A DNA stretch of 64,000 nucleotides, taken from contig JAUJMS010000004.1 in assembly GCA_030446745.1 (NCBI GenBank), positions 62,001 through 126,000 of the forward strand. Direction: 5' to 3'. The number at the start of each line of letters is the position of its first letter. Position 1 is the first letter of the stretch. The stretch is from Egibacteraceae bacterium. GTDB lineage: Bacteria > Actinomycetota > Nitriliruptoria > Euzebyales > Egibacteraceae. The position numbers and the translations under genes were made by a program. The notes beneath the pieces are model-generated. The model did not search any database. It saw only the letters and a list, made by a program, of their open reading frames with translations, and was not told the origin of the DNA. This document shows, one piece after another, positions 1 to 64,000 of this stretch.

Positions 1-70
1 TGCCGACCAGCCACAGCGCGAAGGCCGCGAGGACCTTGCCGACGATGATCGCGACGTCCACAGCGTCCAT
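1..70 (-). CDS. nuoH: NADH-quinone oxidoreductase subunit H, N-terminal fragment
   Basis: Only the first 23 codons lie in the window; the gene continues past base 1. The peptide starts MDAVDVAIIVGK and runs into a hydrophobic stretch, as the first membrane helix of NuoH does. Its ATG overlaps the nuoG stop (ATGA-type junction), so the two are translationally coupled. The identification rests mainly on gene order (NuoG is normally followed by NuoH, the membrane-arm subunit at the quinone site). Confidence 0.8.
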   Translation of the reverse strand, partial: MDAVDVAIIVGKVLAAFALWLVG

Positions 71-2528
71 CACAGGCTCCTTCCGGCACCGTCACGTGCA
101 GGCTCGACGACGTCGAGTCGCACCCGTAGGGGCGTGCCCGCCGGCCCCAGCGTGGCCGCCGCCACGCCGCTGGACGGCCCGGGGACGACGACGCAACCGG
201 GCACCACGCCGGCCGTGACACCGGTCCGCAGGGCGACGCTCCCGGCGGGTCCGGTCAGCGTCACCGCGGCGCCGTCCGCCAGGCCGAGCCGACGGGCGTC
301 GCCGTCGTTGACCGCCCCGGTGACCGCACGGGCGGTGTCGCGCAGCGCCTTCGCGCCGAGCAGCATCGTGCCGTCGCCGAGCAGGCGGTCGACGACGACG
401 ACGTCGAACTCGTCGCCACCCCGGGGGGCGTGTTCGGCGGCGGCAGCCGGGCGGGCGCCGCCGACGGCGGCGAGCCGGTCGCGCGCGCCGCCTGCGGGCG
501 CCATGAGCGGTGCCGCCTCGCGGCGGACGTCCGCGGCGGACTCCCACCCGATGTCGGAGCCCAGCGCCGCGGCGAGCTGGCGGACGATGTCCCAGTCCTG
601 CTGCGCGAGCCCCTGTGGCTCGAGCGCGGCGGGAAACGGTTGGCGCCGGCCCTCCCAGGTCGTGAACGAGCCGACGCGTTCCTGCGACGACACCGCGGGG
701 AGCACCACGTCGGCGTGACGCGTGGAGTCCGTGGGCAGCAGGTCGCTGACGACCAGGGTGTCGACGGCCTGCAGAGCCGCCACGGCCAGCGCGGGGTCCT
801 CGAAGTCGCGTGCGGGGTCTACGCCGACGAGCACGAGCGCGGTCAGCGCGCCGTCGGCGGCGGCGCGCAGCATCCCGGCGGTGTCCATGCCGGACGTGTC
901 GGGCACACGGTTCCACGCGTCGGCGACCGGTCCGGGATCGGCGATCGTGCGGCCGCCCGGCAGCAGCCCGGGGACCAGGCCGGCGTCGACCGCGCCGCGC
1001 GCGCCGTTGCGCCGGGGCACCCATGCGAAGCCTGCACCGCGCGCGGTGGCCAGCGCCGCGGCCGCGCGCAGCGCGCCAGGCGACGCGGCGAGCCGCTCGC
1101 CGGCAAGCACGACGACGCGGTCGCCGGCCGCCGCGACGGTGTCGCGCACGGCGGCGACCGTCGCGTCGTCGCCGTCCCCACCGTCACCGGCGAGCGCGGC
1201 GAGCACCGGAGCCTCGCCGCCGGCGTCGGTGGGCAGCCACTGCCAAGCGATCTCGGCGAGGCTGCCGAGCACAGGCCCGACGACGACGATGCGCTGGCCG
1301 GCGCGGCGCCAGGCCTTGCGCAACCGCAGGTGCAGGATCGGCACCTCTTCCTCCGGGTCCAGCCCCGCGACAATGACCACGGCGGCGGCCTCGACGTCGT
1401 CGTAGGTAGGACCGACGGTGCCGGCAACGGCGGCCAGCACGTCGCGCTCCTCGTCGGTGCGCGGGCGCAGGCGAAAGTCGACGTTGTCGGTGCCCAGCAC
1501 GTCGCGCGCGAAGCGCGACACCGCGTACGCGTCCTCGTCGGTCAGCCGCCCGCCGGTCAGGACCCCCACCGCCGCGGGGCCGCCGGCGTCGAGTGCGGCG
1601 CGCAGGCCGTCGGCCGCGGCGCGCATCGCCGCCGCCCACGACGCCGGCTCCAGCGACCCGAAGTCGTTGCGCACCAGCGGCTCGCGCAGGCGCTCGTCGG
1701 CGGCGACGTACTCGTAGGCGAAGCGGCCCTTGTCGCAGTTCCACATCTCGTTGACGGCCATGTTCTCGCGAGCGAGCTGGCGCTGGATCTCGCCGCGGCG
1801 CACGTCGACGCGCAGGTTGCACCCCGCCGCGCACTGGTTGCACACGCTCGCCGCGCTGACGAGGTCGAACGGCCGCGCCTTGAAGCGGTAGCTGGCGGCG
1901 GTCAGCGCCCCGACCGGGCAGATCTGGACGACGTTGCCCGAGAAGTAGCTGGCGTACGGCTCGTCGGCGTAGATCGCGACCTGCTCGAGCGCGCCGCGCT
2001 CGAACAGCTCGATGAACGGGTCGCCCGAGACCTCCGACGAGAAGCGGGTGCAGCGCGCGCACAGCACGCAGCGTTCGCGGTCGAGCGCCACCTGCGCCGA
2101 GATGGGAATCGGCTTCTGGAAGCGGCGCTTGTCGTCGATCATCCGGCTGTCGCCGGGACCGTGGGCCAGCGCCTGGTCCTGCAGCGGGCACTCGCCGCCC
2201 TTGTCGCACTGCGGGCAGTCCAGCGGGTGGTTGACGAGCAGCAGCTCGAGCACGCCCTCCTGCGCGTCGCGCGCGACCGCGCTGGTGCGGTGGGTGCGCA
2301 CGACCATGCCGTCGGTGCAGGTCGTCGTGCAGGCCGTGAACGGCTTGCGCTGGCCTTCGACCTCCACCATGCACTGACGGCACGCGCCGGGGTCGAGCAG
2401 CGGGTGGTCGCAGAAGCGCGGGATCGTGATGCCGAGGCGCTCCGCGGCACGGATGACCAGCGTCCCCTTCGCCACCTCGAGCGGCTGCCCGTCGATGGTG
2501 ACCGAGACGAGGTCGGTGCGGGTGTCGG

Positions 2529-2532
<4 letters not shown>
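70..2532 (-). CDS. nuoG: NADH-quinone oxidoreductase subunit G (820 aa)
   Basis: Peripheral-arm subunit of complex I that carries the iron-sulfur chain between NuoF and the NuoB/D/I module. The N-terminal 2Fe-2S ferredoxin domain shows C41, C51, C54 and C68. The next region (about 95-150) has the His-Cys3 motif (HPLDCPQCDKGGECPLQ), followed by two 4Fe-4S motifs (CVLCARC near 155-165 and a later C-terminal Cys). A Cys-rich segment (CNQCAAGCNL, about 230) precedes the molybdopterin-oxidoreductase-like domain that fills the rest; this extra N7-type cluster is usual in actinobacterial NuoG. Start ATG overlaps the end of nuoF and the stop overlaps nuoH. The frame is intact, in contrast with nuoF. 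Confidence 0.96.
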
Positions 2533-3858
<1,326 letters not shown>

Positions 3859-3866
<8 letters not shown>

Positions 3867-4665
3867 CGCGACGCTCCTCGGTCGGCTCGTCGCGCGACGC
3901 GCTGGCCGCGGCGTAGTCGTGCGCCCCGCTGCCCGACGCGGGTCCGAGGCCGCCGGGACCACGCTGCTCCGCGCCGCCGCCGCGGGTGGCGCCCTCCTCG
4001 GGGCGACCGCCGGTGCCGGCGCTGTGCGCGTCAGCGTCCCGCCCACTGGCGGGCTGGGGCGGCGCCCCGTCGCGTGCGGTCGCCTGGTCGGGGGCCGCGC
4101 CCGGCGCCGACACGTCGCGCGGTCCCAGGCCGGCGAGGCGGTACTCGACGTCGCGGATCCCGCTGGACACCAGCCCCCGCGTCGGCGGAGGGACCTCACC
4201 CGCGAGCAGGCGCTCGACCAGCGCGACCGCCGCGTCGGGGTCGACGCCCTCATGGTTGTAGTAGTCGACGGTGACGACCGGGGCGCCTTCGCAGTTGCCG
4301 AGGCACTCGGCGTGCTCGAGCGTGATCGCGCCGTCGGGCGTCGTCTCGTTGTGCCCGACGCCGAGCCGCTCGACGAGGCGGTCGTAGACCTGCTCGGCGC
4401 CGCGAACCTTGCACGAGAAGTTCGTGCACACGCTGACGAGGTGGCGCCCCATCGGGGCGCGCTTGTACATCGTGTAGAAGGTCGCGACGGCGTTGACCTC
4501 GGCCTTGGTCAGCCCCAGCAGCGCGGCACACTCGGCGACACCGTCGTCGGAGACGTACCCGTCCTGCGCCTGGACGAGGTGCAGCAGCGGCAGCAGCGCG
4601 GAGCGGCCGACCGGGTAGCGGTCGACCAGCGACTCCGCCTTCGCTCTGAGTTCCGTGCTGAACAC
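3859..4665 (-). CDS. nuoE: NADH-quinone oxidoreductase subunit E (268 aa)
   Basis: Thioredoxin-fold 24-kDa subunit carrying the N1a 2Fe-2S cluster. The four ligands are visible as C80-x4-C85 (VCTNFSC) and C121-x3-C125 (CLGNC). The family is normally about 160-200 aa. Residues from about 180 onward are a Pro/Ala/Gly-rich, apparently disordered tail unlike the core, so the protein is unusually long. The last codons overlap the nuoF start by 8 bases. It sits 21 bases downstream of nuoD. Confidence 0.95.
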
Positions 4666-4686
4666 CGACGCGTGGCCTTTCTCGCC

Positions 4687-5976
4687 CTAGCGGTCGACCC
4701 CGCCCATGACCGGGTCGATGCTGGCGACCGCCGCGATGACGTCGGCGATCAGCAGCCCCTTCGTCATGGCGGGGATCGTGCCGATGTGGATGAACGATGG
4801 GTCGCGCACCCGCACCCGGTAGGGCTTGTTCGTCCCGGACGAGGTGACGTGGTAGCCGAGCTCGCCGCGCGGCTGCTCGACCGCGACGTACACCTGGCCC
4901 GCGGGAACGGTGAAGCCCTCGGTGACGAGCTTGAAGTGGTGGATCAGCGACTCCATCGACTCGCCCATGATCTTGTCGACGTAGCCCTTGGCGTTGCCGA
5001 GGCCGTCGGGGCCCAGAGCGAGCTGGGCCGGCCAGGCGATCTTGCGGTCGGCCACCATGACGGGGCCTCCGGGCAGCGCGTCGAGCGCCTGCTCGACGAT
5101 CCGCAGCGACTGGCGCATCTCGGCGAGGCGCACCGTGTAGCGGCCGAAGGCGTCGCACGTGTCGGTGGTCACGACGTCGAAGTCGTACTGCTCGATGCCG
5201 CAGTACGGGTACGCCTTGCGCACGTCGTAGGCGACGCCGGCGCTGCGCAGGATCGGGCCGGTGACGCCGAGGTCGAGGCACTGCTGCGCCGACAGCACCC
5301 CGACACCGGTGTTGCGCTCCAGCCAGATCGGATTGCCCGAAAGCAGGTCCTCGAACTCGTCGATGCGCTTGGGCATCTCGGTCAGCAGCGTGCGGACCCG
5401 CGCCGTGAAGTCGTCGGGGACGTCCACGCTGACCCCGCCGGGTCGGATGTAGGCGTGGTTCATCCGCAGGCCGGTGACGTGCTCAAAGACGTCGAGGATC
5501 CCCTCGCGCTCGCGGAACCCGTAGAGCATGGCGCTGAGCGCGCCGAGCTCCAGACCCCCGGTGGCGAGCCACACGAGGTGGCTCGCGACGCGGTTGAGCT
5601 CGGTCATGATCACGCGGATGGCGCTCGCGCGTGCCGGCACGTCGTCGGTGATGCCGAGCAGCTTCTCGACCGCCAGGCAGTACGCCAGCTCGTTGAACAG
5701 CGGCGACAGGTAGTCCATCCGCGTGACGAACGTCACGCCCGCGACCCACGGCCGGTACTCGAGGTTCTTCTCGATGCCGGTGTGCAGGTAGCCGATGACC
5801 GGCTGGTTGTCGACCACGGTCTCGCCGTCGAGGGTGAGCAGCATCCGCAGGACGCCATGGGTCGACGGGTGCTGCGGCCCCATGTTGATGACCATGAGGT
5901 TGTCCTCGACGGCGTCGGGCAGCTCCTGCCACTCGCCGCCGCTGACGGTGTACTCCGGCACGCGTGTCTCGCTCAT
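4687..5976 (-). CDS. nuoD: NADH-quinone oxidoreductase subunit D (429 aa)
   Basis: The 49-kDa subunit of complex I, which forms the quinone pocket with NuoB. It opens with the family signature [13 protein letters not shown] (about 31-43), followed by [10 protein letters not shown] and TRMDYLSP, and the C-terminal region has [17 protein letters not shown] and the DPVMGGVDR end that is nearly invariant in the family. Length is typical. Two bases separate it from nuoC, and the frame is intact. Confidence 0.97.
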
Positions 5977-5978
5977 CG

Positions 5979-6713
5979 CTAGTAGTGCCGCTCGTCGGGC
6001 GGCGGGATCGTCGCGCCGTGGTAGCGGACGTCCACGCCGCCGAGCGGATAGTCCTTGCGCAGCGGGTGACCGTCCCAGGTGTCGGGCATGAGGATGCGCG
6101 TGAGGTTGGGATGGCCCTCGAAACGCACCCCGAAGAAGTCGTAGACCTCGCGCTCCATGACGTTCGCGGAGCTGTACAGACCGGTGGCGGTCGGCAACGC
6201 AGGCTCGGTGTCGGGCACGGTCACGCGCAGTCGGACGCGGAGCGCGTCGCGCAGGGACGCCACGAGGTAGTCGATCTGGACGTGGCCCTGTTCCGTGCCG
6301 AACTCGTAGGTCGGCCAGCCGGTGGTCTCTTGCGCGCTCTCACGCCGCAGCCCGCCCGGCCAGTGGACGGCCGACAGGTCCATGAGGACCTCGCAGCCGA
6401 CCTGGTCGCGGCAGAACCGCAGCACCTCGACCAGCCGCTCGGGCGGCGTGAGCAGCGTCAGTTCACCGCGGAAGACCAGCGTCTCCAGACCGTCGACGGC
6501 GGCGACGACACGGTCGCGCACGGCCGCGAGGCCGGGTGACAGCTGCGTCGCGGCCTCGATGTCGAGGTTGCGCATCGCCGCGCCCTCGCCGCTGTGCATG
6601 TCCTCGGTCGAGCGGTTCGGTCCGGCGCCGGTCGGGCGCGTCGCCTCGCTGTCCTGCGTGCCGCGCACGGCGTGCGGCCGGCCCTCCGCGCCGGCGGTCG
6701 TCTCGTCGATCAT
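5979..6713 (-). CDS. nuoC: NADH-quinone oxidoreductase subunit C (244 aa)
   Basis: The 30-kDa peripheral-arm subunit. The core shows [13 protein letters not shown], a [12 protein letters not shown] segment and the family C-terminus [26 protein letters not shown] then [12 protein letters not shown]. Two starts are possible. ATG at 6713 follows the nuoB TGA by one base but adds a 46-residue hydrophilic leader without family resemblance. ATG at 6575 (198 aa, begins MRNLDIEA) gives a more normal length. Neither has a strong ribosome site; I keep the coupled upstream start with moderate confidence. Confidence 0.93.
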
Positions 6714-6714
6714 G

Positions 6715-7311
6715 TCAGCGCCGCGCCTGGGGCAGGGTCGCCCGCGTGCCGGCGAGCGCGACGCCGGGCGTCGCGGGGTCCGGGTCGATCCAGCCGGTGC
6801 GCTGGCGGAAGTCCCGCATCGACTCGCCGCGTCGCGGTCGTTCGACGAACTGCTCGGACTTGATCTTCTCGTGCAGCTTGAGGATCCCGTCGAGCAGCAT
6901 CTCGGGGCGCGGCGGGCAGCCCGGGACGTACATGTCGACAGGGACGACGTGGTCGACACCTTGGACGATGGCGTAGTTGTTGAACATCCCACCCGACGAC
7001 GCGCACACGCCCATGGCGATGACCCACTTCGGGTCGGCCATCTGGTCGTAGAGGTTGCGCACGATCGGCGCCATCTTCTGGCTGACCCGCCCCGCGACGA
7101 TCATCAGGTCGGCCTGGCGCGGCGACGCGCGGAAGACCTCCATGCCGAAGCGCGCGATGTCGTAGTGCGCCGCGCCGGTCGCCATCATCTCGATGGCGCA
7201 GCAGGCAAGCCCGAACGTCGCCGGCCACAGCGAGCCGGCGCGCGACCACCCGACGAAGCGCTCGACGCTGGTGAGCAGGATGCCGTCGGGCAGCCGGGTC
7301 TCTAGTCCCAC
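6715..7311 (-). CDS. nuoB: NADH-quinone oxidoreductase subunit B (198 aa)
   Basis: PSST subunit that holds terminal cluster N2 next to the quinone site. Ligand motifs are LACCAIEMM (two adjacent cysteines), [14 protein letters not shown] and VPGCPPRPE. The annotated start is the GTG at 7311 ([17 protein letters not shown]), which matches the family N-terminus; the open frame extends further upstream, but that extension lies antisense-like over nuoA in another frame. The start overlaps the last 10 bases of nuoA. Confidence 0.96.
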
Positions 7312-7667
7312 TCCAGGCCCCCCCGGCGCAGGATGTAGTAGTACGTCTCGAACAGCAGGGCCACGAACACGCCCATGACCGCCAGCCCGTACCACCCCAG
7401 CGACCGCAGCGTGACCGCCCACGGATAGATGAACACGGCCTCGACGTCGAAGATGATGAACAACATCGCGACGAGGTAGAACTTGACCGGAAAGCGACTG
7501 CCGCGAACGTCGGCTTCGGGCTCCGGGATGATCCCCGACTCGTAGGCGGCTTGCTTCGCCGGGTTGGGGGCGCTCGGCCCGAGTCGCGCCGACAGCAGCA
7601 TCGACGCCCCCACGAACCCCGCCGCGAGCACGAACAACACCAGCAGGGGCAGGTACTCAGCGAGCAC
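7302..7667 (-). CDS. nuoA: NADH-quinone oxidoreductase subunit A (121 aa)
   Basis: Small membrane-arm subunit with three predicted helices: [20 protein letters not shown] at the N-terminus, a second at [19 protein letters not shown] and a third at [20 protein letters not shown]. The loop between the first two ([23 protein letters not shown]) is the conserved family loop. I choose GTG at 7667 because a strong ribosome site (GAGGAGG) lies 7 bases upstream and the length then equals the family norm; an upstream extension to 7700 is possible but lacks support. Confidence 0.95.
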
Positions 7668-7808
7668 GGGCTCCCTCCTCGGCGGTGTCGCGGCGGGCAC
7701 GCCGTCGGCTGTCGGCGTTGCGAGGCGCCAAGCCTAGGGGACGCCGGCCGCGAAGCGGTAGTTGCGGGCGTCCTCGCAACGCCCCGACGGCGGCGGCTAC
7801 GGGCGCGG
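7668..7808. other. Gap between ggr and nuoA
   Basis: 141 bases without a gene. On the minus strand it holds the nuoA ribosome site and a possible -10 box (TAGGCT, plus bases about 7732-7737), but no matching -35 box. nuoA-H may therefore have its own weak start or be co-transcribed with the reductase upstream. Confidence 0.4.
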
Positions 7809-9134
7809 TCATGCCGCCGGCACGACCCGCGACAGCGCGTTGACGACGAGGTCGGTCGCGTCCTTGCTGCGCCGGTCCGTCAGGTGCGCCATGACGCGGA
7901 AGACGAACTCCATCAGCGTGCGCCGCGGCATGCCGAGCTCGGTGCACAGCCGCATCACGGTCGGGTGGCCCATGATCCGCAGGAACAGCCCCCCGAGGGT
8001 GTAGTAGCCGCCCCAGGCGTGCTCGACGGTGCGCTGGTAGGTCGCCAGGTCGGCGTCCCGGCGACTGTTCAGCGCGGCGTCGACGGCCTCGGCGGCGAAC
8101 GCCCCGGCCTCGATCGCGTAGCTGATGCCCTCGCCGTTGAATGGGTTGACCATGCCGGCGGCGTCGCCGACGAGCAGGGCGCCCTTGTGCACCGGCGGCT
8201 TGCGGTTGTGCCCCATCGGCAGGCCGGCGCTGCGCGGCCGTCCGACGAGCGTGTCCGGTCCCATGCCCCACGCCGGCGGGAAGCCGGCAACCCACTGCTC
8301 CAGCGTCGCGCGGTAGTTCGTCGAGCGGAAGTGCTTCGAGGTGTTGATCAGGCCCCAGCCGACGTTCACCACGCCGTCGGCGAGCGGGAAAATCCAGCCG
8401 TAGCCCGGCAGCAACTCGCGGTCGCGACGGGAACCGGCGGCGCCGGTCGCGTCGGTGGCGCGGGTGAGCTCCAGGAAGCCCTCCATCATCCCGGTGTCGC
8501 TGCGCGGGCTGCGGTAGTACGCGCGGATCGCGACCCCCATCGGCCGGCGCTCCAGGCGGTGCAGGCCGAGCTGGACCGCGAAGCGCGACGAGCCGCCGTC
8601 GGCCACGACGACGACCGGCGCGCGCACCGTGCCGGTGTGCTCGGCGCCGTCGGGGTCGGTGCGCCGGTACGCCACGCCGGCGACGCGCCGCTGCGACGTC
8701 GACGCGAACAGCGGCGCAGTCACCTCGGTGCCCTCCGCCAGGCGCGCCCCGGCGGCGACCGCGTTCCGGGCCAGCGTCTCGTCGAACAGCGACCGCGTCG
8801 CCGTGACCGAATGCGAGGGGAAGTCGTCGAGCTGCGGCCACGGCAGGTCGAGCACCACCCCGCCCCCGTACATCCGCAGCCCGTCCTGGCGGCGCCACCC
8901 CGGCAGGGTGCCCTCCGCCTCGGCGGTCAGGCCGAGGCCCCGCAGCGCCTTGACGGCACGAGGGGTCAGCCCGTCGCCACAGACCTTGTCGCGCGGAAAG
9001 CGCTCGCGCTCGACGAGGACGACGTCGCGGCCGGCACGCGCGAGCCACGTCGCCGCCGCCGCCCCCGCCGGGCCGGCCCCCACCACGATCGCGTCGGCGG
9101 CGTCATCGCGCACGCTGCCCGCCGCTCGTGGCAT
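7809..9134 (-). CDS. Geranylgeranyl reductase family FAD enzyme (menaquinone reductase-like, 441 aa)
   Basis: FAD-dependent oxidoreductase of the geranylgeranyl reductase family. The dinucleotide site GAGPAGAAAA is at residues 19-28, followed by DVVLVERERFPRDKVCGDGLTPRAV, which is the family signature, and a second FAD motif GDAAGMVNPFNGEGI. In mycobacteria the homolog MenJ saturates one isoprene unit of menaquinone; location in front of complex I and close to menG agrees with that role, but archaeal and plant members reduce other prenyl chains. The ATG has a good AAGGAG site 6 bases upstream. The Rex operator at 9155-9172 lies in its promoter. Confidence 0.88.
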   Translation of the reverse strand: MPRAAGSVRDDAADAIVVGAGPAGAAAATWLARAGRDVVLVERERFPRDKVCGDGLTPRAVKALRGLGLTAEAEGTLPGWRRQDGLRMYGGGVVLDLPWPQLDDFPSHSVTATRSLFDETLARNAVAAGARLAEGTEVTAPLFASTSQRRVAGVAYRRTDPDGAEHTGTVRAPVVVVADGGSSRFAVQLGLHRLERRPMGVAIRAYYRSPRSDTGMMEGFLELTRATDATGAAGSRRDRELLPGYGWIFPLADGVVNVGWGLINTSKHFRSTNYRATLEQWVAGFPPAWGMGPDTLVGRPRSAGLPMGHNRKPPVHKGALLVGDAAGMVNPFNGEGISYAIEAGAFAAEAVDAALNSRRDADLATYQRTVEHAWGGYYTLGGLFLRIMGHPTVMRLCTELGMPRRTLMEFVFRVMAHLTDRRSKDATDLVVNALSRVVPAA

Positions 9135-9154
9135 GGTCTGCTCCTTCGGCGCTC

Positions 9155-9172
9155 TTGTGAATCACTTCACAA
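9155..9172. promoter_or_regulatory. Rex operator, perfect 7-4-7 inverted repeat
   Basis: TTGTGAATCACTTCACAA is a perfect palindrome with a 4-base core, identical to the established consensus for the NADH-responsive repressor Rex (TTGTGAA-N4-TTCACAA). It lies 21-38 bases upstream of the reductase ATG on the minus strand and touches a TATCTT -10 box (9171-9176), so bound Rex would cover the transcription start. rex itself is at 42212-42904. Confidence 0.9.
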
Positions 9173-9176
9173 GATA
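9171..9176 (-). promoter_or_regulatory. Probable -10 box of the ggr-nuo operon
   Basis: TATCTT on the minus strand fits the TANNNT pattern seen before many genes here and overlaps the edge of the Rex operator by two bases. No convincing -35 hexamer is visible upstream. Transcription would start within the operator, giving a leader of about 30 bases with an AAGGAG site. Confidence 0.5.
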
Positions 9177-9309
9177 CCGCCGGGACCGCCCCGCCGCGAC
9201 GGCCCGCGGGGTTCTCTCCACCGTCGGCCGCACACCGGTCGCCCGGCGGACGTTCACGCCGGGGGCCGTTCGGGGTAGGTCCGGCCCGAACGACGACCAG
9301 GGAGGCGAC

Positions 9310-9510
9310 ATGGGAGGCGATCCGCAAGGCGAGGCCCGCGGTCCGCGCGAGGAGACCGGCGGGCCCGGCCCGCTGGCCGACAGCGACGACACGACCTCGG
9401 CCGACAGCGGGCTGGCGGGCGGCACGGGTGCGAGCGCCGGCGAGGCGACGGCCAACCCGCTCGGGACGCAGCCGCTCGACGACGAGGCCGACGAGGGGCA
9501 GGGACGATGA
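9310..9510 (+). CDS. Small acidic hypothetical protein (66 aa)
   Basis: Not recognised. The peptide is rich in Gly, Ala, Asp and Glu and probably disordered, without membrane segments or cysteines. The ATG follows GGGAGG by 4 bases. Its TGA overlaps the ATG of the next ORF, a lipoprotein, and this coupling is the best argument that it is real. It reads divergently from the reductase operon, starting 137 bases from the Rex operator. Confidence 0.5.
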   Translation: MGGDPQGEARGPREETGGPGPLADSDDTTSADSGLAGGTGASAGEATANPLGTQPLDDEADEGQGR

Positions 9511-9647
9511 GGGTCCACCGCGCGGTGCCCGCCCTCGCGCTCGTGGCAGTGCTCGCCGGCGGCTGCGACGACACCGCGCAGGGCATCCGCGACGACGCCG
9601 AGGACATCGACGTCGACGTGGACAACGATGAAGGCGGCGACGGCTGA
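9507..9647 (+). CDS. Small lipoprotein (46 aa)
   Basis: A short export signal (MRVHRAVPALALVAVLAGGC) ends in a lipobox LAGGC, so the mature peptide would be a lipid-anchored, very acidic tail of about 27 residues (alternating Asp and Val near the end). Starts with ATGA overlap to the preceding small ORF. Function unknown. Similar tiny acidic lipoproteins are common in actinobacteria. It is shorter than most gene callers accept. Confidence 0.55.
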   Translation: MRVHRAVPALALVAVLAGGCDDTAQGIRDDAEDIDVDVDNDEGGDG

Positions 9648-9680
9648 CGCCGTCCGCGGGGGCGCCCGCCGATGCCCGGA

Positions 9681-10406
9681 TCAGCGCCGGACGGCGGCGT
9701 GAACGGCGACGATGCCGCCGGTCAGGCTGCGCCAACGCACCCGTGACCAGCCCGCGCCAGCGATCATCGTCGCGAGCGCGGACTGGTCGGGCCACGCCTG
9801 GATGCTCGCGGCGAGGTAGCGGTACGCCCCCGGGTCGGAGGTCAGCAGGCGTGCCAGCGCCGGCATCGCCCCGACGAGGTAGCGCAGGTAGAGCGCGCGC
9901 AGCGGCGGCCACGTCGGCCGGCTGAACTCGAGCACGACGAGCCGCCCGCCGGGACGCACGACGCGGGCGAACTCGGCGAGTCCGGCGTGCGGGTCGGGCA
10001 GGTTGCGCAGGCCGAACGCGATCGTGACCGCGTCGACGCTCGCGTCGGCGAACGGCAGCCGCAACGCGTCCCCGTTGCACCACAGCAGCGCCGGGCCGCC
10101 GAAGGCTGCCCGATCGCGCCGGGCGCCGGTGACGGTCATCGCCTGGCTGAAGTCGAGGGCGACGACGCGGGCGCCGCTCGCGCGCAGCTCGAAGGCGAGA
10201 GCGCCGGTGCCGGCGGCGACGTCGACGACGGTCGCGCCCGGCGCCGGGGCGGCAGCAGCCGCCGCCACGCGCCGCCAGGACCGGTCGAGGCCCAGCGAGA
10301 AGATGGTGTTGGCGAGGTCGTAGCGCGGCGCGACGCGGTCGAACATCGCCTGCACCAGCGCCGCGTCCTTGCTCGCGGTCGGGCGCGGGTCGGGGACGGC
10401 GGTCAC
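9681..10406 (-). CDS. menG: Demethylmenaquinone methyltransferase (241 aa)
   Basis: Class I SAM methyltransferase of the UbiE/MenG family, which performs the last step of menaquinone synthesis. Visible are FDRVAPRYDLANTIFSLGLDRSWRR at the N-terminus, the SAM motif VVDVAAGTGALAF, the acidic residue in VALDFSQAM and the family motif AFGLRNLPDP with LEFSRP. The GTG start at 10406 overlaps the stop of the upstream amidohydrolase-like gene. It belongs functionally with the men genes 3-10 kb away. Confidence 0.94.
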   Translation of the reverse strand: MTAVPDPRPTASKDAALVQAMFDRVAPRYDLANTIFSLGLDRSWRRVAAAAAAPAPGATVVDVAAGTGALAFELRASGARVVALDFSQAMTVTGARRDRAAFGGPALLWCNGDALRLPFADASVDAVTIAFGLRNLPDPHAGLAEFARVVRPGGRLVVLEFSRPTWPPLRALYLRYLVGAMPALARLLTSDPGAYRYLAASIQAWPDQSALATMIAGAGWSRVRWRSLTGGIVAVHAAVRR

Positions 10407-11716
10407 GTCCGCTCGGCGTCGTCGTCCAGCGGTGGCCACGGCTCGTCGGGCGAGGCGCGCCGCGCCTTGCGCACGCCGGCGAGCACGGTGAGCACCTGGC
10501 GTCCGGCGCCGCGCTCGACGAGGTCGCGGTAGACCGTCGCGGGCGAGGTGTCCAGCGCGACGACGACGAGGTCGGCCGGCCGGCCGGGCGCCAGGACACC
10601 GCAGTGCTGCCCCCACCCGAGCGCGGCGGCGCCGTCGCCGGTCGCCAGACGGACCGCCGCCTCGGCGAGCGGCGCGGGACCGGTGTTCGACGGCCACGCG
10701 GACAGGCCGCGCTGGGCGGCCAACCGCGCCCACGCGGCCGCCTCGGCCAGGACGTCGAGCGACGGGACCGCGGCCGCGCTGCCGAGGCCGAGCGCGAGCG
10801 GTGTGCCCGCGGCCGCGTACCGCTCGAGCGGCGCGTCGCCGACGTGCAGGGCGGCGTCGGCGCGCGGCGTGCACACGACGGTGACACCGCGCGCGGCGAG
10901 CAGCCGCGCCTCACCGTCGTCGATGCGCACACCGCCGGCGAGCGTCGCCCCGGGCAGCAGCGCCCCAAGGTCGTCGAGGTAGCGCACCGGCGTCGTCCCG
11001 GCGCCCCCGTCGAGCCACTCGAAGCCGTAGCCGCGCGCCCGTGCGCGCTCGGCGAGCGGTCCGCTGCCGTCGCGCAGCGCCGCCGCCTCGGCGGGAGTCG
11101 TCGCCGCGCACAGCTGCAGCGGCGCGTCGCTGCGCTTGGCGAGCGCCGCCAGCGCCTGGAGCACGCCGGCGCCCAGCGAGGTCGTGCTGCGAGGTGCGAT
11201 GCCGACGCGGCGGCCGTCCGCCGGGAGGGTCAGCGCGTGCTCGACGGCGGTGAGGACCTCGTCGGCGGTCTCGACGTCGACGCCGCCGACATCGACCAAG
11301 GAGTCGCCCGCCAGGCCGGCGCGACACGCCGCGGGCACCCCCGCCCCACGCGTGACGACGTCGCCGGCGGCGGTCACGCCGGCGCGCAGCAGCGCGAGGA
11401 CGCCGCGGTGCGCCGAGCGGCCCCAACGTTGCTCGGGCCACGCCGCCGTCGTCGCACGCAGCGCCGCAGCCCAGCGGTGCAGGGGCGCCGGCGGCACGCT
11501 CGCGGCGGCGTCGGTCGACTCGACGTGGGTGCGTCCCGCGACGAGTCCGGGCAACAGAACGCCGTCGACGCGGTACGTGCGCTGCGCGGCGGGCGCCAAC
11601 GCCTCCGCGGCGCCCACCGCCACGATCGTGCCACCGTCGACGAGGACCGCGCCGTCGGCCAGCGGCGGACCGACCAGCGGGCAGACCACGTCGGCGGCGT
11701 ACAGCACGGCGGGCAT
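10403..11716 (-). CDS. Degenerate amidohydrolase-family protein lacking metal ligands (437 aa)
   Basis: Overall architecture is that of the TRZ/ATZ-type amidohydrolases that include aminodeoxyfutalosine deaminase and chlorohydrolases: an N-terminal strand region, LLPGLVAGRTHVES, APRSTTSLG, a region at LLAARGVTVVCTPRAD, LGLGSAAAVPSLDVLAEA and the closing GVLAPGRPADLVVV. But metal sites appear replaced: the first His of HxH is R62, the His of APH is R176, the HxAET site is C203-A-A-T-T, the following AHxxH is G261-G-V-R, and the catalytic Asp of GTDS is G312. A hydrolytic role is therefore unlikely. ATG at 11716 is preceded by TACACT and 6 bases, suggesting a leaderless start. Coupled to menG. 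Confidence 0.75.
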   Translation of the reverse strand: MPAVLYAADVVCPLVGPPLADGAVLVDGGTIVAVGAAEALAPAAQRTYRVDGVLLPGLVAGRTHVESTDAAASVPPAPLHRWAAALRATTAAWPEQRWGRSAHRGVLALLRAGVTAAGDVVTRGAGVPAACRAGLAGDSLVDVGGVDVETADEVLTAVEHALTLPADGRRVGIAPRSTTSLGAGVLQALAALAKRSDAPLQLCAATTPAEAAALRDGSGPLAERARARGYGFEWLDGGAGTTPVRYLDDLGALLPGATLAGGVRIDDGEARLLAARGVTVVCTPRADAALHVGDAPLERYAAAGTPLALGLGSAAAVPSLDVLAEAAAWARLAAQRGLSAWPSNTGPAPLAEAAVRLATGDGAAALGWGQHCGVLAPGRPADLVVVALDTSPATVYRDLVERGAGRQVLTVLAGVRKARRASPDEPWPPLDDDAERT

Positions 11717-11722
11717 CCGGCG

Positions 11723-11728
11723 AGTGTA
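11723..11728 (-). promoter_or_regulatory. -10 box (TACACT), probably leaderless
   Basis: TACACT on the minus strand lies 6 bases before the ATG at 11716, so transcription would begin at or next to the start codon of the amidohydrolase-like gene. It would drive that gene and menG. Confidence 0.5.
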
Positions 11729-11806
11729 GGGGGCCTCGGCGGCTCCCGGCCGTCTCAAGGCGGCGCGTCACGGTGCCGATGGCAACCGGGAACCGACCGA
11801 CACGAG

Positions 11807-12466
11807 GTGCGTCATGGGGTTGAAGAGAAGCCGCCGGCCGACGCCGGCGCAGCCGACGGACGGGCCCGCTGCGCGATGTGTGGAGCCGCCGTCCCCGTCG
11901 ACGACAGCGGCCGCTGCCCGCTCGGCCACGTCGTCGCCGTCCCGGTCGCGTCGACCCCTCCGCCGGTGGTTGAGGCCGCCCCCGCCTCGCGCCCCGCACC
12001 CGTCGCCCCGGCGGCAGCCGCGGAGCCGGTCTCCGTCGCCCCGGTCGCGCCGACCCCTGCGCCCCAGCCCGTCGCCGAAGACCCGTTCGCCCATCCCTAC
12101 GACGAGGTGCTCGCCTGGGACGCGCCGGCGCCCGACGCCCCGCCGGCTCCGGTCGTGCCGTTGCGGACGCCGCCTGCGGTTCCGCCGTCAGCGACCCCCC
12201 CACCGGCGGCGTCGACGGTCGACGCGTTCGAGCTGTTGAACTGGGACGAGGTCGACACGACGGGTTCGGCGCTCGACGTCGACGCCGCGACGCTGCCCGG
12301 GGCGACGACGCCGGCGTCTGACCGGGCCGCGATCCACGAGCTCAGCGAGCCCGACGACGACCGTGAGGACGCCGCCCGGGCGCGGCGCCGCGCCGCCGGC
12401 GTGCTCGGCGGGGCGCTGGCCGTGATGGGCGCCGTCGCCCTGTCGCTCGCCGCACTCCCCCTGTAA
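11807..12466 (+). CDS. Zinc-ribbon protein with Pro/Ala linker and C-terminal membrane anchor (219 aa)
   Basis: Not a named family I recognise. The N-terminus holds CAMCGAAVPVDDSGRCPLGH, a likely zinc-binding knuckle. A long Pro/Ala/Val-rich segment follows (about residues 50-140), then an acidic helix with an AFELLNWDEVD motif, and the C-terminus is a single hydrophobic helix (LGGALAVMGAVALSLAALPL) after a basic RARRRAAG cluster. So it is probably a tail-anchored inner-membrane protein facing the cytoplasm. Start is uncertain; GTG at 11807 keeps the zinc motif in frame. It lies before the MerR/menF pair on the same strand. Confidence 0.6.
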   Translation: MRHGVEEKPPADAGAADGRARCAMCGAAVPVDDSGRCPLGHVVAVPVASTPPPVVEAAPASRPAPVAPAAAAEPVSVAPVAPTPAPQPVAEDPFAHPYDEVLAWDAPAPDAPPAPVVPLRTPPAVPPSATPPPAASTVDAFELLNWDEVDTTGSALDVDAATLPGATTPASDRAAIHELSEPDDDREDAARARRRAAGVLGGALAVMGAVALSLAALPL

Positions 12467-12512
12467 CGGACAGCGCCGCGGGCGACGGCCCACGGATGCG
12501 AGCGGCGACTCG

Positions 12513-12518
12513 TACAGT
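12513..12518 (+). promoter_or_regulatory. -10 box (TACAGT) of merR-menF
   Basis: TACAGT ends 8 bases before the GTG at 12527. With the usual spacing the transcript would start at or just before this GTG, which makes it a better start than the GTG at 12521. Confidence 0.5.
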
Positions 12519-12526
12519 GGGTGCTC

Positions 12527-13258
12527 GTGCGGTACCGAGTCGATGCGCTGGCTGCCCACTGCGGCGTGACGGTCGACACCGTGCGCTACTACCAGGCGAA
12601 GGGGTTGTTGCCGCGCCCGGTTCGTGAGGGACGGGTCGCCTGGTACGGCGACGACCACGTCGAGCGCCTCGGGCGGATCCGCGAGCTGCAGACCAAGGGC
12701 TTCAGCCTGGCGATGATCGGCCGGGCGCTGGCGGGCCAGCTCGACGCGACCGAGGAGGCGCTGGCAAGCGCGCTCGCGGGGCCGCTGCCGGGTGAGGCGC
12801 CGGCCGAGCGGCTCACCCTGGACGACCTCGCGCGGCGGACCGGCACGTCGACGACCCTGCTCGAGGCGTTGACGCGCGAGGGGTTGCTCGTCACGCGGGT
12901 CGACGACAGCGACGCCCCGTACACCGCCGCCGACGCCGAGGCACTGCGCGCGGGGCTCGCGCTGCTGGAGGCGGGCGTGCCGCTGTCCGAGCTGCTCGCG
13001 CTGGCTCGCGAGCACGACGCCGCCACCCGCGCGGTCGCCGAACGCGCCGTCGACCTGTTCGCCCGCTACGTCCGCGACCCGATCCGCGACACCGCCACGT
13101 CCGAGGAGCAGGCCGCCGAGCAGATGGTGGCGGCGCTGCACGCGATGCTGCCAGCCGTCGGTGCGGTCGTCGTCCACCATTTCCGCCGCCGGCTGCTCGC
13201 GGCGGCGCGGGCGCGGCTGACCGACGACCCCACCGCCGCCGAGGCGGAGACGGGATGA
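12527..13258 (+). CDS. MerR-family transcriptional regulator (243 aa)
   Basis: The N-terminal MerR helix-turn-helix is clear: VDALAAHCGVTVDTVRYYQAKGLLP, then GDDHVERLGRIRELQTKGFSLAMIG. A second, weaker winged-helix-like segment (LTLDDLARRTGTSTTLLEALTREGLL, about 95-120) follows, as in actinobacterial MerR proteins with two DNA-recognition modules. No cysteine-rich metal-sensing loop is evident, so the signal is unknown. Its stop overlaps the menF start (ATGA), so it probably governs isochorismate synthase and perhaps the rest of the men cluster. Confidence 0.85.
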   Translation: MRYRVDALAAHCGVTVDTVRYYQAKGLLPRPVREGRVAWYGDDHVERLGRIRELQTKGFSLAMIGRALAGQLDATEEALASALAGPLPGEAPAERLTLDDLARRTGTSTTLLEALTREGLLVTRVDDSDAPYTAADAEALRAGLALLEAGVPLSELLALAREHDAATRAVAERAVDLFARYVRDPIRDTATSEEQAAEQMVAALHAMLPAVGAVVVHHFRRRLLAAARARLTDDPTAAEAETG

Positions 13259-14499
13259 CCACGGCATCCGCGAGCACGGCGACGCTGACCGTTCGCACCG
13301 TCGAGGTCGACGCGCCCGACGACCTGCTCGCCCTGCTCGCCGACCCCGCGAGCGTCGCGTGGATCCGCCGCGGGGACGGCCTGGTCGGCTGGGGCCGCGC
13401 GGCGCGTATCGACGTCGGCGCAGGGGCGGACCGTTTCGCGCGCGCGACCGCCGCGCTGGCGGCGCTGTTCGACCGCGCCGTCGTCGACGACGAGGTCGGC
13501 GTGCCGGGCACCGGACCCGTCGCCTTCGGCAGCATCACGTTCGACCCGCGGTCGGCTGGCTCGGTGCTCGTCGTGCCGGCGGTGGTGCTCGGGCGGCGCG
13601 ACGGCCGTGCCTGGCTGACGGTCACCGGCGACACGCCGAGGGACGGCGGCGTGCCGCCCGGGCCGCAGGCGTTGCCGGCGCCGGGGCGGGTGCGCTACGC
13701 CGGCGCGTCGCTGCCCGAGCTTGCCTGGCTCGACGCCGTCGCGACCGCCGCGCGTGCGGTGCGCGCCGGCGAGCTCGACAAGGTGGTGCTCGCGCGCGAC
13801 CTGCACGTGTGGTCCGACGCCCCGTTGGACCCACGCGTGCTCGCACGCCGCCTCGCCGAGCGCTTCCCCGACTGCTTCACGTTCGTGTGCGAGGGGTTGG
13901 TCGGCGCGACGCCGGAGCTGCTGGTGCGCCGGACCGGCACCGACGTCGAGTCGCTCGTGCTGGCCGGCTCCGCGCCCCGCGGTCGCGACGCCGCCGACGA
14001 CGCGCGGCGCGGCGCGGCGCTGCTCGCGTCGCACAAGGACCGCCGCGAACACGACCTGGCGGTCGCGTCGGTGCGCGACGTCCTCGCGCCGCGCTGCGGG
14101 CAGCTGGCCACGGACCCGCAGCCGCACCTGCTGCGCCTGGCGAACGTCGCGCACCTCGCCACCGCGGTGCGCGGGCGGCTGAGCGGAACGCCGACCGCCC
14201 TGGAGCTCGCCGCGGCCCTGCATCCGACCGCCGCGGTGTGCGGCACCCCGACCGCCGTCGCGCTGGAGCGCATCCGCGTGCTCGAGCGGATGGACCGCGG
14301 GCGCTACGCCGGACCGGTCGGCTGGGTCGACGCGCGCGGCGACGGCGAGTGGGGCATCGCCCTGCGCTGCGCCGAGGTCGACGGCACGCGGGCGCGGCTG
14401 TTCGCCGGCGCGGGCATCGTCGGGGCGTCGCTGCCGGAGGCGGAGCTGGAAGAGACGCGCCTGAAGCTGCGCGCGATGCAGTCGGCGTTGGAGGGCTGA
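13255..14499 (+). CDS. menF: Isochorismate synthase (414 aa)
   Basis: Chorismate-utilising enzyme that opens the classical menaquinone pathway (chorismate to isochorismate). Conserved family segments are LDKVVLARDL, FPDCFTFVCEG, GATPELLVRR, SLVLAGSAPRG, SHKDRREH, the LHPTAAVCGTP signature with the catalytic region and GPVGWVDARGDGEWGIALRC at the C-terminus, with AGAGIVGASLPEAELEET last. Translationally coupled to the MerR gene; ends 23 bases from the convergent menD. Confidence 0.94.
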   Translation: MTTASASTATLTVRTVEVDAPDDLLALLADPASVAWIRRGDGLVGWGRAARIDVGAGADRFARATAALAALFDRAVVDDEVGVPGTGPVAFGSITFDPRSAGSVLVVPAVVLGRRDGRAWLTVTGDTPRDGGVPPGPQALPAPGRVRYAGASLPELAWLDAVATAARAVRAGELDKVVLARDLHVWSDAPLDPRVLARRLAERFPDCFTFVCEGLVGATPELLVRRTGTDVESLVLAGSAPRGRDAADDARRGAALLASHKDRREHDLAVASVRDVLAPRCGQLATDPQPHLLRLANVAHLATAVRGRLSGTPTALELAAALHPTAAVCGTPTAVALERIRVLERMDRGRYAGPVGWVDARGDGEWGIALRCAEVDGTRARLFAGAGIVGASLPEAELEETRLKLRAMQSALEG

Positions 14500-14522
14500 C
14501 CGCGGCGCGCTGACCTACTCAG

Positions 14523-16244
14523 TCATCGCCCGGCGACCGCCGCGCTGACCACCTCGCGCAGCCGCTGGTGCAGCGCGACGTTGGCGTCGCGTTGCGTGCG
14601 CACCTCGACGAGCTGCACGCCACCGGCGGCGCCGGCCGCCACGACGGTGGCGGCGAGGTCGCCGGCGCGCTCCAGGGGGCGGTGGCCGACGCCGAGGCCG
14701 GCGGCGAGCGTGGCGAGGTCGACGCCGTGGGGCGTGGCGAACACCGGCTCGAACGCGGGGTGCCGCGCCGGCGGCAGGAACGAGAAGATGCCGCCGCCGT
14801 CGTTGTTCGCGACGACGACGACGAGGTCGGGGAGCCCCCCGGCGGCCGGGAGCAGGCCGGCGACGTCGTGGAGCAGCGACAGGTCGCCGGCGAGCGCCAG
14901 CGCCGGCCCGTCCCACGCCGCGGCGACCCCGATGGCGGTGGAGCAGAACCCGTCGATGCCGCTGGCCCCCCGGTTGGCCAGGACGCGCAGGTGACGTCGG
15001 GGCGCCATGAACGCGTCGAGGTCGCGCACCGGCATGCTCGACGCGACGGTGAGCACCGACCCCGGTGGCGCGAGGGCGGCGAGGTCGCGCGCGGTGCGCG
15101 GCTCGCTCGGCGTGTCGTCGGCGTCGAGCAGCGCGTCCTGGGCGGCGCGCACGCGCCGGTCGGCGGCGGTCCACGCCGCGAGCCACGGCGAGTCACGCCG
15201 CTCGACGACCTCGTCGACCACGGCGGCGGCCAGGGTGTCGGGGTCGGCGGCGATGACCCGGCTCAGCGCGCGTCGGGGGTCGCGCCACGCCCCCGCGGCG
15301 TCGACCAGAACTTGCGGCACGTCGGCGTCCAGCCGCGACAGCAGCGCCTTGGACAAGCCGACGCGACCGACGACGACGACGACGTCGGGGTAGTGCGAGG
15401 CCCAGAACGCCTCGTCGCGCACGATTGCGTCGTACGCGGCGACGGCGTTGGGGCCGGCACGCGCGCCGGACAGCGGCTCCGCGAACAGCGGCCAGCCGGC
15501 GGCCTCGGCCAGTGCGACGAGCGGTTCTGGTGCCGCCGTCGTGTCGCCGACGACGAGCAGCCCACGCTCCGCACCCTGCACCAGCTCGGCGGCGACCTCC
15601 ACGTCGGCCGGCGACGGTGGGCGGACGGCCGCGGGCACGGCGGTCCACGGCAGGCCGCCAGGGCGCCCGTCGAGGTCGAACGGGAAGCCGGCGCCTTCGG
15701 GGACCAGCGGCTCGCGCAGCGCGCAGTTCAGGTGCACCGGGCCGGGCGGGCCGCCCAGCGCACCGAGCGCCTCGCCGACCGCCCGCGACGTCAGCGAGCG
15801 CCAGTAGGCGTTCGCGCCCGCGACCGGCTCTGGCACGCCGACCTCGCAGAACCAGCGCACCGCCGTGCCGTAGAGCTTGAGCTGGTCGACGGTCTGGTTG
15901 GCGCCCGTGCCGCGCAGCTCGGGCGGGCGGTCGGCGGTGAGCACCAGCAGCGCGACGTGCGCCGCGTCGGCTTCGAGCACCGCCGGGTAAAAGTTCGCGG
16001 CGGCGGTGCCGGAGGTGCACACCACCGGCACCGGCCGGCGCGAGGCCTTGGCCCAGCCGAGGGCCACGAACGCCGCGGACCGCTCGTCGATCCGGACGTG
16101 CAGCCGGATCCGGTCGTCGGCGTGCAGCGCAAGCGCGAACGGCGCCGAACGCGAGCCGGGCGCGATCACGGCGTCGGTCACGCCGTGGCGGGCCAGCTCG
16201 TCGACGACCACCGTCGCCAGGGCGGTCGACGGGTTCGCCGTCAC
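14523..16244 (-). CDS. menD: 2-succinyl-5-enolpyruvyl-6-hydroxy-3-cyclohexene-1-carboxylate synthase (573 aa)
   Basis: Thiamine-diphosphate enzyme that joins isochorismate and 2-oxoglutarate. The N-terminal PYR domain shows VIAPGSRSAPFALAL, HVRIDERSAAFVALGWAKAS with the ThDP-activating glutamate, and VCTSGTAAANFYPAVLEA. DRPPELRGTGANQTVDQ is diagnostic for MenD. The C-terminal domain has the ThDP-binding GDLSLLHDVAGLL and NNDGGGIFSFLP. GTG start at 16244 overlaps the menC stop. Length is typical. Confidence 0.96.
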   Translation of the reverse strand: MTANPSTALATVVVDELARHGVTDAVIAPGSRSAPFALALHADDRIRLHVRIDERSAAFVALGWAKASRRPVPVVCTSGTAAANFYPAVLEADAAHVALLVLTADRPPELRGTGANQTVDQLKLYGTAVRWFCEVGVPEPVAGANAYWRSLTSRAVGEALGALGGPPGPVHLNCALREPLVPEGAGFPFDLDGRPGGLPWTAVPAAVRPPSPADVEVAAELVQGAERGLLVVGDTTAAPEPLVALAEAAGWPLFAEPLSGARAGPNAVAAYDAIVRDEAFWASHYPDVVVVVGRVGLSKALLSRLDADVPQVLVDAAGAWRDPRRALSRVIAADPDTLAAAVVDEVVERRDSPWLAAWTAADRRVRAAQDALLDADDTPSEPRTARDLAALAPPGSVLTVASSMPVRDLDAFMAPRRHLRVLANRGASGIDGFCSTAIGVAAAWDGPALALAGDLSLLHDVAGLLPAAGGLPDLVVVVANNDGGGIFSFLPPARHPAFEPVFATPHGVDLATLAAGLGVGHRPLERAGDLAATVVAAGAAGGVQLVEVRTQRDANVALHQRLREVVSAAVAGR

Positions 16245-17176
16245 CCGGCGGCCTCGGCGGCGGCGAGGCGGTCCAGCCACGCGTCGCGGCGGATCCCGGC
16301 CAGCTCGCTCGCCGCAACCAGCGCCTCGTCGACCGGCGGCCGGCGCACCGCAATGTGGCCGTCGACCGGCACGAGCGGGTCGCTGACGACGTCGGTGGTG
16401 AGCAGCGCCACGGTCGCCAGCCCACAGGCGTACGGCAGCTCCGGCAGCGCCGCGGCCAGCGCCAGGCCCGCGGCGATGCCGACGGAGGTCTCCAGCGCCG
16501 AGGAGACGACCGCCGGCAGGCCGGCGGCCTCGGCCACCCGCAGGGCCGGCCACACCCCGCCGAGCGGCTGGACCTTGAGCACCACGACGTCGGCGGCGTG
16601 GCGCAGCCCCGCGATGCGGCTCGGGTCGTCGGCCAGGCGCACCACTTCGTCGGCGGCGAGCGGTACGTCGACGCGGCGGCGCAGCGCGGCCATGTCGTCC
16701 AGCGTGGGCACCGGCTGCTCGACGTACTCGAGGTCGAACTCGTCGAGGCGGCGGATGCGCACGGCCGCCTCCGGCACCGTCCACGCGCCGTTCGCATCGA
16801 CGCGGATGCGGCCGGCGGGGCCGAGCGCCGCGCGCACCGCGGCCACGCGGGCGACGTCGTCAGCGGCGGTCTGGCCGGGCTCGGCAACCTTGACCTTCGC
16901 CGTCGTGCAGCCCGACGCGGCGACGATCGCGGCGGCGCTGTGCGGGTCGACGGCCGGGACGGTGACGTTGACGGGGACGCGTTCGCGCAGCGGCGGCGGC
17001 CACGGCGTGGTGGCGGCCTCGCGCGCCGCCGCGGCCCAGCGGGCGCAAACCGCAGGCGGGTACTCCGGGAACGGCGAGAACTCCCCCCAGCCGCACGGGC
17101 CGTGCAGCAGGACACCCTCGCGGGCGGTGACCCGGCGGAAGCGGGTCCTCATCGGGATCCCGAATACGTGCGTCAC
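16241..17176 (-). CDS. menC: o-Succinylbenzoate synthase (311 aa)
   Basis: Enolase-superfamily dehydratase of the menaquinone pathway. Superfamily residues are visible: the K-x-K motif (AKVKVAEP), DANGAW (metal Asp), EYVEQPV (metal Glu), ADE in PLAADEVVR, and VLKVQPLGGV with the second catalytic Lys. GTG at 17176 (VTHVFGIPM) gives the family N-terminus and overlaps menA by four bases. Confidence 0.93.
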   Translation of the reverse strand: MTHVFGIPMRTRFRRVTAREGVLLHGPCGWGEFSPFPEYPPAVCARWAAAAREAATTPWPPPLRERVPVNVTVPAVDPHSAAAIVAASGCTTAKVKVAEPGQTAADDVARVAAVRAALGPAGRIRVDANGAWTVPEAAVRIRRLDEFDLEYVEQPVPTLDDMAALRRRVDVPLAADEVVRLADDPSRIAGLRHAADVVVLKVQPLGGVWPALRVAEAAGLPAVVSSALETSVGIAAGLALAAALPELPYACGLATVALLTTDVVSDPLVPVDGHIAVRRPPVDEALVAASELAGIRRDAWLDRLAAAEAAG

Positions 17177-18039
17177 GCGAGCACCAGCCCGGCGGCGAGC
17201 AGGACGCCGAACAGCAGCTCCAGCCGACCGGTGGCCCCCAGGACCGCGACCAGCGCCGGTCCGGTCGCGCCCCGGCGCACGGTGCGGCCGGCGCGGAGCG
17301 CCAACGGCAGGGTCAGCCACGCCAGCAACGGCCACGGCGAGCCGTCGAGGGCGGCGACCGACAGCGCTGCGACGACCAGGAAGGGCAGGGTGACGAGCCC
17401 CCCGTAGAGGTCGCGCGTCCGCGCGTCGCCCAGCCGCACCGCCAGGGTCACCTTCCCGGCGGCGCGATCGGTGCCGAGGTCGCGCAGGTTGTTCACGACG
17501 AGGATCGCGGTGGCGAGCAGGCCGATGGGCACGGCCGCGGCCACGGCGACGCCGGCGACGCGCTCGTCGTGGACGTACTGCGACCCGACCGTGGCGACCA
17601 GGCCGAAGAAGACGAACACGAAGACCTCGCCGAGACCCGCCGACGCGTAGGGGCGCGGGCCGCCGCTGTAGGCGAGCGCCGCGGCGAAGCACACCGCGCC
17701 GACGGCGACGAGCTGCCAGCCGGCGGCGGCGGCGAGAGCCAGGCCGGCGACGGCCGCGACCGCGAGCGCCGCGGCGACGGCGGTGCGCATCGCCGCCGGC
17801 GCCACCGTCCCGGTCGCGACCGCCCGGCGGGGGCCGACCCGGTCCGGCGTGTCCACGCCACGGACGCCGTCGAAGTAGTCGTTGGCGTAGTTGACCGCGA
17901 CCTGGACCGCGAGCGCGACGACGAGGGCCGCGGCGAAGCGCCAGGCGACGAACGTCGACGCCGCGGCGGTGCCCACGAGGACCGGCGCGACGGCGGCGGG
18001 CAGCGTGCGCGGGCGGGCGGCCTCGACGTACGGGTTCAC
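17173..18039 (-). CDS. menA: 1,4-dihydroxy-2-naphthoate polyprenyltransferase (288 aa)
   Basis: Membrane UbiA-family prenyltransferase that attaches the isoprenoid chain to DHNA. Both Asp-rich motifs are present: NYANDYFDGVRGVD (about 50-63) and NNLRDLGTDRAAGK (about 185-198). The rest is eight or nine hydrophobic helices. Start ATG with MNPYVEAARPRTLPAA, the usual family opening. The gene sits between menC and menB on one transcript. Confidence 0.95.
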   Translation of the reverse strand: MNPYVEAARPRTLPAAVAPVLVGTAAASTFVAWRFAAALVVALAVQVAVNYANDYFDGVRGVDTPDRVGPRRAVATGTVAPAAMRTAVAAALAVAAVAGLALAAAAGWQLVAVGAVCFAAALAYSGGPRPYASAGLGEVFVFVFFGLVATVGSQYVHDERVAGVAVAAAVPIGLLATAILVVNNLRDLGTDRAAGKVTLAVRLGDARTRDLYGGLVTLPFLVVAALSVAALDGSPWPLLAWLTLPLALRAGRTVRRGATGPALVAVLGATGRLELLFGVLLAAGLVLA

Positions 18040-18052
18040 CCGGCGGCGCTGC

Positions 18053-18868
18053 TCACGGCCGGCGCGGGAACTTCCCGAAGTCGGGCGGCCGCTTCGCGAC
18101 GTACGCGTCGCGGCCCTCCTGCGCCTCCTCGCTGAGGTAGTACAGCAGCGTCGCGTCGCCGGCGAGCTGCTGGATGCCGGCCAGCCCGTCGTCGGCGGCG
18201 TTGAGCGACGCCTTGAGCATCCGCAGCGCGAGCGGGCTGTGGCGCAGCATCCGCCGGCACCACGCCACCGTCGTCGCCTCCAGCTCAGCCAGCGGCACGA
18301 CGGTGTTGACCAGCCCCATGTCGAGCGCCGCCTGGGCGTCGTACTGCTCGCACAGAAACCAGATCTCGCGGGCCTTCTTCTGCCCGACCGAGCGGGCGAG
18401 CAGCCCCGAGCCGTAGCCGCCGTCGAACGAGCCGACCTTGGGGCCGGTCTGGCCGAAGCGCGCGTTGTCGGCGGCGATCGTCAGGTCGCACACGACGTGG
18501 AGGACGTGGCCGCCGCCGATCGCGTAGCCGGCGACCATCGCGACGACCGGCTTGGGGGTGCGCCGGATCTGGATCTGCAGGTCGAGCACGTTCAGCCGCC
18601 CGACGCCGTGCGGGTCCTTGTAGCCGTCGTCGCCGCGGATCCGCTGGTCGCCGCCGGAGCAGAACGCCTCGTCGCCCGCGCCGGTCAGCACGACGACGCC
18701 GATGTCGGGGTCGTCGCGCGCCACGTTGAGCGCGTGCGACAGCTCGAACAGCGTCGTCGGCCGGAACGCGTTGCGCACCTCGGGCCGGTTGATCGTCAGC
18801 TTCGCGATGCCCTCGGCCGTCTCGTAGACGATGTCGGTGTAGTCGCCCGAGGCCGTCCAGTCGATCAC
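18053..18868 (-). CDS. menB: 1,4-dihydroxy-2-naphthoyl-CoA synthase (271 aa)
   Basis: Crotonase-fold enzyme that closes the naphthoate ring of OSB-CoA. Characteristic motifs include [27 protein letters not shown], the oxyanion-hole stretch [19 protein letters not shown] and [15 protein letters not shown] with the catalytic Asp/Tyr region; the end [10 protein letters not shown] is family-typical. GTG at 18868 is chosen because a GGAG site lies 7 bases upstream; the longer open frame upstream runs into menE and is not real. Divergent from menE. Confidence 0.95.
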
Positions 18869-18906
18869 GCCGCAACTCCGATAGCGGTCGCTCGCACGGT
18901 CGCGGC

Positions 18907-18912
18907 TACCGT
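18907..18912. promoter_or_regulatory. -10 box of menE, symmetric and possibly shared with menB
   Basis: TACCGT on the plus strand ends 8 bases before the menE ATG. The bases TACCGTA read TACGGT on the minus strand, another TANNNT box, located to give menB a leader of about 30 bases with its GGAG site. Confidence 0.4.
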
Positions 18913-18920
18913 AGCAGCCG

Positions 18921-20105
18921 ATGTCCGGGCCAGCAGACCGACCCCTCGTCGCGCTGGGCCTGCCGCCGGACGCCGACGTCGTCGCCGCGCTCGAGCGCCG
19001 CTGGGACGCCGGCGACGCGGTGCTGCCGCTGCCGGCCGACCTGCCGGCGCCGGCCGTGCAGCGGCTGCTTGCCGCACTGCGACCCACGGCGATCGCGGAC
19101 GCCGACGGAATCACGGCGCTCCCCGGGGGCGCCCCGGTCGCCGCCGACGTCGCGCTCGTCGTCGCGACGTCCGGCTCGACCGGCGAACCGAAAGGCGTCG
19201 AGCTGACCGCCGCGGCGCTGCAGGCGTCGGCGGCGGCGAGCCTGCGACGCATCGGCGCTCGGCGCGGTGAGCGCTGGCTGTGCTGCCTGCCGGTGGCCCA
19301 CATCGCGGGGCTGCAGGTGCTCCTGCGCGCACGGCTGCTGGGCACCGCCCCGGTGGTGCATCCCGGCTTCGACGTCGCCACCGTCGCGGCGCAGCGCGAC
19401 GTCGAGCATGTGTCGCTCGTCCCGACGATGCTGCGCCGGCTGCTCGACGCGGGTGCTGACCTGCGCCGCTTCCGCACGATCCTGCTCGGCGGGGCGGCCG
19501 CGCCGCCCGCGCTGCTCGACCGCGCCCGCGCCGCCGGCGCGCGCATCGTCGTCACCTACGGGATGACCGAGACGTGCGGCGGCTGTGTCTACGACGGCGT
19601 GCCGCTCGACGGCGTCGCCGTCGACGTCGACGACGACGGGCGCATCCGGCTGCGCGGTCCAGTGCTGTTCCGCAGCTATCGCGGCGGCGACGGGACGGCG
19701 CTGGGCGACGGGTGGTTTCGCACCGGCGATCTCGGTCGTGTCGACGCCGACGGGCGCCTGGTGGTGCTCGGCCGGGCCGACGACGTCGTGGTGACCGGCG
19801 GGCACAACGTCAGCACCGACGCGGTCGCCGCGTTGCTGGAAGGCCACCCCGACGTCCACGAGGCCGCCGTCGTCGGCCGCGCCGACCCGGAGTGGGGGCA
19901 GCGCGTCGTCGCGGTCGTCGTCGCGCCCGGCGCGGCGCCGACGCTGCCGGAGTTGCGCGACCTCGTGCGGCGACAGGCCCCCGCCTACGCCGCCCCGCGC
20001 GAGCTGCTCGTCGTCGCGGCGCTGCCACGCCTGGCCAACGGCAAGCTCGACCGCCGCCGGCTGACCGACCTGGTCGCCTCAGCATCGCAGCCGGCGGTGG
20101 GATGA
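18921..20105 (+). CDS. menE: o-Succinylbenzoate-CoA ligase (394 aa)
   Basis: Adenylate-forming enzyme of the ANL superfamily, compact as MenE proteins are. The phosphate-binding loop [10 protein letters not shown] is at residues 83-92. YGMTETCGG carries the A5 motif, [17 protein letters not shown] the A7/A8 region, and NGKLDRRRL the C-terminal catalytic Lys. Position beside menB supports OSB as substrate. The transcript is probably leaderless. Confidence 0.93.
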
Positions 20106-20115
20106 TCGGAGCGCC

Positions 20116-20121
20116 TACACT
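20116..20121 (+). promoter_or_regulatory. -10 box (TACACT), leaderless start of zinc-ribbon gene
   Basis: TACACT followed by 6 bases and GTG at 20128. The box lies just after the menE stop, so the small gene can be transcribed apart from menE. Confidence 0.5.
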
Positions 20122-20127
20122 GCGGCC

Positions 20128-20355
20128 GTGGGCGTGTTCAGCAAGCGCAACGACGTCGAGGAGCCGGGCGGGGGCGGGTCCGGCCTGCACGTCGACCTCG
20201 ACGAGCGCTGGTGCCCGCAGTGCCGCCGGTCGCTGCTGCCGTGGCAGGACACCTGCCCCACCGACGGGGCGCAACCGGTCCGCTCGCTGCCGCCGGCGAT
20301 GCCGCCGCCGCCGGCGCACCTGCTGGCCGACGACGACGACGCACCGCCGGAGTAG
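20128..20355 (+). CDS. Small zinc-ribbon protein (75 aa)
   Basis: Not recognised by family. One zinc knuckle is present, CPQC at about 29-32 and CPTDG at about 43-47, giving C-x2-C-x10-C, followed by a Pro-rich stretch and an acidic tail (four consecutive Asp). GTG start is supported by the leaderless promoter box. Situated behind menE, but a separate role is likely. Confidence 0.65.
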   Translation: MGVFSKRNDVEEPGGGGSGLHVDLDERWCPQCRRSLLPWQDTCPTDGAQPVRSLPPAMPPPPAHLLADDDDAPPE

Positions 20356-20395
20356 CCGCCCGACGTCGCAACCGGGCCGGCGGCCTCGTGGCGGG

Positions 20396-21037
20396 TCACT
20401 CCACCCACACGGTGACGTCGTCGGGTGACTTGCGTTCCAGCACCGGGACGGTGGCGCCCCGGGCGGGACGCCCGACCGCGACGAGCAGGTGCGGGCGCTC
20501 CTCGGCGGGCCGGTCCAGGATCGCGTTGAGGAAGCGCATGGGGCTGGGCGTGTGGGTCAGCGTCGCCAGCCCCGCGGCGTGCAGCGCGGCGAGCAGGAAC
20601 CCGACCGCGATGCCCACCGACTCCTTGACGTAGTACGGCTTGGGCCGGTGCACCTCGAACACCACGATGAGAAACGGCGCGGCGGTCAAGTGGGGCTTGC
20701 GCCAGTCGGTGCCAAGGGGCGCGAGTGCCTCGAGCCACTCCTGCGACGCGCGGCTGTCGTAGAAGGCCCGCTCCTCGGCCTCCGCGCCGTCGCGGATGCG
20801 CTGCTTGGCGTCGTCGGCGGCGACGACGACGAACCGCCACGGTTGGCGGTTGGCGCCCGACGGCGCGGTGTTCGCCGCGGCGATCGCGTCGCGCACGATC
20901 TGCGGGTCGACCGGCTCGGTCGAGAAGTCTCGGATCGTCCGGCGCGTCGCGACGAGGTCGCGGAAGCGTGCGGCCGCGGCGGGGTCGTAGGCGCGCAGCG
21001 CCGCCGGCTGCTCGCGGTGGCGCGGGTTGCAGGTCAT
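20396..21037 (-). CDS. Nitroreductase-family protein (213 aa)
   Basis: FMN-dependent NAD(P)H oxidoreductase of the nitroreductase fold. The N-terminal LVATRRTIRDFSTEPVD and NTAPSGANRQPWRFVVV motifs bind FMN, and ESVGIAVGFLLAALHAAGLATL is the conserved helix. The substrate cannot be told from sequence; members reduce quinones, nitro compounds or enones. Two bases separate it from the EamA transporter upstream, so they share a transcript. Confidence 0.88.
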   Translation of the reverse strand: MTCNPRHREQPAALRAYDPAAAARFRDLVATRRTIRDFSTEPVDPQIVRDAIAAANTAPSGANRQPWRFVVVAADDAKQRIRDGAEAEERAFYDSRASQEWLEALAPLGTDWRKPHLTAAPFLIVVFEVHRPKPYYVKESVGIAVGFLLAALHAAGLATLTHTPSPMRFLNAILDRPAEERPHLLVAVGRPARGATVPVLERKSPDDVTVWVE

Positions 21038-21038
21038 C

Positions 21039-21896
21039 TCACGCCGCCGCGATGAGCGCCACCCCGGCGGCGGCCGCCCCGAGGCCCGCGATCTGCGGGC
21101 GGGCGAGCCGCTCGCGCAGGACGATGCGCGCGAGGACGACGGTGCTGGCGGGGTACAGCGACACGAGCACGGCCACGACCGACAGCAGTCCGCGCTGGGT
21201 GGCGAGCAGGTAGAGCACGTTGGCGACCATGTCGAGCACGCCCGCGCCGACGATGAGCCGTACGGTGCCGACGCGTGGCCGCAGCGACTGCCCGGTGAGC
21301 AGGGTCAGCGCGGCGACCAGGGCCATCGACACGACACGGCCGACCACCAGGGGCCACAGCCCCGCGGCGGCCGGGATCTGGTCGAAGACGACGAAGAATA
21401 GGCCGAAGGCCAGGCCGGCACCGAGCGCGTCGACGAGACCGGGGCGGCCCGGCGGCGCGGTGGCGGAGCGGTCGGCGTCGCCCGCGGCCTGCGGGACCGA
21501 CGAGACGAGCACGATCGCCACCAGCGCGACGATGACGCCGACGACGGCCAGGGCAGCGGGGCGCTCGCCGAGCAGCAGCCCGACGGCGACGGGGACGGTG
21601 GCCGCCTCGACGGCGGTGACGGGCGCGACCACGCTCATCCGCCCGACGGCGAGCGCCCGGTACAGCAGCAGCACCCCCGCCCCGCCGGTGACGCCAGCGG
21701 CGGCGCCGAACCACAGCGCGCGTGCGCTCAAGGTCGCGGGCGGCAGCAGCAGCAGCGCGGCGGCGAGCACGACCCCGCCGGCGAGTTGCGAGACGACGAC
21801 GACGCTGCCGGCTGAGCTGCGCTTGGACGCCAGCCCTCCGACGAAGTCGGCGGAGCCGTAGGTCAGCGCGGCGACGAGGCCGAGCAGCGTCGCCAC
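21039..21896 (-). CDS. EamA/DMT-family transporter (285 aa)
   Basis: Ten hydrophobic helices in two repeats of five, the layout of the drug/metabolite transporter superfamily. The first helix pair starts LLGLVAALTYGSADFVGGLASKR; the second repeat starts near DALGAGLAFGLFFVVFD. The end of repeat one (VTAVEAATVPVAVGLLLGERP) and of repeat two (VSLYPASTVVLARIVLRERL) both show the usual EamA sequence. Substrate unknown. GTG start at 21896. Confidence 0.88.
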   Translation of the reverse strand: MATLLGLVAALTYGSADFVGGLASKRSSAGSVVVVSQLAGGVVLAAALLLLPPATLSARALWFGAAAGVTGGAGVLLLYRALAVGRMSVVAPVTAVEAATVPVAVGLLLGERPAALAVVGVIVALVAIVLVSSVPQAAGDADRSATAPPGRPGLVDALGAGLAFGLFFVVFDQIPAAAGLWPLVVGRVVSMALVAALTLLTGQSLRPRVGTVRLIVGAGVLDMVANVLYLLATQRGLLSVVAVLVSLYPASTVVLARIVLRERLARPQIAGLGAAAAGVALIAAA

Positions 21897-21920
21897 GACG
21901 TCAGCGTGCCTCGCGCCGGC

Positions 21921-23081
21921 TCAGATGTCGCCGGCGTAGCTGTGCAGGCCGACGATCCACAGGTTCACCGCGTAGTAGGTGACCATGAGGGCGCCGAACG
22001 CGACGACCGCGACCCACGCGGCGCGGCGACCGCGCCAGCCGTGGGTCGAGCGGGCGTGCAGGTACGCGGCGTACAGGACCCAGGTGAAGAACGACCCCGT
22101 CTCCTTGGGGTCCCAGCCCCAGTAGCGGCCCCACGCCTCCTCGGCCCAGATCGCGCCGGCCATGATCGCGAAGGTCCACAGCGGGAAGGCGAACGCGATG
22201 GTGCGGTAGGCGAGGTTGTCCAGCCGCGCCGCCGGCGGCAGGAACGGCACGGCGTACCACGCGGCGGTCCCGAGCAGGGCGGCGACGCTGCCGGCGACGA
22301 TCGCGCCGCCCGGGGCGCGCCACACCAGCAGCGTGAACAGCGCCACGACGACGCCGGGCACCAGCGGGAACAGCACGGGCGACAGCGCCTCGCGCTGCGC
22401 CAGCGGCGACGCGACGACGTCGCGGTCGTCGAGCGCGGCGTCGGCCTCGTAGCCCTCGGGGCGTGCGTCGACCGGCGTCGTCTGCGCCGCCCCGACGGTC
22501 GATCCGGCGAACGCCGCGCCGCTGCGCGCGGCGACGCGGCGCTCGGCGGTGTCCTTGACGAGGTACAGCGCCGTGGCGGCGAACCCGACGATGAAGATGG
22601 ACGAGGAGCCCATCGCGGCGGACGTGTGGATCTTGATCCAGTAGCTGTTGAGCGCCGGCACGACCGGCCCCGCCTCGGTGAACAGCAGCAGCCCCGTCGT
22701 CATCGACAACACGGCCGCGGCGAGGATGAACCCGACGAGGTGGCCGTAGCCGAAGCGGCGCTGCACGACGACCAGCCCGACCGCGACCGCGCCCAGCGCG
22801 AGCATCGAGGAGTACTCGTACATGTTCGCCCACGGCACGCGGCCGGCGGCCAGCCCGCGCGCGACGACGCTGCCGAGGTGGACGGCGAGCCCGGCGACGG
22901 CGAGCGCGGTGCCGGCGAGCCCGATGCGCCGGCCGGCCGCGGTGCCGGCGATCGCGCCGTCGGCCGACACGCGGGTGAACGCGAGCCGGAAGAAGTAGGC
23001 GACCATCGCGGCGATGTAGGTCAGAAACGCCACGTTGAACAGCGTGTTCGAGGTCTGCGCCAGCGACTCGTCGGCCATCAT
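21921..23081 (-). CDS. ccsB: Cytochrome c biogenesis protein CcsB/ResC (386 aa)
   Basis: Haem-handling membrane protein of System II cytochrome c maturation. The tryptophan-rich periplasmic motif is WGRYWGWDPKET (about residues 315-326), preceded by WAEEA. Conserved histidines lie in hydrophobic segments (KIHTSAAMG and HARSTHGWRG). About eight membrane helices plus a hydrophilic Ala/Arg-rich loop at 175-235. Overlaps the resB stop by four bases, so the ResB-ResC pair is coupled. Confidence 0.94.
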   Translation of the reverse strand: MMADESLAQTSNTLFNVAFLTYIAAMVAYFFRLAFTRVSADGAIAGTAAGRRIGLAGTALAVAGLAVHLGSVVARGLAAGRVPWANMYEYSSMLALGAVAVGLVVVQRRFGYGHLVGFILAAAVLSMTTGLLLFTEAGPVVPALNSYWIKIHTSAAMGSSSIFIVGFAATALYLVKDTAERRVAARSGAAFAGSTVGAAQTTPVDARPEGYEADAALDDRDVVASPLAQREALSPVLFPLVPGVVVALFTLLVWRAPGGAIVAGSVAALLGTAAWYAVPFLPPAARLDNLAYRTIAFAFPLWTFAIMAGAIWAEEAWGRYWGWDPKETGSFFTWVLYAAYLHARSTHGWRGRRAAWVAVVAFGALMVTYYAVNLWIVGLHSYAGDI

Positions 23082-24664
23082 CGCTCCTGCGTCGGTGGTG
23101 TGGCGCTCGGCAACGCCGCGCGCAGCGCGGCGACGATCGCCGCGAACTCGTCGTCGAAGGCGGCCTTGCGGTGAAGCGCGACACCGGCCACCGTGACCGC
23201 CGCCCCGCCGTCCGCGGCGCGGGCCTGCACCCAGACGCGCCGCCGGTAGCTGTACAGCGATGGTAGCAAGCCGACCAGGACCAGCCCGCCGCCAAGCAGC
23301 AGCAGCTCCCGGCCCGGGGCGTGGCTGACCTGCAGGCCCGACCAGTAGCCCAGGTCGGCGAACTCGACGGTGAGGCTGCCCTTGGCCAGCTCGGCGGTCG
23401 CGCCGGGGCGCAGCATGGCCGTGTCGACGGGGCCGTCGCCGCGGTCGAACTCGGCGGCGGGCACCGGGCGCTGCAGGCCCAGCTCGCCGAAGTACAGGCT
23501 GCCGACGAGCACCGGGTTGGTGGGCCGCGGGTCGGCGGTGATGACCGGCTGCCCGTCTGCGCCGAGCGCCGCGTTCGGCACGAGCGCGAGGTCAAGCGCG
23601 AGCTGGCGCCGGAGGTCGTCGAACTTCACCTTCGCGGTGCCGGCCCACAGGTTGGGCGTGCCCTCCTGCGGGGTCAGCAGGACGCGCTCGTCGAGCAGCA
23701 CCTGCTCGCCGGCGCGGACGATCAGGTGCGGCGCCATGCCGAAGCCGAGCTGGTACAGCGTCATCCCGTCGTGGCGCAGCGGGTGGTTCACGCGGATGCG
23801 CTCGGTGCGTACCTGCTGCCCCTGCTCGCTGACCGTCACGGTCGACACGAAGTCGCGCGGCGTGAAGTTGGGAAAGTACGAGACGTCGAAGTCGTCCAGC
23901 GCGACGACGAAGCCGCGGTGGTCGTCCAGCCCCCAGTAGCGGCCGGGCTCGGCGGCGTCGTAGGCGATGCGTGTCTCGGCGAACGCGCTGCCCTCCGCGA
24001 GCGTGATCTGGCCGGTGAAGCCGAAGGCCTTGCCGATGACCGCGCCGAGCAGCAGCAGGTAGAACGCGGTGTGGAACACCAGGCTGCCGCCCTCGCGCCA
24101 GGCGCCCCGCTCGGCGGCGAGCTGCTCGCCGGCGGCGCCGACGCGGCGGCGGCGGAAGCGCCGCCGGGCGAGCACTGCGTCGGCGGCGTCCAGCGCCGCG
24201 CCGGGCGGCAGGGTCGTCGCGAGGACCTCGTGGTGCGACAGCCGCGACAGGTTGCGCCCGGCCGGTGGGGGGCGGCGCAGCGTCCTGGCGAAGGCCCGGT
24301 AGCGCGGCACCAGGCAGCCGGTGAGGCTGACGAACAGCAGCACCGTGAGGGCGAGAAACCACGGCGAGCCGAAGACGTCGAACAGCGACAGCGCGTCGAG
24401 CACCGAGGCGACCGGGGCGCCGGGACCAGCGGCGCCGCTGCGCCAGTCGGCCACGGAGCGCGCGGTCACCGGCTCCTGCGGGATGACGGTGGCGACGACA
24501 CTGGCCGCGGCGAGGGCGAACAGCAGCAGCAGGGCGGTCGACATGCGCCGCAGCCGGCGCCACGCCAGCGCCGCGGTCTCCAGCGGGCCGGGGATGACCG
24601 GCAGGCGCGGACGCCGCGGCGGCGCCGGGGCCGGCGCCTGCGGGGGACTCGCGGTCTCGGTCAC
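23078..24664 (-). CDS. resB: Cytochrome c biogenesis protein ResB (528 aa)
   Basis: Partner of CcsB in System II. After a Pro-rich cytoplasmic leader there are two helices near the N-terminus (STALLLLFALAAASVVATVIPQ and PWFLALTVLLFVSLTGCLVPR), a third after a short loop (GSLVFHTAFYLLLLGAVIGKAFGF), a large extracytoplasmic domain (about 200-440) and a last helix LLLLGGGLVLVGLLPSLYSYRRRV. GTG start at 24664. This is the classical ResB topology. Confidence 0.93.
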   Translation of the reverse strand: MTETASPPQAPAPAPPRRPRLPVIPGPLETAALAWRRLRRMSTALLLLFALAAASVVATVIPQEPVTARSVADWRSGAAGPGAPVASVLDALSLFDVFGSPWFLALTVLLFVSLTGCLVPRYRAFARTLRRPPPAGRNLSRLSHHEVLATTLPPGAALDAADAVLARRRFRRRRVGAAGEQLAAERGAWREGGSLVFHTAFYLLLLGAVIGKAFGFTGQITLAEGSAFAETRIAYDAAEPGRYWGLDDHRGFVVALDDFDVSYFPNFTPRDFVSTVTVSEQGQQVRTERIRVNHPLRHDGMTLYQLGFGMAPHLIVRAGEQVLLDERVLLTPQEGTPNLWAGTAKVKFDDLRRQLALDLALVPNAALGADGQPVITADPRPTNPVLVGSLYFGELGLQRPVPAAEFDRGDGPVDTAMLRPGATAELAKGSLTVEFADLGYWSGLQVSHAPGRELLLLGGGLVLVGLLPSLYSYRRRVWVQARAADGGAAVTVAGVALHRKAAFDDEFAAIVAALRAALPSATPPTQER

Positions 24665-24697
24665 GGCCGCCTACACCGCCGGTCGGGGATCACCACG

Positions 24698-25465
24698 TCA
24701 GATCGGCGGCTCGAAGCCGCTGATCAGCGGCCGCAGGTACAGCACGAACGCCTGGTACAGCCCCGTCGCGATGGCCACGCCGACCAGCGTGAGCATGACC
24801 CCGCCAGCGACCTGGATGCCCCTGGCGTTGCGGCGCAAGAAGCCGAGCGCGCGCCCGGCCGAGCCGTAGAGCAGCCCGAACAGGACGAACGGCAGGCCGA
24901 GGCCCAGCGCGTAGACGAACGCGAGCACCCCGCCGCGCAGGGAGCTGCCGCCACTGGAGGCCGCCGACAGCGTGAAGATGGCCGCCAACGCCGGCCCGAT
25001 GCACGGCGTCCAGCCGACCCCGAAGACGAACCCGAGCGGCAGCGCGCCGAGGACCCCCTTGTCGATCGCCTCGTCGGTGATGCGCGCCTCGCGCCGCAGC
25101 AAGTCGAACGGCAGCAGGCCGGTCATCGCGATCCCGAGCAGCGCGACGAGCACGCCCAACCCGATCTGCCACGGCCGCGTGCTCAGCATCGCGCTGACGC
25201 TGCCACCCAGCAGTCCGAGCAGGGTGAACGGCACCGCGAACCCGACGGTGAACAACAGACCGCCGCCGAGCACGCGCAGCTTGCCGGTCCGCGTTCCGGC
25301 GATCTCGGCCCCCGACAGCCCGGTCATGTACGCGAGGTAGCCGGGCACGAGCGGCACGACGCACGGCGACGCGAACGACACGACACCGGCGAGGAACGCG
25401 ATCGCTGCGGCGACGAGCACGTTGGCGTTGGTGATGAGCTCGCAGACGGTGTTGGTGCAGCGCAT
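24698..25465 (-). CDS. ccdA: CcdA-type thiol-disulfide transporter (255 aa)
   Basis: Six-helix membrane protein of the DsbD/CcdA family that passes electrons from cytoplasmic thioredoxin to extracytoplasmic thiols. The redox cysteines occur in [17 protein letters not shown] (helix 1) and [14 protein letters not shown] (helix 4). Another N-terminal pair (MRCTNTVCE) is not part of the known mechanism. ATG at 25465 overlaps the TlpA stop. Supplies reductant to the apocytochrome thiols. Confidence 0.94.
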
Positions 25466-26025
25466 CAGGCGCCTCCGCGCTCGTCGAGCACCGTGTCGAG
25501 CGCCCGCGACAGCGTCGCCTCGTCGACCGCGCCGAACAGGCGCGCCGCGACACGGTGGTCTTCGTCCAGCACGATCGTCGACGGCAGCGCGGCGGGCCCG
25601 ATGCCGCCGAACGAGGCGGCGATCGCCGCGGCCTCGTCGTACCAGGACGGGTAGCGCACACCGAAGTCGCGCTCGAAGTTGCGCGCGGCCGCCGGCTGGT
25701 CCTTGACGTTGACGCCGACGAAGCGCACACCGGCGTCGGCGTAGGCATCGGCGACCCGCTGCAGTGCGGGCGCCTCCTTCGCGCACGGCCCGCACCACGA
25801 CGCCCAAAAGTTGACGACGACCGGTCCGGGAAGGTCGGCGAGGTCGAGCCGGCGCCCGTCGAGCGTCTTGCCGCTGACCGGCGGGGCGGCCTCGCGCTGG
25901 TCGGCGGCGACGACCGCGGTGGTGCCGTCACCGGCGACGAAGCGCTGGGTCCCCAGGGCGTCCTGCCGCGCCGAGCACGCCGTGAGCGCGACAGCCAACA
26001 ACGCGGCGCACACGAGGGGACGCAT
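25465..26025 (-). CDS. TlpA/ResA-like thioredoxin lipoprotein (186 aa)
   Basis: Extracytoplasmic thioredoxin fold that likely reduces the CXXCH motif of apocytochrome c. Lipobox LTAC with C17, then the redox motif W-C78-G-P-C81 in [12 protein letters not shown], and cis-proline near ALPSTIV. GTG-ATG in tandem: TACACT lies 8 bases before the ATG (5 before the preceding GTG), so the operon resA-ccdA-resB-ccsB probably starts here on a leaderless transcript. Confidence 0.9.
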
Positions 26026-26033
26026 CACCAGCC

Positions 26034-26039
26034 AGTGTA
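26034..26039 (-). promoter_or_regulatory. -10 box (TACACT) of the cytochrome c maturation operon
   Basis: TACACT on the minus strand, 8 bases before the ATG of the TlpA-like gene. The gap to the bc-complex operon is only 86 bases. Confidence 0.45.
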
Positions 26040-26111
26040 GGCGGGGCCCGACGGCCCGCGACCGGCCGGTCAGGCGCGGACCGCTGCGCGTGTGCTCGAG
26101 CGGTGCGCCGC

Positions 26112-27014
26112 TCAGACGCCGGTCGTGACCGGCTGCGGCTCCTCGGCGCGTTGCGGCGGAGCGGTCTCGCGGCGTTCGCGGTTCTCGTCGCGCGCGAGCA
26201 GCAGCGCGTGGACGACGAACAGCAGCAGCATCAGCCCGAGCATGAGGTAGCTGGGGAACTGCGGGTTCCCCGCGTCGAAGAAGCCGAAGGCGGTGTAGGT
26301 CTCGCCGCCTTCGGCGATGTCGCCGATCTGCGCGCCCTCGGGAGCCACGTTGGCGCCGTCTTCCGCCGGTTCGGCGCCGCCGGCGGTCAACGGCGGCGAC
26401 TCGCCTTCCTCGACCTCGACGTCGGCCGGCTGGTAGGTCTCCTGGTAGGTCACCGCGATGATCGGCCGGCCGTTGGTCGCCTTCGCGTAGCGGATCGAGT
26501 CGGGCACCGGGGCCCACGTCAACCCGATCGGCGGGTCCTGCAACGGCCCTTCCTTCGTCGAGAAGAAGTTGAGGATCTCGTCGACGCCGAGCTCAGCGGT
26601 CGCGGCGAAGTCCGCCGGCAGGCCGGCCGCCACCGGGTCGGTGGCGAAGCCCTCGGGGAACGACTTGGCGACGGCGTACTCCGGCTGACCGGCGACCAGG
26701 CTGTCGCCGGCGAAGGCGCGCCACACCGGCTCGTAGGCGTCGAGGTCCTGGCCGGGCAGGTTCTGGGGGCCGGTCGCGGGCGGCGTGCCGGGCGCGCCGA
26801 AGGTCCAGAACAGCGCGTAGATGACCATGAAGCCCCACAGCGACGTCGCCATGACGAGGTAGCCACGACGCGTGCCGAGGTTCGCGCGGACGAGCATGTA
26901 CACCGTGCCGACGAAGACGAGCAGGCCGAGCGGGACGGCGATCTTCGCGCGCCAGTCCGAGCCGGGGATGCCGCCCTCGGTGGCCAGGACGTACAACGCG
27001 GAGAGCACGGGCAT
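26112..27014 (-). CDS. Membrane protein of unknown function in the bc-complex operon (300 aa)
   Basis: Not recognised. Two N-terminal helices (IAVPLGLLVFVGTVYMLVRA and GYLVMATSLWGFMVIYALFWTFG), a large hydrophilic domain of about 180 residues, acidic in its second half, and one C-terminal helix (LMLGLMLLLFVVHALLLARD) with a charged cytoplasmic tail. No haem or Fe-S motif. ATG preceded by GAAGGA. It is the last gene of the run from 31469, 21 bases after the cytochrome c gene, so it is likely an accessory or assembly subunit of that complex. Confidence 0.8.
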   Translation of the reverse strand: MPVLSALYVLATEGGIPGSDWRAKIAVPLGLLVFVGTVYMLVRANLGTRRGYLVMATSLWGFMVIYALFWTFGAPGTPPATGPQNLPGQDLDAYEPVWRAFAGDSLVAGQPEYAVAKSFPEGFATDPVAAGLPADFAATAELGVDEILNFFSTKEGPLQDPPIGLTWAPVPDSIRYAKATNGRPIIAVTYQETYQPADVEVEEGESPPLTAGGAEPAEDGANVAPEGAQIGDIAEGGETYTAFGFFDAGNPQFPSYLMLGLMLLLFVVHALLLARDENRERRETAPPQRAEEPQPVTTGV

Positions 27015-27035
27015 TCGTCGCGTCCTTCGTGAGCG

Positions 27036-28058
27036 TCAGGCGTCGGTCGCTGGCTCGCTCGCCGCGGCGCCGGGGTCGTCCGGATCCTCCTCGGGGGCGG
27101 TCTGGTCGGTGCCGCCGCCGGCGCCGGCCGGACCGCCGTCGCCGTAGGGAGTCCGGTACTGGCCGGCGTCCTCCGGCAGCGTGTCGGGCTGCTGGGACTT
27201 CAGGTAGTCGACGATGCGCTCGAGCGCGGCGTCGGTGTAGCGGGCGTCTTCGTACATGTACGCCTCCTGCCACGGCGGCATGGAGACGCCGTTGGCGAGG
27301 AAGATGCCGTTGCGCAGGATGCCGAGGACCGTCTGTTCGTTGTGGCGCTCGAACACGCCGACCAGCGACGGTCCGATGAAGCCCTCCAGCTCCCGCCCGT
27401 GGCAGCGCACGCAGTTCTGCTGGTACAGCTCCTCCCCGCTCTTGTTCGCGGCGGGGTCGGCCTCGATGACCTCGGCCTTCTGGTTCGCCAGGATCCAGTC
27501 GGTGATGTCGCTCATCTGCTGGTCGGTCATCGGCCCGCCGTACTGCGCGCCCCACGCTGGCATCGGCGTGCCGGGGCGCCCCCGCTCGATCGTCGTCTCG
27601 AGGTAGTCGCGGATGTCGGTGACCGGGCTGTCCTCGTAGCGCTTCACGATGGTCGTCAGGTTCGGCGCCGGCCACGAGTCGTCCGGGTCGTAGGTCGACG
27701 GGGCGCCGCCACCTTCAGCGTTCGCGCCATGGCACATCGCACAGTTCTCGACGAACAGCTCCTCGCCGCGCTCGAAGTTCGCGACGAACGCGGCCTGCGT
27801 CTGGCCGGTCAGGCGGCTCGGCTCGCGCAGCCAGTAGGCCGGCAGGAAGACCGCGAAGAAGATGGTGAGGACGAGGCCCCAGCCCATGTAGCGCTCGATG
27901 ACCCGGCGCTCGAGCTCATCGTCGGAGTACCCGGGGCGCAGCGCGGGCGGCACGTCTTGCACCGCGCGGCGACCGCGGGCGGCGTTGGCCAGCAGCAACA
28001 CGATCACCGCCACGGCGGTGAGCGCGAGGACGCCGATGACGATGACGGTGACGCTCAT
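27036..28058 (-). CDS. Membrane-anchored diheme cytochrome c (340 aa)
   Basis: Two helices at the N-terminus (residues about 4-25 and 59-76) anchor the protein. Two c-type haem motifs follow: C106-A-M-C109-H and C216-V-R-C219-H. Candidate axial Met are in GTPMPAWG (about 165) and GVSMPPWQ. The tail is Gly/Pro/Asp-rich. By position it takes electrons from the Rieske protein, as QcrC or cytochrome f do, and depends on the ResBC system encoded next door. Confidence 0.9.
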   Translation of the reverse strand: MSVTVIVIGVLALTAVAVIVLLLANAARGRRAVQDVPPALRPGYSDDELERRVIERYMGWGLVLTIFFAVFLPAYWLREPSRLTGQTQAAFVANFERGEELFVENCAMCHGANAEGGGAPSTYDPDDSWPAPNLTTIVKRYEDSPVTDIRDYLETTIERGRPGTPMPAWGAQYGGPMTDQQMSDITDWILANQKAEVIEADPAANKSGEELYQQNCVRCHGRELEGFIGPSLVGVFERHNEQTVLGILRNGIFLANGVSMPPWQEAYMYEDARYTDAALERIVDYLKSQQPDTLPEDAGQYRTPYGDGGPAGAGGGTDQTAPEEDPDDPGAAASEPATDA

Positions 28059-28089
28059 GGGGTCTGCCCCGGACGCCGCGACGGCAGCG

Positions 28090-28914
28090 TCACGAGCCGT
28101 TGCAGTGCGGACCTGCCGGCGGTTGCTGCAGCGTGCCGCCCTGCCGCGACGGGCCCGTCACGATCGTTGAGGTGTCGACGACGACCTTGCCGTCGACGAC
28201 GTTGATCTTGAACCGGTCCAGCCCGCGGGGCGCGGGGCCGAACTCGTACTCGCCCCAGCGGTTGTAGCGAGAACCGTGGCAGGGGCACTCGAACCACTCT
28301 GAGGACTCACACCACGGCACCCGGCAGCCGAGGTGGACGCAGCGCTGGTACAGGGCCATGAACGGCGCGCCGTTGGTGATGTCGGCGTAGATGCCCTGAG
28401 GGTCGAGGGCCGGGTCGTAGGCGACGACGTAGGCGCGACCCGCCGGGTACTCGAAGCGACCGCCGCCGGCCGCGATGGCGTCGGCGACCTCGCCCTCACC
28501 GCCGATGTCGAGCTGCGCGCCGAAGCCGCCGCGCAGGCTCGGCCACAAGAAGCCGAGGCTCGCGCCGGCGAAGCTCGCGAACAGCCCGCCACCTGCGACG
28601 AGCAAGCCCAGACGGAAGAAGTCGCGGCGCGTCGGGCCCTCGTGGCGTTTCTGCCGCTTGGGCGCCATGGGCTTGGGCGGCGCGCTGGTGCCGTCACCGC
28701 GCGTCATCGTGCCGCCGGTGCCCGCCGCCTCCGTCGCCGTGGCCGCCATCAGCCGCGCACCGAGGTCGCAGCCGGTCGGCAGCGGCCGGCGCTGGATCGG
28801 CGCGCGTCCGGCCGGATACACCGCGAGGTTGTTGCGCCGGATCCACCAGAACGCCACCGCAAGCAGGCCGACCGTCGTGGCGAACAGGGCCAGGGTTGTC
28901 GTCATCGCCGTCAC
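28090..28914 (-). CDS. Rieske iron-sulfur protein (274 aa)
   Basis: High-potential 2Fe-2S subunit of the menaquinol:cytochrome c oxidoreductase. Ligand boxes: C192-V-H194-L-G-C197 and C210-P-C212-H213-G, with C202 extra. A twin-arginine sequence TRRDFFRLGLLVAGGG (about 95-110) precedes the usual transmembrane helix, so the folded domain is probably Tat-exported. An additional N-terminal helix (FATTVGLLAVAFWWIRR) lies before it. Start may be GTG at 28914 or ATG at 28905. Confidence 0.92.
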   Translation of the reverse strand: MTAMTTTLALFATTVGLLAVAFWWIRRNNLAVYPAGRAPIQRRPLPTGCDLGARLMAATATEAAGTGGTMTRGDGTSAPPKPMAPKRQKRHEGPTRRDFFRLGLLVAGGGLFASFAGASLGFLWPSLRGGFGAQLDIGGEGEVADAIAAGGGRFEYPAGRAYVVAYDPALDPQGIYADITNGAPFMALYQRCVHLGCRVPWCESSEWFECPCHGSRYNRWGEYEFGPAPRGLDRFKINVVDGKVVVDTSTIVTGPSRQGGTLQQPPAGPHCNGS

Positions 28915-28920
28915 CGCGCC

Positions 28921-29790
28921 TTACAGCTCGAAGAACAGCCCGTCGACCCACGGCCACACCCAGTTGAAACCGGGGCCACGGAAAAACGAGCCGACGAGCG
29001 TCATCATGCCGGAGCCGAGCAGGAAGAAGGTCATGAGCGTGAACGCCGTCTTGCGGTTCTCCGGCCGCACGGACGGGTTTTTGTCCAGATAGGGAATCGC
29101 CATCAGGCCGAGCAGCCCGACGATGCCGGGAATCGTCACGCCGGCGATCATGGGGTGGAAGTAGCGCAGTAGCTCCTGCAGGCCCAGGAAGTACCACGGC
29201 GCCTTCGACGGGTTCGGGGTGATGTTGGAGTTGGCCAGCTCGCGCAGCGGGAACGCCGGCAGCGTCGACAGCAGCGTGACGAACGCGGTCATCGCCAGCA
29301 GCGCGACGAACTCGGCGCTGATGAGGTGCGGCCAGGTGTAGACCTTGTCCTCCTGCTTGGCGCGGATCTGCTGGATGCCGTTGGGCGGGACCATCGCGAG
29401 CAGGCGATGCGTGTGGTCCTGCCCCGCCATCCGCGTCGGGGCGGCCGGCTTGGCGCCGCCGTTGCCCTTCGCCGCCAGCGCCGCCGCGACGCGGGCCTGG
29501 CGCTCCTCCGGCGTCAGCCCGCCGGGGGACAGGCTGCGCTCGGCGGTGGCCACACCACCGGCTGGGCGCGCGGTCGCGCCACCACCCCCGCCGCCGGCCG
29601 CGGCGGTCGCTGCGGCCGCTGGCGCCGGCGCAGCGGTCGACGCCTCGCGCGGCCCGAGCTGCTCGCCGGCCGCCTCTTTCTTCGCGCGCACCGCGGCGGA
29701 CTTGGCCTTCGCACGGGCGATGCGCTCGCTCTTCCCGGCGGCGATCAGCTCGTCGTAGACCTTCTGGTCCATCTCGACGTTTTCGGCCAT
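28921..29790 (-). CDS. Cytochrome bc complex subunit IV-like protein with N-terminal extension (289 aa)
   Basis: The C-terminal 160 residues carry three helices and the subunit IV/cytochrome b C-domain signature NPSKAPWYFLGLQELLRYFHP (PWYF equals the PEWY-type Qo motif), then VTIPGIVGLLGLMAIPYLD and a last helix. The first 125 residues are Lys/Ala/Gly-rich and unlike PetD. They start with a charged helix (VYDELIAAGKSERIARAKAKSA) and a run of glycines. Split from the b6-like gene, 33 bases away. The ATG follows GAAGGA. Confidence 0.88.
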   Translation of the reverse strand: MAENVEMDQKVYDELIAAGKSERIARAKAKSAAVRAKKEAAGEQLGPREASTAAPAPAAAATAAAGGGGGGATARPAGGVATAERSLSPGGLTPEERQARVAAALAAKGNGGAKPAAPTRMAGQDHTHRLLAMVPPNGIQQIRAKQEDKVYTWPHLISAEFVALLAMTAFVTLLSTLPAFPLRELANSNITPNPSKAPWYFLGLQELLRYFHPMIAGVTIPGIVGLLGLMAIPYLDKNPSVRPENRKTAFTLMTFFLLGSGMMTLVGSFFRGPGFNWVWPWVDGLFFEL

Positions 29791-29823
29791 GACTCGCGTC
29801 CTTCGGCGTGGCGTGAAGACAGG

Positions 29824-30601
29824 CTACAGGGGACCGGAGATGCCGCCGTCCTTACGGATGCGCCAGAAGTGGACGGCCAAAAAGATCGTGGTGACGAACG
29901 GCAGCGCGAGCACGTGCAGCGTGTACCAGCGCAGCAGCGTCTCGGGGCCGATCTCGACGCCGCCGAGCAGGACGAACTGCACCTGCTGGCCGAACACCGG
30001 CGTGAACCCGGCCATCGACGTGCCGACCGCGACCGCCCAGATGGCGAGCTGGTCCCACGGCAGCAGGTAGCCGGTGAACGCGAGCAGCAGCGTCAGCAGC
30101 AGCAGCACGACACCGACGACCCAGTTGAACTCCGCGGGGCCAAGCCCCGTGGTAGAAGACGCGCGCCATGTGCAAAAAGACCGTCAGCACCATCAAGTGT
30201 GCGGCCCACCGGTGCATGTTGCGGACGAGGTCGCCGAACGTCACGACCCGGATGAGCCGCTGCATGTCGGCGTAGGCGAGCTCCTGGCCCGGGCCGGCGG
30301 CGGGACGGTAGAAGAACATCAAGAAGATGCCCGTCACCGTGAGCAGGATGAACAGGAAGAAGCTCAGGCCACCGAGGCAGTAGGTGTAGGTCAGCTTCAG
30401 CCCGTGGCGCTTCACCTTCACCGGGTGCAGGTGGTACAGCACGTTGTTCATCGCCGCGAGCGCGCGGTCGCGCGACGTGTCGCGATAGCCCTTGCGGTAG
30501 ATCGACCCCGGGCGGAAGACCGACTTCCAGACGACGTTGTCCTGGACCTTCTTCTTGACCTCGTCTGGCGAGGGTCGGTGCAGCTGCGGGAAGCGGGCCA
30601 A
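29824..30601 (-). CDS. Cytochrome b6-like subunit, one frameshift
   Basis: Four-helix haem b protein of the bc/b6f family. Visible are C75 in YTYCLGG (the position that binds haem cn in b6f-type proteins), bis-His candidates H130 and H144 (NMHRW and FLHMARV), and after the shift [21 protein letters not shown] and FLAVHFW. The two halves are in different frames. Dropping one G from a four-base run (plus bases 30145-30148) joins HMARVFYHG to EFNWVVG and yields about 258 aa. Start is TTG at 30601 with AGGAAGGAA upstream. An error in the sequence is likely, since loss would disable the complex. Confidence 0.88.
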
Positions 30602-30628
30602 CGCGGCGTTCCTTCCTGTGTCCTCGAC

Positions 30629-30973
30629 CTACGATTCGACGCGCCCGAGCCACAGCGCGTCGGAGGGGCAGCGCTCCACGCAGATGGCGCAGCGGGTGCA
30701 CTCGTTGTCGTCGATGACGAACACCGCGGCGGCGGTGTTCGCCAGCGTCATGACCTCCGCATTCTCGGCGTCGGTCACGATGCTCGGCGACATCATGAAG
30801 ATGCACTCCCACGGGCAGACGTCCTCGCACGCCCGGCACAGGATGCACAGTTCGGGGGTGAGCCCGATGTGGCGCTTCGGCTTGACGCGCTCCTGCAGCC
30901 AGCTCGCGTCGACGGTCTCGATCCGGTAGTCGTCGAAGATCTCCGGATGCAACCCCTGGTCGGTCTTGCCCAC
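30629..30973 (-). CDS. 2x[4Fe-4S] ferredoxin in the bc-complex operon (114 aa)
   Basis: Two complete clusters: C43-x2-C46-x2-C49-x3-C53-P and C92-x2-C95-x2-C98-x3-C102-P, separated by a 38-residue loop. The N-terminal 40 residues are polar. GTG at 30973 is selected by a GGGAGG site 5 bases away. A ferredoxin between a membrane protein and a b-type cytochrome is unusual for a bc operon; it could feed or drain electrons at the complex or act in its assembly. No membrane or export signal is visible. Confidence 0.92.
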   Translation of the reverse strand: MGKTDQGLHPEIFDDYRIETVDASWLQERVKPKRHIGLTPELCILCRACEDVCPWECIFMMSPSIVTDAENAEVMTLANTAAAVFVIDDNECTRCAICVERCPSDALWLGRVES

Positions 30974-30986
30974 GGTCGCCTCCCGG

Positions 30987-31469
30987 CTACTTGTAGCCGC
31001 CGGACTGGGGACGGGCTTCTTCGCCCTCCGCCAGTGCGCGCGGGTAGCGACGTTGCACGAGCAGCGCAACGACGCCGAAGGCGACCATGGCGATGGTCGT
31101 CTCGGCCATGACGACCAGGTCGCGGAAGACCTGATAGAAGTTCTCGGCGATCACGGCGTTACCGCCGAATCCGAGGGTGCCGGGGATGACGGTGTCCTCC
31201 ATGAGGTCGCGCTGCCCGTCCGCGAAGTAGATCCACGCCGACGGCAGAATCCCGAACGCCCACCACGCCGCGATCGTGGCGGCCATGATCCCGAAGATCG
31301 CCGACAACCAGCCGTGGTCGTCGCGCAGCTGCTTCGCGGCGAACAGACAGGCTGCGGTCAGCGCGATGCTGCCGATCACGATCGCGACGCCGGCCCAGCC
31401 GCGGGCGAACTGCCACAGTGCCCGCCCGACCTCGGGGAGCGTTCCGAAGAACTCACCCAGCCAGTCCAC
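30987..31469 (-). CDS. Membrane protein of unknown function, first gene of bc-complex operon (160 aa)
   Basis: Not recognised. Three or four helices: WAGVAIVIGSIALTAACLFA, WLSAIFGIMAATIAAWWAFGILPSAWIYF and LVVMAETTIAMVAFGVVALLV. The stretch between the last two is soluble (about 90-115). The tail is basic. No cofactor motif. GTG start with AAAGGG 6 bases upstream; a -10/-35 pair at 31537-31566 drives it. Probably an extra subunit or anchoring partner of the ferredoxin encoded 13 bases downstream. Confidence 0.8.
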   Translation of the reverse strand: MDWLGEFFGTLPEVGRALWQFARGWAGVAIVIGSIALTAACLFAAKQLRDDHGWLSAIFGIMAATIAAWWAFGILPSAWIYFADGQRDLMEDTVIPGTLGFGGNAVIAENFYQVFRDLVVMAETTIAMVAFGVVALLVQRRYPRALAEGEEARPQSGGYK

Positions 31470-31536
31470 GTACGCCCTTTCGTGTCGCGTGCTGCCGGTC
31501 GGCGAGGCTGGTCACATCCCCCTTCCGCGGCGGCCA

Positions 31537-31566
31537 ACTGTACCGGTGGGCAGCCGCGACCGCCAA
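31537..31566 (-). promoter_or_regulatory. Promoter of the bc-complex operon
   Basis: On the minus strand TTGGCG (31561-31566), an 18-base spacer and TACAGT (31537-31542) form a housekeeping-type promoter. The leader would be about 60 bases, unlike the leaderless genes around it. Confidence 0.55.
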
Positions 31567-31574
31567 CGTCGCGG

Positions 31575-32216
31575 TCACCCCGACGAGGCCGTCGTCACCC
31601 CCAGCTGGCCCTCCAGCAGGTCGCGCAGCTGCTCCGCGTCGAGCGCCCCGGTGTGGCGAAACACCACCGAACCGTCCGCGTCGACGAACAGCGTCGTCGG
31701 CATCCCGAAGCTGCGAACCTCCTTGTAGAACTCGCCCTGCGGGTCGGCCGCCAGCGCGTAGTCGATGCCGAGCTCCTCGGCGAACGGCTCGGCGACCGCC
31801 GCGGAGTCCTGGACGTTGACGCCGAGGAACGCGACGGCGTCGCCGGTCTCGGCCGCCACCTGCTGAAAGTCGGGCATCTCCTTGACGCACGGCGCGCACC
31901 AGGTGGCCCAGAAGTTCACGACCAGCGGCTTGCCGCGGAAGCCGCCGAGGTCGACCGGGGCGCCGTCGGCGAACCCATCAAGGCTGCGGTCCGGCAGCGG
32001 GAACGTCTCGTCGGGCGCCGGGCGGTCGTCGAGCAGCGTCTCACCGGCGACCGCAGGCGCCGACGCGACCGCAAGCGGCGGCGCCGTCTCCGGCCGCGAC
32101 GACAGCGCCACCGCCGCGATGCCCGCGATGAGCGCGACGGCCAACGCCGCGCCGAGCACGACGGTGCGCCGGCCGGCGCGGCCGCGATCTGGCGGCGGCG
32201 CCTCGTCTTCGGTCAT
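31575..32216 (-). CDS. TlpA-family thioredoxin, membrane-anchored (213 aa)
   Basis: An uncleaved signal anchor (VVLGAALAVALIAGIAAVAL, residues about 19-38) is followed by a redoxin domain with W-C107-A-P-C110 in VNFWATWCAPC and the cis-Pro region GMPTTLFVD. It resembles the 25465 protein but has an anchor helix instead of a lipobox. It probably serves cytochrome c maturation or another extracytoplasmic thiol reduction. ATG at 32216 follows TACGGT by 6 bases. Confidence 0.9.
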   Translation of the reverse strand: MTEDEAPPPDRGRAGRRTVVLGAALAVALIAGIAAVALSSRPETAPPLAVASAPAVAGETLLDDRPAPDETFPLPDRSLDGFADGAPVDLGGFRGKPLVVNFWATWCAPCVKEMPDFQQVAAETGDAVAFLGVNVQDSAAVAEPFAEELGIDYALAADPQGEFYKEVRSFGMPTTLFVDADGSVVFRHTGALDAEQLRDLLEGQLGVTTASSG

Positions 32217-32222
32217 CTGCCC

Positions 32223-32228
32223 ACCGTA
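32223..32228 (-). promoter_or_regulatory. -10 box (TACGGT), leaderless
   Basis: TACGGT on the minus strand, 6 bases before the ATG of the membrane-anchored TlpA protein. Confidence 0.45.
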
Positions 32229-32265
32229 ACGCGCGGCGCCTGGCCCGCGGTTCCGGCGTGGGAGC

Positions 32266-32396
32266 ATGACGACGGGGCACACCGAGTACCGCGTCGTGGC
32301 TATCTCTGACGTCTCGGCGAGGTCGAGGGGTTCGTCGCCGACCTCGCGGCGCTGCTCGACGACGGATCCGACGGCCTCACCCGTCGAGACGGTTGA
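32266..32396 (+). CDS. Possible small protein (about 43 aa) with a frameshift
   Basis: Weakly supported. ATG at 32266 with GGGAG upstream opens MTTGHTEYRVVAISD; after a one-base gap near 32312 a second frame continues LGEVEGFVADLAALLDDG to a TGA at 32394-32396. The joined peptide has sensible composition. It runs convergently into the end of the lipoprotein amidohydrolase by 20 bases. No family is recognised. Confidence 0.3.
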
Positions 32397-33543
32397 CCAC
32401 CGGCACGCCGCCGGCGAACACCAGCCGCACGTCGTCGTAGACCGCGGGGTCGGCGAACGGATCGCCGTCGACGGCGACGAGGTCGGCCGCCGCGCCGGCG
32501 GCGATGCGCCCCACCTCGTCGAGCCCGAGGTACTCGGCGGCGCCCGCGGTCGCGGCGGTGAGCACCTCGGCCGGCGTCATGCCGGCGCCGAGCAGCGCGC
32601 GGATCTCCGTCACCTCGATGCCGGGGGCGGTGCCGCCGTTGCCGAGGTCGCTGCCGTAGACGACGCGCCCGCCGGCCTCGCGGAACGCCGCGACCGCACG
32701 CTGCGCGCCGGGGTCGTCGCCGCGGATCTCGAGCGTCGGCACGAGCGCCATGCCGGCCTGCGCGGCGCGGACCATCTCGGGCGGCGTCACGTCGTACAGC
32801 GGCAGGTGCGCGAGCTCGTCGACGCCGGTGTCCAGCGCCATCGCCAGCCCCTTCGGGGCGCCGACGTGGGCGGTGACGCGCAGGCCGAGCGCGTGGGCAG
32901 TGTCCACGGCGACGCGCAGGGCGTCCTCGTCGAGCACCGGGCCGGCGGCGGGCTCCAGCGCGACCTTGATGACGGTGGCGCCGGCGTCGGCCTGCTCGCG
33001 TACCGCGACCGCGGCGTCCGCGGCGTCGCCGACCTCGCGCGCGGTGCCGTCCGCGCCCCATGACCGCGACGGGTAGCCGGCGACCGCGGTGAGGATCCGA
33101 CCGGCGGCCAGCACGCGCAGCGGCGTCTGGCCGGCCATCGCCAGCGCCTGGTCCGGGGGGCTGCCGAGGTCGCGCACGGTCGTGACGCCGCCGCCGAGAA
33201 TCGCCGCGGCGGTGGAGAACTGAACGTGAACGTGGCAGTCGATGAATCCTGGGAGCAGCGTCTGTCCGGTGCAGTCGATCTGGCGGGCCCCGTCGGGGAT
33301 CTCGGCCTCGGGTGCCGCCGCGATGATGCGCCCGCCGGCGACCACGACGGTGGCCGCCTGCAGCGCCCCGTCGACGGCGACCCGGCCCCGGGTCAGCGCG
33401 AGCGGCGAGGGCGGCGGGGTTGCGGTCACGTCCGCCTGCGGTCGCCGCTCGAACAGGCCCGCGCCGCAGCCGGCGAGCAGCAGACCCGCAGCGCTAGCCA
33501 GCAAGGTCCTGCGCGACGTCCTTCGCGGCGGCGACGGTGCCAT
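32377..33543 (-). CDS. Exported amidohydrolase, imidazolonepropionase-like lipoprotein (388 aa)
   Basis: Metal-dependent amidohydrolase with its ligands intact: HxH in [10 protein letters not shown], a metal-bridging Lys region in [24 protein letters not shown], and catalytic Asp in YGSDLGNGG. The N-terminus [16 protein letters not shown] has twin Arg and a lipobox, so it is a lipoprotein. The start is uncertain: ATG at 33543 causes a 50-base overlap with hemL; a TTG nearer the signal is possible. Contrast with the ligand-less relative at 10403. Substrate unknown (dipeptides or cyclic amides in the family). Confidence 0.85.
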
Positions 33544-34792
33544 CGATGTCCTCCTCGGTGTGGGCGAGGCTGACGAACACGGCCTCGTAGCCCGACGGCG
33601 GCAGGTAGCAGCCGCGTGCGAGCATCCCCCCGAAGAACCGGGCGTAGCGGTCATGGTCAGCCGCGCGCGCCGCGGCGTAGTCGCCGACCGGCGCGTCGGA
33701 GAAGAACACGCCGAGCATGCTGCCGACCTGTGGCACCTGCGCGGCGACCCCGGTCGCGGCGAACGCCTCACGTAGCCCCGTGGCGAGCCGGTCCGCGCGC
33801 GCGGTGAGCCCGCGGTACGCCTCGTCGTCGACCCGGCGTAGCGTCGCGAGGCCGGCCGCGACCGCGACCGGGTTCCCAGACAGTGTCCCCGCCTGGTACA
33901 CCGGTCCTTCCGGCGCGAGCAGGCGCATGAGGTCGCCCCGCCCGCCGAACGCGGCGAGCGGGAAGCCGCCGCCGACGACCTTGCCGAGCGTCACGAGGTC
34001 GCCGCTGACGCCGTAGTACTCCGACGCGCCGCCGCGCGCGAGCCGGAACCCGGTCATCACCTCGTCGAGGATGAGCAGCGCACCGGCGGCGCGCGTGCGC
34101 TCGCGCAGGAACTCGAGGAAGCCGGGCGCAGGCGGGACCAGGCCCATGTTCGCCGCGACGGGCTCGCAGATGACCGCGGCGACGTCGCCGGGCTGGGCGG
34201 CGAGGGCGGCGTCGACCCCGGCGCGGTCGTTCCAGGCGACGACGACGGTGTCGCGGGCGGCGCCGGCGGTGACGCCTGGGCTGTCGGGCAGCCCCAGCGT
34301 CGCCACGCCGCTGCCGGCGGCGACCAGCAGCGGGTCGGCGTGACCGTGGTAGTGGCCGGCGAACTTGATCACCGTGTTCCGCCCCGTCGCGCCGCGGGCG
34401 AGGCGGATGGCGGTCATGGTCGCCTCGGTGCCCGATGACACGCACCGCACGAGGTCGACGCCGGGCACGGCGGCGGCGATCGTCTCGGCGAGCTCGACCT
34501 CGGCCGCGGTCGGCGCCCCGAACGACGAACCGGCCACGACCGCGGCGGTCGCGGCGCCGACGACGTCGGGGTGCGCGTGGCCGAGGATCAGCGGTCCCCA
34601 GCTGCACACGTAGTCGACGTAGGTGTTGCCGTCGACGTCGGTCAGGTGCGCGCCGCGGCCTGCGGCCATGAAGCGCGGGGTGCCCCCGACCGACCCAAAG
34701 GCCCGCACCGGCGAGTTCACTCCGCCGGGGATGACGGCACGCGCTCGCTCGAACAGCTCGGCGGAGGCGCGGGTGCCGCCGCCACGGGTCAC
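33494..34792 (-). CDS. hemL: Glutamate-1-semialdehyde 2,1-aminomutase (432 aa)
   Basis: PLP enzyme that makes 5-aminolevulinate in the C5 pathway. Family motifs: [12 protein letters not shown] at the start, [17 protein letters not shown], the PLP phosphate region [54 protein letters not shown] with the PLP-binding Lys, and [12 protein letters not shown] at 34792 overlaps the aldo/keto reductase stop. Acts on the product of HemA encoded 6 kb away. Confidence 0.96.
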
Positions 34793-35787
34793 GCGTTGAC
34801 CTTCGTCGTGCGGTCGGCCTCCGCAGCGACGCCGAAGTTCTCGGCGTACAGCCGCGCGACGCGGTCGAGCTCGTCGGCGGTGAGGTCGCGGCAGTCGCTC
34901 GCGGCGGCGAACTCGGCAAGCTGCTCGCGCCCGTAGACGTTGGGCAGCGTCGTCGCGACGCCGGCGTCGGCGAGGATCCAGCGCAGCGCCGCCTGGCCCA
35001 ACGTCATGTCGGCCGTGAGGAAGTCCAGCGTCGCGACCTTTTGCACGCCTTCGACCAGCCAGCTGCGCGGGCGGTGGCGGCGGTGGTCGTTGGGCGGGAA
35101 GACGTGGTCGGCGGTGAGGTTGCCCTCGAGCATTCCCGACGAGTGCGGCACCCGCACGACCGTCGCGGTGCCGGTTTCCCGCGCGACGTCGAGCAGCTCG
35201 CGCCCAGGGTCCTGTTCGAGGATGTTGTAGATCATCTGGAGCGCGGCGAGGTCGCGCCGGCGCATGCCGTGCACGCCCTCGTCGCGCCAGCCGATCTTGG
35301 GACCCAGCGCGACGCCGTACGCGCGGATCTTGCCCGCCGCGCGCGCCTCGTCGAGGAAGGCGAACAGCGCGTCGTCGTCGAGGTGGCCCATCCGCGGGTT
35401 GTGCAGCTGCCACAGGTCGATGGTGTCGACGTTCAGCCGGCGCAGGCTCGCGTCCAGGTCGGCCCGCAGCGAGGCCACGTCGGTGCGGTGCGGCCGCTCT
35501 TGCTGGCCGCGGCGACCGTCGGTCGCGTCGAGGTCGTAGCCGAACTTCGTCGCGATGACGACCTGGTCGCGGACGTCGGCGAGCGCCGTGCCGAGCACCC
35601 GTTCGCCGTAGCCGTCGCCGTAGGCGTTGGAGGTGTCGAAGAAGGTGATGCCGGCGTCGAAGGCCGCCCGGTGCAGCGCGACGGCCTCCGCCTCGCTGTA
35701 GTCGCCCCACCAGCCGGTGGTGACGGTCCAGTTGCCGAAGCCGACCTCACTGACCTCGATGCCCGGGGCGAGCTGGCGGTACCGCAT
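34789..35787 (-). CDS. Aldo/keto reductase (332 aa)
   Basis: NADPH-dependent (beta/alpha)8 oxidoreductase. The family tetrad is suggested by [14 protein letters not shown] (Asp, Tyr), IATKFGYD (Lys) and WQLHNPR (His). The end has the cofactor region [14 protein letters not shown]. Substrate unknown. Coupled to hemL; such neighbours recur next to hemL in actinobacteria, but a haem role is not established. A -10 box TAGCAT (35818-35823) and a GAGGAG site precede the ATG. Confidence 0.9.
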
Positions 35788-35817
35788 GACGGGGCGCTCC
35801 TCGAAACGGGGACCCCG

Positions 35818-35823
35818 ATGCTA
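35818..35823 (-). promoter_or_regulatory. -10 box (TAGCAT) of the AKR-hemL operon
   Basis: TAGCAT on the minus strand lies 30 bases before the ATG, leaving a leader of about 24 bases with a GAGGAG site. Divergent from a TACCGT box at 35886-35891 that faces the coiled-coil gene. Confidence 0.45.
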
Positions 35824-35925
35824 CCGGCGCCGGGGTTTCCACAGACCCCGGGCGCGAGGGCGGCGTCGTTCCGCCACGCCGCCGATACCGTCGCCACGTT
35901 GCCGTGCCGGGAGGACAGGTGCACC

Positions 35926-36434
35926 ATGACGGTCGATGAGCGTTCGCGCCACGAGCTGTTCACACAGCTCGAGCGCGCGCTCGAGCGGAGGCGGCAACGA
36001 CGCTGATGGAGCATCTGCCACCGGTCGGCTGGGCCGACGTCGCGACCAAGCGCGACGTCGACGCCGACGGGGCGCTCACCCGCACCGAGCTGCGGGTCGA
36101 GATGGCCGACCTGCGCACCGAGGCGCGTCGAGATGGCCGGTCTGGGCACCGAGCTGCGCAGGGAGATGGCCACGGGCTGTGCGTGGCGAGATGGCCGACC
36201 TGCGCCAAGGACTGCGGCGAGATGGCCGGCCTGCGCCAAGGCCTGTGCGGCGAGATCGCGACGCTCACGACCGAGATGGTCGCCATCCGCAAGGAGCTGG
36301 AAGTCACCGAGCATCGCGTCGTCGCGACGCTGCGCGCCGACATGGCGAACCAGACGCGCGTCCTGCTCTTCGGGTTCTTCGGGGCGCTCGCGGGCGTCGC
36401 GGGTCTCGCCGTCACCCTTGGCTCGTCGGCGTGA
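35926..36434 (+). CDS. Coiled-coil protein with C-terminal membrane helix, frame-disrupted
   Basis: Two overlapping reading frames (35926-36006 and 36006-36434) look like one gene. The first gives MTVDERSRHELFTQLERALE; adding one base near 35983 leads to EAATTLMEHLPPVGWADVATKRD in the second. The centre is a tandem repeat of EMA-D/G-LR units, about 33 bases each (36100-36250). Units of 31, 33, 25, 31 and 33 bases put parts in three frames, but the sum restores the original frame. The end holds a coiled coil (TEMVAIRKELEVTEHRVVATL) and a helix VLLFGFFGALAGVAGLAVTL. Function unknown. Confidence 0.65.
36100..36252 (+). repeat. Imperfect 33-bp tandem repeat coding for EMADLRxELR-type units
   Basis: Five successive copies begin GAGATGGCC (or GAGATCGCG after the last). 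Unit lengths are 31, 33, 25, 31 and 33 bases, so net frame is kept although individual units shift. An 11-residue period fits a coiled coil of hendecad type. Confidence 0.7.
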
Positions 36435-36447
36435 GACGCCGCCGGCG

Positions 36448-36799
36448 TCAGACCGCGGAGCCCTTCGCGGTAGACCTTGACGCGCACGAGCTCGCCCCCG
36501 CGCACGGTGTAGAAGGCGGCCAGCGGCAGCTCGCAGGTCGCGCCGTCGACGGTGACTCGCTCGACCAGCTCGCACGCGGCCGTCTCGCCCGACACGATCG
36601 CGCGCCGCAGCTCGAGCGCGGCGTCCATCGGCGCGGCGAAGCTGTCGGTGAACAGCGCGCGGATGCTGCGGCGCCCGACGAACAGCTCGTCGCCGGTGGC
36701 GAAGACGGCGTCGGTCGAGAAGCCGGCGACGCAGCCGTCGACGTCGCGGGCGTTGAACGCGGCGAGGTGCGCTTCGACGTGGCGCAAGACGTCGGTCAC
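36448..36799 (-). CDS. SnoaL/NTF2-like protein, one frameshift at the end
   Basis: Cone-shaped NTF2-like fold: HVEAHLAAFNARDVDGCVAGFSTDAVF, then GRRSIRALFTDSF and a strand ending LVRVKVYREG. The present frame runs on past the expected end for 160 residues antisense to the coiled-coil gene. Removing one G from the run at plus 36471-36473 gives an immediate stop (EGSAV) at 36448, a natural length of about 116 aa. Its GTG overlaps the hemB stop. Function unknown; such proteins are isomerases, dehydratases or binding domains. Confidence 0.75.
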
Positions 36800-37793
36800 G
36801 CCGACTGCAGGCGCCGCGCGAGCCAGCCGGCGGCGTAGGTGATGACGAGGTCCGCGCCGGCGCGGCGGATGCCGAGCAGGGTCTCCGCCATGACGCGGTC
36901 GCCGTCGACCCAGCCGCGCTGCGCGGCGGCGTGGACCATCGCGTACTCCCCCGACACGTGGTACGCGGCCAGCGGCAGGCCGGTTGCCTGCTTGACCCGC
37001 CAGACGACGTCGAGGTACGGCACGGCCGGCTTGACCAGCAGGACGTCGGCGCCCTCGGCGACGTCGGCCAGCGCCTCGCGGACTCCCTCGGTGCCGTTGC
37101 CGGGGTCGAGCTGGTAGGCGGACCGGTCGCCGAACTGCGGGCGCACTCCGCGGCGTCGCGGAACGGGCCGTAGAAAGCGCTCGCGAACTTCGTGCAGTAC
37201 GCCATGATCCCCGCGGTCTCGGCGTGGCCGGCGGCGTCGAGCGCAGCGCGGATCGCGGCCACCTGCCCGTCCATCATCCCGGACGGCGCCACGAGGTCCG
37301 CGCCGGCCTCGACCTGCGACACCGCGGCGCGGGCGTAGGCGGCGTTGGCCGCGTCGTTGTCCACGCTGCCGTCGGGGCGCAGCGGCCCGCAGTGGCCGTG
37401 GTCGGTGTACTCGTCGAGGCAGGTGTCGGCCACCAGCACGACGTCGTCGCCGCCGTCGTCGCGCAACACCCGCAGGGCCTGCTGCACGACCCCGTCGGGA
37501 TCCCAGGCCGACGAGCCGTCAGCGTCCTTGCGGGCGGGCACCCCGAAGAGAAGGAAGCTCGTCACACCGGCGGCGCGCAGCTCCTTGGCCTCCGCGCGCA
37601 CGCTGTCGACGGTGTGCTGCATCACGCCGGGCAGCGACGCCACGGGCTGCGGCTCGGCGATGGCCTCCTTGACGAACAGCGGCGCCACGAGCTGTGACGG
37701 AACGAGCGTCGTCTCACGCACGGCGGCGCGGATCGCAGCGGAACGTCGCAGCCGCCGCGGACGGCCGGTCGGAAAGGGCGCGGGTGGCAGCAT
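36796..37793 (-). CDS. hemB: Porphobilinogen synthase, one frameshift
   Basis: Delta-aminolevulinate dehydratase, which condenses two ALA. First part: LVAPLFVKEAI, FLLFGVPARKDADGSSAWD, the metal-binding-loop region LVADTCLDEYTDHGHCG, and LVAPSGMMDGQV. Second part in another frame: PQFGDRSAYQLDPGNGTEG, ADVLLVKPAVPYLDVV with the Schiff-base Lys, and AAYHVSGEYAMV. One base is missing near 37140, at the known junction GPFRDA to PQFGD. The corrected length is about 332 aa. ATG at 37793 has TACGCT 9 bases upstream. Probably a sequence error. Confidence 0.92.
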
Positions 37794-37802
37794 CGTCCGC
37801 CG

Positions 37803-37808
37803 AGCGTA
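37803..37808 (-). promoter_or_regulatory. -10 box (TACGCT) of hemB
   Basis: TACGCT on the minus strand, 9 bases before the hemB ATG; no ribosome site is visible, so the start is probably close to leaderless. Confidence 0.4.
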
Positions 37809-37838
37809 ACGCCGGCGCGCGGCGCGGCGCCCCGGCGG

Positions 37839-39390
37839 TCAGCCCGCGCGACCGGCGGCGGCGGCGACGGCGGCCACGAGCCCGTCGAGATCGGATGGCT
37901 CCGCCTCCGCGGCGACGGTCAAGCCGAGCTCGCGGCACGTCGCCGAGGTCACCGGCCCGATCGACGCGACCGCCGCTCCCGGCGTCGCACCGCCGGCGAG
38001 GGCGACGAAGTTGCGCACCGTCGACGACGACGCGAACGCGAGGACATCGACCTCGCCGGCGTCCAGCCGCGCCACGACGGCGGGCGGCAGCGCGTCGACG
38101 GCGACCGTGCGGTAGGCCTCGACGTCGTCCACCGACCAGCCGGCGTCGGCCAGGGTGCGCGCCAGGACCGGCGTGGCGAGGTCGGCGCGCGGCAGCAGGA
38201 CGCGACCCGGTGCGCGCCCCTCGCACAGCGCCGCCGCGAGTCCTGCGGTGGTGTAGCGGTCGGGGACGAGGTCGGCGCGCAGCCCGTGCGCGCCGAGGGC
38301 GTCCGCGGTGCCGGGCCCGACGACGGCGAGGCGGGCACGCGCGAACAGCCGCGCGTCGGTGCCGAGCGCCTCGACCTGCGCCCACACCGCGTCGACGCCG
38401 TTGGCCGACGTGAAGCGCGATCCAGTCGTACGCGCCGTCGGCGGCCGCCGCGACGCACGTCCGCAGCCGGTCGGGCTCGCGGGTCGGGGCGATCGCGATG
38501 GTCGGCGCCTCCAGCGGCTCGGCACCCAACGCGCGCAGCCGTGCCGACAGCGCGCCTGCCCTGATGGCGGGTGCGCGGGACGAGCACGGTCACCCCGTGC
38601 AGCGGGCGCCGCTCGTACCAGGCCAGCTCGTCGCGCAGCGCGGCGACCTCCCCGACGACGATCACCGCCGGGTTGGCGAACCCCTCGGCCGCGACGCGGT
38701 CGGCGACGTCGGCCAGCGTGGCGGTCAGCGTCTGTTGCCGCGGGTGGTCCCCCACCGCACCAGCGCCACCGGCGTCGTCACCGGCTTGCCGGCGGCGACG
38801 AGTGCCGCGGCGATCTCGCGCACACGCCCCACGCCCATGTAGAGCAGCAGCGTGCCGGGGAAGCGCGCGAGCGCGTCGTAGTCGACCTGCGTCGCCCCCT
38901 TGGTCGGATCCTCGTGGCCGGTGACGACCGCGAAGGCCGGAGCTGCGCCGCGGTGGGTGACCGGGATGCCGGCGTACGCGGGCGCGGCGATGCCGGCGGT
39001 CACGGCGGGGACGACCTCGAACGGCACCCCGGCGGCGACACACGCCTGCGCCTCCTCGGACCCGCGCGCCAGGACGAACGGGTCGCCGCCCTTGAAGCGC
39101 ACCACGGCGTCGCCGGCGCGGGCCTTGGCGACGAGCAACGCGTTGATCTCGTCCTGCGCCAGCGCGTGGCGGTCCGGCTGCTTGCCGACGTAGATCAGCT
39201 CGGCGTCGTCGCGGCACAGGTCGAGCGCCTCCGGCGGGGCGAGCCGGTCGTAGGCGACGACCGTGGCGGTGGCGAGCAGCCGGGCCGCGCGCAGGCCGAC
39301 CAGGCCGGGGTCGCCCGGGCCGCCGCCGACGAGGTACACCGTGCCGGCCGACGCCGCCGGCCCGCCGAAGGGGATCTCGGCGCTGCCCAC
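37839..39390 (-). CDS. cobA-hemD: Uroporphyrinogen III methyltransferase/synthase fusion, three frameshifts
   Basis: The N-terminal half is a SAM-dependent uroporphyrinogen III C-methyltransferase: VYLVGGGPGDPGLVGLRAARLL, VYVGKQ-like IYVGKQPDRHALAQ, VRFKGGDPFVLARG and GVPFEVVPAVTAG. The C-terminal half is HemD-like uroporphyrinogen III synthase (LHGVTVLVPRTRHQ, AFTSANGV, RVLLPRADLA, FASSSTVRNF, IGPVTSAT). Breaks: one base missing near 38740, one extra in the CCC at 38559-38561, one extra near 38415. Net corrected length is about 516 aa. Such fusions are common in actinobacteria. GTG start follows the hemC stop directly. Confidence 0.9.
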
Positions 39391-40314
39391 CTACCCGTCC
39401 AGCGCGGCGCGCAGCTCGTCGGCCAACCCTTCGCCGAGCTCGACGGGGCGGTCGTAGGGCCCCTGCCACGACCGTCGCACCATCCGCCGGCGCCCAGGGT
39501 CGCCCGCCATGCCGATGAGCTCGAGCGCCCCCGCGGCGGTGGGCCGGCACAGCGCCGCGACCGCGGCGAGGCAGCCGCCGCCGAAGCGTGCGAGCAGCGC
39601 CCGTTCCGCGGTGACCGTGCGCCGAGTCGGCTGGTGGTCGATCGCGCGGCAGCGTGCCAGCGTGTCGTCGTCGTCGGCGCGGCACTCGACCGCGATCGCG
39701 CCCTGCGCCGCCGCGGACAGGCACTCGCCCGGCTCCAGTGGCGCGGCCTTCAGCGGCAGGTCGAGCGGCCCGAGGCCGCGCGCCTCGGGCGGCGAGTACA
39801 GGCGCCGCAGCCCCGCGTAGGCAACGACGACCGCGTCGAACTCCCCGTCGGCGACCTTGCGCAGGCGGGTGTCGAGGTTGCCGCGGATCGGCAGCACCTG
39901 CAGGCCAGGCGCCGCGCGCAGCAGCTGCAGGCGTCGCCGCTCCGACGACGTCCCGACGGTCGCGGTCGGCGGCAGGGTCGCCAGCGCGTAGCCCGCGCGG
40001 CTGATGAGGATGTCGCGCGGATCCTCACGTTCAGGCACCGCCGCGATCACCAGCCCCGGTGTCGGGTCGCTGGGCAGGTCCTTGTAGGAGTGGACCGCGA
40101 GATCACACTCGCCGTCGAGGACCGCGCGGCGGATCGTGTCGACGAACATGCCCTTGACGTCGACCGCCCCGACCGGCACGTCGACGGCGAGGTCGCCGCT
40201 GGTGGCCATCGCCACCAGCTCGAAGGGCGTCCCGGTGCGCTGCTCGAGCAGCCGGCCAGTCTGAAACGCCTGGGCCTGGGCGAGCGCGGACCGCCGCGTC
40301 GCGATGCGCAGCAT
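39391..40314 (-). CDS. hemC: Hydroxymethylbilane synthase (307 aa)
   Basis: Builds the linear tetrapyrrole from porphobilinogen. Motifs: IATRRSALAQAQA at the N-terminus, VHSYKDLPS (catalytic Asp region), LPIRGNLDTRLRKV and C248 in ARFGGGCLA, which binds the dipyrromethane cofactor. ATG start, 9 bases after hemA. Frame intact. Confidence 0.96.
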   Translation of the reverse strand: MLRIATRRSALAQAQAFQTGRLLEQRTGTPFELVAMATSGDLAVDVPVGAVDVKGMFVDTIRRAVLDGECDLAVHSYKDLPSDPTPGLVIAAVPEREDPRDILISRAGYALATLPPTATVGTSSERRRLQLLRAAPGLQVLPIRGNLDTRLRKVADGEFDAVVVAYAGLRRLYSPPEARGLGPLDLPLKAAPLEPGECLSAAAQGAIAVECRADDDDTLARCRAIDHQPTRRTVTAERALLARFGGGCLAAVAALCRPTAAGALELIGMAGDPGRRRMVRRSWQGPYDRPVELGEGLADELRAALDG

Positions 40315-40323
40315 GCCCGCGGG

Positions 40324-41580
40324 CTACTCGGGCAGGTCGAACAGCTCGCGCAGCGCGGCGGCGTAGGCGTCACCACCGCCGCCGTCGGCGAGCGCCTTGA
40401 GGCGCACCGACGGCTCGTGGAGCAAGGTGTTGACGATGCCCTTGGTCAGCGCGTCGAGCGCCTCGCGCTGCCGGTCGTCAAGCGCACCCAGCCGCCCGGC
40501 GAGCCGCCCGACCTCGGCGGCGCGAACCTGCTCGGCCCGGCTGCGCAGCGCCGCGATCGTCGGCTCGACGCGGACGGAGCGGGTCCACGCGGCGAACAGC
40601 GCCGCCTCCTGCTCGACCAGCGCGCGGGCCTTGACGACCTCCGCGCCGGTGCGCCCCGTGTCGGTCACCGCGCGCACGGCGTCGATGTCGAGCACCGTGA
40701 CGCAGGGAACGGCGGCACAGGCCGGGTCGACGTCGCGGGGTACGGCGAGGTCCACGAGCACGAGCGGGCGGTCGGGGCGCGCGCGCATCGCCGCCGCGAC
40801 GGCGTCGGCGTCAATCACGGGCGTCGGCGCGCCGGTCGAGCACAGCACGAGATCGGCGTCGCTCAGCCCGTCGGCGATCGCGGAAAAGTCGAGCACCTCC
40901 GCGCCGACCCGCGACGCGAGCCGCTCGCCCTTGTCGCGCGTGCGGTTCGCGACGACGACGCGCGCGGCTTCGTCGGCGACGCGCTCGGCCGCCATGCCAC
41001 CCATCTTCCCCGCGCCGACGACGAGCACCGCACGGTCGCGCAGGGTGGCCAGCACCTGCACCGCCGCGTCGAGGCCGACGTCGACCATCGATGCGGCGCC
41101 CTCGGAGATGCCGGTCTCCGCGCGGGTGCGCCGGCCGACGCGCAGGGCCTGGCGGAACAGCGACGACAGCACCCGCCCGCACGACCCCTCGTCGGCCGCG
41201 TCGCGGAACGCCTCCTTGACCTGCAGGTGGATCTGACGCTCGCCGACGACCATCGAGTCCAGCCCGCTGGCCACGGCGAACAGGTGCGCCGCGGCGCGAT
41301 CGTCGTGGTAGTCGTACGCCAGACCCGCGAAGTCCTCGGGCGGCAGGCCGCTCCACTCGGCGAAGAAGTCACGGACGTCGGCCATGCCGCCGTGGTAGCG
41401 ACTGACGTGGGCGTAGACCTCGACGCGGTTGCACGTCGACAGCACGACGGCCTCGAGGACGTGGTCGCGGTTGGTCAGCGACGCGAGCGCCTTGGGCAGC
41501 TGCTCCGGCGCGACGGCGACCTGCTCGAGCAGAGCGACCGGGGCGGTCCTGTAGTTCAGCCCGACGACGAGGACAGACAC
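40324..41580 (-). CDS. hemA: Glutamyl-tRNA reductase (418 aa)
   Basis: First step of the C5 route to ALA. N-terminal catalytic domain with LNYRTAPVALLE and LSTCNRVEVYA (catalytic Cys), then GLDSMVVGERQIHLQVKEA. NADPH domain with VLVVGAGKMGGMAAERV and VVANRTRDKGERLA. The C-terminal dimerisation domain ends in DLP. GTG at 41580 is chosen from the conserved beginning VLVVGLNYRT; it overlaps the Met8-like gene by 25 bases. Confidence 0.95.
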   Translation of the reverse strand: MSVLVVGLNYRTAPVALLEQVAVAPEQLPKALASLTNRDHVLEAVVLSTCNRVEVYAHVSRYHGGMADVRDFFAEWSGLPPEDFAGLAYDYHDDRAAAHLFAVASGLDSMVVGERQIHLQVKEAFRDAADEGSCGRVLSSLFRQALRVGRRTRAETGISEGAASMVDVGLDAAVQVLATLRDRAVLVVGAGKMGGMAAERVADEAARVVVANRTRDKGERLASRVGAEVLDFSAIADGLSDADLVLCSTGAPTPVIDADAVAAAMRARPDRPLVLVDLAVPRDVDPACAAVPCVTVLDIDAVRAVTDTGRTGAEVVKARALVEQEAALFAAWTRSVRVEPTIAALRSRAEQVRAAEVGRLAGRLGALDDRQREALDALTKGIVNTLLHEPSVRLKALADGGGGDAYAAALRELFDLPE

Positions 41581-42215
41581 GCGGACGCCACTTCTTTCGC
41601 GGAATGGGGAGAGCCCGTGCGAATCAATCTCAGGATATCGGCCACCGGAATGGACCGCCAAGCCGCCCGGCGCCCGGCGTCGCTCAGCGTCCCCAGGTGG
41701 GCGCGCACCGCCGGGTCGCGCCGGAGCTCGCCGAGCAGCGCCGCCAGGACGCCGTACTCCTCGCCGTAGGTCGCCGCGAGCTCCGCCCGCAGGTGACGCG
41801 CCAGGCTCGGCGCCTGCCCGTCGGTCGACACCGCGAGGGTGAGCGGGCCGCGGCGCACCGTCGCGGCGAACGCGGCGCTGCCGCCGGCGCCGTCGTCGGC
41901 GCGGACGCACAGCGTCGCGCGCCCGGCCGCGTCCGCGGCGACGCGGGCGTCGACTGCCGGGTCGCCGGTCGCGGCGACGACGAGCACCGCGCCGTCGAGG
42001 TCGTCAGCACCGGCGTAGGGCCGCCGGTGCCAGGTCACGCCGGGCGCCGCGGTCAGCTCCGGCACGGCGTCCGGGGCGATGACCGTGACCGCGGCGCCGT
42101 CGGCGAGCGGGCCGGCGAGCTTCGCGGCGGCGACCGGGCCGCCGCCGACGCCGACGACACGCTGGCCGGCGAAGCGGACCATGACGGGACGCGACCCCGC
42201 CGCGGCCGCCTTCAC
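41556..42215 (-). CDS. Precorrin-2 dehydrogenase (Met8/CysG N-domain-like, 219 aa)
   Basis: Rossmann-fold NAD-dependent dehydrogenase that oxidises precorrin-2 on the way to sirohaem. The nucleotide site is VVGVGGGPVAAAKLAGPL, followed by VTVIAPDA and AATGDPAVDARVAADA; AVSTDGQAPSLARHLR matches the second family block. A chelatase function is possible in this fold. With CobA it forms a sirohaem branch in the haem operon. GTG start overlaps the rex stop. Confidence 0.85.
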   Translation of the reverse strand: MKAAAAGSRPVMVRFAGQRVVGVGGGPVAAAKLAGPLADGAAVTVIAPDAVPELTAAPGVTWHRRPYAGADDLDGAVLVVAATGDPAVDARVAADAAGRATLCVRADDGAGGSAAFAATVRRGPLTLAVSTDGQAPSLARHLRAELAATYGEEYGVLAALLGELRRDPAVRAHLGTLSDAGRRAAWRSIPVADILRLIRTGSPHSAKEVASACLSSSSG

Positions 42216-42904
42216 CGCGTCGGGTCGACGGACTCCAGCCGCCGCCGGGCGGTGCCGCGGCGGACGGACTCCTCGGCGACCTTGCGCTGCTCGTAGAACG
42301 ACAGGATCTGCAGCTCGATGGACAGGTCCACCTTGCGCAGGCTCACACCGTCGGGAACCGACAACACCGCCGGGGCGAAGTTGAGCACCGAGGTGATCCC
42401 CGCCGCGACGAGCCGGTCGGTGACGTCCTGCGCGACGGCCGCCGGGACCGCGAGCACCGCGATGGAGATCTCGTGTTCCTTCACGATGCGCTCGACGTCG
42501 TCGAAGGCGGCGATCTCGATGCCGGCGATCACCTGCCCGACCTTCGCGTCGTCGCTGTCGAGCAGTGCCGCGATACGAAACCCGCGCTCGGCGAAGCCGC
42601 CGTAGTTCGCGAGCGCCTGGCCGAGGTTGCCGATCCCGACGATGCAGGTGGCCCAGTCCTGCGTCAGTCCCAGCTCGCGGCTGATCTGGTGGATGAGGTA
42701 CTGCACGTCGTAGCCGACGCCGCGCACGCCGTAGGAGCCCAGGTAGGACAGGTCCTTGCGGACCTTCGGCGGGTTGACCCCCGCCGCGGTGGCCAGTGCC
42801 TCCGACGACACCATCTCGCTGCCCCGCTCGGCCATGTCGACCAGCGCCCGCAGGTACACCGGGAGGCGCGCGACGCTCGCCTCCGGGATCGGCCGCGCGG
42901 TCAC
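42212..42904 (-). CDS. rex: Redox-sensing transcriptional repressor Rex (230 aa)
   Basis: NADH/NAD+ sensor that leaves DNA when NADH is high. The winged-helix domain shows RLPVYLRALVDMAERGSEMVSSEALATAAGVNPPKVRKDLSYLGSYG-type sequence, and the Rossmann domain begins CIVGIGNLGQALANY. The C-terminal swapped helix is LSIELQILSFYEQRK. GTG at 42904 is preferred over 42910 or 42940 because TACCCT ends 7 bases before it (leaderless). Its consensus operator sits upstream of the reductase-nuo operon. Coupled to the Met8-like gene and hemA. Confidence 0.95.
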   Translation of the reverse strand: MTARPIPEASVARLPVYLRALVDMAERGSEMVSSEALATAAGVNPPKVRKDLSYLGSYGVRGVGYDVQYLIHQISRELGLTQDWATCIVGIGNLGQALANYGGFAERGFRIAALLDSDDAKVGQVIAGIEIAAFDDVERIVKEHEISIAVLAVPAAVAQDVTDRLVAAGITSVLNFAPAVLSVPDGVSLRKVDLSIELQILSFYEQRKVAEESVRRGTARRRLESVDPTR

Positions 42905-42917
42905 GTTCACAAGGGTA
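42905..42917 (-). promoter_or_regulatory. rex -10 box and Rex half-site
   Basis: Minus-strand TACCCT (42912-42917) is followed by TTGTGAAC, one exact half of the Rex operator overlapping the transcription start. The other half is degenerate (GTGACC within the coding start). Autoregulation is possible but less certain than at 9155-9172. Confidence 0.4.
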
Positions 42918-42956
42918 CGTGCGGGGTGGTGCACGGACAACGCGGCGCGCGCCGCG

Positions 42957-43238
42957 TCACCGGTCCGCCGCTGCGGTCAACGCGGCGACGAGCACGGCCG
43001 GTGACACCTCGTACTCGGCAATCTCGACGCCGTCCACCGCCACGACGGGCACGCGCACGGTGTAGCGCTCCACCAGCGCGGGGTCGGTGTCGATGTCGAC
43101 CACCGCGACGGCGGCGCGGCCTTGCGCGACGGCGGCGACCACGGCGAGCGCCTCGTCGCACAGGTGGCACCCGCGACGGGTGTAGACGGTGACGGTGGGG
43201 CGGCGGTCACCCGCGATGGTTCCGCCAGCGGCGGTCAC
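42957..43238 (-). CDS. Glutaredoxin-like (DUF836-type) protein (93 aa)
   Basis: Small thioredoxin-fold protein with the redox motif CHLC in VYTRRGCHLCDEAL, then VDIDTDPALVERY and the cis-Pro strand RVPVVAVDG. GTG at 43238 overlaps the stop of the membrane-protein gene upstream. It lies just before rex; a role in thiol redox balance is likely, but the partner is unknown. Confidence 0.85.
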   Translation of the reverse strand: MTAAGGTIAGDRRPTVTVYTRRGCHLCDEALAVVAAVAQGRAAVAVVDIDTDPALVERYTVRVPVVAVDGVEIAEYEVSPAVLVAALTAAADR

Positions 43239-43924
43239 ACCGGGGCGCCGGTCGCCGCGGCACGACGGCGCGGCGGCTTGCCGGCGGCGAGGAACCCCGC
43301 GTACATCAGCGTGACGCCGGCGGCGAGCAAGACCGAGAACACGACGTCGCGCCCGCTGCCGACCGCCGACGACCCTGCGGCGGCGACGCTGACGCCGAGC
43401 GCGATGAGCAGCACCGCCCAGCGCCGGCTGCGCACGGCCGACCACACCGAGCCGACGACGACGACGAGGAACGTCGCGTTGAACGGAGCCACGAGGGAGT
43501 ACGCGGTCGTGCCGCCGAGCACGTCGCGCCCGAGCGGGATGGCGCGGCGCGCGGACGCCTGCGCGAGCGCGGCCGCGTCGAAGCCGGCGAGCAGCGTGAA
43601 CAGCACCGACCACACCGCGCAGAGGCCCGCCAACGTCCAGTACAACACCGCGCGGCGTGGGTCGAGCAGCAGCAGCTGGCCGACGGCGAGCAGCGGCACG
43701 TTGAGCAGCGCGCCGGCCACCCAGTAGATGCCGAACAGGCCGGGCGACCAACCGGCGGCGACGCCGACCGACACGGCTGCGGAGGCGGTGGCGAACAGCG
43801 CCAGCGCGAGCGCCCAGGCCAGGGTGTGCGGGCGCCGGCGGGCGGCGTGGTGACGGGCGAGCTGGGCGGCGAAGGTGGCCGCGACGACCGCCGCCAGGGC
43901 GGGCAGCACGACAACGGCGGACAC
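43235..43924 (-). CDS. Multi-pass membrane protein of unknown function (229 aa)
   Basis: About seven hydrophobic segments, starting VVVLPALAAVVAATFAAQLA; a short basic motif AARRRPHTLAWALALALFA follows helix 1. No recognised family motif or charged channel residues. C-terminus is basic (KPPRRRAA). Sits between an acyl-CoA ligase and the glutaredoxin-like gene with overlaps, so it is part of the haem operon. Function unknown. Confidence 0.75.
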   Translation of the reverse strand: MSAVVVLPALAAVVAATFAAQLARHHAARRRPHTLAWALALALFATASAAVSVGVAAGWSPGLFGIYWVAGALLNVPLLAVGQLLLLDPRRAVLYWTLAGLCAVWSVLFTLLAGFDAAALAQASARRAIPLGRDVLGGTTAYSLVAPFNATFLVVVVGSVWSAVRSRRWAVLLIALGVSVAAAGSSAVGSGRDVVFSVLLAAGVTLMYAGFLAAGKPPRRRAAATGAPV

Positions 43925-43930
43925 GGCGGG

Positions 43931-45436
43931 TCAGCCGCGCAGCTCGCGGCGAAGCACCTTGCCGCTGGCGTTGTGCGGCAGGCTCGGCACGAACTCGACG
44001 ACCTCGGGGCACTTGAAGCGCGCGAGCGACCGGCGGCAGAAGTCGGTGATCTCCTCGGCGGTCGCCTCCTCGCCGGGGCGCAGCACGACGACCGCGCGCA
44101 CCGTCTCGCCGGTGTACGGGTGCGGCGCGCCGATCACCGCCGCTTCGGCGACCTTGGGGTGGCGGTAGAGCACCTCCTCGACCTCGCGCGGGTAGACGTT
44201 GAACCCGCTGACGAGGATCAGGTCCTTCTTGCGGTCGACGAGGTAGAGGTCGCCGCCGTCGGCGATGCCGACGTCGCCGGTGTGGAACCAGCCGTCGTCG
44301 TCGACGACCTCCGCCGTCGCCGCGGGCTGGTTCCAGTAGCCGGCGAACACGTTGGGGCCGCGAACGACGACCTCGCCGGGGTCACCGGGACGGACGTCGC
44401 GGCCGGCGTCGTCGACCAGGCGCAGCTCGACGTCGGGAACCGGGCGGCCGACGCTGCCGGGGCGCACGACGTCGCCCATCGCGACGGTCGTGAGCACCGG
44501 CGAGGTCTCGGTCAGGCCGTAGCCCTCCCAGATCGCGATGCCCAGCTCGGCGTCGAAGCGTTCGAGCACCGAGCGCGGCAGCGGCGCAGCGCCCGAGATC
44601 GCGAACCGCACGCAGGCGAGGTCGACGTCGCCCACCCCCGGCGTGTTCACCCAGGCGACGTACATCGGCGGGGCGCCGATGAGCACGGACGCGCGATGCT
44701 CGCTGATCGTCTCGAGGGTGCGCAGCGGGTCGAAGCGTTCGACGAGCAGCACGGTGGCGCCCCGCGACAGCGTGAACGCCATGCCGACGTTCAGCGCGTA
44801 GATGTGGAACAGCGGCAGCACGCCGAGCACGATGTCGTGCTCCTGGATGCGCAGGCGGGTCTGCGCCATCTGCTGGTGGTTGGCGAGCAGGTTGCCGTGC
44901 GTGAGCATCGCGCCCTTCGCTCGGCCGGTCGTCCCCGACGTGTAGGGCAGCAGCGCCAGGTCGTCGGCGGCGACCTCGACGGGCTCGAACTGCCCCCCGG
45001 CGGCGAGGAACTGGCGCCAGGTGCGCGTGCCCATGGGCGGTGACGAGGCGCCCGCGACGACGACGTCGTCGAGCGCCGGCAGTGTCTCGCGGATGCCGTC
45101 GAGGACCGATGCGTAGGCCTGGCCGGCGACGACCACGCGCGCGCCGGCGTCGCCGAGGATGTGTGCCACCTCGTCGGCGGTGTAGGTCACGTTGATCGGG
45201 ACGACGACGAGGCCGGCCCGCAACGCCGCGTAGAACGCCTCGACGAAGTGCGGCGTGTTGCCCAGTAGCAGCGCGACGCGGTCGCCGCGCGTCAGGCCGG
45301 CGGCGTGGAACGCCGCGGCGGCGCGGTCCACGCGGGCGTCGAGCTCGCCGTAGGTCACCGGCCCGTTGGTCGTCAGCAGCGCCGCCTTGTCCGGCAGGCG
45401 GGCGGCACTGGCCCGCAGTCGTTCGGCGATGTTCAC
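43931..45436 (-). CDS. Long-chain fatty-acid-CoA ligase-like protein (501 aa)
   Basis: ANL-superfamily acyl-CoA synthetase: LLPYTSGTTGRAKGAMLTHGN (phosphate loop), PLFHIYALN, WEGYGLTETSP, WFHTGDVGIADGGDLYLVDRKKDLI and the catalytic Lys in NASGKVLRREL. Size and motifs fit medium- to long-chain acids; exact substrate unknown. Start GTG at 45436 (AAAGGA upstream) or GTG at 45463, the latter 10 bases after a TAGGCT box (45474-45479). Divergent from the TIM-barrel gene. Confidence 0.9.
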   Translation of the reverse strand: MNIAERLRASAARLPDKAALLTTNGPVTYGELDARVDRAAAAFHAAGLTRGDRVALLLGNTPHFVEAFYAALRAGLVVVPINVTYTADEVAHILGDAGARVVVAGQAYASVLDGIRETLPALDDVVVAGASSPPMGTRTWRQFLAAGGQFEPVEVAADDLALLPYTSGTTGRAKGAMLTHGNLLANHQQMAQTRLRIQEHDIVLGVLPLFHIYALNVGMAFTLSRGATVLLVERFDPLRTLETISEHRASVLIGAPPMYVAWVNTPGVGDVDLACVRFAISGAAPLPRSVLERFDAELGIAIWEGYGLTETSPVLTTVAMGDVVRPGSVGRPVPDVELRLVDDAGRDVRPGDPGEVVVRGPNVFAGYWNQPAATAEVVDDDGWFHTGDVGIADGGDLYLVDRKKDLILVSGFNVYPREVEEVLYRHPKVAEAAVIGAPHPYTGETVRAVVVLRPGEEATAEEITDFCRRSLARFKCPEVVEFVPSLPHNASGKVLRRELRG

Positions 45437-45486
45437 GGTGCTCGACGTCCTTTGCGACCCCACAGGCTGCGCCAGCCTACGCTGCG

Positions 45487-45492
45487 TACCCT
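45487..45492 (+). promoter_or_regulatory. -10 box (TACCCT), leaderless
   Basis: TACCCT followed by 6 bases and the ATG at 45499. A divergent TAGGCT box (minus, 45474-45479) lies 8 bases away, so both genes start from a very compact region. Confidence 0.5.
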
Positions 45493-45498
45493 GGCGCG

Positions 45499-46356
45499 AT
45501 GGACGCCGCCCCCCGCCCGCGGCTGCTGGTGTCGACCGGCCCGCTCCTGCTCAGCCCCCTCGGCTGGGTCTTCGACGCGATCGCCGACGCCGGCTACACC
45601 GGCGTGGAGGTGCTCGTCGCCCACAACCCGGAGACCCGCGACGCCGAGCGGGTGACGGGGTACGCCCGCGAGGCGGGACTCGACGTGCCGGTGGTCCACG
45701 GGCCGTACATGCTCCTGCTGCGCAACGTGCTCGGCGCGAACTACCTCGATAAGACTCGCCGCAGCCTCGAGCTCGCCGCCGAGATCGGTGCGGTCACGAT
45801 GGTCGCGCACGCCCCGTTCCGTTGGGAGCTCGCCGCGCGCCGGTGGGTCGCCGACGAGGTCCACGACGAGGCCGCCGAGGTCGGCACGGTGTTCGGGATG
45901 GAGAACCTGTTCCCCGTCGCCGGGCGCGCCTTCTCGTCGGTCGTGACGCCCGACGAGCTGGCGCCGTTCCCCGCCGTCGTGTTCGACACGAGCCACTTCG
46001 CGGTCGCGGGCGTCGACCTGTTCGACGCCTGGACCGCCGTCAGCGACCGCGTCGTCCACCTGCACGTGTCGGACAACTTCGGCAACGGCAAGGACAGCCA
46101 CGCGCCGCTCGGGTCGGGGATCCTGCCGCTGGAGTCGTTCCTCGCCCACGTCGCAGCGTCGGGGTACGCGGGCACGATCACCTTGGAGCTCGACTGCCGC
46201 GCGTATCTGGACAGCCGCGACGGGCTGGTCGCGTTCCTCGCCGGCGAGCGCGAGAAGGCCGAGGCCATGCTCGCCGGGCAGGTACCGGCGGGGCGCTCCG
46301 GGTACCGTTCAGGCGGCGCGGGGGGCGCCACGACCGCCCAGGGAGCGCAACCATGA
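45499..46356 (+). CDS. Sugar phosphate isomerase/epimerase-like TIM barrel (285 aa)
   Basis: AP-endonuclease-2/xylose-isomerase-like fold. Metal-ligand candidates are E in GMENLFP, D and H in FDTSHFA, H in HLHVSD and E in ITLELD. Substrate unknown. Its stop overlaps the ATG of a tiny membrane peptide, which itself overlaps an ECF sigma factor, so it is the first gene of that unit. Confidence 0.82.
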   Translation: MDAAPRPRLLVSTGPLLLSPLGWVFDAIADAGYTGVEVLVAHNPETRDAERVTGYAREAGLDVPVVHGPYMLLLRNVLGANYLDKTRRSLELAAEIGAVTMVAHAPFRWELAARRWVADEVHDEAAEVGTVFGMENLFPVAGRAFSSVVTPDELAPFPAVVFDTSHFAVAGVDLFDAWTAVSDRVVHLHVSDNFGNGKDSHAPLGSGILPLESFLAHVAASGYAGTITLELDCRAYLDSRDGLVAFLAGEREKAEAMLAGQVPAGRSGYRSGGAGGATTAQGAQP

Positions 46357-46445
46357 GACCCGGCACGACGATCACGCTCGCCGCGCTCCTCGTGGCGATC
46401 ATCGCGGCGATCGTCGTGCAGCTCGTGCTGGCGGGCCGCGGGTGA
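46353..46445 (+). CDS. Single-span membrane micropeptide (30 aa)
   Basis: MRPGTTITLAALLVAIIAAI opens a peptide that is one transmembrane helix with polar ends. ATG overlaps the preceding TGA and its own TGA overlaps the GTG of the sigma factor. Both overlaps suggest real translation. No homologous family is known to me. Confidence 0.55.
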   Translation: MRPGTTITLAALLVAIIAAIVVQLVLAGRG

Positions 46446-47056
46446 GCGCGGCCGAGGCGGCGGCGGGCTCTGAAGCCCCAAGCGTCGAGGCGGCGGGCGA
46501 CCCCGACACCATCGAGCAGGTTCGCCTCGCCCAGGAAGGCTCCGCCCACGCCTTCGCGCTGCTCTACGACCGCTACGTCGACTCGATCTTCGCCTACGTC
46601 TACCACCGGGTGGGCCACCGGCAGACCGCCGAGGACCTCGTCGGTGACGTCTTCCTCCGCGCGTTGCGGCGCATCTCGACGTTCAAGTGGCAAGGCGTCG
46701 ACTTCGGCGCGTGGCTCATGACGATCGCGCGCAACCGGGTCCACGACCACTTCAAGAGCGCGCGGTTCCGGCTGGAGGCGACCGTCGACGAGGTGTTCGA
46801 CACGCCGGTCGTCGGCGGCAGTGACGACCCGGAGCATGCGGTGATCAGCGGCGACTCCGCCCGCCAGGTCCACGCCGCGATCCGCCAGCTCAAGGGTGAA
46901 CAGGCCGAGGTGCTCTACCTGCGCTTCATCCGCCACCTCAACGTCGCCGAGACCGGCGCCGTGATGGGCAAGACCGACGGCGCCATCAAGGCGCTGCAGT
47001 ACCGGGCCCTGAAGTCGCTCGCGAAGCTGATGCCCGAGGGCATGGCCCCGGAGTGA
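46442..47056 (+). CDS. ECF-type RNA polymerase sigma factor (204 aa)
   Basis: Region 2 is ALLYDRYVDSIFAYVYHRVGHRQTAEDLVGDVFLRALRRISTF-like, and region 4 has LKGEQAEVLYLRFIRHLNVAETGAVMGKTDGAIKALQYRAL. The N-terminal 25 residues are Ala/Glu-rich. With a DUF5667 protein directly downstream it resembles the Streptomyces BldN-RsbN pair, where DUF5667 is the membrane anti-sigma factor. GTG start is coupled to the micropeptide. Confidence 0.92.
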   Translation: MSAAEAAAGSEAPSVEAAGDPDTIEQVRLAQEGSAHAFALLYDRYVDSIFAYVYHRVGHRQTAEDLVGDVFLRALRRISTFKWQGVDFGAWLMTIARNRVHDHFKSARFRLEATVDEVFDTPVVGGSDDPEHAVISGDSARQVHAAIRQLKGEQAEVLYLRFIRHLNVAETGAVMGKTDGAIKALQYRALKSLAKLMPEGMAPE

Positions 47057-47121
47057 TCCTTTAGGACTACGAAAAGATGGCCCGTGTCTGGGCGCGTCGC
47101 CGTGTCGTTACCTCTACTGAC

Positions 47122-48499
47122 ATGGACACGCGCTCTGAAATCGACGCCCTCGCCCGCCTGCTCGACGGCCACGCCGCCCCTGAGGCGTCGGCCGAGGCCC
47201 TCGCCCTCGGAGCGCTCGCGCGCTCGCTCGGCGCCGCCGCGCCGCAGCCGCGGGCGGAGTTCAAGTCCGCGCTGCGCGCCACGCTCATCGACGCGGCGCG
47301 GGCACAGGCCGCCAGCCCCCCGGTGCTGACCCGGCTGCGCCAGTCCGTCGACGACACCACCGCCCGCTGGCGCTACTCGACGCGCCTGGCCGCCGCGACC
47401 GGCGCCGCGGCCCTCGCGCTGTCCGGCGGCGGCGTTGCCACCGCCACGCAGCGGGCGCTGCCCGGCGACGTCTTCTACGGCGTCCGGCTGGGGCTCGAAG
47501 ATGCCCGCCTCGCCCTGCTGGGCGACGACGTCGCCCGCGGCACCCAGCGCCTGGCCTACGCCGGCGAGCGCGTCGAGGACGCGCGCGCGGCGACCGCCGC
47601 CGGCGACCACGACGGCGCCGCACGGGCGCTGCGCGAGGCCGACGCGTCGGCCCGCGACGCCGCGCGTGAGCTGCTCGCGGCGTCGCAGGAGCGCGGCGAC
47701 CGCGCCGTCCTCGACCGCCTTGACCTGTTCACTCGGGAGCAGCGCACCCGGCTCGCCGCGCTCGCGCCGCTGCTGCGCGGGCCGGCCTCGCAGGCCGGCG
47801 ACGACGCGCTGGTGACGCTCGGTCGCATCGACGCACGGGTGGCGGTCATGACGGGCCGGTGCGCGGCGTGCGACGTCGCGGGCGGCCGCGCGGCCGACGT
47901 CGACCTCGCCGAGATCCTCCGGCGGACCAGCCGTTCACCGCCTGCCCGTGCGTCGGCAAGCCGACCGCCGGCCCCGGCCAGGTTCCGGTCATCGTCGACT
48001 CCGACGACGACGCCGAGCGGGACGTGACCGCGCCGGCCCGCCGGCTGCTGCGCAAGGCTCGCGAAGACGCCGGCCGCGTTCCCGCGCCGCGATCCCGCCG
48101 GGCACCACAACCGGTCGACAAGGTCGACAAGATCGACGACGACCCGGACGACGCGGTCGACGACCGCAAACCCATCGCCCCGGTCGTCCCGGATGAGCCC
48201 GCCCCACCCTCCAAGCCCCGCACGGCCGCCGAGCCGTTGGAGCGTGCGCCGAAGCCCAAGAAGCTGAGACCCCGCAGGTGCGCGACAAGGGCGCAATCCC
48301 GCCGCTGTCGGAGCCGCGCGACGAGGCGAACGAGATCGTTGACGAGGTCGGTGACGTCGTCGACGACGTCGTCGACGAGGTGCTCGACGACCCGCCCGTC
48401 GACCCTCCGGACCCCGACGTACCTAACGCCGTCGACGTTCCCGACGTGCCGACGCCCGCGCGCACGCCCGCCGCCCCGCACGTCCCGACGTTGCCCTAG
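47122..48499 (+). CDS. DUF5667-type putative anti-sigma factor, two frameshifts
   Basis: Begins MDTRSEIDALARLLDGHA, followed by a basic segment and a helix LAAATGAAALALSGGGVATATQ, then a DUF5667-like part (LPGDVFYGVRLGLEDARLAL; repeated Arg/Ala helices). Frame breaks: one base missing near 47925 (EILRR to DQPFTACPCVGKP) and one near 48275 (PKKL to ETPQVRDKG). Correction gives about 459 aa. The tail is acidic and Pro/Val-rich. By analogy with RsbN the N-terminus binds the sigma factor and the rest is outside the cell. Confidence 0.8.
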
Positions 48500-48530
48500 C
48501 CGACCAGCCGCTGGTGCCGCCCAGCGTGCG

Positions 48531-49001
48531 TCAGGCGGCGCCGACGGACGGCGTGTGGTGCACGGCGAAGGCCACGGACCGCGTGATGAAGCACATCCGC
48601 GCGGCGTCGCCGTGCAGACCAACCGCCCGGGCGACCATCGTTTCGGACGCGACCGTAACGTGCGGTGCGAGCACCACTTCGCTGAAGCGTCCGCTGCCGT
48701 CGCCCTCCATCACCATCGTCCCGCGGGCGGCGTCGCGGTAGGCCGTCACGACCACCCCGCCTCGGCGCACAGGTGTAGGTACCACAGCATGTGGCACTGC
48801 GACAGCGCGGCGACGAGCAGCTCTTCGGGGTTGTAGCGGTCGGCGTCACCTCGGAATGATACGGCTCCGCCGAGGCGGGATGGACGGCTTGCCCTCGGCG
48901 GTCACCTCGTGGTCGCGACCGTAGGCGCGATACGTGCGCGTGCCCTCGCCCCGGTTGCCGGTCCAGACGACCTCGACGCGGTACTCGTGGGCGTTCGCCA
49001 T
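48531..49001 (-). CDS. OsmC-family peroxiredoxin, two frameshifts
   Basis: OsmC/Ohr-fold organic hydroperoxide protein. Pieces: MANAHEYRVEVVWTGNRGEG, then FRGDADRYNPEELLVAALSQCHMLWYLHLCAEAG (with the two redox cysteines SQC and LC) and GVVVTAYRDAARGTM to the end. They lie in two frames because of one extra base near 48870 and one missing near 48755; the overall frame is restored, 156 aa. ATG with GAGGAG about 10 bases upstream. Confidence 0.8.
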
Positions 49002-49065
49002 CCGCCTCAACTCCTCACGCTCGCTCGGCACGCCTGAACGGGTCAGGCGTCTTCGGCACCGTTGG

Positions 49066-49071
49066 TAGGGT
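49066..49071 (+). promoter_or_regulatory. -10 box (TAGGGT), leaderless
   Basis: TAGGGT followed by 5 bases and the ATG of the ABC transporter ATPase. No ribosome-binding site is visible. Confidence 0.45.
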
Positions 49072-49076
49072 GGCGC

Positions 49077-50021
49077 ATGGCGGTCATCGAGGCCGACGCG
49101 CTGACCAAGACGTTCCCTCTGCGGGGCCGTCGCCAGGCGTGCCCGGTCGAGGCGGTCCGCGGCATCTCCTTCTCCGTCGAACGCGGGGAGCGGATCGCCT
49201 ACATCGGCCCCAACGGTGCCGGCAAGTCGACGTCGATCAAGATGCTCACCGGCATCCTGCACCCCAGCGGCGGGACCGCGACGGTCCTCGACCTGGTGCC
49301 GTGGCGCAGCCGGCGAGCGCTCGCCGCGCGGATCGGCACGCTGTTCGGCCAACGGTCGCAGCTGTGGTTCGAGTTGCCACCGCGTCGGGGCTTCCGCCTG
49401 CTCGGCGCGATCTACGGCCTCCCCGACGACGTCGCGCGCCGGCGCGTGGACGAGCTCGGCGCGCTGCTCGACGCGGCCGATCTGTTCGACGTGCCGGTGC
49501 GCAACCTGTCGCTGGGGCAGCGGATGCGCTGCGAGCTGGCCGCCACCTTGCTGCACTCGCCGCAGGTGCTGTTCCTCGACGAGCCCACCATCGGGCTGGA
49601 CCTGCTCGCCAAGCAGCGGTTCCGCGACCTCGTCGTTCGTGTCAACGCGGACCAGGGCGCCACCATCTTCATGACCTCCCACGACGTCGCCGACATCGAG
49701 CAGGTCGCGCGCCGAGTCATCGTCATCAACCACGGCGTGCTGATCTACGACGACGAGGTGTCGGCGATGCGCCGGACGCTGCTGGCGACCAAGCTCATCG
49801 AGGTGGCGTTCGAGCGGCCGCCAGGGCAGGTGTGCCTGGCGGGCGTGCAGGTGACCGAGTCGTCGACCACCGGGATGAAGCTCGTCGTGGACACCACGAT
49901 GCGCTCGATCCGCGACGTGTTGGACACCTTGCTCGACCGCTACCCGGTCGCCGACATCTCCGTGGTCGATCCGCCGCTGGAGCAGGTCATCTCCGCCATC
50001 TACGCGGCGCCGCGGGCATGA
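49077..50021 (+). CDS. ABC transporter ATP-binding protein (314 aa)
   Basis: ATPase with Walker A GPNGAGKST, signature LSLGQRMRCELAATLLHSP, Walker B VLFLDEPTIGLDLL and a His switch MTSHDVADIEQ. LSLGQ instead of LSGGQ, and GILHPSGG, are typical of the ATPases that pair with two ABC-2 type (DUF990-like) permeases. The C-terminal 80 residues are a dimerisation/regulatory tail. Coupled to the permease (ATGA). Efflux is likely; cargo unknown. Confidence 0.92.
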   Translation: MAVIEADALTKTFPLRGRRQACPVEAVRGISFSVERGERIAYIGPNGAGKSTSIKMLTGILHPSGGTATVLDLVPWRSRRALAARIGTLFGQRSQLWFELPPRRGFRLLGAIYGLPDDVARRRVDELGALLDAADLFDVPVRNLSLGQRMRCELAATLLHSPQVLFLDEPTIGLDLLAKQRFRDLVVRVNADQGATIFMTSHDVADIEQVARRVIVINHGVLIYDDEVSAMRRTLLATKLIEVAFERPPGQVCLAGVQVTESSTTGMKLVVDTTMRSIRDVLDTLLDRYPVADISVVDPPLEQVISAIYAAPRA

Positions 50022-50800
50022 CGGCGCGGTGGGTCGCCGTCGCCGTGTCGACGGCCGTGCAGCGCGTCAGCGGCGACCGCGGCGGGATGCTCGTCACCTT
50101 GGGCTTCTACGTCGCCGTGGTTGGCACGCTCGCCGCGCTGTGGGCGGCCGCTGCCGAGGCCAGCGGCGGCAGCGTCGCGGGCTACGACGCCGCGGCGCTC
50201 GCCTGGTACATCGTCGCGTCCGAGGCGGCCACGGTGGCGCTGAACGTTCGCATGATCGAAGGGATCGGCGACGACATCGGATCCGGTGCCATCGCGGTGG
50301 AGCTGCTGCGCCCGGCCCCCGTGCTCGGCCTGCGGATGGCGACCGAGGTGGGGCGGGCGCTGCCCCGGCTGGCCGTCTGCGTCGCCGGCGGAGCCGTGCT
50401 CGGCGTGGCGACCGTCGGACCGCCGCCGAGCGCCGCCGGCGCGCTGCTCGCGGTCCCCGCGTTGGTCCTGGCCATTGCCTGCAACATCGCTGCCCAGCAC
50501 GCCTTCGCCGGGCTCGCGTTCTGGATCCGCGACGCCACGTCGGCCTGGTACCTGTACCAGAAGCTGGTGTTCATCGCGGGCGGGATGCTGATTCCCGTCG
50601 AGGTGTTCCCGGCGGCGCTGCAGGCGGTGGTCAAGGCCCTGCCGTTCATCGCGATGTCCTACGTCCCCGCCCGGCTGTTGTCCGGCGCCGTCGAGCCGCA
50701 GCTGCTCGTCCTGCAGGCGTTCTGGCTGGTCGTGCTGTGCGCGCTGGCGGTCGCCGTGTTCAGCGCCGGACAGCGGCGCCTGCAGGTGGTCGGCGGGTGA
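50018..50800 (+). CDS. ABC-2 type (DUF990-like) permease (260 aa)
   Basis: Six hydrophobic segments; one long loop (RMIEGIGDDIGSGAIAVELLRPAP) is the typical PF06182-like motif before helix 3. The end has AFWIRDATSAWYLYQKLVFIAGGMLIPVEVFP. One of a pair of related permeases between the ATPase and the second permease, with overlaps at both ends. Confidence 0.88.
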   Translation: MTARWVAVAVSTAVQRVSGDRGGMLVTLGFYVAVVGTLAALWAAAAEASGGSVAGYDAAALAWYIVASEAATVALNVRMIEGIGDDIGSGAIAVELLRPAPVLGLRMATEVGRALPRLAVCVAGGAVLGVATVGPPPSAAGALLAVPALVLAIACNIAAQHAFAGLAFWIRDATSAWYLYQKLVFIAGGMLIPVEVFPAALQAVVKALPFIAMSYVPARLLSGAVEPQLLVLQAFWLVVLCALAVAVFSAGQRRLQVVGG

Positions 50801-51564
50801 CGATGCTGCTCGCCACGGTGCGCGGCGCCTTCGCGGAAGCCTGGGCCAACCGCCAGTCGTTCTGGCTGCAGGTGGGGGCGATGGCGGTCAACGACCTCGC
50901 GTGGGTCGCGTTCTGGCTGTTGTTCTTCAACCGTGTCGCCAACGTCCGCGGCTGGGACGTCGGGCGGGTCCTGCTGCTGTTCGCCGTGCTGACCACCGTC
51001 GCGGGCGTCGTGCTCGGCGTGTTCGCCAACGCGCGCCGGCTCGGGCGGCTCGCGGCCGAAGGGCAGCTCGACGCGGTCCTCGGCCTGCCGGTCCGACCGT
51101 TGCCGTACCTGCTGCTGCGCCGGGTCGAGGCCGCCAACCTCGGCGACGTGCTGTTCGGTGGCCTGCTGTTCGCCGCCGCCGGGGCGCCGTCCCCGCAGCG
51201 CGTGCTGCTCTACGTCGTCGGCTCGATCGCCGGCATCGTCCTGCTGACCGGCTTCCTGGTGACCGTCGGGTCATTGGCGTTCTTCGGCGGCAACGGCGAG
51301 GCGGGCGAGCTCGGCTTCCACGCCATCCTGCTGCTCGCGGGCTACCCCGTGGACGTGTTCGCCGGCGGCATGAAGCTGATGCTCTACACGGTCCTGCCGG
51401 CGGCACTGGTCGCCGCCGTCCCCGCGCGGCTGGTCGACGCCTTCGACGTGCGCGCGGCGGGCCTGCTCGCCGGGGCGGCGGCGATCTTCGCGCTGCTCGG
51501 CTGGGCGACGTTCACGCTGGGCCTGCGCCGCTACACCTCCGGGGCGGTGTGGACCCGCGCCTGA
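50797..51564 (+). CDS. ABC-2 type (DUF990-like) permease (255 aa)
   Basis: Second half of the permease pair: six helices, and GQLDAVLGLPVRPLPYLLLRRVEAANLGD corresponds to the DUF990 loop of its partner. GTG at 50797 overlaps the previous stop. The set ATPase-permease-permease is complete. Confidence 0.88.
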   Translation: MTMLLATVRGAFAEAWANRQSFWLQVGAMAVNDLAWVAFWLLFFNRVANVRGWDVGRVLLLFAVLTTVAGVVLGVFANARRLGRLAAEGQLDAVLGLPVRPLPYLLLRRVEAANLGDVLFGGLLFAAAGAPSPQRVLLYVVGSIAGIVLLTGFLVTVGSLAFFGGNGEAGELGFHAILLLAGYPVDVFAGGMKLMLYTVLPAALVAAVPARLVDAFDVRAAGLLAGAAAIFALLGWATFTLGLRRYTSGAVWTRA

Positions 51565-51618
51565 CGCCAGTGGGCCGTTGCGACCGACCAGGTCCTTGAC
51601 ACGCGAAGCGGGAGCGGA

Positions 51619-52029
51619 TCAGGCCTGGGGCTGACCGATGTTGACCATCCAGGTGGTGCCGAACTGGTCCACGCACATGCCGAACTCATCGCCCCACATC
51701 TGCTTCTCCAACGGGACCGCCACGTTGCCGCCGTCGGACAGCTTGTCCCAGTAGCCGCGAAGCTCGTCGGCGTCGTCCCCGCTCAGACTCACGGCGATGT
51801 TGTTGCCGGGGTTGTGTTCCATCCCAGGCGGGGTGTCGGCGGCCATGAGCGTGAATCCGCCGTCGGTCTCGAGCATGCCGTGCATGATCTTGTCCGCGTG
51901 GGAGTCCGGCCCGCCGAGCTCACCGAACGTGTGCAGCGTCAACGTCCCGCCGAGAACCCCCTCGTAGAACTCCATGGCGTGCCGCGCGTTACCGTCGAAA
52001 TTGATGTACGGGTTGAGCCGAGAGACCAT
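51619..52029 (-). CDS. VOC-family protein, PhnB-like (136 aa)
   Basis: Glyoxalase/bleomycin-resistance fold of the DUF1428/PhnB type: LNPYINFDGNARHAMEFYEGVLGGTLTLHTF at the N-terminus, GFTLMAADTPPG, and DEFGMCVDQFGTTWMVN at the end. ATG has AAGGAGA 5 bases upstream. Substrate unknown. Lies convergently after the ABC permease. Confidence 0.88.
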   Translation of the reverse strand: MVSRLNPYINFDGNARHAMEFYEGVLGGTLTLHTFGELGGPDSHADKIMHGMLETDGGFTLMAADTPPGMEHNPGNNIAVSLSGDDADELRGYWDKLSDGGNVAVPLEKQMWGDEFGMCVDQFGTTWMVNIGQPQA

Positions 52030-52055
52030 CACGTTCTCCTTGTCGGTGGCGACGG

Positions 52056-52572
52056 TCAGCGCGAGACGGTAGCTGACCGGACCTGCAGCCGCGCCCCGCG
52101 GTGCGTGACGCCGAGCAGCGCCGCAACCCGCGTCATGGTCGTCGCTGGGTTGCCGAAAAGCGCGACCCCAGACCGTCGAGGCACTCCGGACGGGGGCGGC
52201 ACGTACGTCGCGTGCGCCTCGCGCAACAGCGACAGACTCAGTGGCAGGCGGCGCGTCGGGTCCAGAACGTTCTCGACCGCAGTCAAGGAGTTGTAGACCA
52301 TCCGGACGTCGTCGGTGCCGCCGCGTCGCTGCTCGGCCCGAACACGACAAGGTCCGACAACGATGCCTGCGTCCCCTCGATGCGACTCGACGGCACCGCC
52401 TCACGCCGAAGCAGCGCACGGGCGAGCAGGCGCGGGTTCGGCAGGGTCCGGACAGCGCCGGCCAGTAGACCGAGCGCACCGGTCCGCGGCCGACAGTTGC
52501 CGGACGAGCCCGAGGTCGAGTTCCACATCGGGGGTAACGGCCGGGGGATAAACGCCGAGTAGCCACCCTGCG
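52056..52572 (-). pseudogene. Decayed Fic/DOC-family gene
   Basis: Pieces of a Fic protein appear in order but in different frames: YSAFIPRPLPP, DVELDLGLVRQLSAADR, LGLLAGAVRTLPNPRLLARALLRREAVPSSRIEGTQASLSDL-type sequence, VYNSLTAVENVLDPTRRLPLSLSLLREAHA, then a jump to YVPPP and a C-terminal winged-helix scrap (TRVAALLGVTH). The catalytic core (HPFxxGNGR) is gone, so an internal deletion of well over 100 residues has occurred in addition to several indels. Clearly a remnant; it lies next to a non-coding stretch. Confidence 0.75.
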
Positions 52573-53036
52573 CGCGCCCTACGGAGAAGGCCGCCTGGGC
52601 TCGCGCACGCCCGCGTGCCCGGAGGTGCGTCATCATCTCCGCCCACCTTGCCCGTCCACGTGTTGAGACAACGTTGCAGCGCGCGCACGCAGCAGTTCGG
52701 CGCCGCGAGGGCGTAGACCCTGTTGGGTACTGGCAAAGTCGTCTGGCAGGAGAACGGCCAGCGCACTGGGGGACGCTGTACCGTGGCGGATGTCCCTCCA
52801 CATGCCGGGTACGCATTTACGCCCGCGCGCGGCTCCTACGCGCGCCTCGCCGCCAATCCGCGACCGGGGCCAGTGTTGCAAACGTGCTGGATGGTGACAA
52901 CGCGCGCAACCCTTCTGACACCGCCGGAGCTGCAAGCGGTGAAACCGATGCTTCGACCTCTATCAGCTGGCGGCTCCACGGCGAAGTCGAGCGCACGAGT
53001 TCGTGCACTACGGGTCCCGACTCGCCGGCGCCCCGC
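52573..53036. other. Non-coding stretch of about 460 bases
   Basis: No gene with family resemblance is visible in any frame. Composition is somewhat less GC-extreme than around it (for example near 52700-52960), with fewer biased third positions. It may be what remains of material inserted with the Fic gene. No tRNA, terminal inverted repeats or transposase motif was found. Confidence 0.5.
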
Positions 53037-54113
53037 TCAGGAGAAGAAGATCGAGCGGCGCCCCATGAGGTTGCGGTAGAGCATCTGCTGGATGGTGTCG
53101 CGCACGCGGTCGGTCAGCTCGAACACGAGCATCGGGTCGTCGGCCGCCTCGGGTCCGTACGATGTCGTGTCGATCGGCTGGCCGAAGTCGATCACCCACT
53201 TCGACGGCAGCGGCAGCAGGCCGAGCGGGCCGAGCAGCGGGAACTGCCACGTGACCGGGAAGTACGGCAGGCCGAGCAGCCGCGCGAGGAACGTCGCGTT
53301 GGCGACCATGGGGTAGATCTCCTCGGCGCCGATGATCGCCACCGGGATGATCGGGACCTGGCTGCGCAGCGCGACCTCGACGAAGCCGCCGCGGCCGAAG
53401 CGCTGGAGCTTGTAGCGGTCGCGGTACGGCTTGCCGATGCCCTTGAAGCCTTCGGGCCACACGCCGACCAGCTCGCCGGCGGCGAGCAGTCGCCGCGCGT
53501 CCTCCTCGTGCGCCAGCGTGCTGCCGGTCTTGCGCGCCAGCGGGCCGATCCCCGGAACGCGTAGGGCGAGATCGGCGGCGAGCTCGCGCAGGTGGCGGTG
53601 CGCCGGGTGGTCGTCGTGGAGCGCGACCTTGGTCATGACCGCGTCGAACGGCAGGGTGCCGGCGTGGTTCGCGACGAGCAGCGCGCCACCCTCGGACGGC
53701 ACGTGGTCGAGCCCGACCGCTCGGACCCGCCAGTAGGAGCGGTACAGCGGTCGCGCGAGCGGGAGCACGACCTGCTCGGTCAGCTCGCGGTCGAAGCCGT
53801 AGACGTCGACGTCGTAGTCGCCGGTCAACCGCCGGCGCAAGAACGCGAGCGCCGCGGCGACCGCGGCGTCGACGTCGCCGAGCGGTGCCGCACGGAAGGC
53901 ACCCGCGTCACCCGCAGCAGCGGGCGAGCCGCCGTCGGGAGACTCGCCAGGCTCGAGTTCGTGCACCCGGCACGCCCCGCTCGCGCCCGCGTAGTTGCGG
54001 CAGGTGCGTCCGTCGGGCGTCGGCGCGCCACAGCGCGGGCGCCCCGCGGTCGCCGCGCCACCGCGCCGCCGGGCGTCGTCGAGGTCGATGACCTCGGCGC
54101 CGTGCCCGTTCAC
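53037..54113 (-). CDS. Lysophospholipid acyltransferase-like protein (358 aa)
   Basis: PlsC-type acyltransferase with the catalytic H-x4-D as NHAGTLPFD, a GVWPEGFKG block (motif III) and a PIIPVAIIG block (motif IV). The N-terminal 120 residues are unusual: they have a Cys-rich part (CGAPTPDGRTCRNYAG...CRVHE), which looks like a small metal-binding knuckle, and an Ala-rich linker. GTG start at 54113 overlaps the epimerase stop. Role: acyl transfer to glycerophosphate or lysolipid; the Cys domain is unexplained. Confidence 0.85.
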   Translation of the reverse strand: MNGHGAEVIDLDDARRRGGAATAGRPRCGAPTPDGRTCRNYAGASGACRVHELEPGESPDGGSPAAAGDAGAFRAAPLGDVDAAVAAALAFLRRRLTGDYDVDVYGFDRELTEQVVLPLARPLYRSYWRVRAVGLDHVPSEGGALLVANHAGTLPFDAVMTKVALHDDHPAHRHLRELAADLALRVPGIGPLARKTGSTLAHEEDARRLLAAGELVGVWPEGFKGIGKPYRDRYKLQRFGRGGFVEVALRSQVPIIPVAIIGAEEIYPMVANATFLARLLGLPYFPVTWQFPLLGPLGLLPLPSKWVIDFGQPIDTTSYGPEAADDPMLVFELTDRVRDTIQQMLYRNLMGRRSIFFS

Positions 54114-55192
54114 GGCACCCTCGTCGCGGCGGGCCGGGGACCCTGCGCGGTGCGGGACGACAGGCTGCTGCTGGTCCACGCCTCGTAGAGCTCGCGTTCC
54201 CAGCGCCCCGCGGTCTCCCGGTCGAACAGCGGCGCGATGCGCCGGCTCGACAGAAAGTCGGCGAGCGCGGCGCGCGTCGAGAAGCGCGGCTCGTAGCCGA
54301 AGGCGCGGCGCATCCGGTCGATGTCGCCGACGCGTCCGAACGACAGGAACTGCAGCTGGTCGCCGGAAAAGTCGACGCGACCGCTGCGCTTGAGCAGTCC
54401 GGCGAGCCCCGACGCGAGCGGCGCGGGCACCGGCACGGCGGGCCTGCCGGCGAGGCGGAGCGCCTGGGACAGGTAGACCATGCCGGGACCCGCGACGTTG
54501 TAAATGCCGGGATGCTCGCCGACGGTCGCCCGGTAGAGGACCTCCACGGCGTCGGTCTCGTGGCACAGCTGCAACCGCGGGTCGTGGCCGAGCACCGTCG
54601 GCACGACCGGCAGCGACAGGTACCGGGTCAGCGGCGTGTCGACGGTCGGGCCGACGAAGTTCGCGAACCGCAGGATCGTCAGCGTCACGTCGCGCCGGCG
54701 ACGGCCGAAGGCGCGGGCGTAGCCCTCGACCTCGACGGCGTCCTTCGAGTACCCGGAACGCGGCGCGGCGCGCGGCGTGACGTCCTCGCGGAACAGCGCC
54801 GGGTCGGCGTAGCTGCTGCCGTACACCGCCGTCGTGGACTTGACGACGAGCTTGCGCAGGCGGTCGCTTTTCTGCGCCGCGGCGAGGAGCTGCATCGTCC
54901 CGATGACGTTGAGCTCCTTCATGCGGCTGCGGCCCCCCGCGCTGGACGGGGCGGCGGTCAGGCTGAGGTGCACCACGGTGTCGGCGGCGGTGCTCGCGAT
55001 GGTGCGGGCGACGAGAGGATCGCGCAGGTCGGCGCGGACGAACTCGGTGCGGCGCAGCTCGGCGCTCGGCTCGCGGACGTCGAATCCGACGATCGACGCG
55101 ACGCGGTCGTCGGCCTCTAGGCGCGCCGCGAGCTGGCCTGCGAGCTGCCCGGCGATGCCGGTGATGAGGACCCGCTGTCCCGCTCCGCCCAC
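54110..55192 (-). CDS. NAD-dependent epimerase/dehydratase (360 aa)
   Basis: Extended SDR: VLITGIAGQLAGQLAARL (nucleotide site), VVHLSLT, Ser-Tyr-Lys candidates S-T in VVKSTTAVYG and Y-SK in RSGYSKDAVEVE, and FANFVGP. GTG with GAGGAGG upstream. It resembles the actinobacterial SDRs that occur next to PlsC acyltransferases (overlap here); substrate unknown, perhaps a lipid or sugar. Divergent to the quinone oxidoreductase. Confidence 0.88.
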   Translation of the reverse strand: MGGAGQRVLITGIAGQLAGQLAARLEADDRVASIVGFDVREPSAELRRTEFVRADLRDPLVARTIASTAADTVVHLSLTAAPSSAGGRSRMKELNVIGTMQLLAAAQKSDRLRKLVVKSTTAVYGSSYADPALFREDVTPRAAPRSGYSKDAVEVEGYARAFGRRRRDVTLTILRFANFVGPTVDTPLTRYLSLPVVPTVLGHDPRLQLCHETDAVEVLYRATVGEHPGIYNVAGPGMVYLSQALRLAGRPAVPVPAPLASGLAGLLKRSGRVDFSGDQLQFLSFGRVGDIDRMRRAFGYEPRFSTRAALADFLSSRRIAPLFDRETAGRWERELYEAWTSSSLSSRTAQGPRPAATRVP

Positions 55193-55226
55193 CCGGTCGC
55201 CTCCTCGTCGCAACGAACGGGCAGCG

Positions 55227-55232
55227 TATCCT
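55227..55232 (+). promoter_or_regulatory. -10 box (TATCCT), leaderless
   Basis: TATCCT, 8 bases before the ATG at 55241, without a ribosome site. On the opposite strand the epimerase has a strong GAGGAGG site instead. Confidence 0.45.
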
Positions 55233-55240
55233 CCGCCGCC

Positions 55241-56197
55241 ATGCGCGCGATCGAGATCACCGCCTTCGGCGGACCCGAGGTCCTCGCACTCGCCGACGTT
55301 GCGGCGCCCACCGCGGGCGACGGGCAGCTGCTGATCGACGTGACCGCGGCCGGCGTGAACTACGCCGACACGCACCAGGCCGAGAACACCTACCTGGCGC
55401 CGGCGCGGCTGCCGCTGGTGCCCGGCGCCGAGGTCGCCGGCACGACGCGCGACGGTCGGCGCGTCGTCGCGTTGCTCGAACGCGGTGGCTACGCCGAACA
55501 GGCCGTCGCGTGGGAGCCGCTGACCTTCGAGCTGCCGGCCGACGTGACCGACGGCGCGGCGCTCGCGCTGGTGCTGCAGGGCACGACCGCGTGGCACCTG
55601 CTGCGCACCTCGGCACACCTTGCACCGGGCGAGTCGGTCGTCGTCCACGCCGCCGCTGGCGGCGTCGGTTCGTTGGCGGTGCAGCTCGCCAAGCGGTGGG
55701 GTGCGGGGCGCGTCATCGCGGTCGCGTCGAGCGAGGACAAGCGCGCACTGGCGCTCGAGCTGGGCGCGGACGTCGCCGTCGACGCGGGCGAGCCGGAGCT
55801 CAAGGCGGCGCTGGAAGACGCCAACGGCGGCGCGAAGATTGAGGTCGTCCTGGAGATGGTCGGCGGCGCGACGTTCGACGCGAGCCTTGCCGCACTCGCG
55901 CCGTTCGGGCGGCTGGTGACCTACGGCATGGCCTCGCGCGCCGCGCCCGCGCCGGTGGCCGCCGGCGACCTGCTGCGCCGCAGCCGGGCCGTAATCGGGT
56001 TCTGGCTGGCGCACTGCATGGCGGCGCCCGACCGGCTGCTGCGCCCGCAGCTCGACGAGCTGCTCACGCTCACGCGCGCCGGCGAGCTGCGGCCGGTCGT
56101 CGGCGGCACCTACCCGCTGGCGGACGCGGCGCAGGCGCACCGCGACCTTCGCGCCCGGCGCACCACCGGCAAGCTCGTGCTCGATCCGCGGGCGTGA
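55241..56197 (+). CDS. Zinc-independent quinone oxidoreductase, MDR family (318 aa)
   Basis: NADPH:quinone oxidoreductase-type medium-chain dehydrogenase without catalytic zinc: AGVNYADTHQ, VPGAEVAG, VHAAAGGVGSLAVQLAKRWGAGRVIA (nucleotide site) and the closing TGKLVLDP. Substrate may be a quinone or enone. GTGA junction with exonuclease III downstream. Confidence 0.9.
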   Translation: MRAIEITAFGGPEVLALADVAAPTAGDGQLLIDVTAAGVNYADTHQAENTYLAPARLPLVPGAEVAGTTRDGRRVVALLERGGYAEQAVAWEPLTFELPADVTDGAALALVLQGTTAWHLLRTSAHLAPGESVVVHAAAGGVGSLAVQLAKRWGAGRVIAVASSEDKRALALELGADVAVDAGEPELKAALEDANGGAKIEVVLEMVGGATFDASLAALAPFGRLVTYGMASRAAPAPVAAGDLLRRSRAVIGFWLAHCMAAPDRLLRPQLDELLTLTRAGELRPVVGGTYPLADAAQAHRDLRARRTTGKLVLDPRA

Positions 56198-56964
56198 AGC
56201 TCGCCACCTGGAACGTCAACAGCCTCAAGGCGCGGCTGCCGCGGGTGCTGGAGTTCCTCGCCGAGCACCGCCCCGACGTCGTCTGCCTGCAGGAGACGAA
56301 GTGTGCTGCGGACGCGTTCCCCGACGACGACTTCGCGGCCGCCGGCTACGTCGGCGCGCACCACTCCGGGGGCCGCTGGGCCGGCGTCGCGGTGCTCGGT
56401 CGCAGCGACGCGCCGCCCACCGACGTGCGCGCCGGGCTGGACGGCGAGACCGCCGCCGAGGAGTGTCGCTGGGTCGAGGCGACGGTGGGCGCCGTCCGCG
56501 TCGCGAGCGTCTACGTGCCCAACGGACGCGCGGTCGGGACGCCGACGTTCGACCAGAAGCTCGCCTTCCTCGATGCGATGGCCGGTCGTGTCGCCGCACT
56601 GCGCGGCACGCCGCTGCTCGTCGCCGGCGACGTCAACGTCGCCCCGACCGACCTCGACGTCTACGACCCGCCGGCGTTCGCCACGTCGACCCACGTCACG
56701 CCCGCCGAACGCGACCGGCTCGCCGCCGTCCTGCGCGACGGCGACCTCGTCGACGCCTTCCGCCACCTGCACCCGGACACGGTCGGCTACACGTGGTGGG
56801 ACTACCGCGCCGGCAACTTCCACAAGGGCCTCGGCCTGCGCATCGACCTGCTCATGGTCAGCCGCGACCTGGCGGAGCGGCTGGTGTCGTGCGGCATCGA
56901 CCGCGGCTACCGCAAGGGCACGAAGCCGTCGGACCACGCCCCGCTGCTCGCCGAGCTCACCTGA
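56194..56964 (+). CDS. xth: Exodeoxyribonuclease III (256 aa)
   Basis: Magnesium-dependent AP endonuclease/3'-exonuclease. Motifs: TWNVNSLKARL, LQETKC (metal Glu), VYVPNG, LLVAGDVNVAPTDLDV, TWWDYRAGNFHKGLGLRID and the terminal SDHAPL with catalytic Asp-His. GTG start at 56194 overlaps the MDR gene. Confidence 0.95.
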   Translation: MKLATWNVNSLKARLPRVLEFLAEHRPDVVCLQETKCAADAFPDDDFAAAGYVGAHHSGGRWAGVAVLGRSDAPPTDVRAGLDGETAAEECRWVEATVGAVRVASVYVPNGRAVGTPTFDQKLAFLDAMAGRVAALRGTPLLVAGDVNVAPTDLDVYDPPAFATSTHVTPAERDRLAAVLRDGDLVDAFRHLHPDTVGYTWWDYRAGNFHKGLGLRIDLLMVSRDLAERLVSCGIDRGYRKGTKPSDHAPLLAELT

Positions 56965-57025
56965 CGTCTGCGCCTGGCCGCTACGCCACGCGATCATCAC
57001 CGTCGTAGATGGGAGCGACGCAGCT

Positions 57026-57429
57026 ATGGCAAACGACCGTCGTGGAGTCGCAGAAGAAGTTCTGGCCGCCCTCGTGGAAAGGCTGGCTCAGGTTTCCCCG
57101 CCGTCAATCACCGTTCGCAGCAGGGATGGGTGTCTGATCTTCACTGCAGCGGGAGGCGACCAGTCACAGGGATTCACGTCCGTCGCATCCACAGGCGAAG
57201 GTCAACGACGGCGCATGGAAGTCGCATGCACGGTTGCGCTCGACGCATGGCAGGACTTCATCATCGAAGAGCACAGAGCGCCATGGCCGGATGGGTTGCC
57301 GTTGGCACTGCCGCATGTCGAGGTGAAGGGCGCACGATCTCTCTGGCGTACCGGCGTGGAAACCACAACGTCCTATCGTTGCCGCCAATACATCTCAGCC
57401 GGTGGGCGACAGAAGCATCGAATGACTGA
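57026..57429 (+). CDS. Hypothetical protein, AT-richer, one frameshift
   Basis: Not recognised with certainty. It begins MANDRRGVAEEVLAALVERL, contains DAWQDFIIEEHRAPWP (like a conserved actinobacterial hypothetical family with QDxxxE...PWP), and after a base gap near 57325 ends EGRTISLAYRRGNHNV and SLPPIHLSRWATEASND. Corrected length is about 134 aa. Codon third positions are clearly less GC-rich than in neighbouring genes, so foreign origin is possible. Confidence 0.5.
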
Positions 57430-57441
57430 TCTTGTCGGAGC

Positions 57442-57690
57442 TCAGCTGACCAGCCATGGTTGCGCCGAACGTTGTCCCGCGGTCGGCAGCATGACGGTGA
57501 AGGTCACCGTGCCGTCGGCGGCGCCGGCGGTGACCTGACCGCCGCAGTTGGCGACGAGGGTGCGCACGATCGCAAGGCCGAGACCGTGACCCGGAGTGGG
57601 CTCGGCGTCGGGCCGATCGAGGCGTGTGAGCGGCTCGAACGCGTGCGCGAGGGCGCCGGCGTCGACGGCCGACCCGGCTCCTCGTCGTCG
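57442..57690 (-). pseudogene. C-terminal remnant of a histidine kinase
   Basis: Reads AGALAHAFEPLTRLDRPDAE, then the ATP-lid/G2 motif GHGLGLAIVRTLVANCGG and ends GTVTFTVMLP followed by a short tail and TGA. This is the last third of an HATPase domain. Nothing upstream restores a HisKA domain or start; the neighbouring phosphatase gene begins 800 bases further. The remaining piece cannot bind ATP fully and is taken as a relic. Confidence 0.65.
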
Positions 57691-57741
57691 CAGCCGCCCC
57701 CCGACATCGTGTCGTCGTTATAGGGCCGCCGTTTCCGCCGG

Positions 57742-58539
57742 TCAACGGGGTTCGTGCCAGGCCAGCATCGCCGCGGTGACAGGGACGAACAGCCGCGGGG
57801 CGAGGTTGTCGTCGATCGGCAGCACCGCGTCGGTGCGCCCTCGCGCCTGCGCGAGCATCAGCGCCGGGTCGTTGACGTCGGCGATGGACAGCGCCGGGAT
57901 GCCGCGTTCGATCGCGGCCCCCGCCATGCCGTGGTCGCCGACGACGAGGTCGACGGTGCCCGGCCCGTCGCCCAGCTCGTCGAGCATCGCCTCCATCGCG
58001 CGACTGCGGTGGGTGTGCAGCAGCGCTCCGCCGTCGAACACGCAGGCGACGCCGTCGAGGAAGCGCACGGCGCGCTTGCGGCCGGTCGCGTCGTCGTGGC
58101 CGACAACGACATCGTCGAGCGGTGCCAGCAGCTGCGAGCCGGCCGCCTGGAGTGCCCGCGCCAGCGCGGCGTAGTGCGGCAGCAATCCGGTCGGGTGGCC
58201 GGTCGCGAACAGCACCCGCCCGCCGCCGGCTGCGGCGAAGGCCGCGAGCCGGTCGCGGTGCGTCGCGATGGCGCGCAGCGTCGCGTCCGGGTCGATCCAG
58301 CCGCTGCCGTCGGGGTCGGGGGCGCCGCCGGGGTCGCCACCGCACAGTGCGCGCACGGCGTCGACGGCCTCGCGCACCGTCGCAGTGGCGTGGTCGCTCA
58401 GCCCGAAGGTGTAGCGCTCGTCGCCGGCGACGAGCTGCGCGCAGTTGCGCAGCGTGCTGCCAGGACTCGTCGCGACGTCACCGGCCAGCCGCGCCCCGAC
58501 GAGGTGCTCGCGCAGTGCGTCGGTCGTGGTCGCGGTCAC
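57742..58539 (-). CDS. Phosphatase-like protein of the actinobacterial type (265 aa)
   Basis: Family often annotated as phosphatase in actinobacteria. Segments: GWIDPDATLRAIATHRDRLAA, VLFATGHPTGLLPHYAALARAL, GDHGMAGAAIERGIPALSIADVNDPAL and MLAWHEPR at the end. Biochemical function is not established by the sequence. GTG at 58539 overlaps the AcuC gene. Confidence 0.75.
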   Translation of the reverse strand: MTATTTDALREHLVGARLAGDVATSPGSTLRNCAQLVAGDERYTFGLSDHATATVREAVDAVRALCGGDPGGAPDPDGSGWIDPDATLRAIATHRDRLAAFAAAGGGRVLFATGHPTGLLPHYAALARALQAAGSQLLAPLDDVVVGHDDATGRKRAVRFLDGVACVFDGGALLHTHRSRAMEAMLDELGDGPGTVDLVVGDHGMAGAAIERGIPALSIADVNDPALMLAQARGRTDAVLPIDDNLAPRLFVPVTAAMLAWHEPR

Positions 58540-59693
58540 CGGCGCTCCAGCAGGTCGAAGGCGGCGCGCTTGAGCGACTCGACGCTCGCGCCGGTCTCGG
58601 CGCGGATCGCGGCGACGCGCTCTGGCGACAGACGCACGGCGCCGTCGAGGAACACCTCGGGAGGTCGCTCGCCGACGGTGGCGGTGGCGTGCTCCAGCCA
58701 GTCGGCCGGTACGGCCGGCGGCAGTGCCGCGCCGCACAACTCGGCGAAGTAGATGGTCCACGCGCGCGGCACCACCGACGCGATCTGGTATCCCCCGCCG
58801 CCGACGGCGACCCACCGCCCGCCGGCCCAACGGTGCGCGTAGCCGTGGAGGCGCTGCGCGAGCGCGGCGTAGTCGTCGGTGGTCAGGGCCAGGTGCGCGA
58901 GGGGGTCGGTGACGTGGGTGTCGCAGCCGAGCTGCGTGACGAGCACCTCGGGCGCGAACGCGTCGAGCGCCTGCGGAACGACCGCGTCGAACGCCTCGAG
59001 GTACACCGGGCCGGGCGTCGCCGGCGGCAGCGGGACGTTCAGCGAGGTCCCGCGCGCGTCGCCGCTGCCGATCTCGTCGGGGAACCCGGTGCCGGGGAAC
59101 AGGTAACGGCCGGACTCGTGAAGGCTGATGGTGAGCACCCGCGGGTCGTCGTAGAAGAACGCCTGCACGCCGTCGCCGTGGTGGGTGTCGACGTCGACGT
59201 AGGCGACGCGCTGCGCGCCGGCAGCCAACAACCACGTGATCGCGGCGACGGGGTCGTTGTAGATGCAGAAGCCGGCCGCACGGTCGGGCATCGCGTGGTG
59301 CAGGCCGCCCGCGGGGTTGAACGCATGGACGGCTCGGCCCGACCACACCGCCTGCGCGGCGGCTACCGACGCCCCGCAGACCTCCAGCGACGCCTCGTGC
59401 ATCCCGGCGAACACGGGGTTGTCGCCGATCCCGAGCCCGTAGCGGCCGTCACCGGCCGGGTCGGGGCGGGCGGACAGCCGGCGCACGGTGTCGACGTACG
59501 GCTCGGCGTGCAGCCGCAGGACGTCGTCGTCGCCGAACGCCGCCCGCGGCAGCGTCTCGACGCCGTCGGCGTCGGGCAGGCCGCAGGCGCGGATCAGCGC
59601 GACCGTCAGCTCGACCCGCACCGGCTTGAGCGGGTGATCGGGCCCGAAGTCGTAGCGCAGGGCGCGGTCGTCCCAGATCAGCGCGGTGGTCAT
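58536..59693 (-). CDS. acuC: Acetoin utilization protein AcuC / histone deacetylase-like (385 aa)
   Basis: Zinc deacetylase fold. Catalytic motifs: PAGGLHHAMPDRAAGFCIYND (two His), VDVDTHHGDGVQAFF (metal Asp and His), QLGCDTHVTDPLAHL (second metal Asp) and GGGGYQ. ATG at 59693 lies 10 bases after a TAGGCT box. In other bacteria AcuC deacetylates acetyl-CoA synthetase; that enzyme is not in the window. Confidence 0.92.
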   Translation of the reverse strand: MTTALIWDDRALRYDFGPDHPLKPVRVELTVALIRACGLPDADGVETLPRAAFGDDDVLRLHAEPYVDTVRRLSARPDPAGDGRYGLGIGDNPVFAGMHEASLEVCGASVAAAQAVWSGRAVHAFNPAGGLHHAMPDRAAGFCIYNDPVAAITWLLAAGAQRVAYVDVDTHHGDGVQAFFYDDPRVLTISLHESGRYLFPGTGFPDEIGSGDARGTSLNVPLPPATPGPVYLEAFDAVVPQALDAFAPEVLVTQLGCDTHVTDPLAHLALTTDDYAALAQRLHGYAHRWAGGRWVAVGGGGYQIASVVPRAWTIYFAELCGAALPPAVPADWLEHATATVGERPPEVFLDGAVRLSPERVAAIRAETGASVESLKRAAFDLLERR

Positions 59694-59789
59694 TCGGGCG
59701 CCCAGCCTAGTGGTGCCGACGCTCGGCCCCGGACCCGCCGCCAGCGCGACGCGTGGTTGTGACGCCGCGGTGGTGGGAACGACGCGCGC

Positions 59790-60011
59790 ATGAGCACGCC
59801 GCTGCCGCCGGACGACGACGACGCCACCGAGGACGACGAGAAACCGACGCTCGTCGAGCGGCTCCGGGGCACCGGCGTCGGGGTCGAGGATCCCAACATC
59901 GTCGGCGAGCCCGGGCCGACCGGCGTGCCCCCGGGCGTCGACGCCGACGACGCCGTCGGTCAGGACGAGGGCATCGATCCCGCCGAGGGTGCCGGCGACC
60001 CCTACTCGTAG
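59790..60011 (+). CDS. Small acidic hypothetical protein (73 aa)
   Basis: Asp/Glu/Gly/Pro-rich and probably disordered (MSTPLPPDDDDATEDDEKPT opens it). Contains a possible short helix LVERLRGTGVGVED. No Cys, no membrane segment. Convergent with the MacB permease, overlapping its last 10 bases. Unknown function. Confidence 0.5.
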   Translation: MSTPLPPDDDDATEDDEKPTLVERLRGTGVGVEDPNIVGEPGPTGVPPGVDADDAVGQDEGIDPAEGAGDPYS

Positions 60012-61182
60012 CGCAGGGCGACGACCGGGTCCAGGCGCCCCGCACGGCGGGCGGGGAAGGTTCCGAACAGCACGCCGACGCCGACGCTGACGCCGAACGC
60101 CAGCCCGACACTCCACCCGGTGACAGCGGCCGGCAGCGGCGTGAAGGTGGTCGCGACCGCGGCCAGCCCGACGCCGACGCCGATCCCGATCAGCCCGCCG
60201 ACGCCGCACAGCACGATCGCCTCGACCAGGAACTGCGACGTGATGTCGCGCGTGCGCGCCCCCAGCGCCTTGCGCAGCCCGATCTCGCGGGTCCGCTCCT
60301 GCACCGACACGAGCATGATGTTGCTCACGCCGATGCCGCCGACGAGCAGGCTGATGCCGGCGATCGCGGCCAGCACCAGCGTCAGCGTGTCGAGGATCTG
60401 GCCGGCGACGCCGAGGATCTCCTGCTGGCTGAGCACGCTGAACTCCTCGGGGTCGAGACGTTCGGCGAGCACGCCCTGCAGGCGCTGGGACACCGCGTCG
60501 AGGTCGGCCGCGCTGCCGGCCTTGACGAAGATCGTGTCGACACGCCGGGTTCCGAACAGACGCTGCGCCGCCGTGATCGGCATGAGCACCTGACTGTCGC
60601 GGTCGACGCCGAGGGCGGCGCCGAGCTCGTCGAGCACGCCGACCACGCGGAAGCGCAGCCCCGCGATCGTGACCGTCTTGCCGATCGGGTCGGTGGCGGG
60701 GAACAGCGCCTCCGCGGCGCTGGAGCCGAGCACCGCGACCCGCCGGCCGGTCGCGACGTCGGACTCGGACAGGAACTCGCCGCGGCCGACCTCGCGGTTG
60801 ACGACCGAGTCGAACTCGGCGGTGACCCCCAAGACGCTGGCGAACGCCGACACGCTGCCCGCGCGCACCGTCTCGCCGCTGGCGAGGTTGCCGCTGACCG
60901 ACACCGCCCCGCCCAGCTCGCGGCGCACCCGCTCGACGTCGTCGAGCGAGAACTTGCTCAACGTCGGCGCCTGCCCGAAGTCGAACGACCCAGGGACGAC
61001 GAGCAGCAGGTTCGAGCCGAGATCCTCGACGCCGGCGGTCACCTCGTTGCGGGCGCCGGTGCCGACCGCCACGAGCAGCACGACGCTCATGACGCCGATG
61101 ACGACGCCGAGCACGGTCAGCGCGGAGCGCAGCCGGTTCGCCCCGATCGCGGTGATGGCGACGCGTCCCGCCTCGGCGAGGT

Positions 61183-61186
<4 letters not shown>
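60002..61186 (-). CDS. MacB-type ABC transporter permease (394 aa)
   Basis: FtsX-like permease: one N-terminal helix (ALTVLGVVIGVMSVVLLVAV), a large extracytoplasmic domain (about 55-265), and three C-terminal helices containing LVGGIGVSNIMLVSVQERTREIGLRKALGA, the family signature. GTG at 61186 overlaps the ATPase. Works with the ATPase and, in a normal operon, with an HlyD/MacA adaptor; the adaptor here is chimeric. Confidence 0.93.
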
Positions 61187-61895
<709 letters not shown>

Positions 61896-61899
<4 letters not shown>

Positions 61900-63443
61900 G
61901 TCGCGGTGACCCGGTCGCCGTCGACGAGATCCTCGTAGCCGGCGACGACGACGCGCTCGTCGGGACGCAGGTCGCCGCGGACCGCGGCGCGGTCCTCTCC
62001 CAGGGCGATGACCTTGACGTCGACGACGGCGACGCGGCCGTCGCGCACGACGTAGACCACGTCGCCGCCGTCGCGCCGCAGCAGCGCCCGTGACGGCACG
62101 ACGAGGTCCGACGTCGCCGTCTTCGTGTCGATCTCGGCACTGGCGGTCATGCCGACGCGCAGCGCGCGGCGCTTGACCTTGGGGCTGCCGTCGGCCGGGC
62201 CGAGGATGCGGATGCGCACCGGGTAGCCGACGCCGCCGGCCTCGGTGACCTCCGCAGCGACGTTGATCTCCTCGACGATGCCGTCGAACGTCGCGTCCGG
62301 GAAGGCGTCGACGAGCACCGTCGCGGACTGGCCCGGCTTCACCTGCGGCGCGTCCACCTCGTCGACGTCGGCGGTGACGTACAGCTGCGACAGGTCGTAG
62401 ACGCTGAACAGCGTCTGCCCGGCGGTCACCGGCGCTCCGACGCGCAGCGTCCCGCCGCCGCCGTCGCCCCCGGCGAGCCCGCCCAGGGACCCCACCGCGC
62501 CGGCGAGCTCCGGCGGGACGCCCGGGGGCACGGCGCCACCGTCGGCGGCTGCCGCCTCGCCGAGCTGCACGGTGCCGGCGAACGGCGCGCTGACGACGAG
62601 CTCGTCGGCTTGGGCGTCGAGCGCCTCGGCGGCGGCCTGCGCCTGCACCCGCTGGCCGGCGGTGGCGGACTCGACCGCCTGGTTCAACGCCTGCGACAGC
62701 GACTGCGCGATCGCGTCCTGCTGCGCGGCGGCGACCTCGCCGGAGGCCACGAGCGCCGCGCGGGTCGACTCGTACGACGCCTCTACCGCGGTGTCGCGCA
62801 GCATCTTGGCGCTGCCGACCATGGTCTGGATCACCAGCTCGCTGGACACGTCGCGCGACAAGCCGAGCAGGATGCCGGCGTCGATCATGGCCTCGGCCAG
62901 CAGGAAGAAGTAGGCGGGCCCCGAGCCGGACAGCGCCGTGACGGCGTCGAGGTGTTCCTCGGCCAGGTGGACGACCTTGCCGACGGAGCCGAGGACCGCG
63001 TCGGCGACCGCGAGGTGCTCCGGACCGGCGTGGCGCCCCGGCGCGACGGCGCTCATCGCCTCGTCGACCTGCACCGGCACGTTGGACATCACCCGCACGA
63101 CGGCGACCCCCGGCGCCAGGGCATCCTCGATCACCGTGGTCGGTACGCCGGCGACCACCGAGATGACGGTGTGGCGGGGGCTGACCTCGCCGGCGATCTC
63201 GTCGAGCAACGCGCGCAGGTTCTGCGGCTTCACCGCGACGAGCAGCACGTCGGCGGCCGCCGCGGCGGCCGGTGAGTCGGTGTCGGCGTGGACACCGTAG
63301 GCCGCCGCGAGTGTCGTGGCCCGCTCGGCCCCCCGTACGGTGCAGCGCATCTGGTCAGGCGTGATCCACCCGGACCGCAGCAGCCCGCCGAGCAGCGCCT
63401 CACCCATCCGTCCCGCGCCGAGGATCGCCAGCGAGCGGTCCAT
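61896..63443 (-). CDS. In-frame chimera: ProC N-part fused to MacA/HlyD-type adaptor C-part (515 aa)
   Basis: Residues 1-217 are pyrroline-5-carboxylate reductase: LAILGAGRMGEALLGGLL, VAVKPQNL, VVAGV, VRVMSNVPVQV, LSGSGPAYFFLLAEAMIDAG and MVGSAKMLRDT. The conserved SPGGTT end is missing. From about 219 the sequence is a coiled coil (EASYESTRAAL...) and then the lipoyl/beta-barrel part of a membrane-fusion adaptor (LVVSAPFAGTVQLGE, LFSVYDLSQLYVTADVDE, PGQSATVLVDAFPDATFDGIV). The adaptor half lacks a signal peptide and its first half. Junction is near 62780-62795. Neither part looks functional in this form; deletion or misassembly is suspected. Confidence 0.85.
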
Positions 63444-63447
63444 GGCG

Positions 63448-64000
63448 CTACGTGTCGCGCAGGGCGCGCAGGAAGAACGCGACGTTCGCGGGGCGCTCAG
63501 CGAGGCGGCGCATGAAGTACGGGTACCACTGGTCGCCGAACGGGACGTAGACGCGCAGCCGGTAGCCGTCGCGCACCAGGGCGTCCTGCAGTGTGGGGCG
63601 CACGCCGTACAGCATCTGGAACTCGAACTCGTCGCGTCCGCGCCCAAGGCGCACCGCGAGGTTGCGGACGTGGTCGATGAGGCGGTCGTCGTGGGTGGCG
63701 ATGCGCGGGTAGACGCCGTCGGCGAGCAGGTACTCGGCGCACGCGACGTAGTTGGCGTCGACCTCGCCGCGCGACTGGAACGCGAGGCGCTCCGGCTCGG
63801 CGTAGGCGCCCTTGCACAGCCGCAGGCTCGCGCCGACCGCCGACAGCCGCTCGACGTCGGCGCGGGTGCGTCGCAGGTACGACTGCACCGCGCAGCCGAC
63901 CTCACGGTGGCCGGCGGTGAGCAGGCGCTCGACGAGGCCGACGGTGACCTCGGTGACGTCGCTGCCCTCCATGTCGAGGGTGACGTGCTGGTCGATCGCC
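63448..64000 (-). CDS. Proline dehydrogenase, C-terminal part (N-terminus beyond the window)
   Basis: FAD-dependent first step of proline catabolism. Visible: LDMEGSDVTEVTVGLVERLL, VQSYLRRTRADVERL, LRLCKGAYAEPERLAF, YPRIATHDDRLI, EFQMLYGVRPTLQ and RVYVPFGDQWYPYFMRRLAERPAN, which are all conserved in PutA/ProDH. Starts outside base 64000; ends with TAG 4 bases before the ProC start. Together with ProC this pairs proline use and synthesis enzymes. Confidence 0.9.
   Translation of the reverse strand, partial: AIDQHVTLDMEGSDVTEVTVGLVERLLTAGHREVGCAVQSYLRRTRADVERLSAVGASLRLCKGAYAEPERLAFQSRGEVDANYVACAEYLLADGVYPRIATHDDRLIDHVRNLAVRLGRGRDEFEFQMLYGVRPTLQDALVRDGYRLRVYVPFGDQWYPYFMRRLAERPANVAFFLRALRDT

Follow-up and report, generated by a model that had tools for sequence, protein, structure and literature searches.

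Why would a bacterium with the classical menaquinone (Men) pathway keep, directly upstream of menG, an open reading frame for a deaminase-like protein whose catalytic residues have been replaced? The window, by which we mean the whole 64,000-nucleotide stretch of DNA analysed here, raises this question on its minus strand, where the pseudo-deaminase gene is followed by menG, a MenJ/geranylgeranyl-reductase-like gene and then nuoA onward. On the divergent side lie genes for a MerR-family regulator and menF, then menD, C, A, B and E (Table 1). The classical men genes that a preliminary description of this DNA had reported are present, as is the intact frame over 437 residues.

Table 1. Positions in the window of the genes and site residues discussed in the text
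Feature	Position	Strand	Basis or remark
Pseudo-deaminase ORF, amidohydrolase fold, 437 aa, ATG start	10403..11716	minus	
4-nt stop/start overlap (GTGA) of pseudo-deaminase with menG	10403..10406	minus	
menG, demethylmenaquinone methyltransferase; GTG start inferred from overlap	9681..10406	minus	
MenJ/geranylgeranyl-reductase-family protein, 3' of menG	7809..9134	minus	NCBIfam: MenJ cut-off missed, subfamily GG-red cut-off passed
MerR-family regulator, divergent from pseudo-deaminase	12521..13258	plus	
menF-type isochorismate synthase	13255..14499	plus	TIGR00543 above its cut-off
R62, where active relatives have first His of HxH	11531..11533	minus	alignment
H64, second His of HxH, still present	11525..11527	minus	alignment
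R176 (APR176), replaces APH histidine, beta-4 end, substrate side	11189..11191	minus	alignment
C203 (C203-A-A-T206-T), replaces beta-5 metal His	11108..11110	minus	alignment
T206, replaces beta-5 catalytic Glu	11099..11101	minus	alignment
G261 (G261GVR), replaces beta-6 His	10934..10936	minus	alignment
G312 (GLG312S), replaces beta-8 metal Asp	10781..10783	minus	alignment

By fold the ORF belongs to the amidohydrolase superfamily. The Pfam profile Amidohydro_1 matches residues 53-411 with 78.3 bits against a gathering score of 25 (8.4e-22), and an AlphaFold2 (AF2) model built with 25 homologs as input (pLDDT 95, pTM 0.93) is a complete, distorted TIM barrel with a small beta domain, confident throughout the barrel. 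Foldseek matches this model to MTA/SAH deaminases, triazine hydrolases and the Helicobacter pylori aminofutalosine deaminase, and among PDB entries Deinococcus DR_0824 is the closest in sequence. The site tells a different story from that of a metal-dependent deaminase of the TRZ/ATZ type, in which HxH, the beta-5 His and the beta-8 Asp are metal ligands and the beta-5 Glu and beta-6 His are catalytic: of these residues only H64 survives. The preliminary description had all metal ligands replaced; this holds for five of the six ligand or catalytic positions and for the substrate-side APH histidine, but not for H64, and each substitution that it named (R62, APR176, C203AATT, G261GVR, GLG312S) is found. 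The altered positions sit at the ends of barrel strands in the AF2 model. This model and alignments with active deaminases agree in placing no intact ligands at alternative positions, so the structural check suggested earlier recovers none, and misalignment masking an intact site is ruled out.

We sought orthologs in 30 genomes of the order Nitriliruptorales and found them in 18, with full-length copies 53-63% identical to the window protein. Linkage to menG in relatives, which the preliminary description had singled out for checking, is complete: the ortholog lies directly upstream of menG in 18 of 18 carriers, among them G002 and G013, whose contigs break within the pseudo-deaminase gene. 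Fourteen orthologs are full-length open frames. Four genomes (G019, G018, G001 and G022) have menG without the gene, and clusters that lack it contain no remnant except, in G009, a C-terminal piece at the end of a contig; beyond the order, other genomes of the class gave weak, distant matches only. The G006 copy (L077:4116-5318) is the extreme of the clade, very divergent and missing barrel segments, with the C-terminal block retained and an N-terminal piece at 39% identity. The G016 copy carries a stop and a loss of frame, which may be a sequencing error because menJ on that contig is likewise split over several frames.

In every clade ortholog the catalytic set is incomplete. The 41 homologs compared from outside the clade all have histidine at both HxH positions and at the beta-5 position, and the beta-6 His and beta-8 Asp are each present in 39. 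Among 17 clade members (14 full-length), by comparison, the first HxH histidine is R, A or G in 4, the second is A, V, T or R in 11, the beta-5 His is replaced by C, E, R, A, P or S in 11, and the beta-8 Asp is kept in 3, the rest having G, E, S or A. The first HxH histidine and the beta-6 His are mostly retained, the latter being lost among the full-length members in the window protein alone. Both the missing subset and the replacement residues differ from lineage to lineage, contrary to the earlier suggestion that orthologs might keep the same substitutions. When columns are ranked by variability, the second HxH histidine, APH, the beta-5 His and Glu and the beta-8 Asp lie between the 83rd and 97th percentiles (permutation p 0.0008, for five positions picked after the alignment was seen); a fairer test takes all seven site positions jointly and gives p 0.023.

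The ortholog closest to an intact site, in G020, keeps HTH, APH, HCAE and AH, with GTES for GTDS as its sole change. G020, G021, G023 and G027 all retain HxH and the histidines of beta-5 and beta-6, with Glu as an acidic residue at beta-8; the broken sequence of G013 agrees with this for the part that it covers, and these five proteins may still bind metal. The clade could be mixed, with G020 and G021/G023/G027 still active or metal-binding after an Asp to Glu exchange and the others, including the window protein, functionless. The single difference in G020 speaks for such a division. However, active relatives hardly vary at the beta-8 Asp, G021/G023/G027 also lack the catalytic Glu, and low dN/dS persists in lineages with more losses, and we consider a mixed clade rather unlikely. 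We infer instead that all catalysis has been lost.

Loss of the site has not been accompanied by loss of selection. As the preliminary description had proposed to check, dN/dS is low and close to that of menG: 0.080 versus 0.038 for the G024-G029 pair and 0.17-0.19 versus 0.16-0.19 among G021/G023/G027. Values for close pairs run from 0.08 to 0.28, within the range of menG and the cluster neighbours, and the window branch has about 0.35-0.39 against 0.31-0.48 for menG, a rough comparison since synonymous sites are partly saturated. In the clade 102 of 437 columns are invariant, and 47 of these are clade-specific. Catalytic residues lost under persisting purifying selection are the marks of a selected pseudoenzyme. 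The earlier claim that the open frame argues for function was thus right about function, on the grounds of dN/dS and ortholog conservation, but not in its reasoning, since spurious ORFs of 400-700 aa are common in this GC-rich window and make an open frame weak evidence. A decaying pseudogene, the relic of a pathway switch, would account for the mosaic ligand loss, the barrel deletions of G006 and the broken frame of G016. Set against the dN/dS values, the invariant columns, the full-length frames and the possible sequencing error in G016, this idea is barely credible and is refuted for most of the clade. Recent decay, which the preliminary description would have read from a close ortholog with a full metal site, is ruled out by the dN/dS values and by the absence of such a site in every ortholog, G020 being the nearest.

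Where selection acts is informative. In active relatives the entropy of pocket-side columns is well below that of other columns (0.39 versus 1.09 and 0.92 versus 1.37), whereas in the clade the two are nearly equal (1.08 versus 1.10). Conservation outside the pocket is similar in the clade and in active relatives; the clade lacks the pocket excess. Judged from these alignments, the pocket is free to vary and the scaffold is constrained. This pattern bears on the idea that a nucleoside such as S-adenosylhomocysteine (SAH), the product of MenG, is bound in the metal-free pocket and that the protein regulates methylation in this way. The relatives do bind adenosine nucleosides (4f0r and 7lkk are among the structural matches), SAH is produced next door by MenG and the fold of the window protein is intact, but pocket-side columns, with the APH position among them, vary as much as almost any in the clade, which would be unexpected for a shared small ligand. 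We find such a sensor improbable.

The menG start overlaps or abuts the pseudo-deaminase stop in most orthologs, frequently by 4 nt, and the C-terminal block RQVLTVLAGVRKARR is highly conserved. Both features could suggest that the ORF acts in cis only, as a leader whose translation is coupled to that of menG. Yet protein-level conservation extends along the whole length, spacers precede menG in several orthologs, and at the 3' end the identity of fourfold sites (0.45 and 0.39) does not exceed the mean of 0.46 for the gene. With synonymous-site conservation absent there, the conserved C-terminus is a protein-level signal; nucleotide-level constraint at the junction is ruled out, and a role confined to a leader is very improbable.

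A folded, selected and chemically dead protein whose constant, translationally overlapping downstream neighbour is menG leads us to favor a partner role. We envision a scenario in which an amidohydrolase of the nucleoside-deaminase branch lost its deaminase site while selection retained the folded barrel, would be translated together with MenG through the overlapping stop and start, and most likely scaffolds or stabilises MenG or the surrounding late menaquinone enzymes. We give this scenario about even chances. More generally, the data point to a structural or regulatory role near menG, in which the protein would bind MenG and could influence methylation. Such a partner could not be obligatory for MenG in general, as sister genomes have menG without it. 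Against the scenario, MenG works alone in most bacteria, the five orthologs named above may still bind metal, and shared regulation alone could account for the adjacency.

From which enzyme did this scaffold derive? An aminodeoxyfutalosine deaminase belongs in a cell with the futalosine pathway, which the host order of the window protein does not offer. PF02621 (MqnA/D) is absent from G000, a MAG that is 86% complete, and elsewhere in the order there are one marginal match (G022, 32.9 bits) and sub-threshold matches in G002 and G004. MqnC is above the cut-off in 0 of the 30 genomes; weaker matches, which are adjacent pairs of domains within long ORFs, we take to be radical-SAM proteins of F420 synthesis of the CofG/CofH type. 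A hidden futalosine pathway is ruled out by these negative results, and the order, judged by gene content, lacks convincing MqnA/D or MqnC and uses the Men pathway. Outside the order but within its class, the genome G050 (L029, L033) has mqn genes, so that mqn occurs in the class.

The top-scoring homologs beyond the order sit in mqnE-mqnA-mqnC clusters, with site motifs intact in nearly all, and within the phylum the closest relatives found with an intact site are deaminases of such futalosine clusters. A cleaned tree groups the clade with an intact G026 paralog and two mqn-linked groups (f46 and f22) with support of 97/98. Because long branches meet in it, mqn-linked deaminases do not form one clade and the same grouping had support of 52/15 in a first tree, descent from the futalosine pathway is moderately supported, plausible rather than demonstrated. 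Placing the clade together with the MTA/SAH-like group is rejected by an AU test (p 0.0005), which rules out membership among MTA/SAH deaminases. The menG step is common to both menaquinone pathways. Tentatively, an ancestral futalosine-pathway deaminase may have stayed beside menG through the switch to the Men pathway, repeatedly lost its chemistry and been retained in a structural role with MenG, a history that we hold possible but doubtful. If the futalosine origin is true, the clade would also preserve, at the molecular level, a trace of the switching between menaquinone pathways that has been reported in Actinomycetota (PMC13386864); if the structural-partner reading is true as well, a fossil of one pathway would serve as a scaffold in the other.

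Several known systems resemble parts of this picture. Aminodeoxyfutalosine deaminase (MqnX/AFLDA) shares the fold, the H. pylori enzyme (7lkk) giving a TM-score by target of 0.83-0.84, and the actinobacterial mqn-cluster deaminases are the clade's companions in score and in the cleaned tree; unlike MqnX/AFLDA, the clade has lost its site, its order is without mqn genes and its gene lies beside menG among classical men genes. MTA/SAH and 5'-deoxyadenosine deaminases of the TRZ/ATZ family share the fold and a family-level sequence match, but differ in their intact site and are set apart by the AU test. The collapsin response mediator proteins are likewise non-enzymatic relatives of an amidohydrolase-superfamily enzyme; unlike the present clade, they are eukaryotic, derived from dihydropyrimidinase and cytoskeletal in function. 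A precedent for the mechanism comes from the ATCase of Pseudomonas aeruginosa, whose activity requires an inactive dihydroorotase chain (pyrX/pDHO) that holds the enzyme together, an amidohydrolase-superfamily protein kept for an enzyme of the same pathway (PMC7053772). The clade differs in subfamily and in partner enzyme, and its partner role is putative, drawn from linkage and overlap with menG.

A literature search for menG with amidohydrolase returned only papers that mention both words in passing, and, judged by the open literature searched, a protein partner for the menaquinone methyltransferase of bacteria would be a novelty. Pseudoenzymes are usually found after total ligand loss; in this clade the scaffold stays under constant selection while the site has been lost along different routes in about 17 orthologs, and the purpose of a retained dead enzyme therefore becomes directly testable.

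Some further genes deserve mention. The G026 paralog (L079:7557-8906) has an intact site, is about 36% identical and adjoins two S-adenosylhomocysteinase-like ORFs, judged by eye from translation. In f46, another actinobacterial family, menG has as its immediate neighbour a deaminase of the MTA/SAH-like group with an intact site (L130:6034-7392 and L133:5900-7288), an independent link of menG with the amidohydrolase fold. Within the window, an ORF divergent from the pseudo-deaminase (11837-12466, plus strand) encodes a CxxC-type motif, a proline-rich middle and a hydrophobic C-terminus; it has no NCBIfam match and a 37% relative in L080. The gene for the MerR-family regulator overlaps menF by 4 nt (12521-14499, plus strand), and this pair is conserved across the order; the MerR-family protein is a candidate regulator of menaquinone synthesis.
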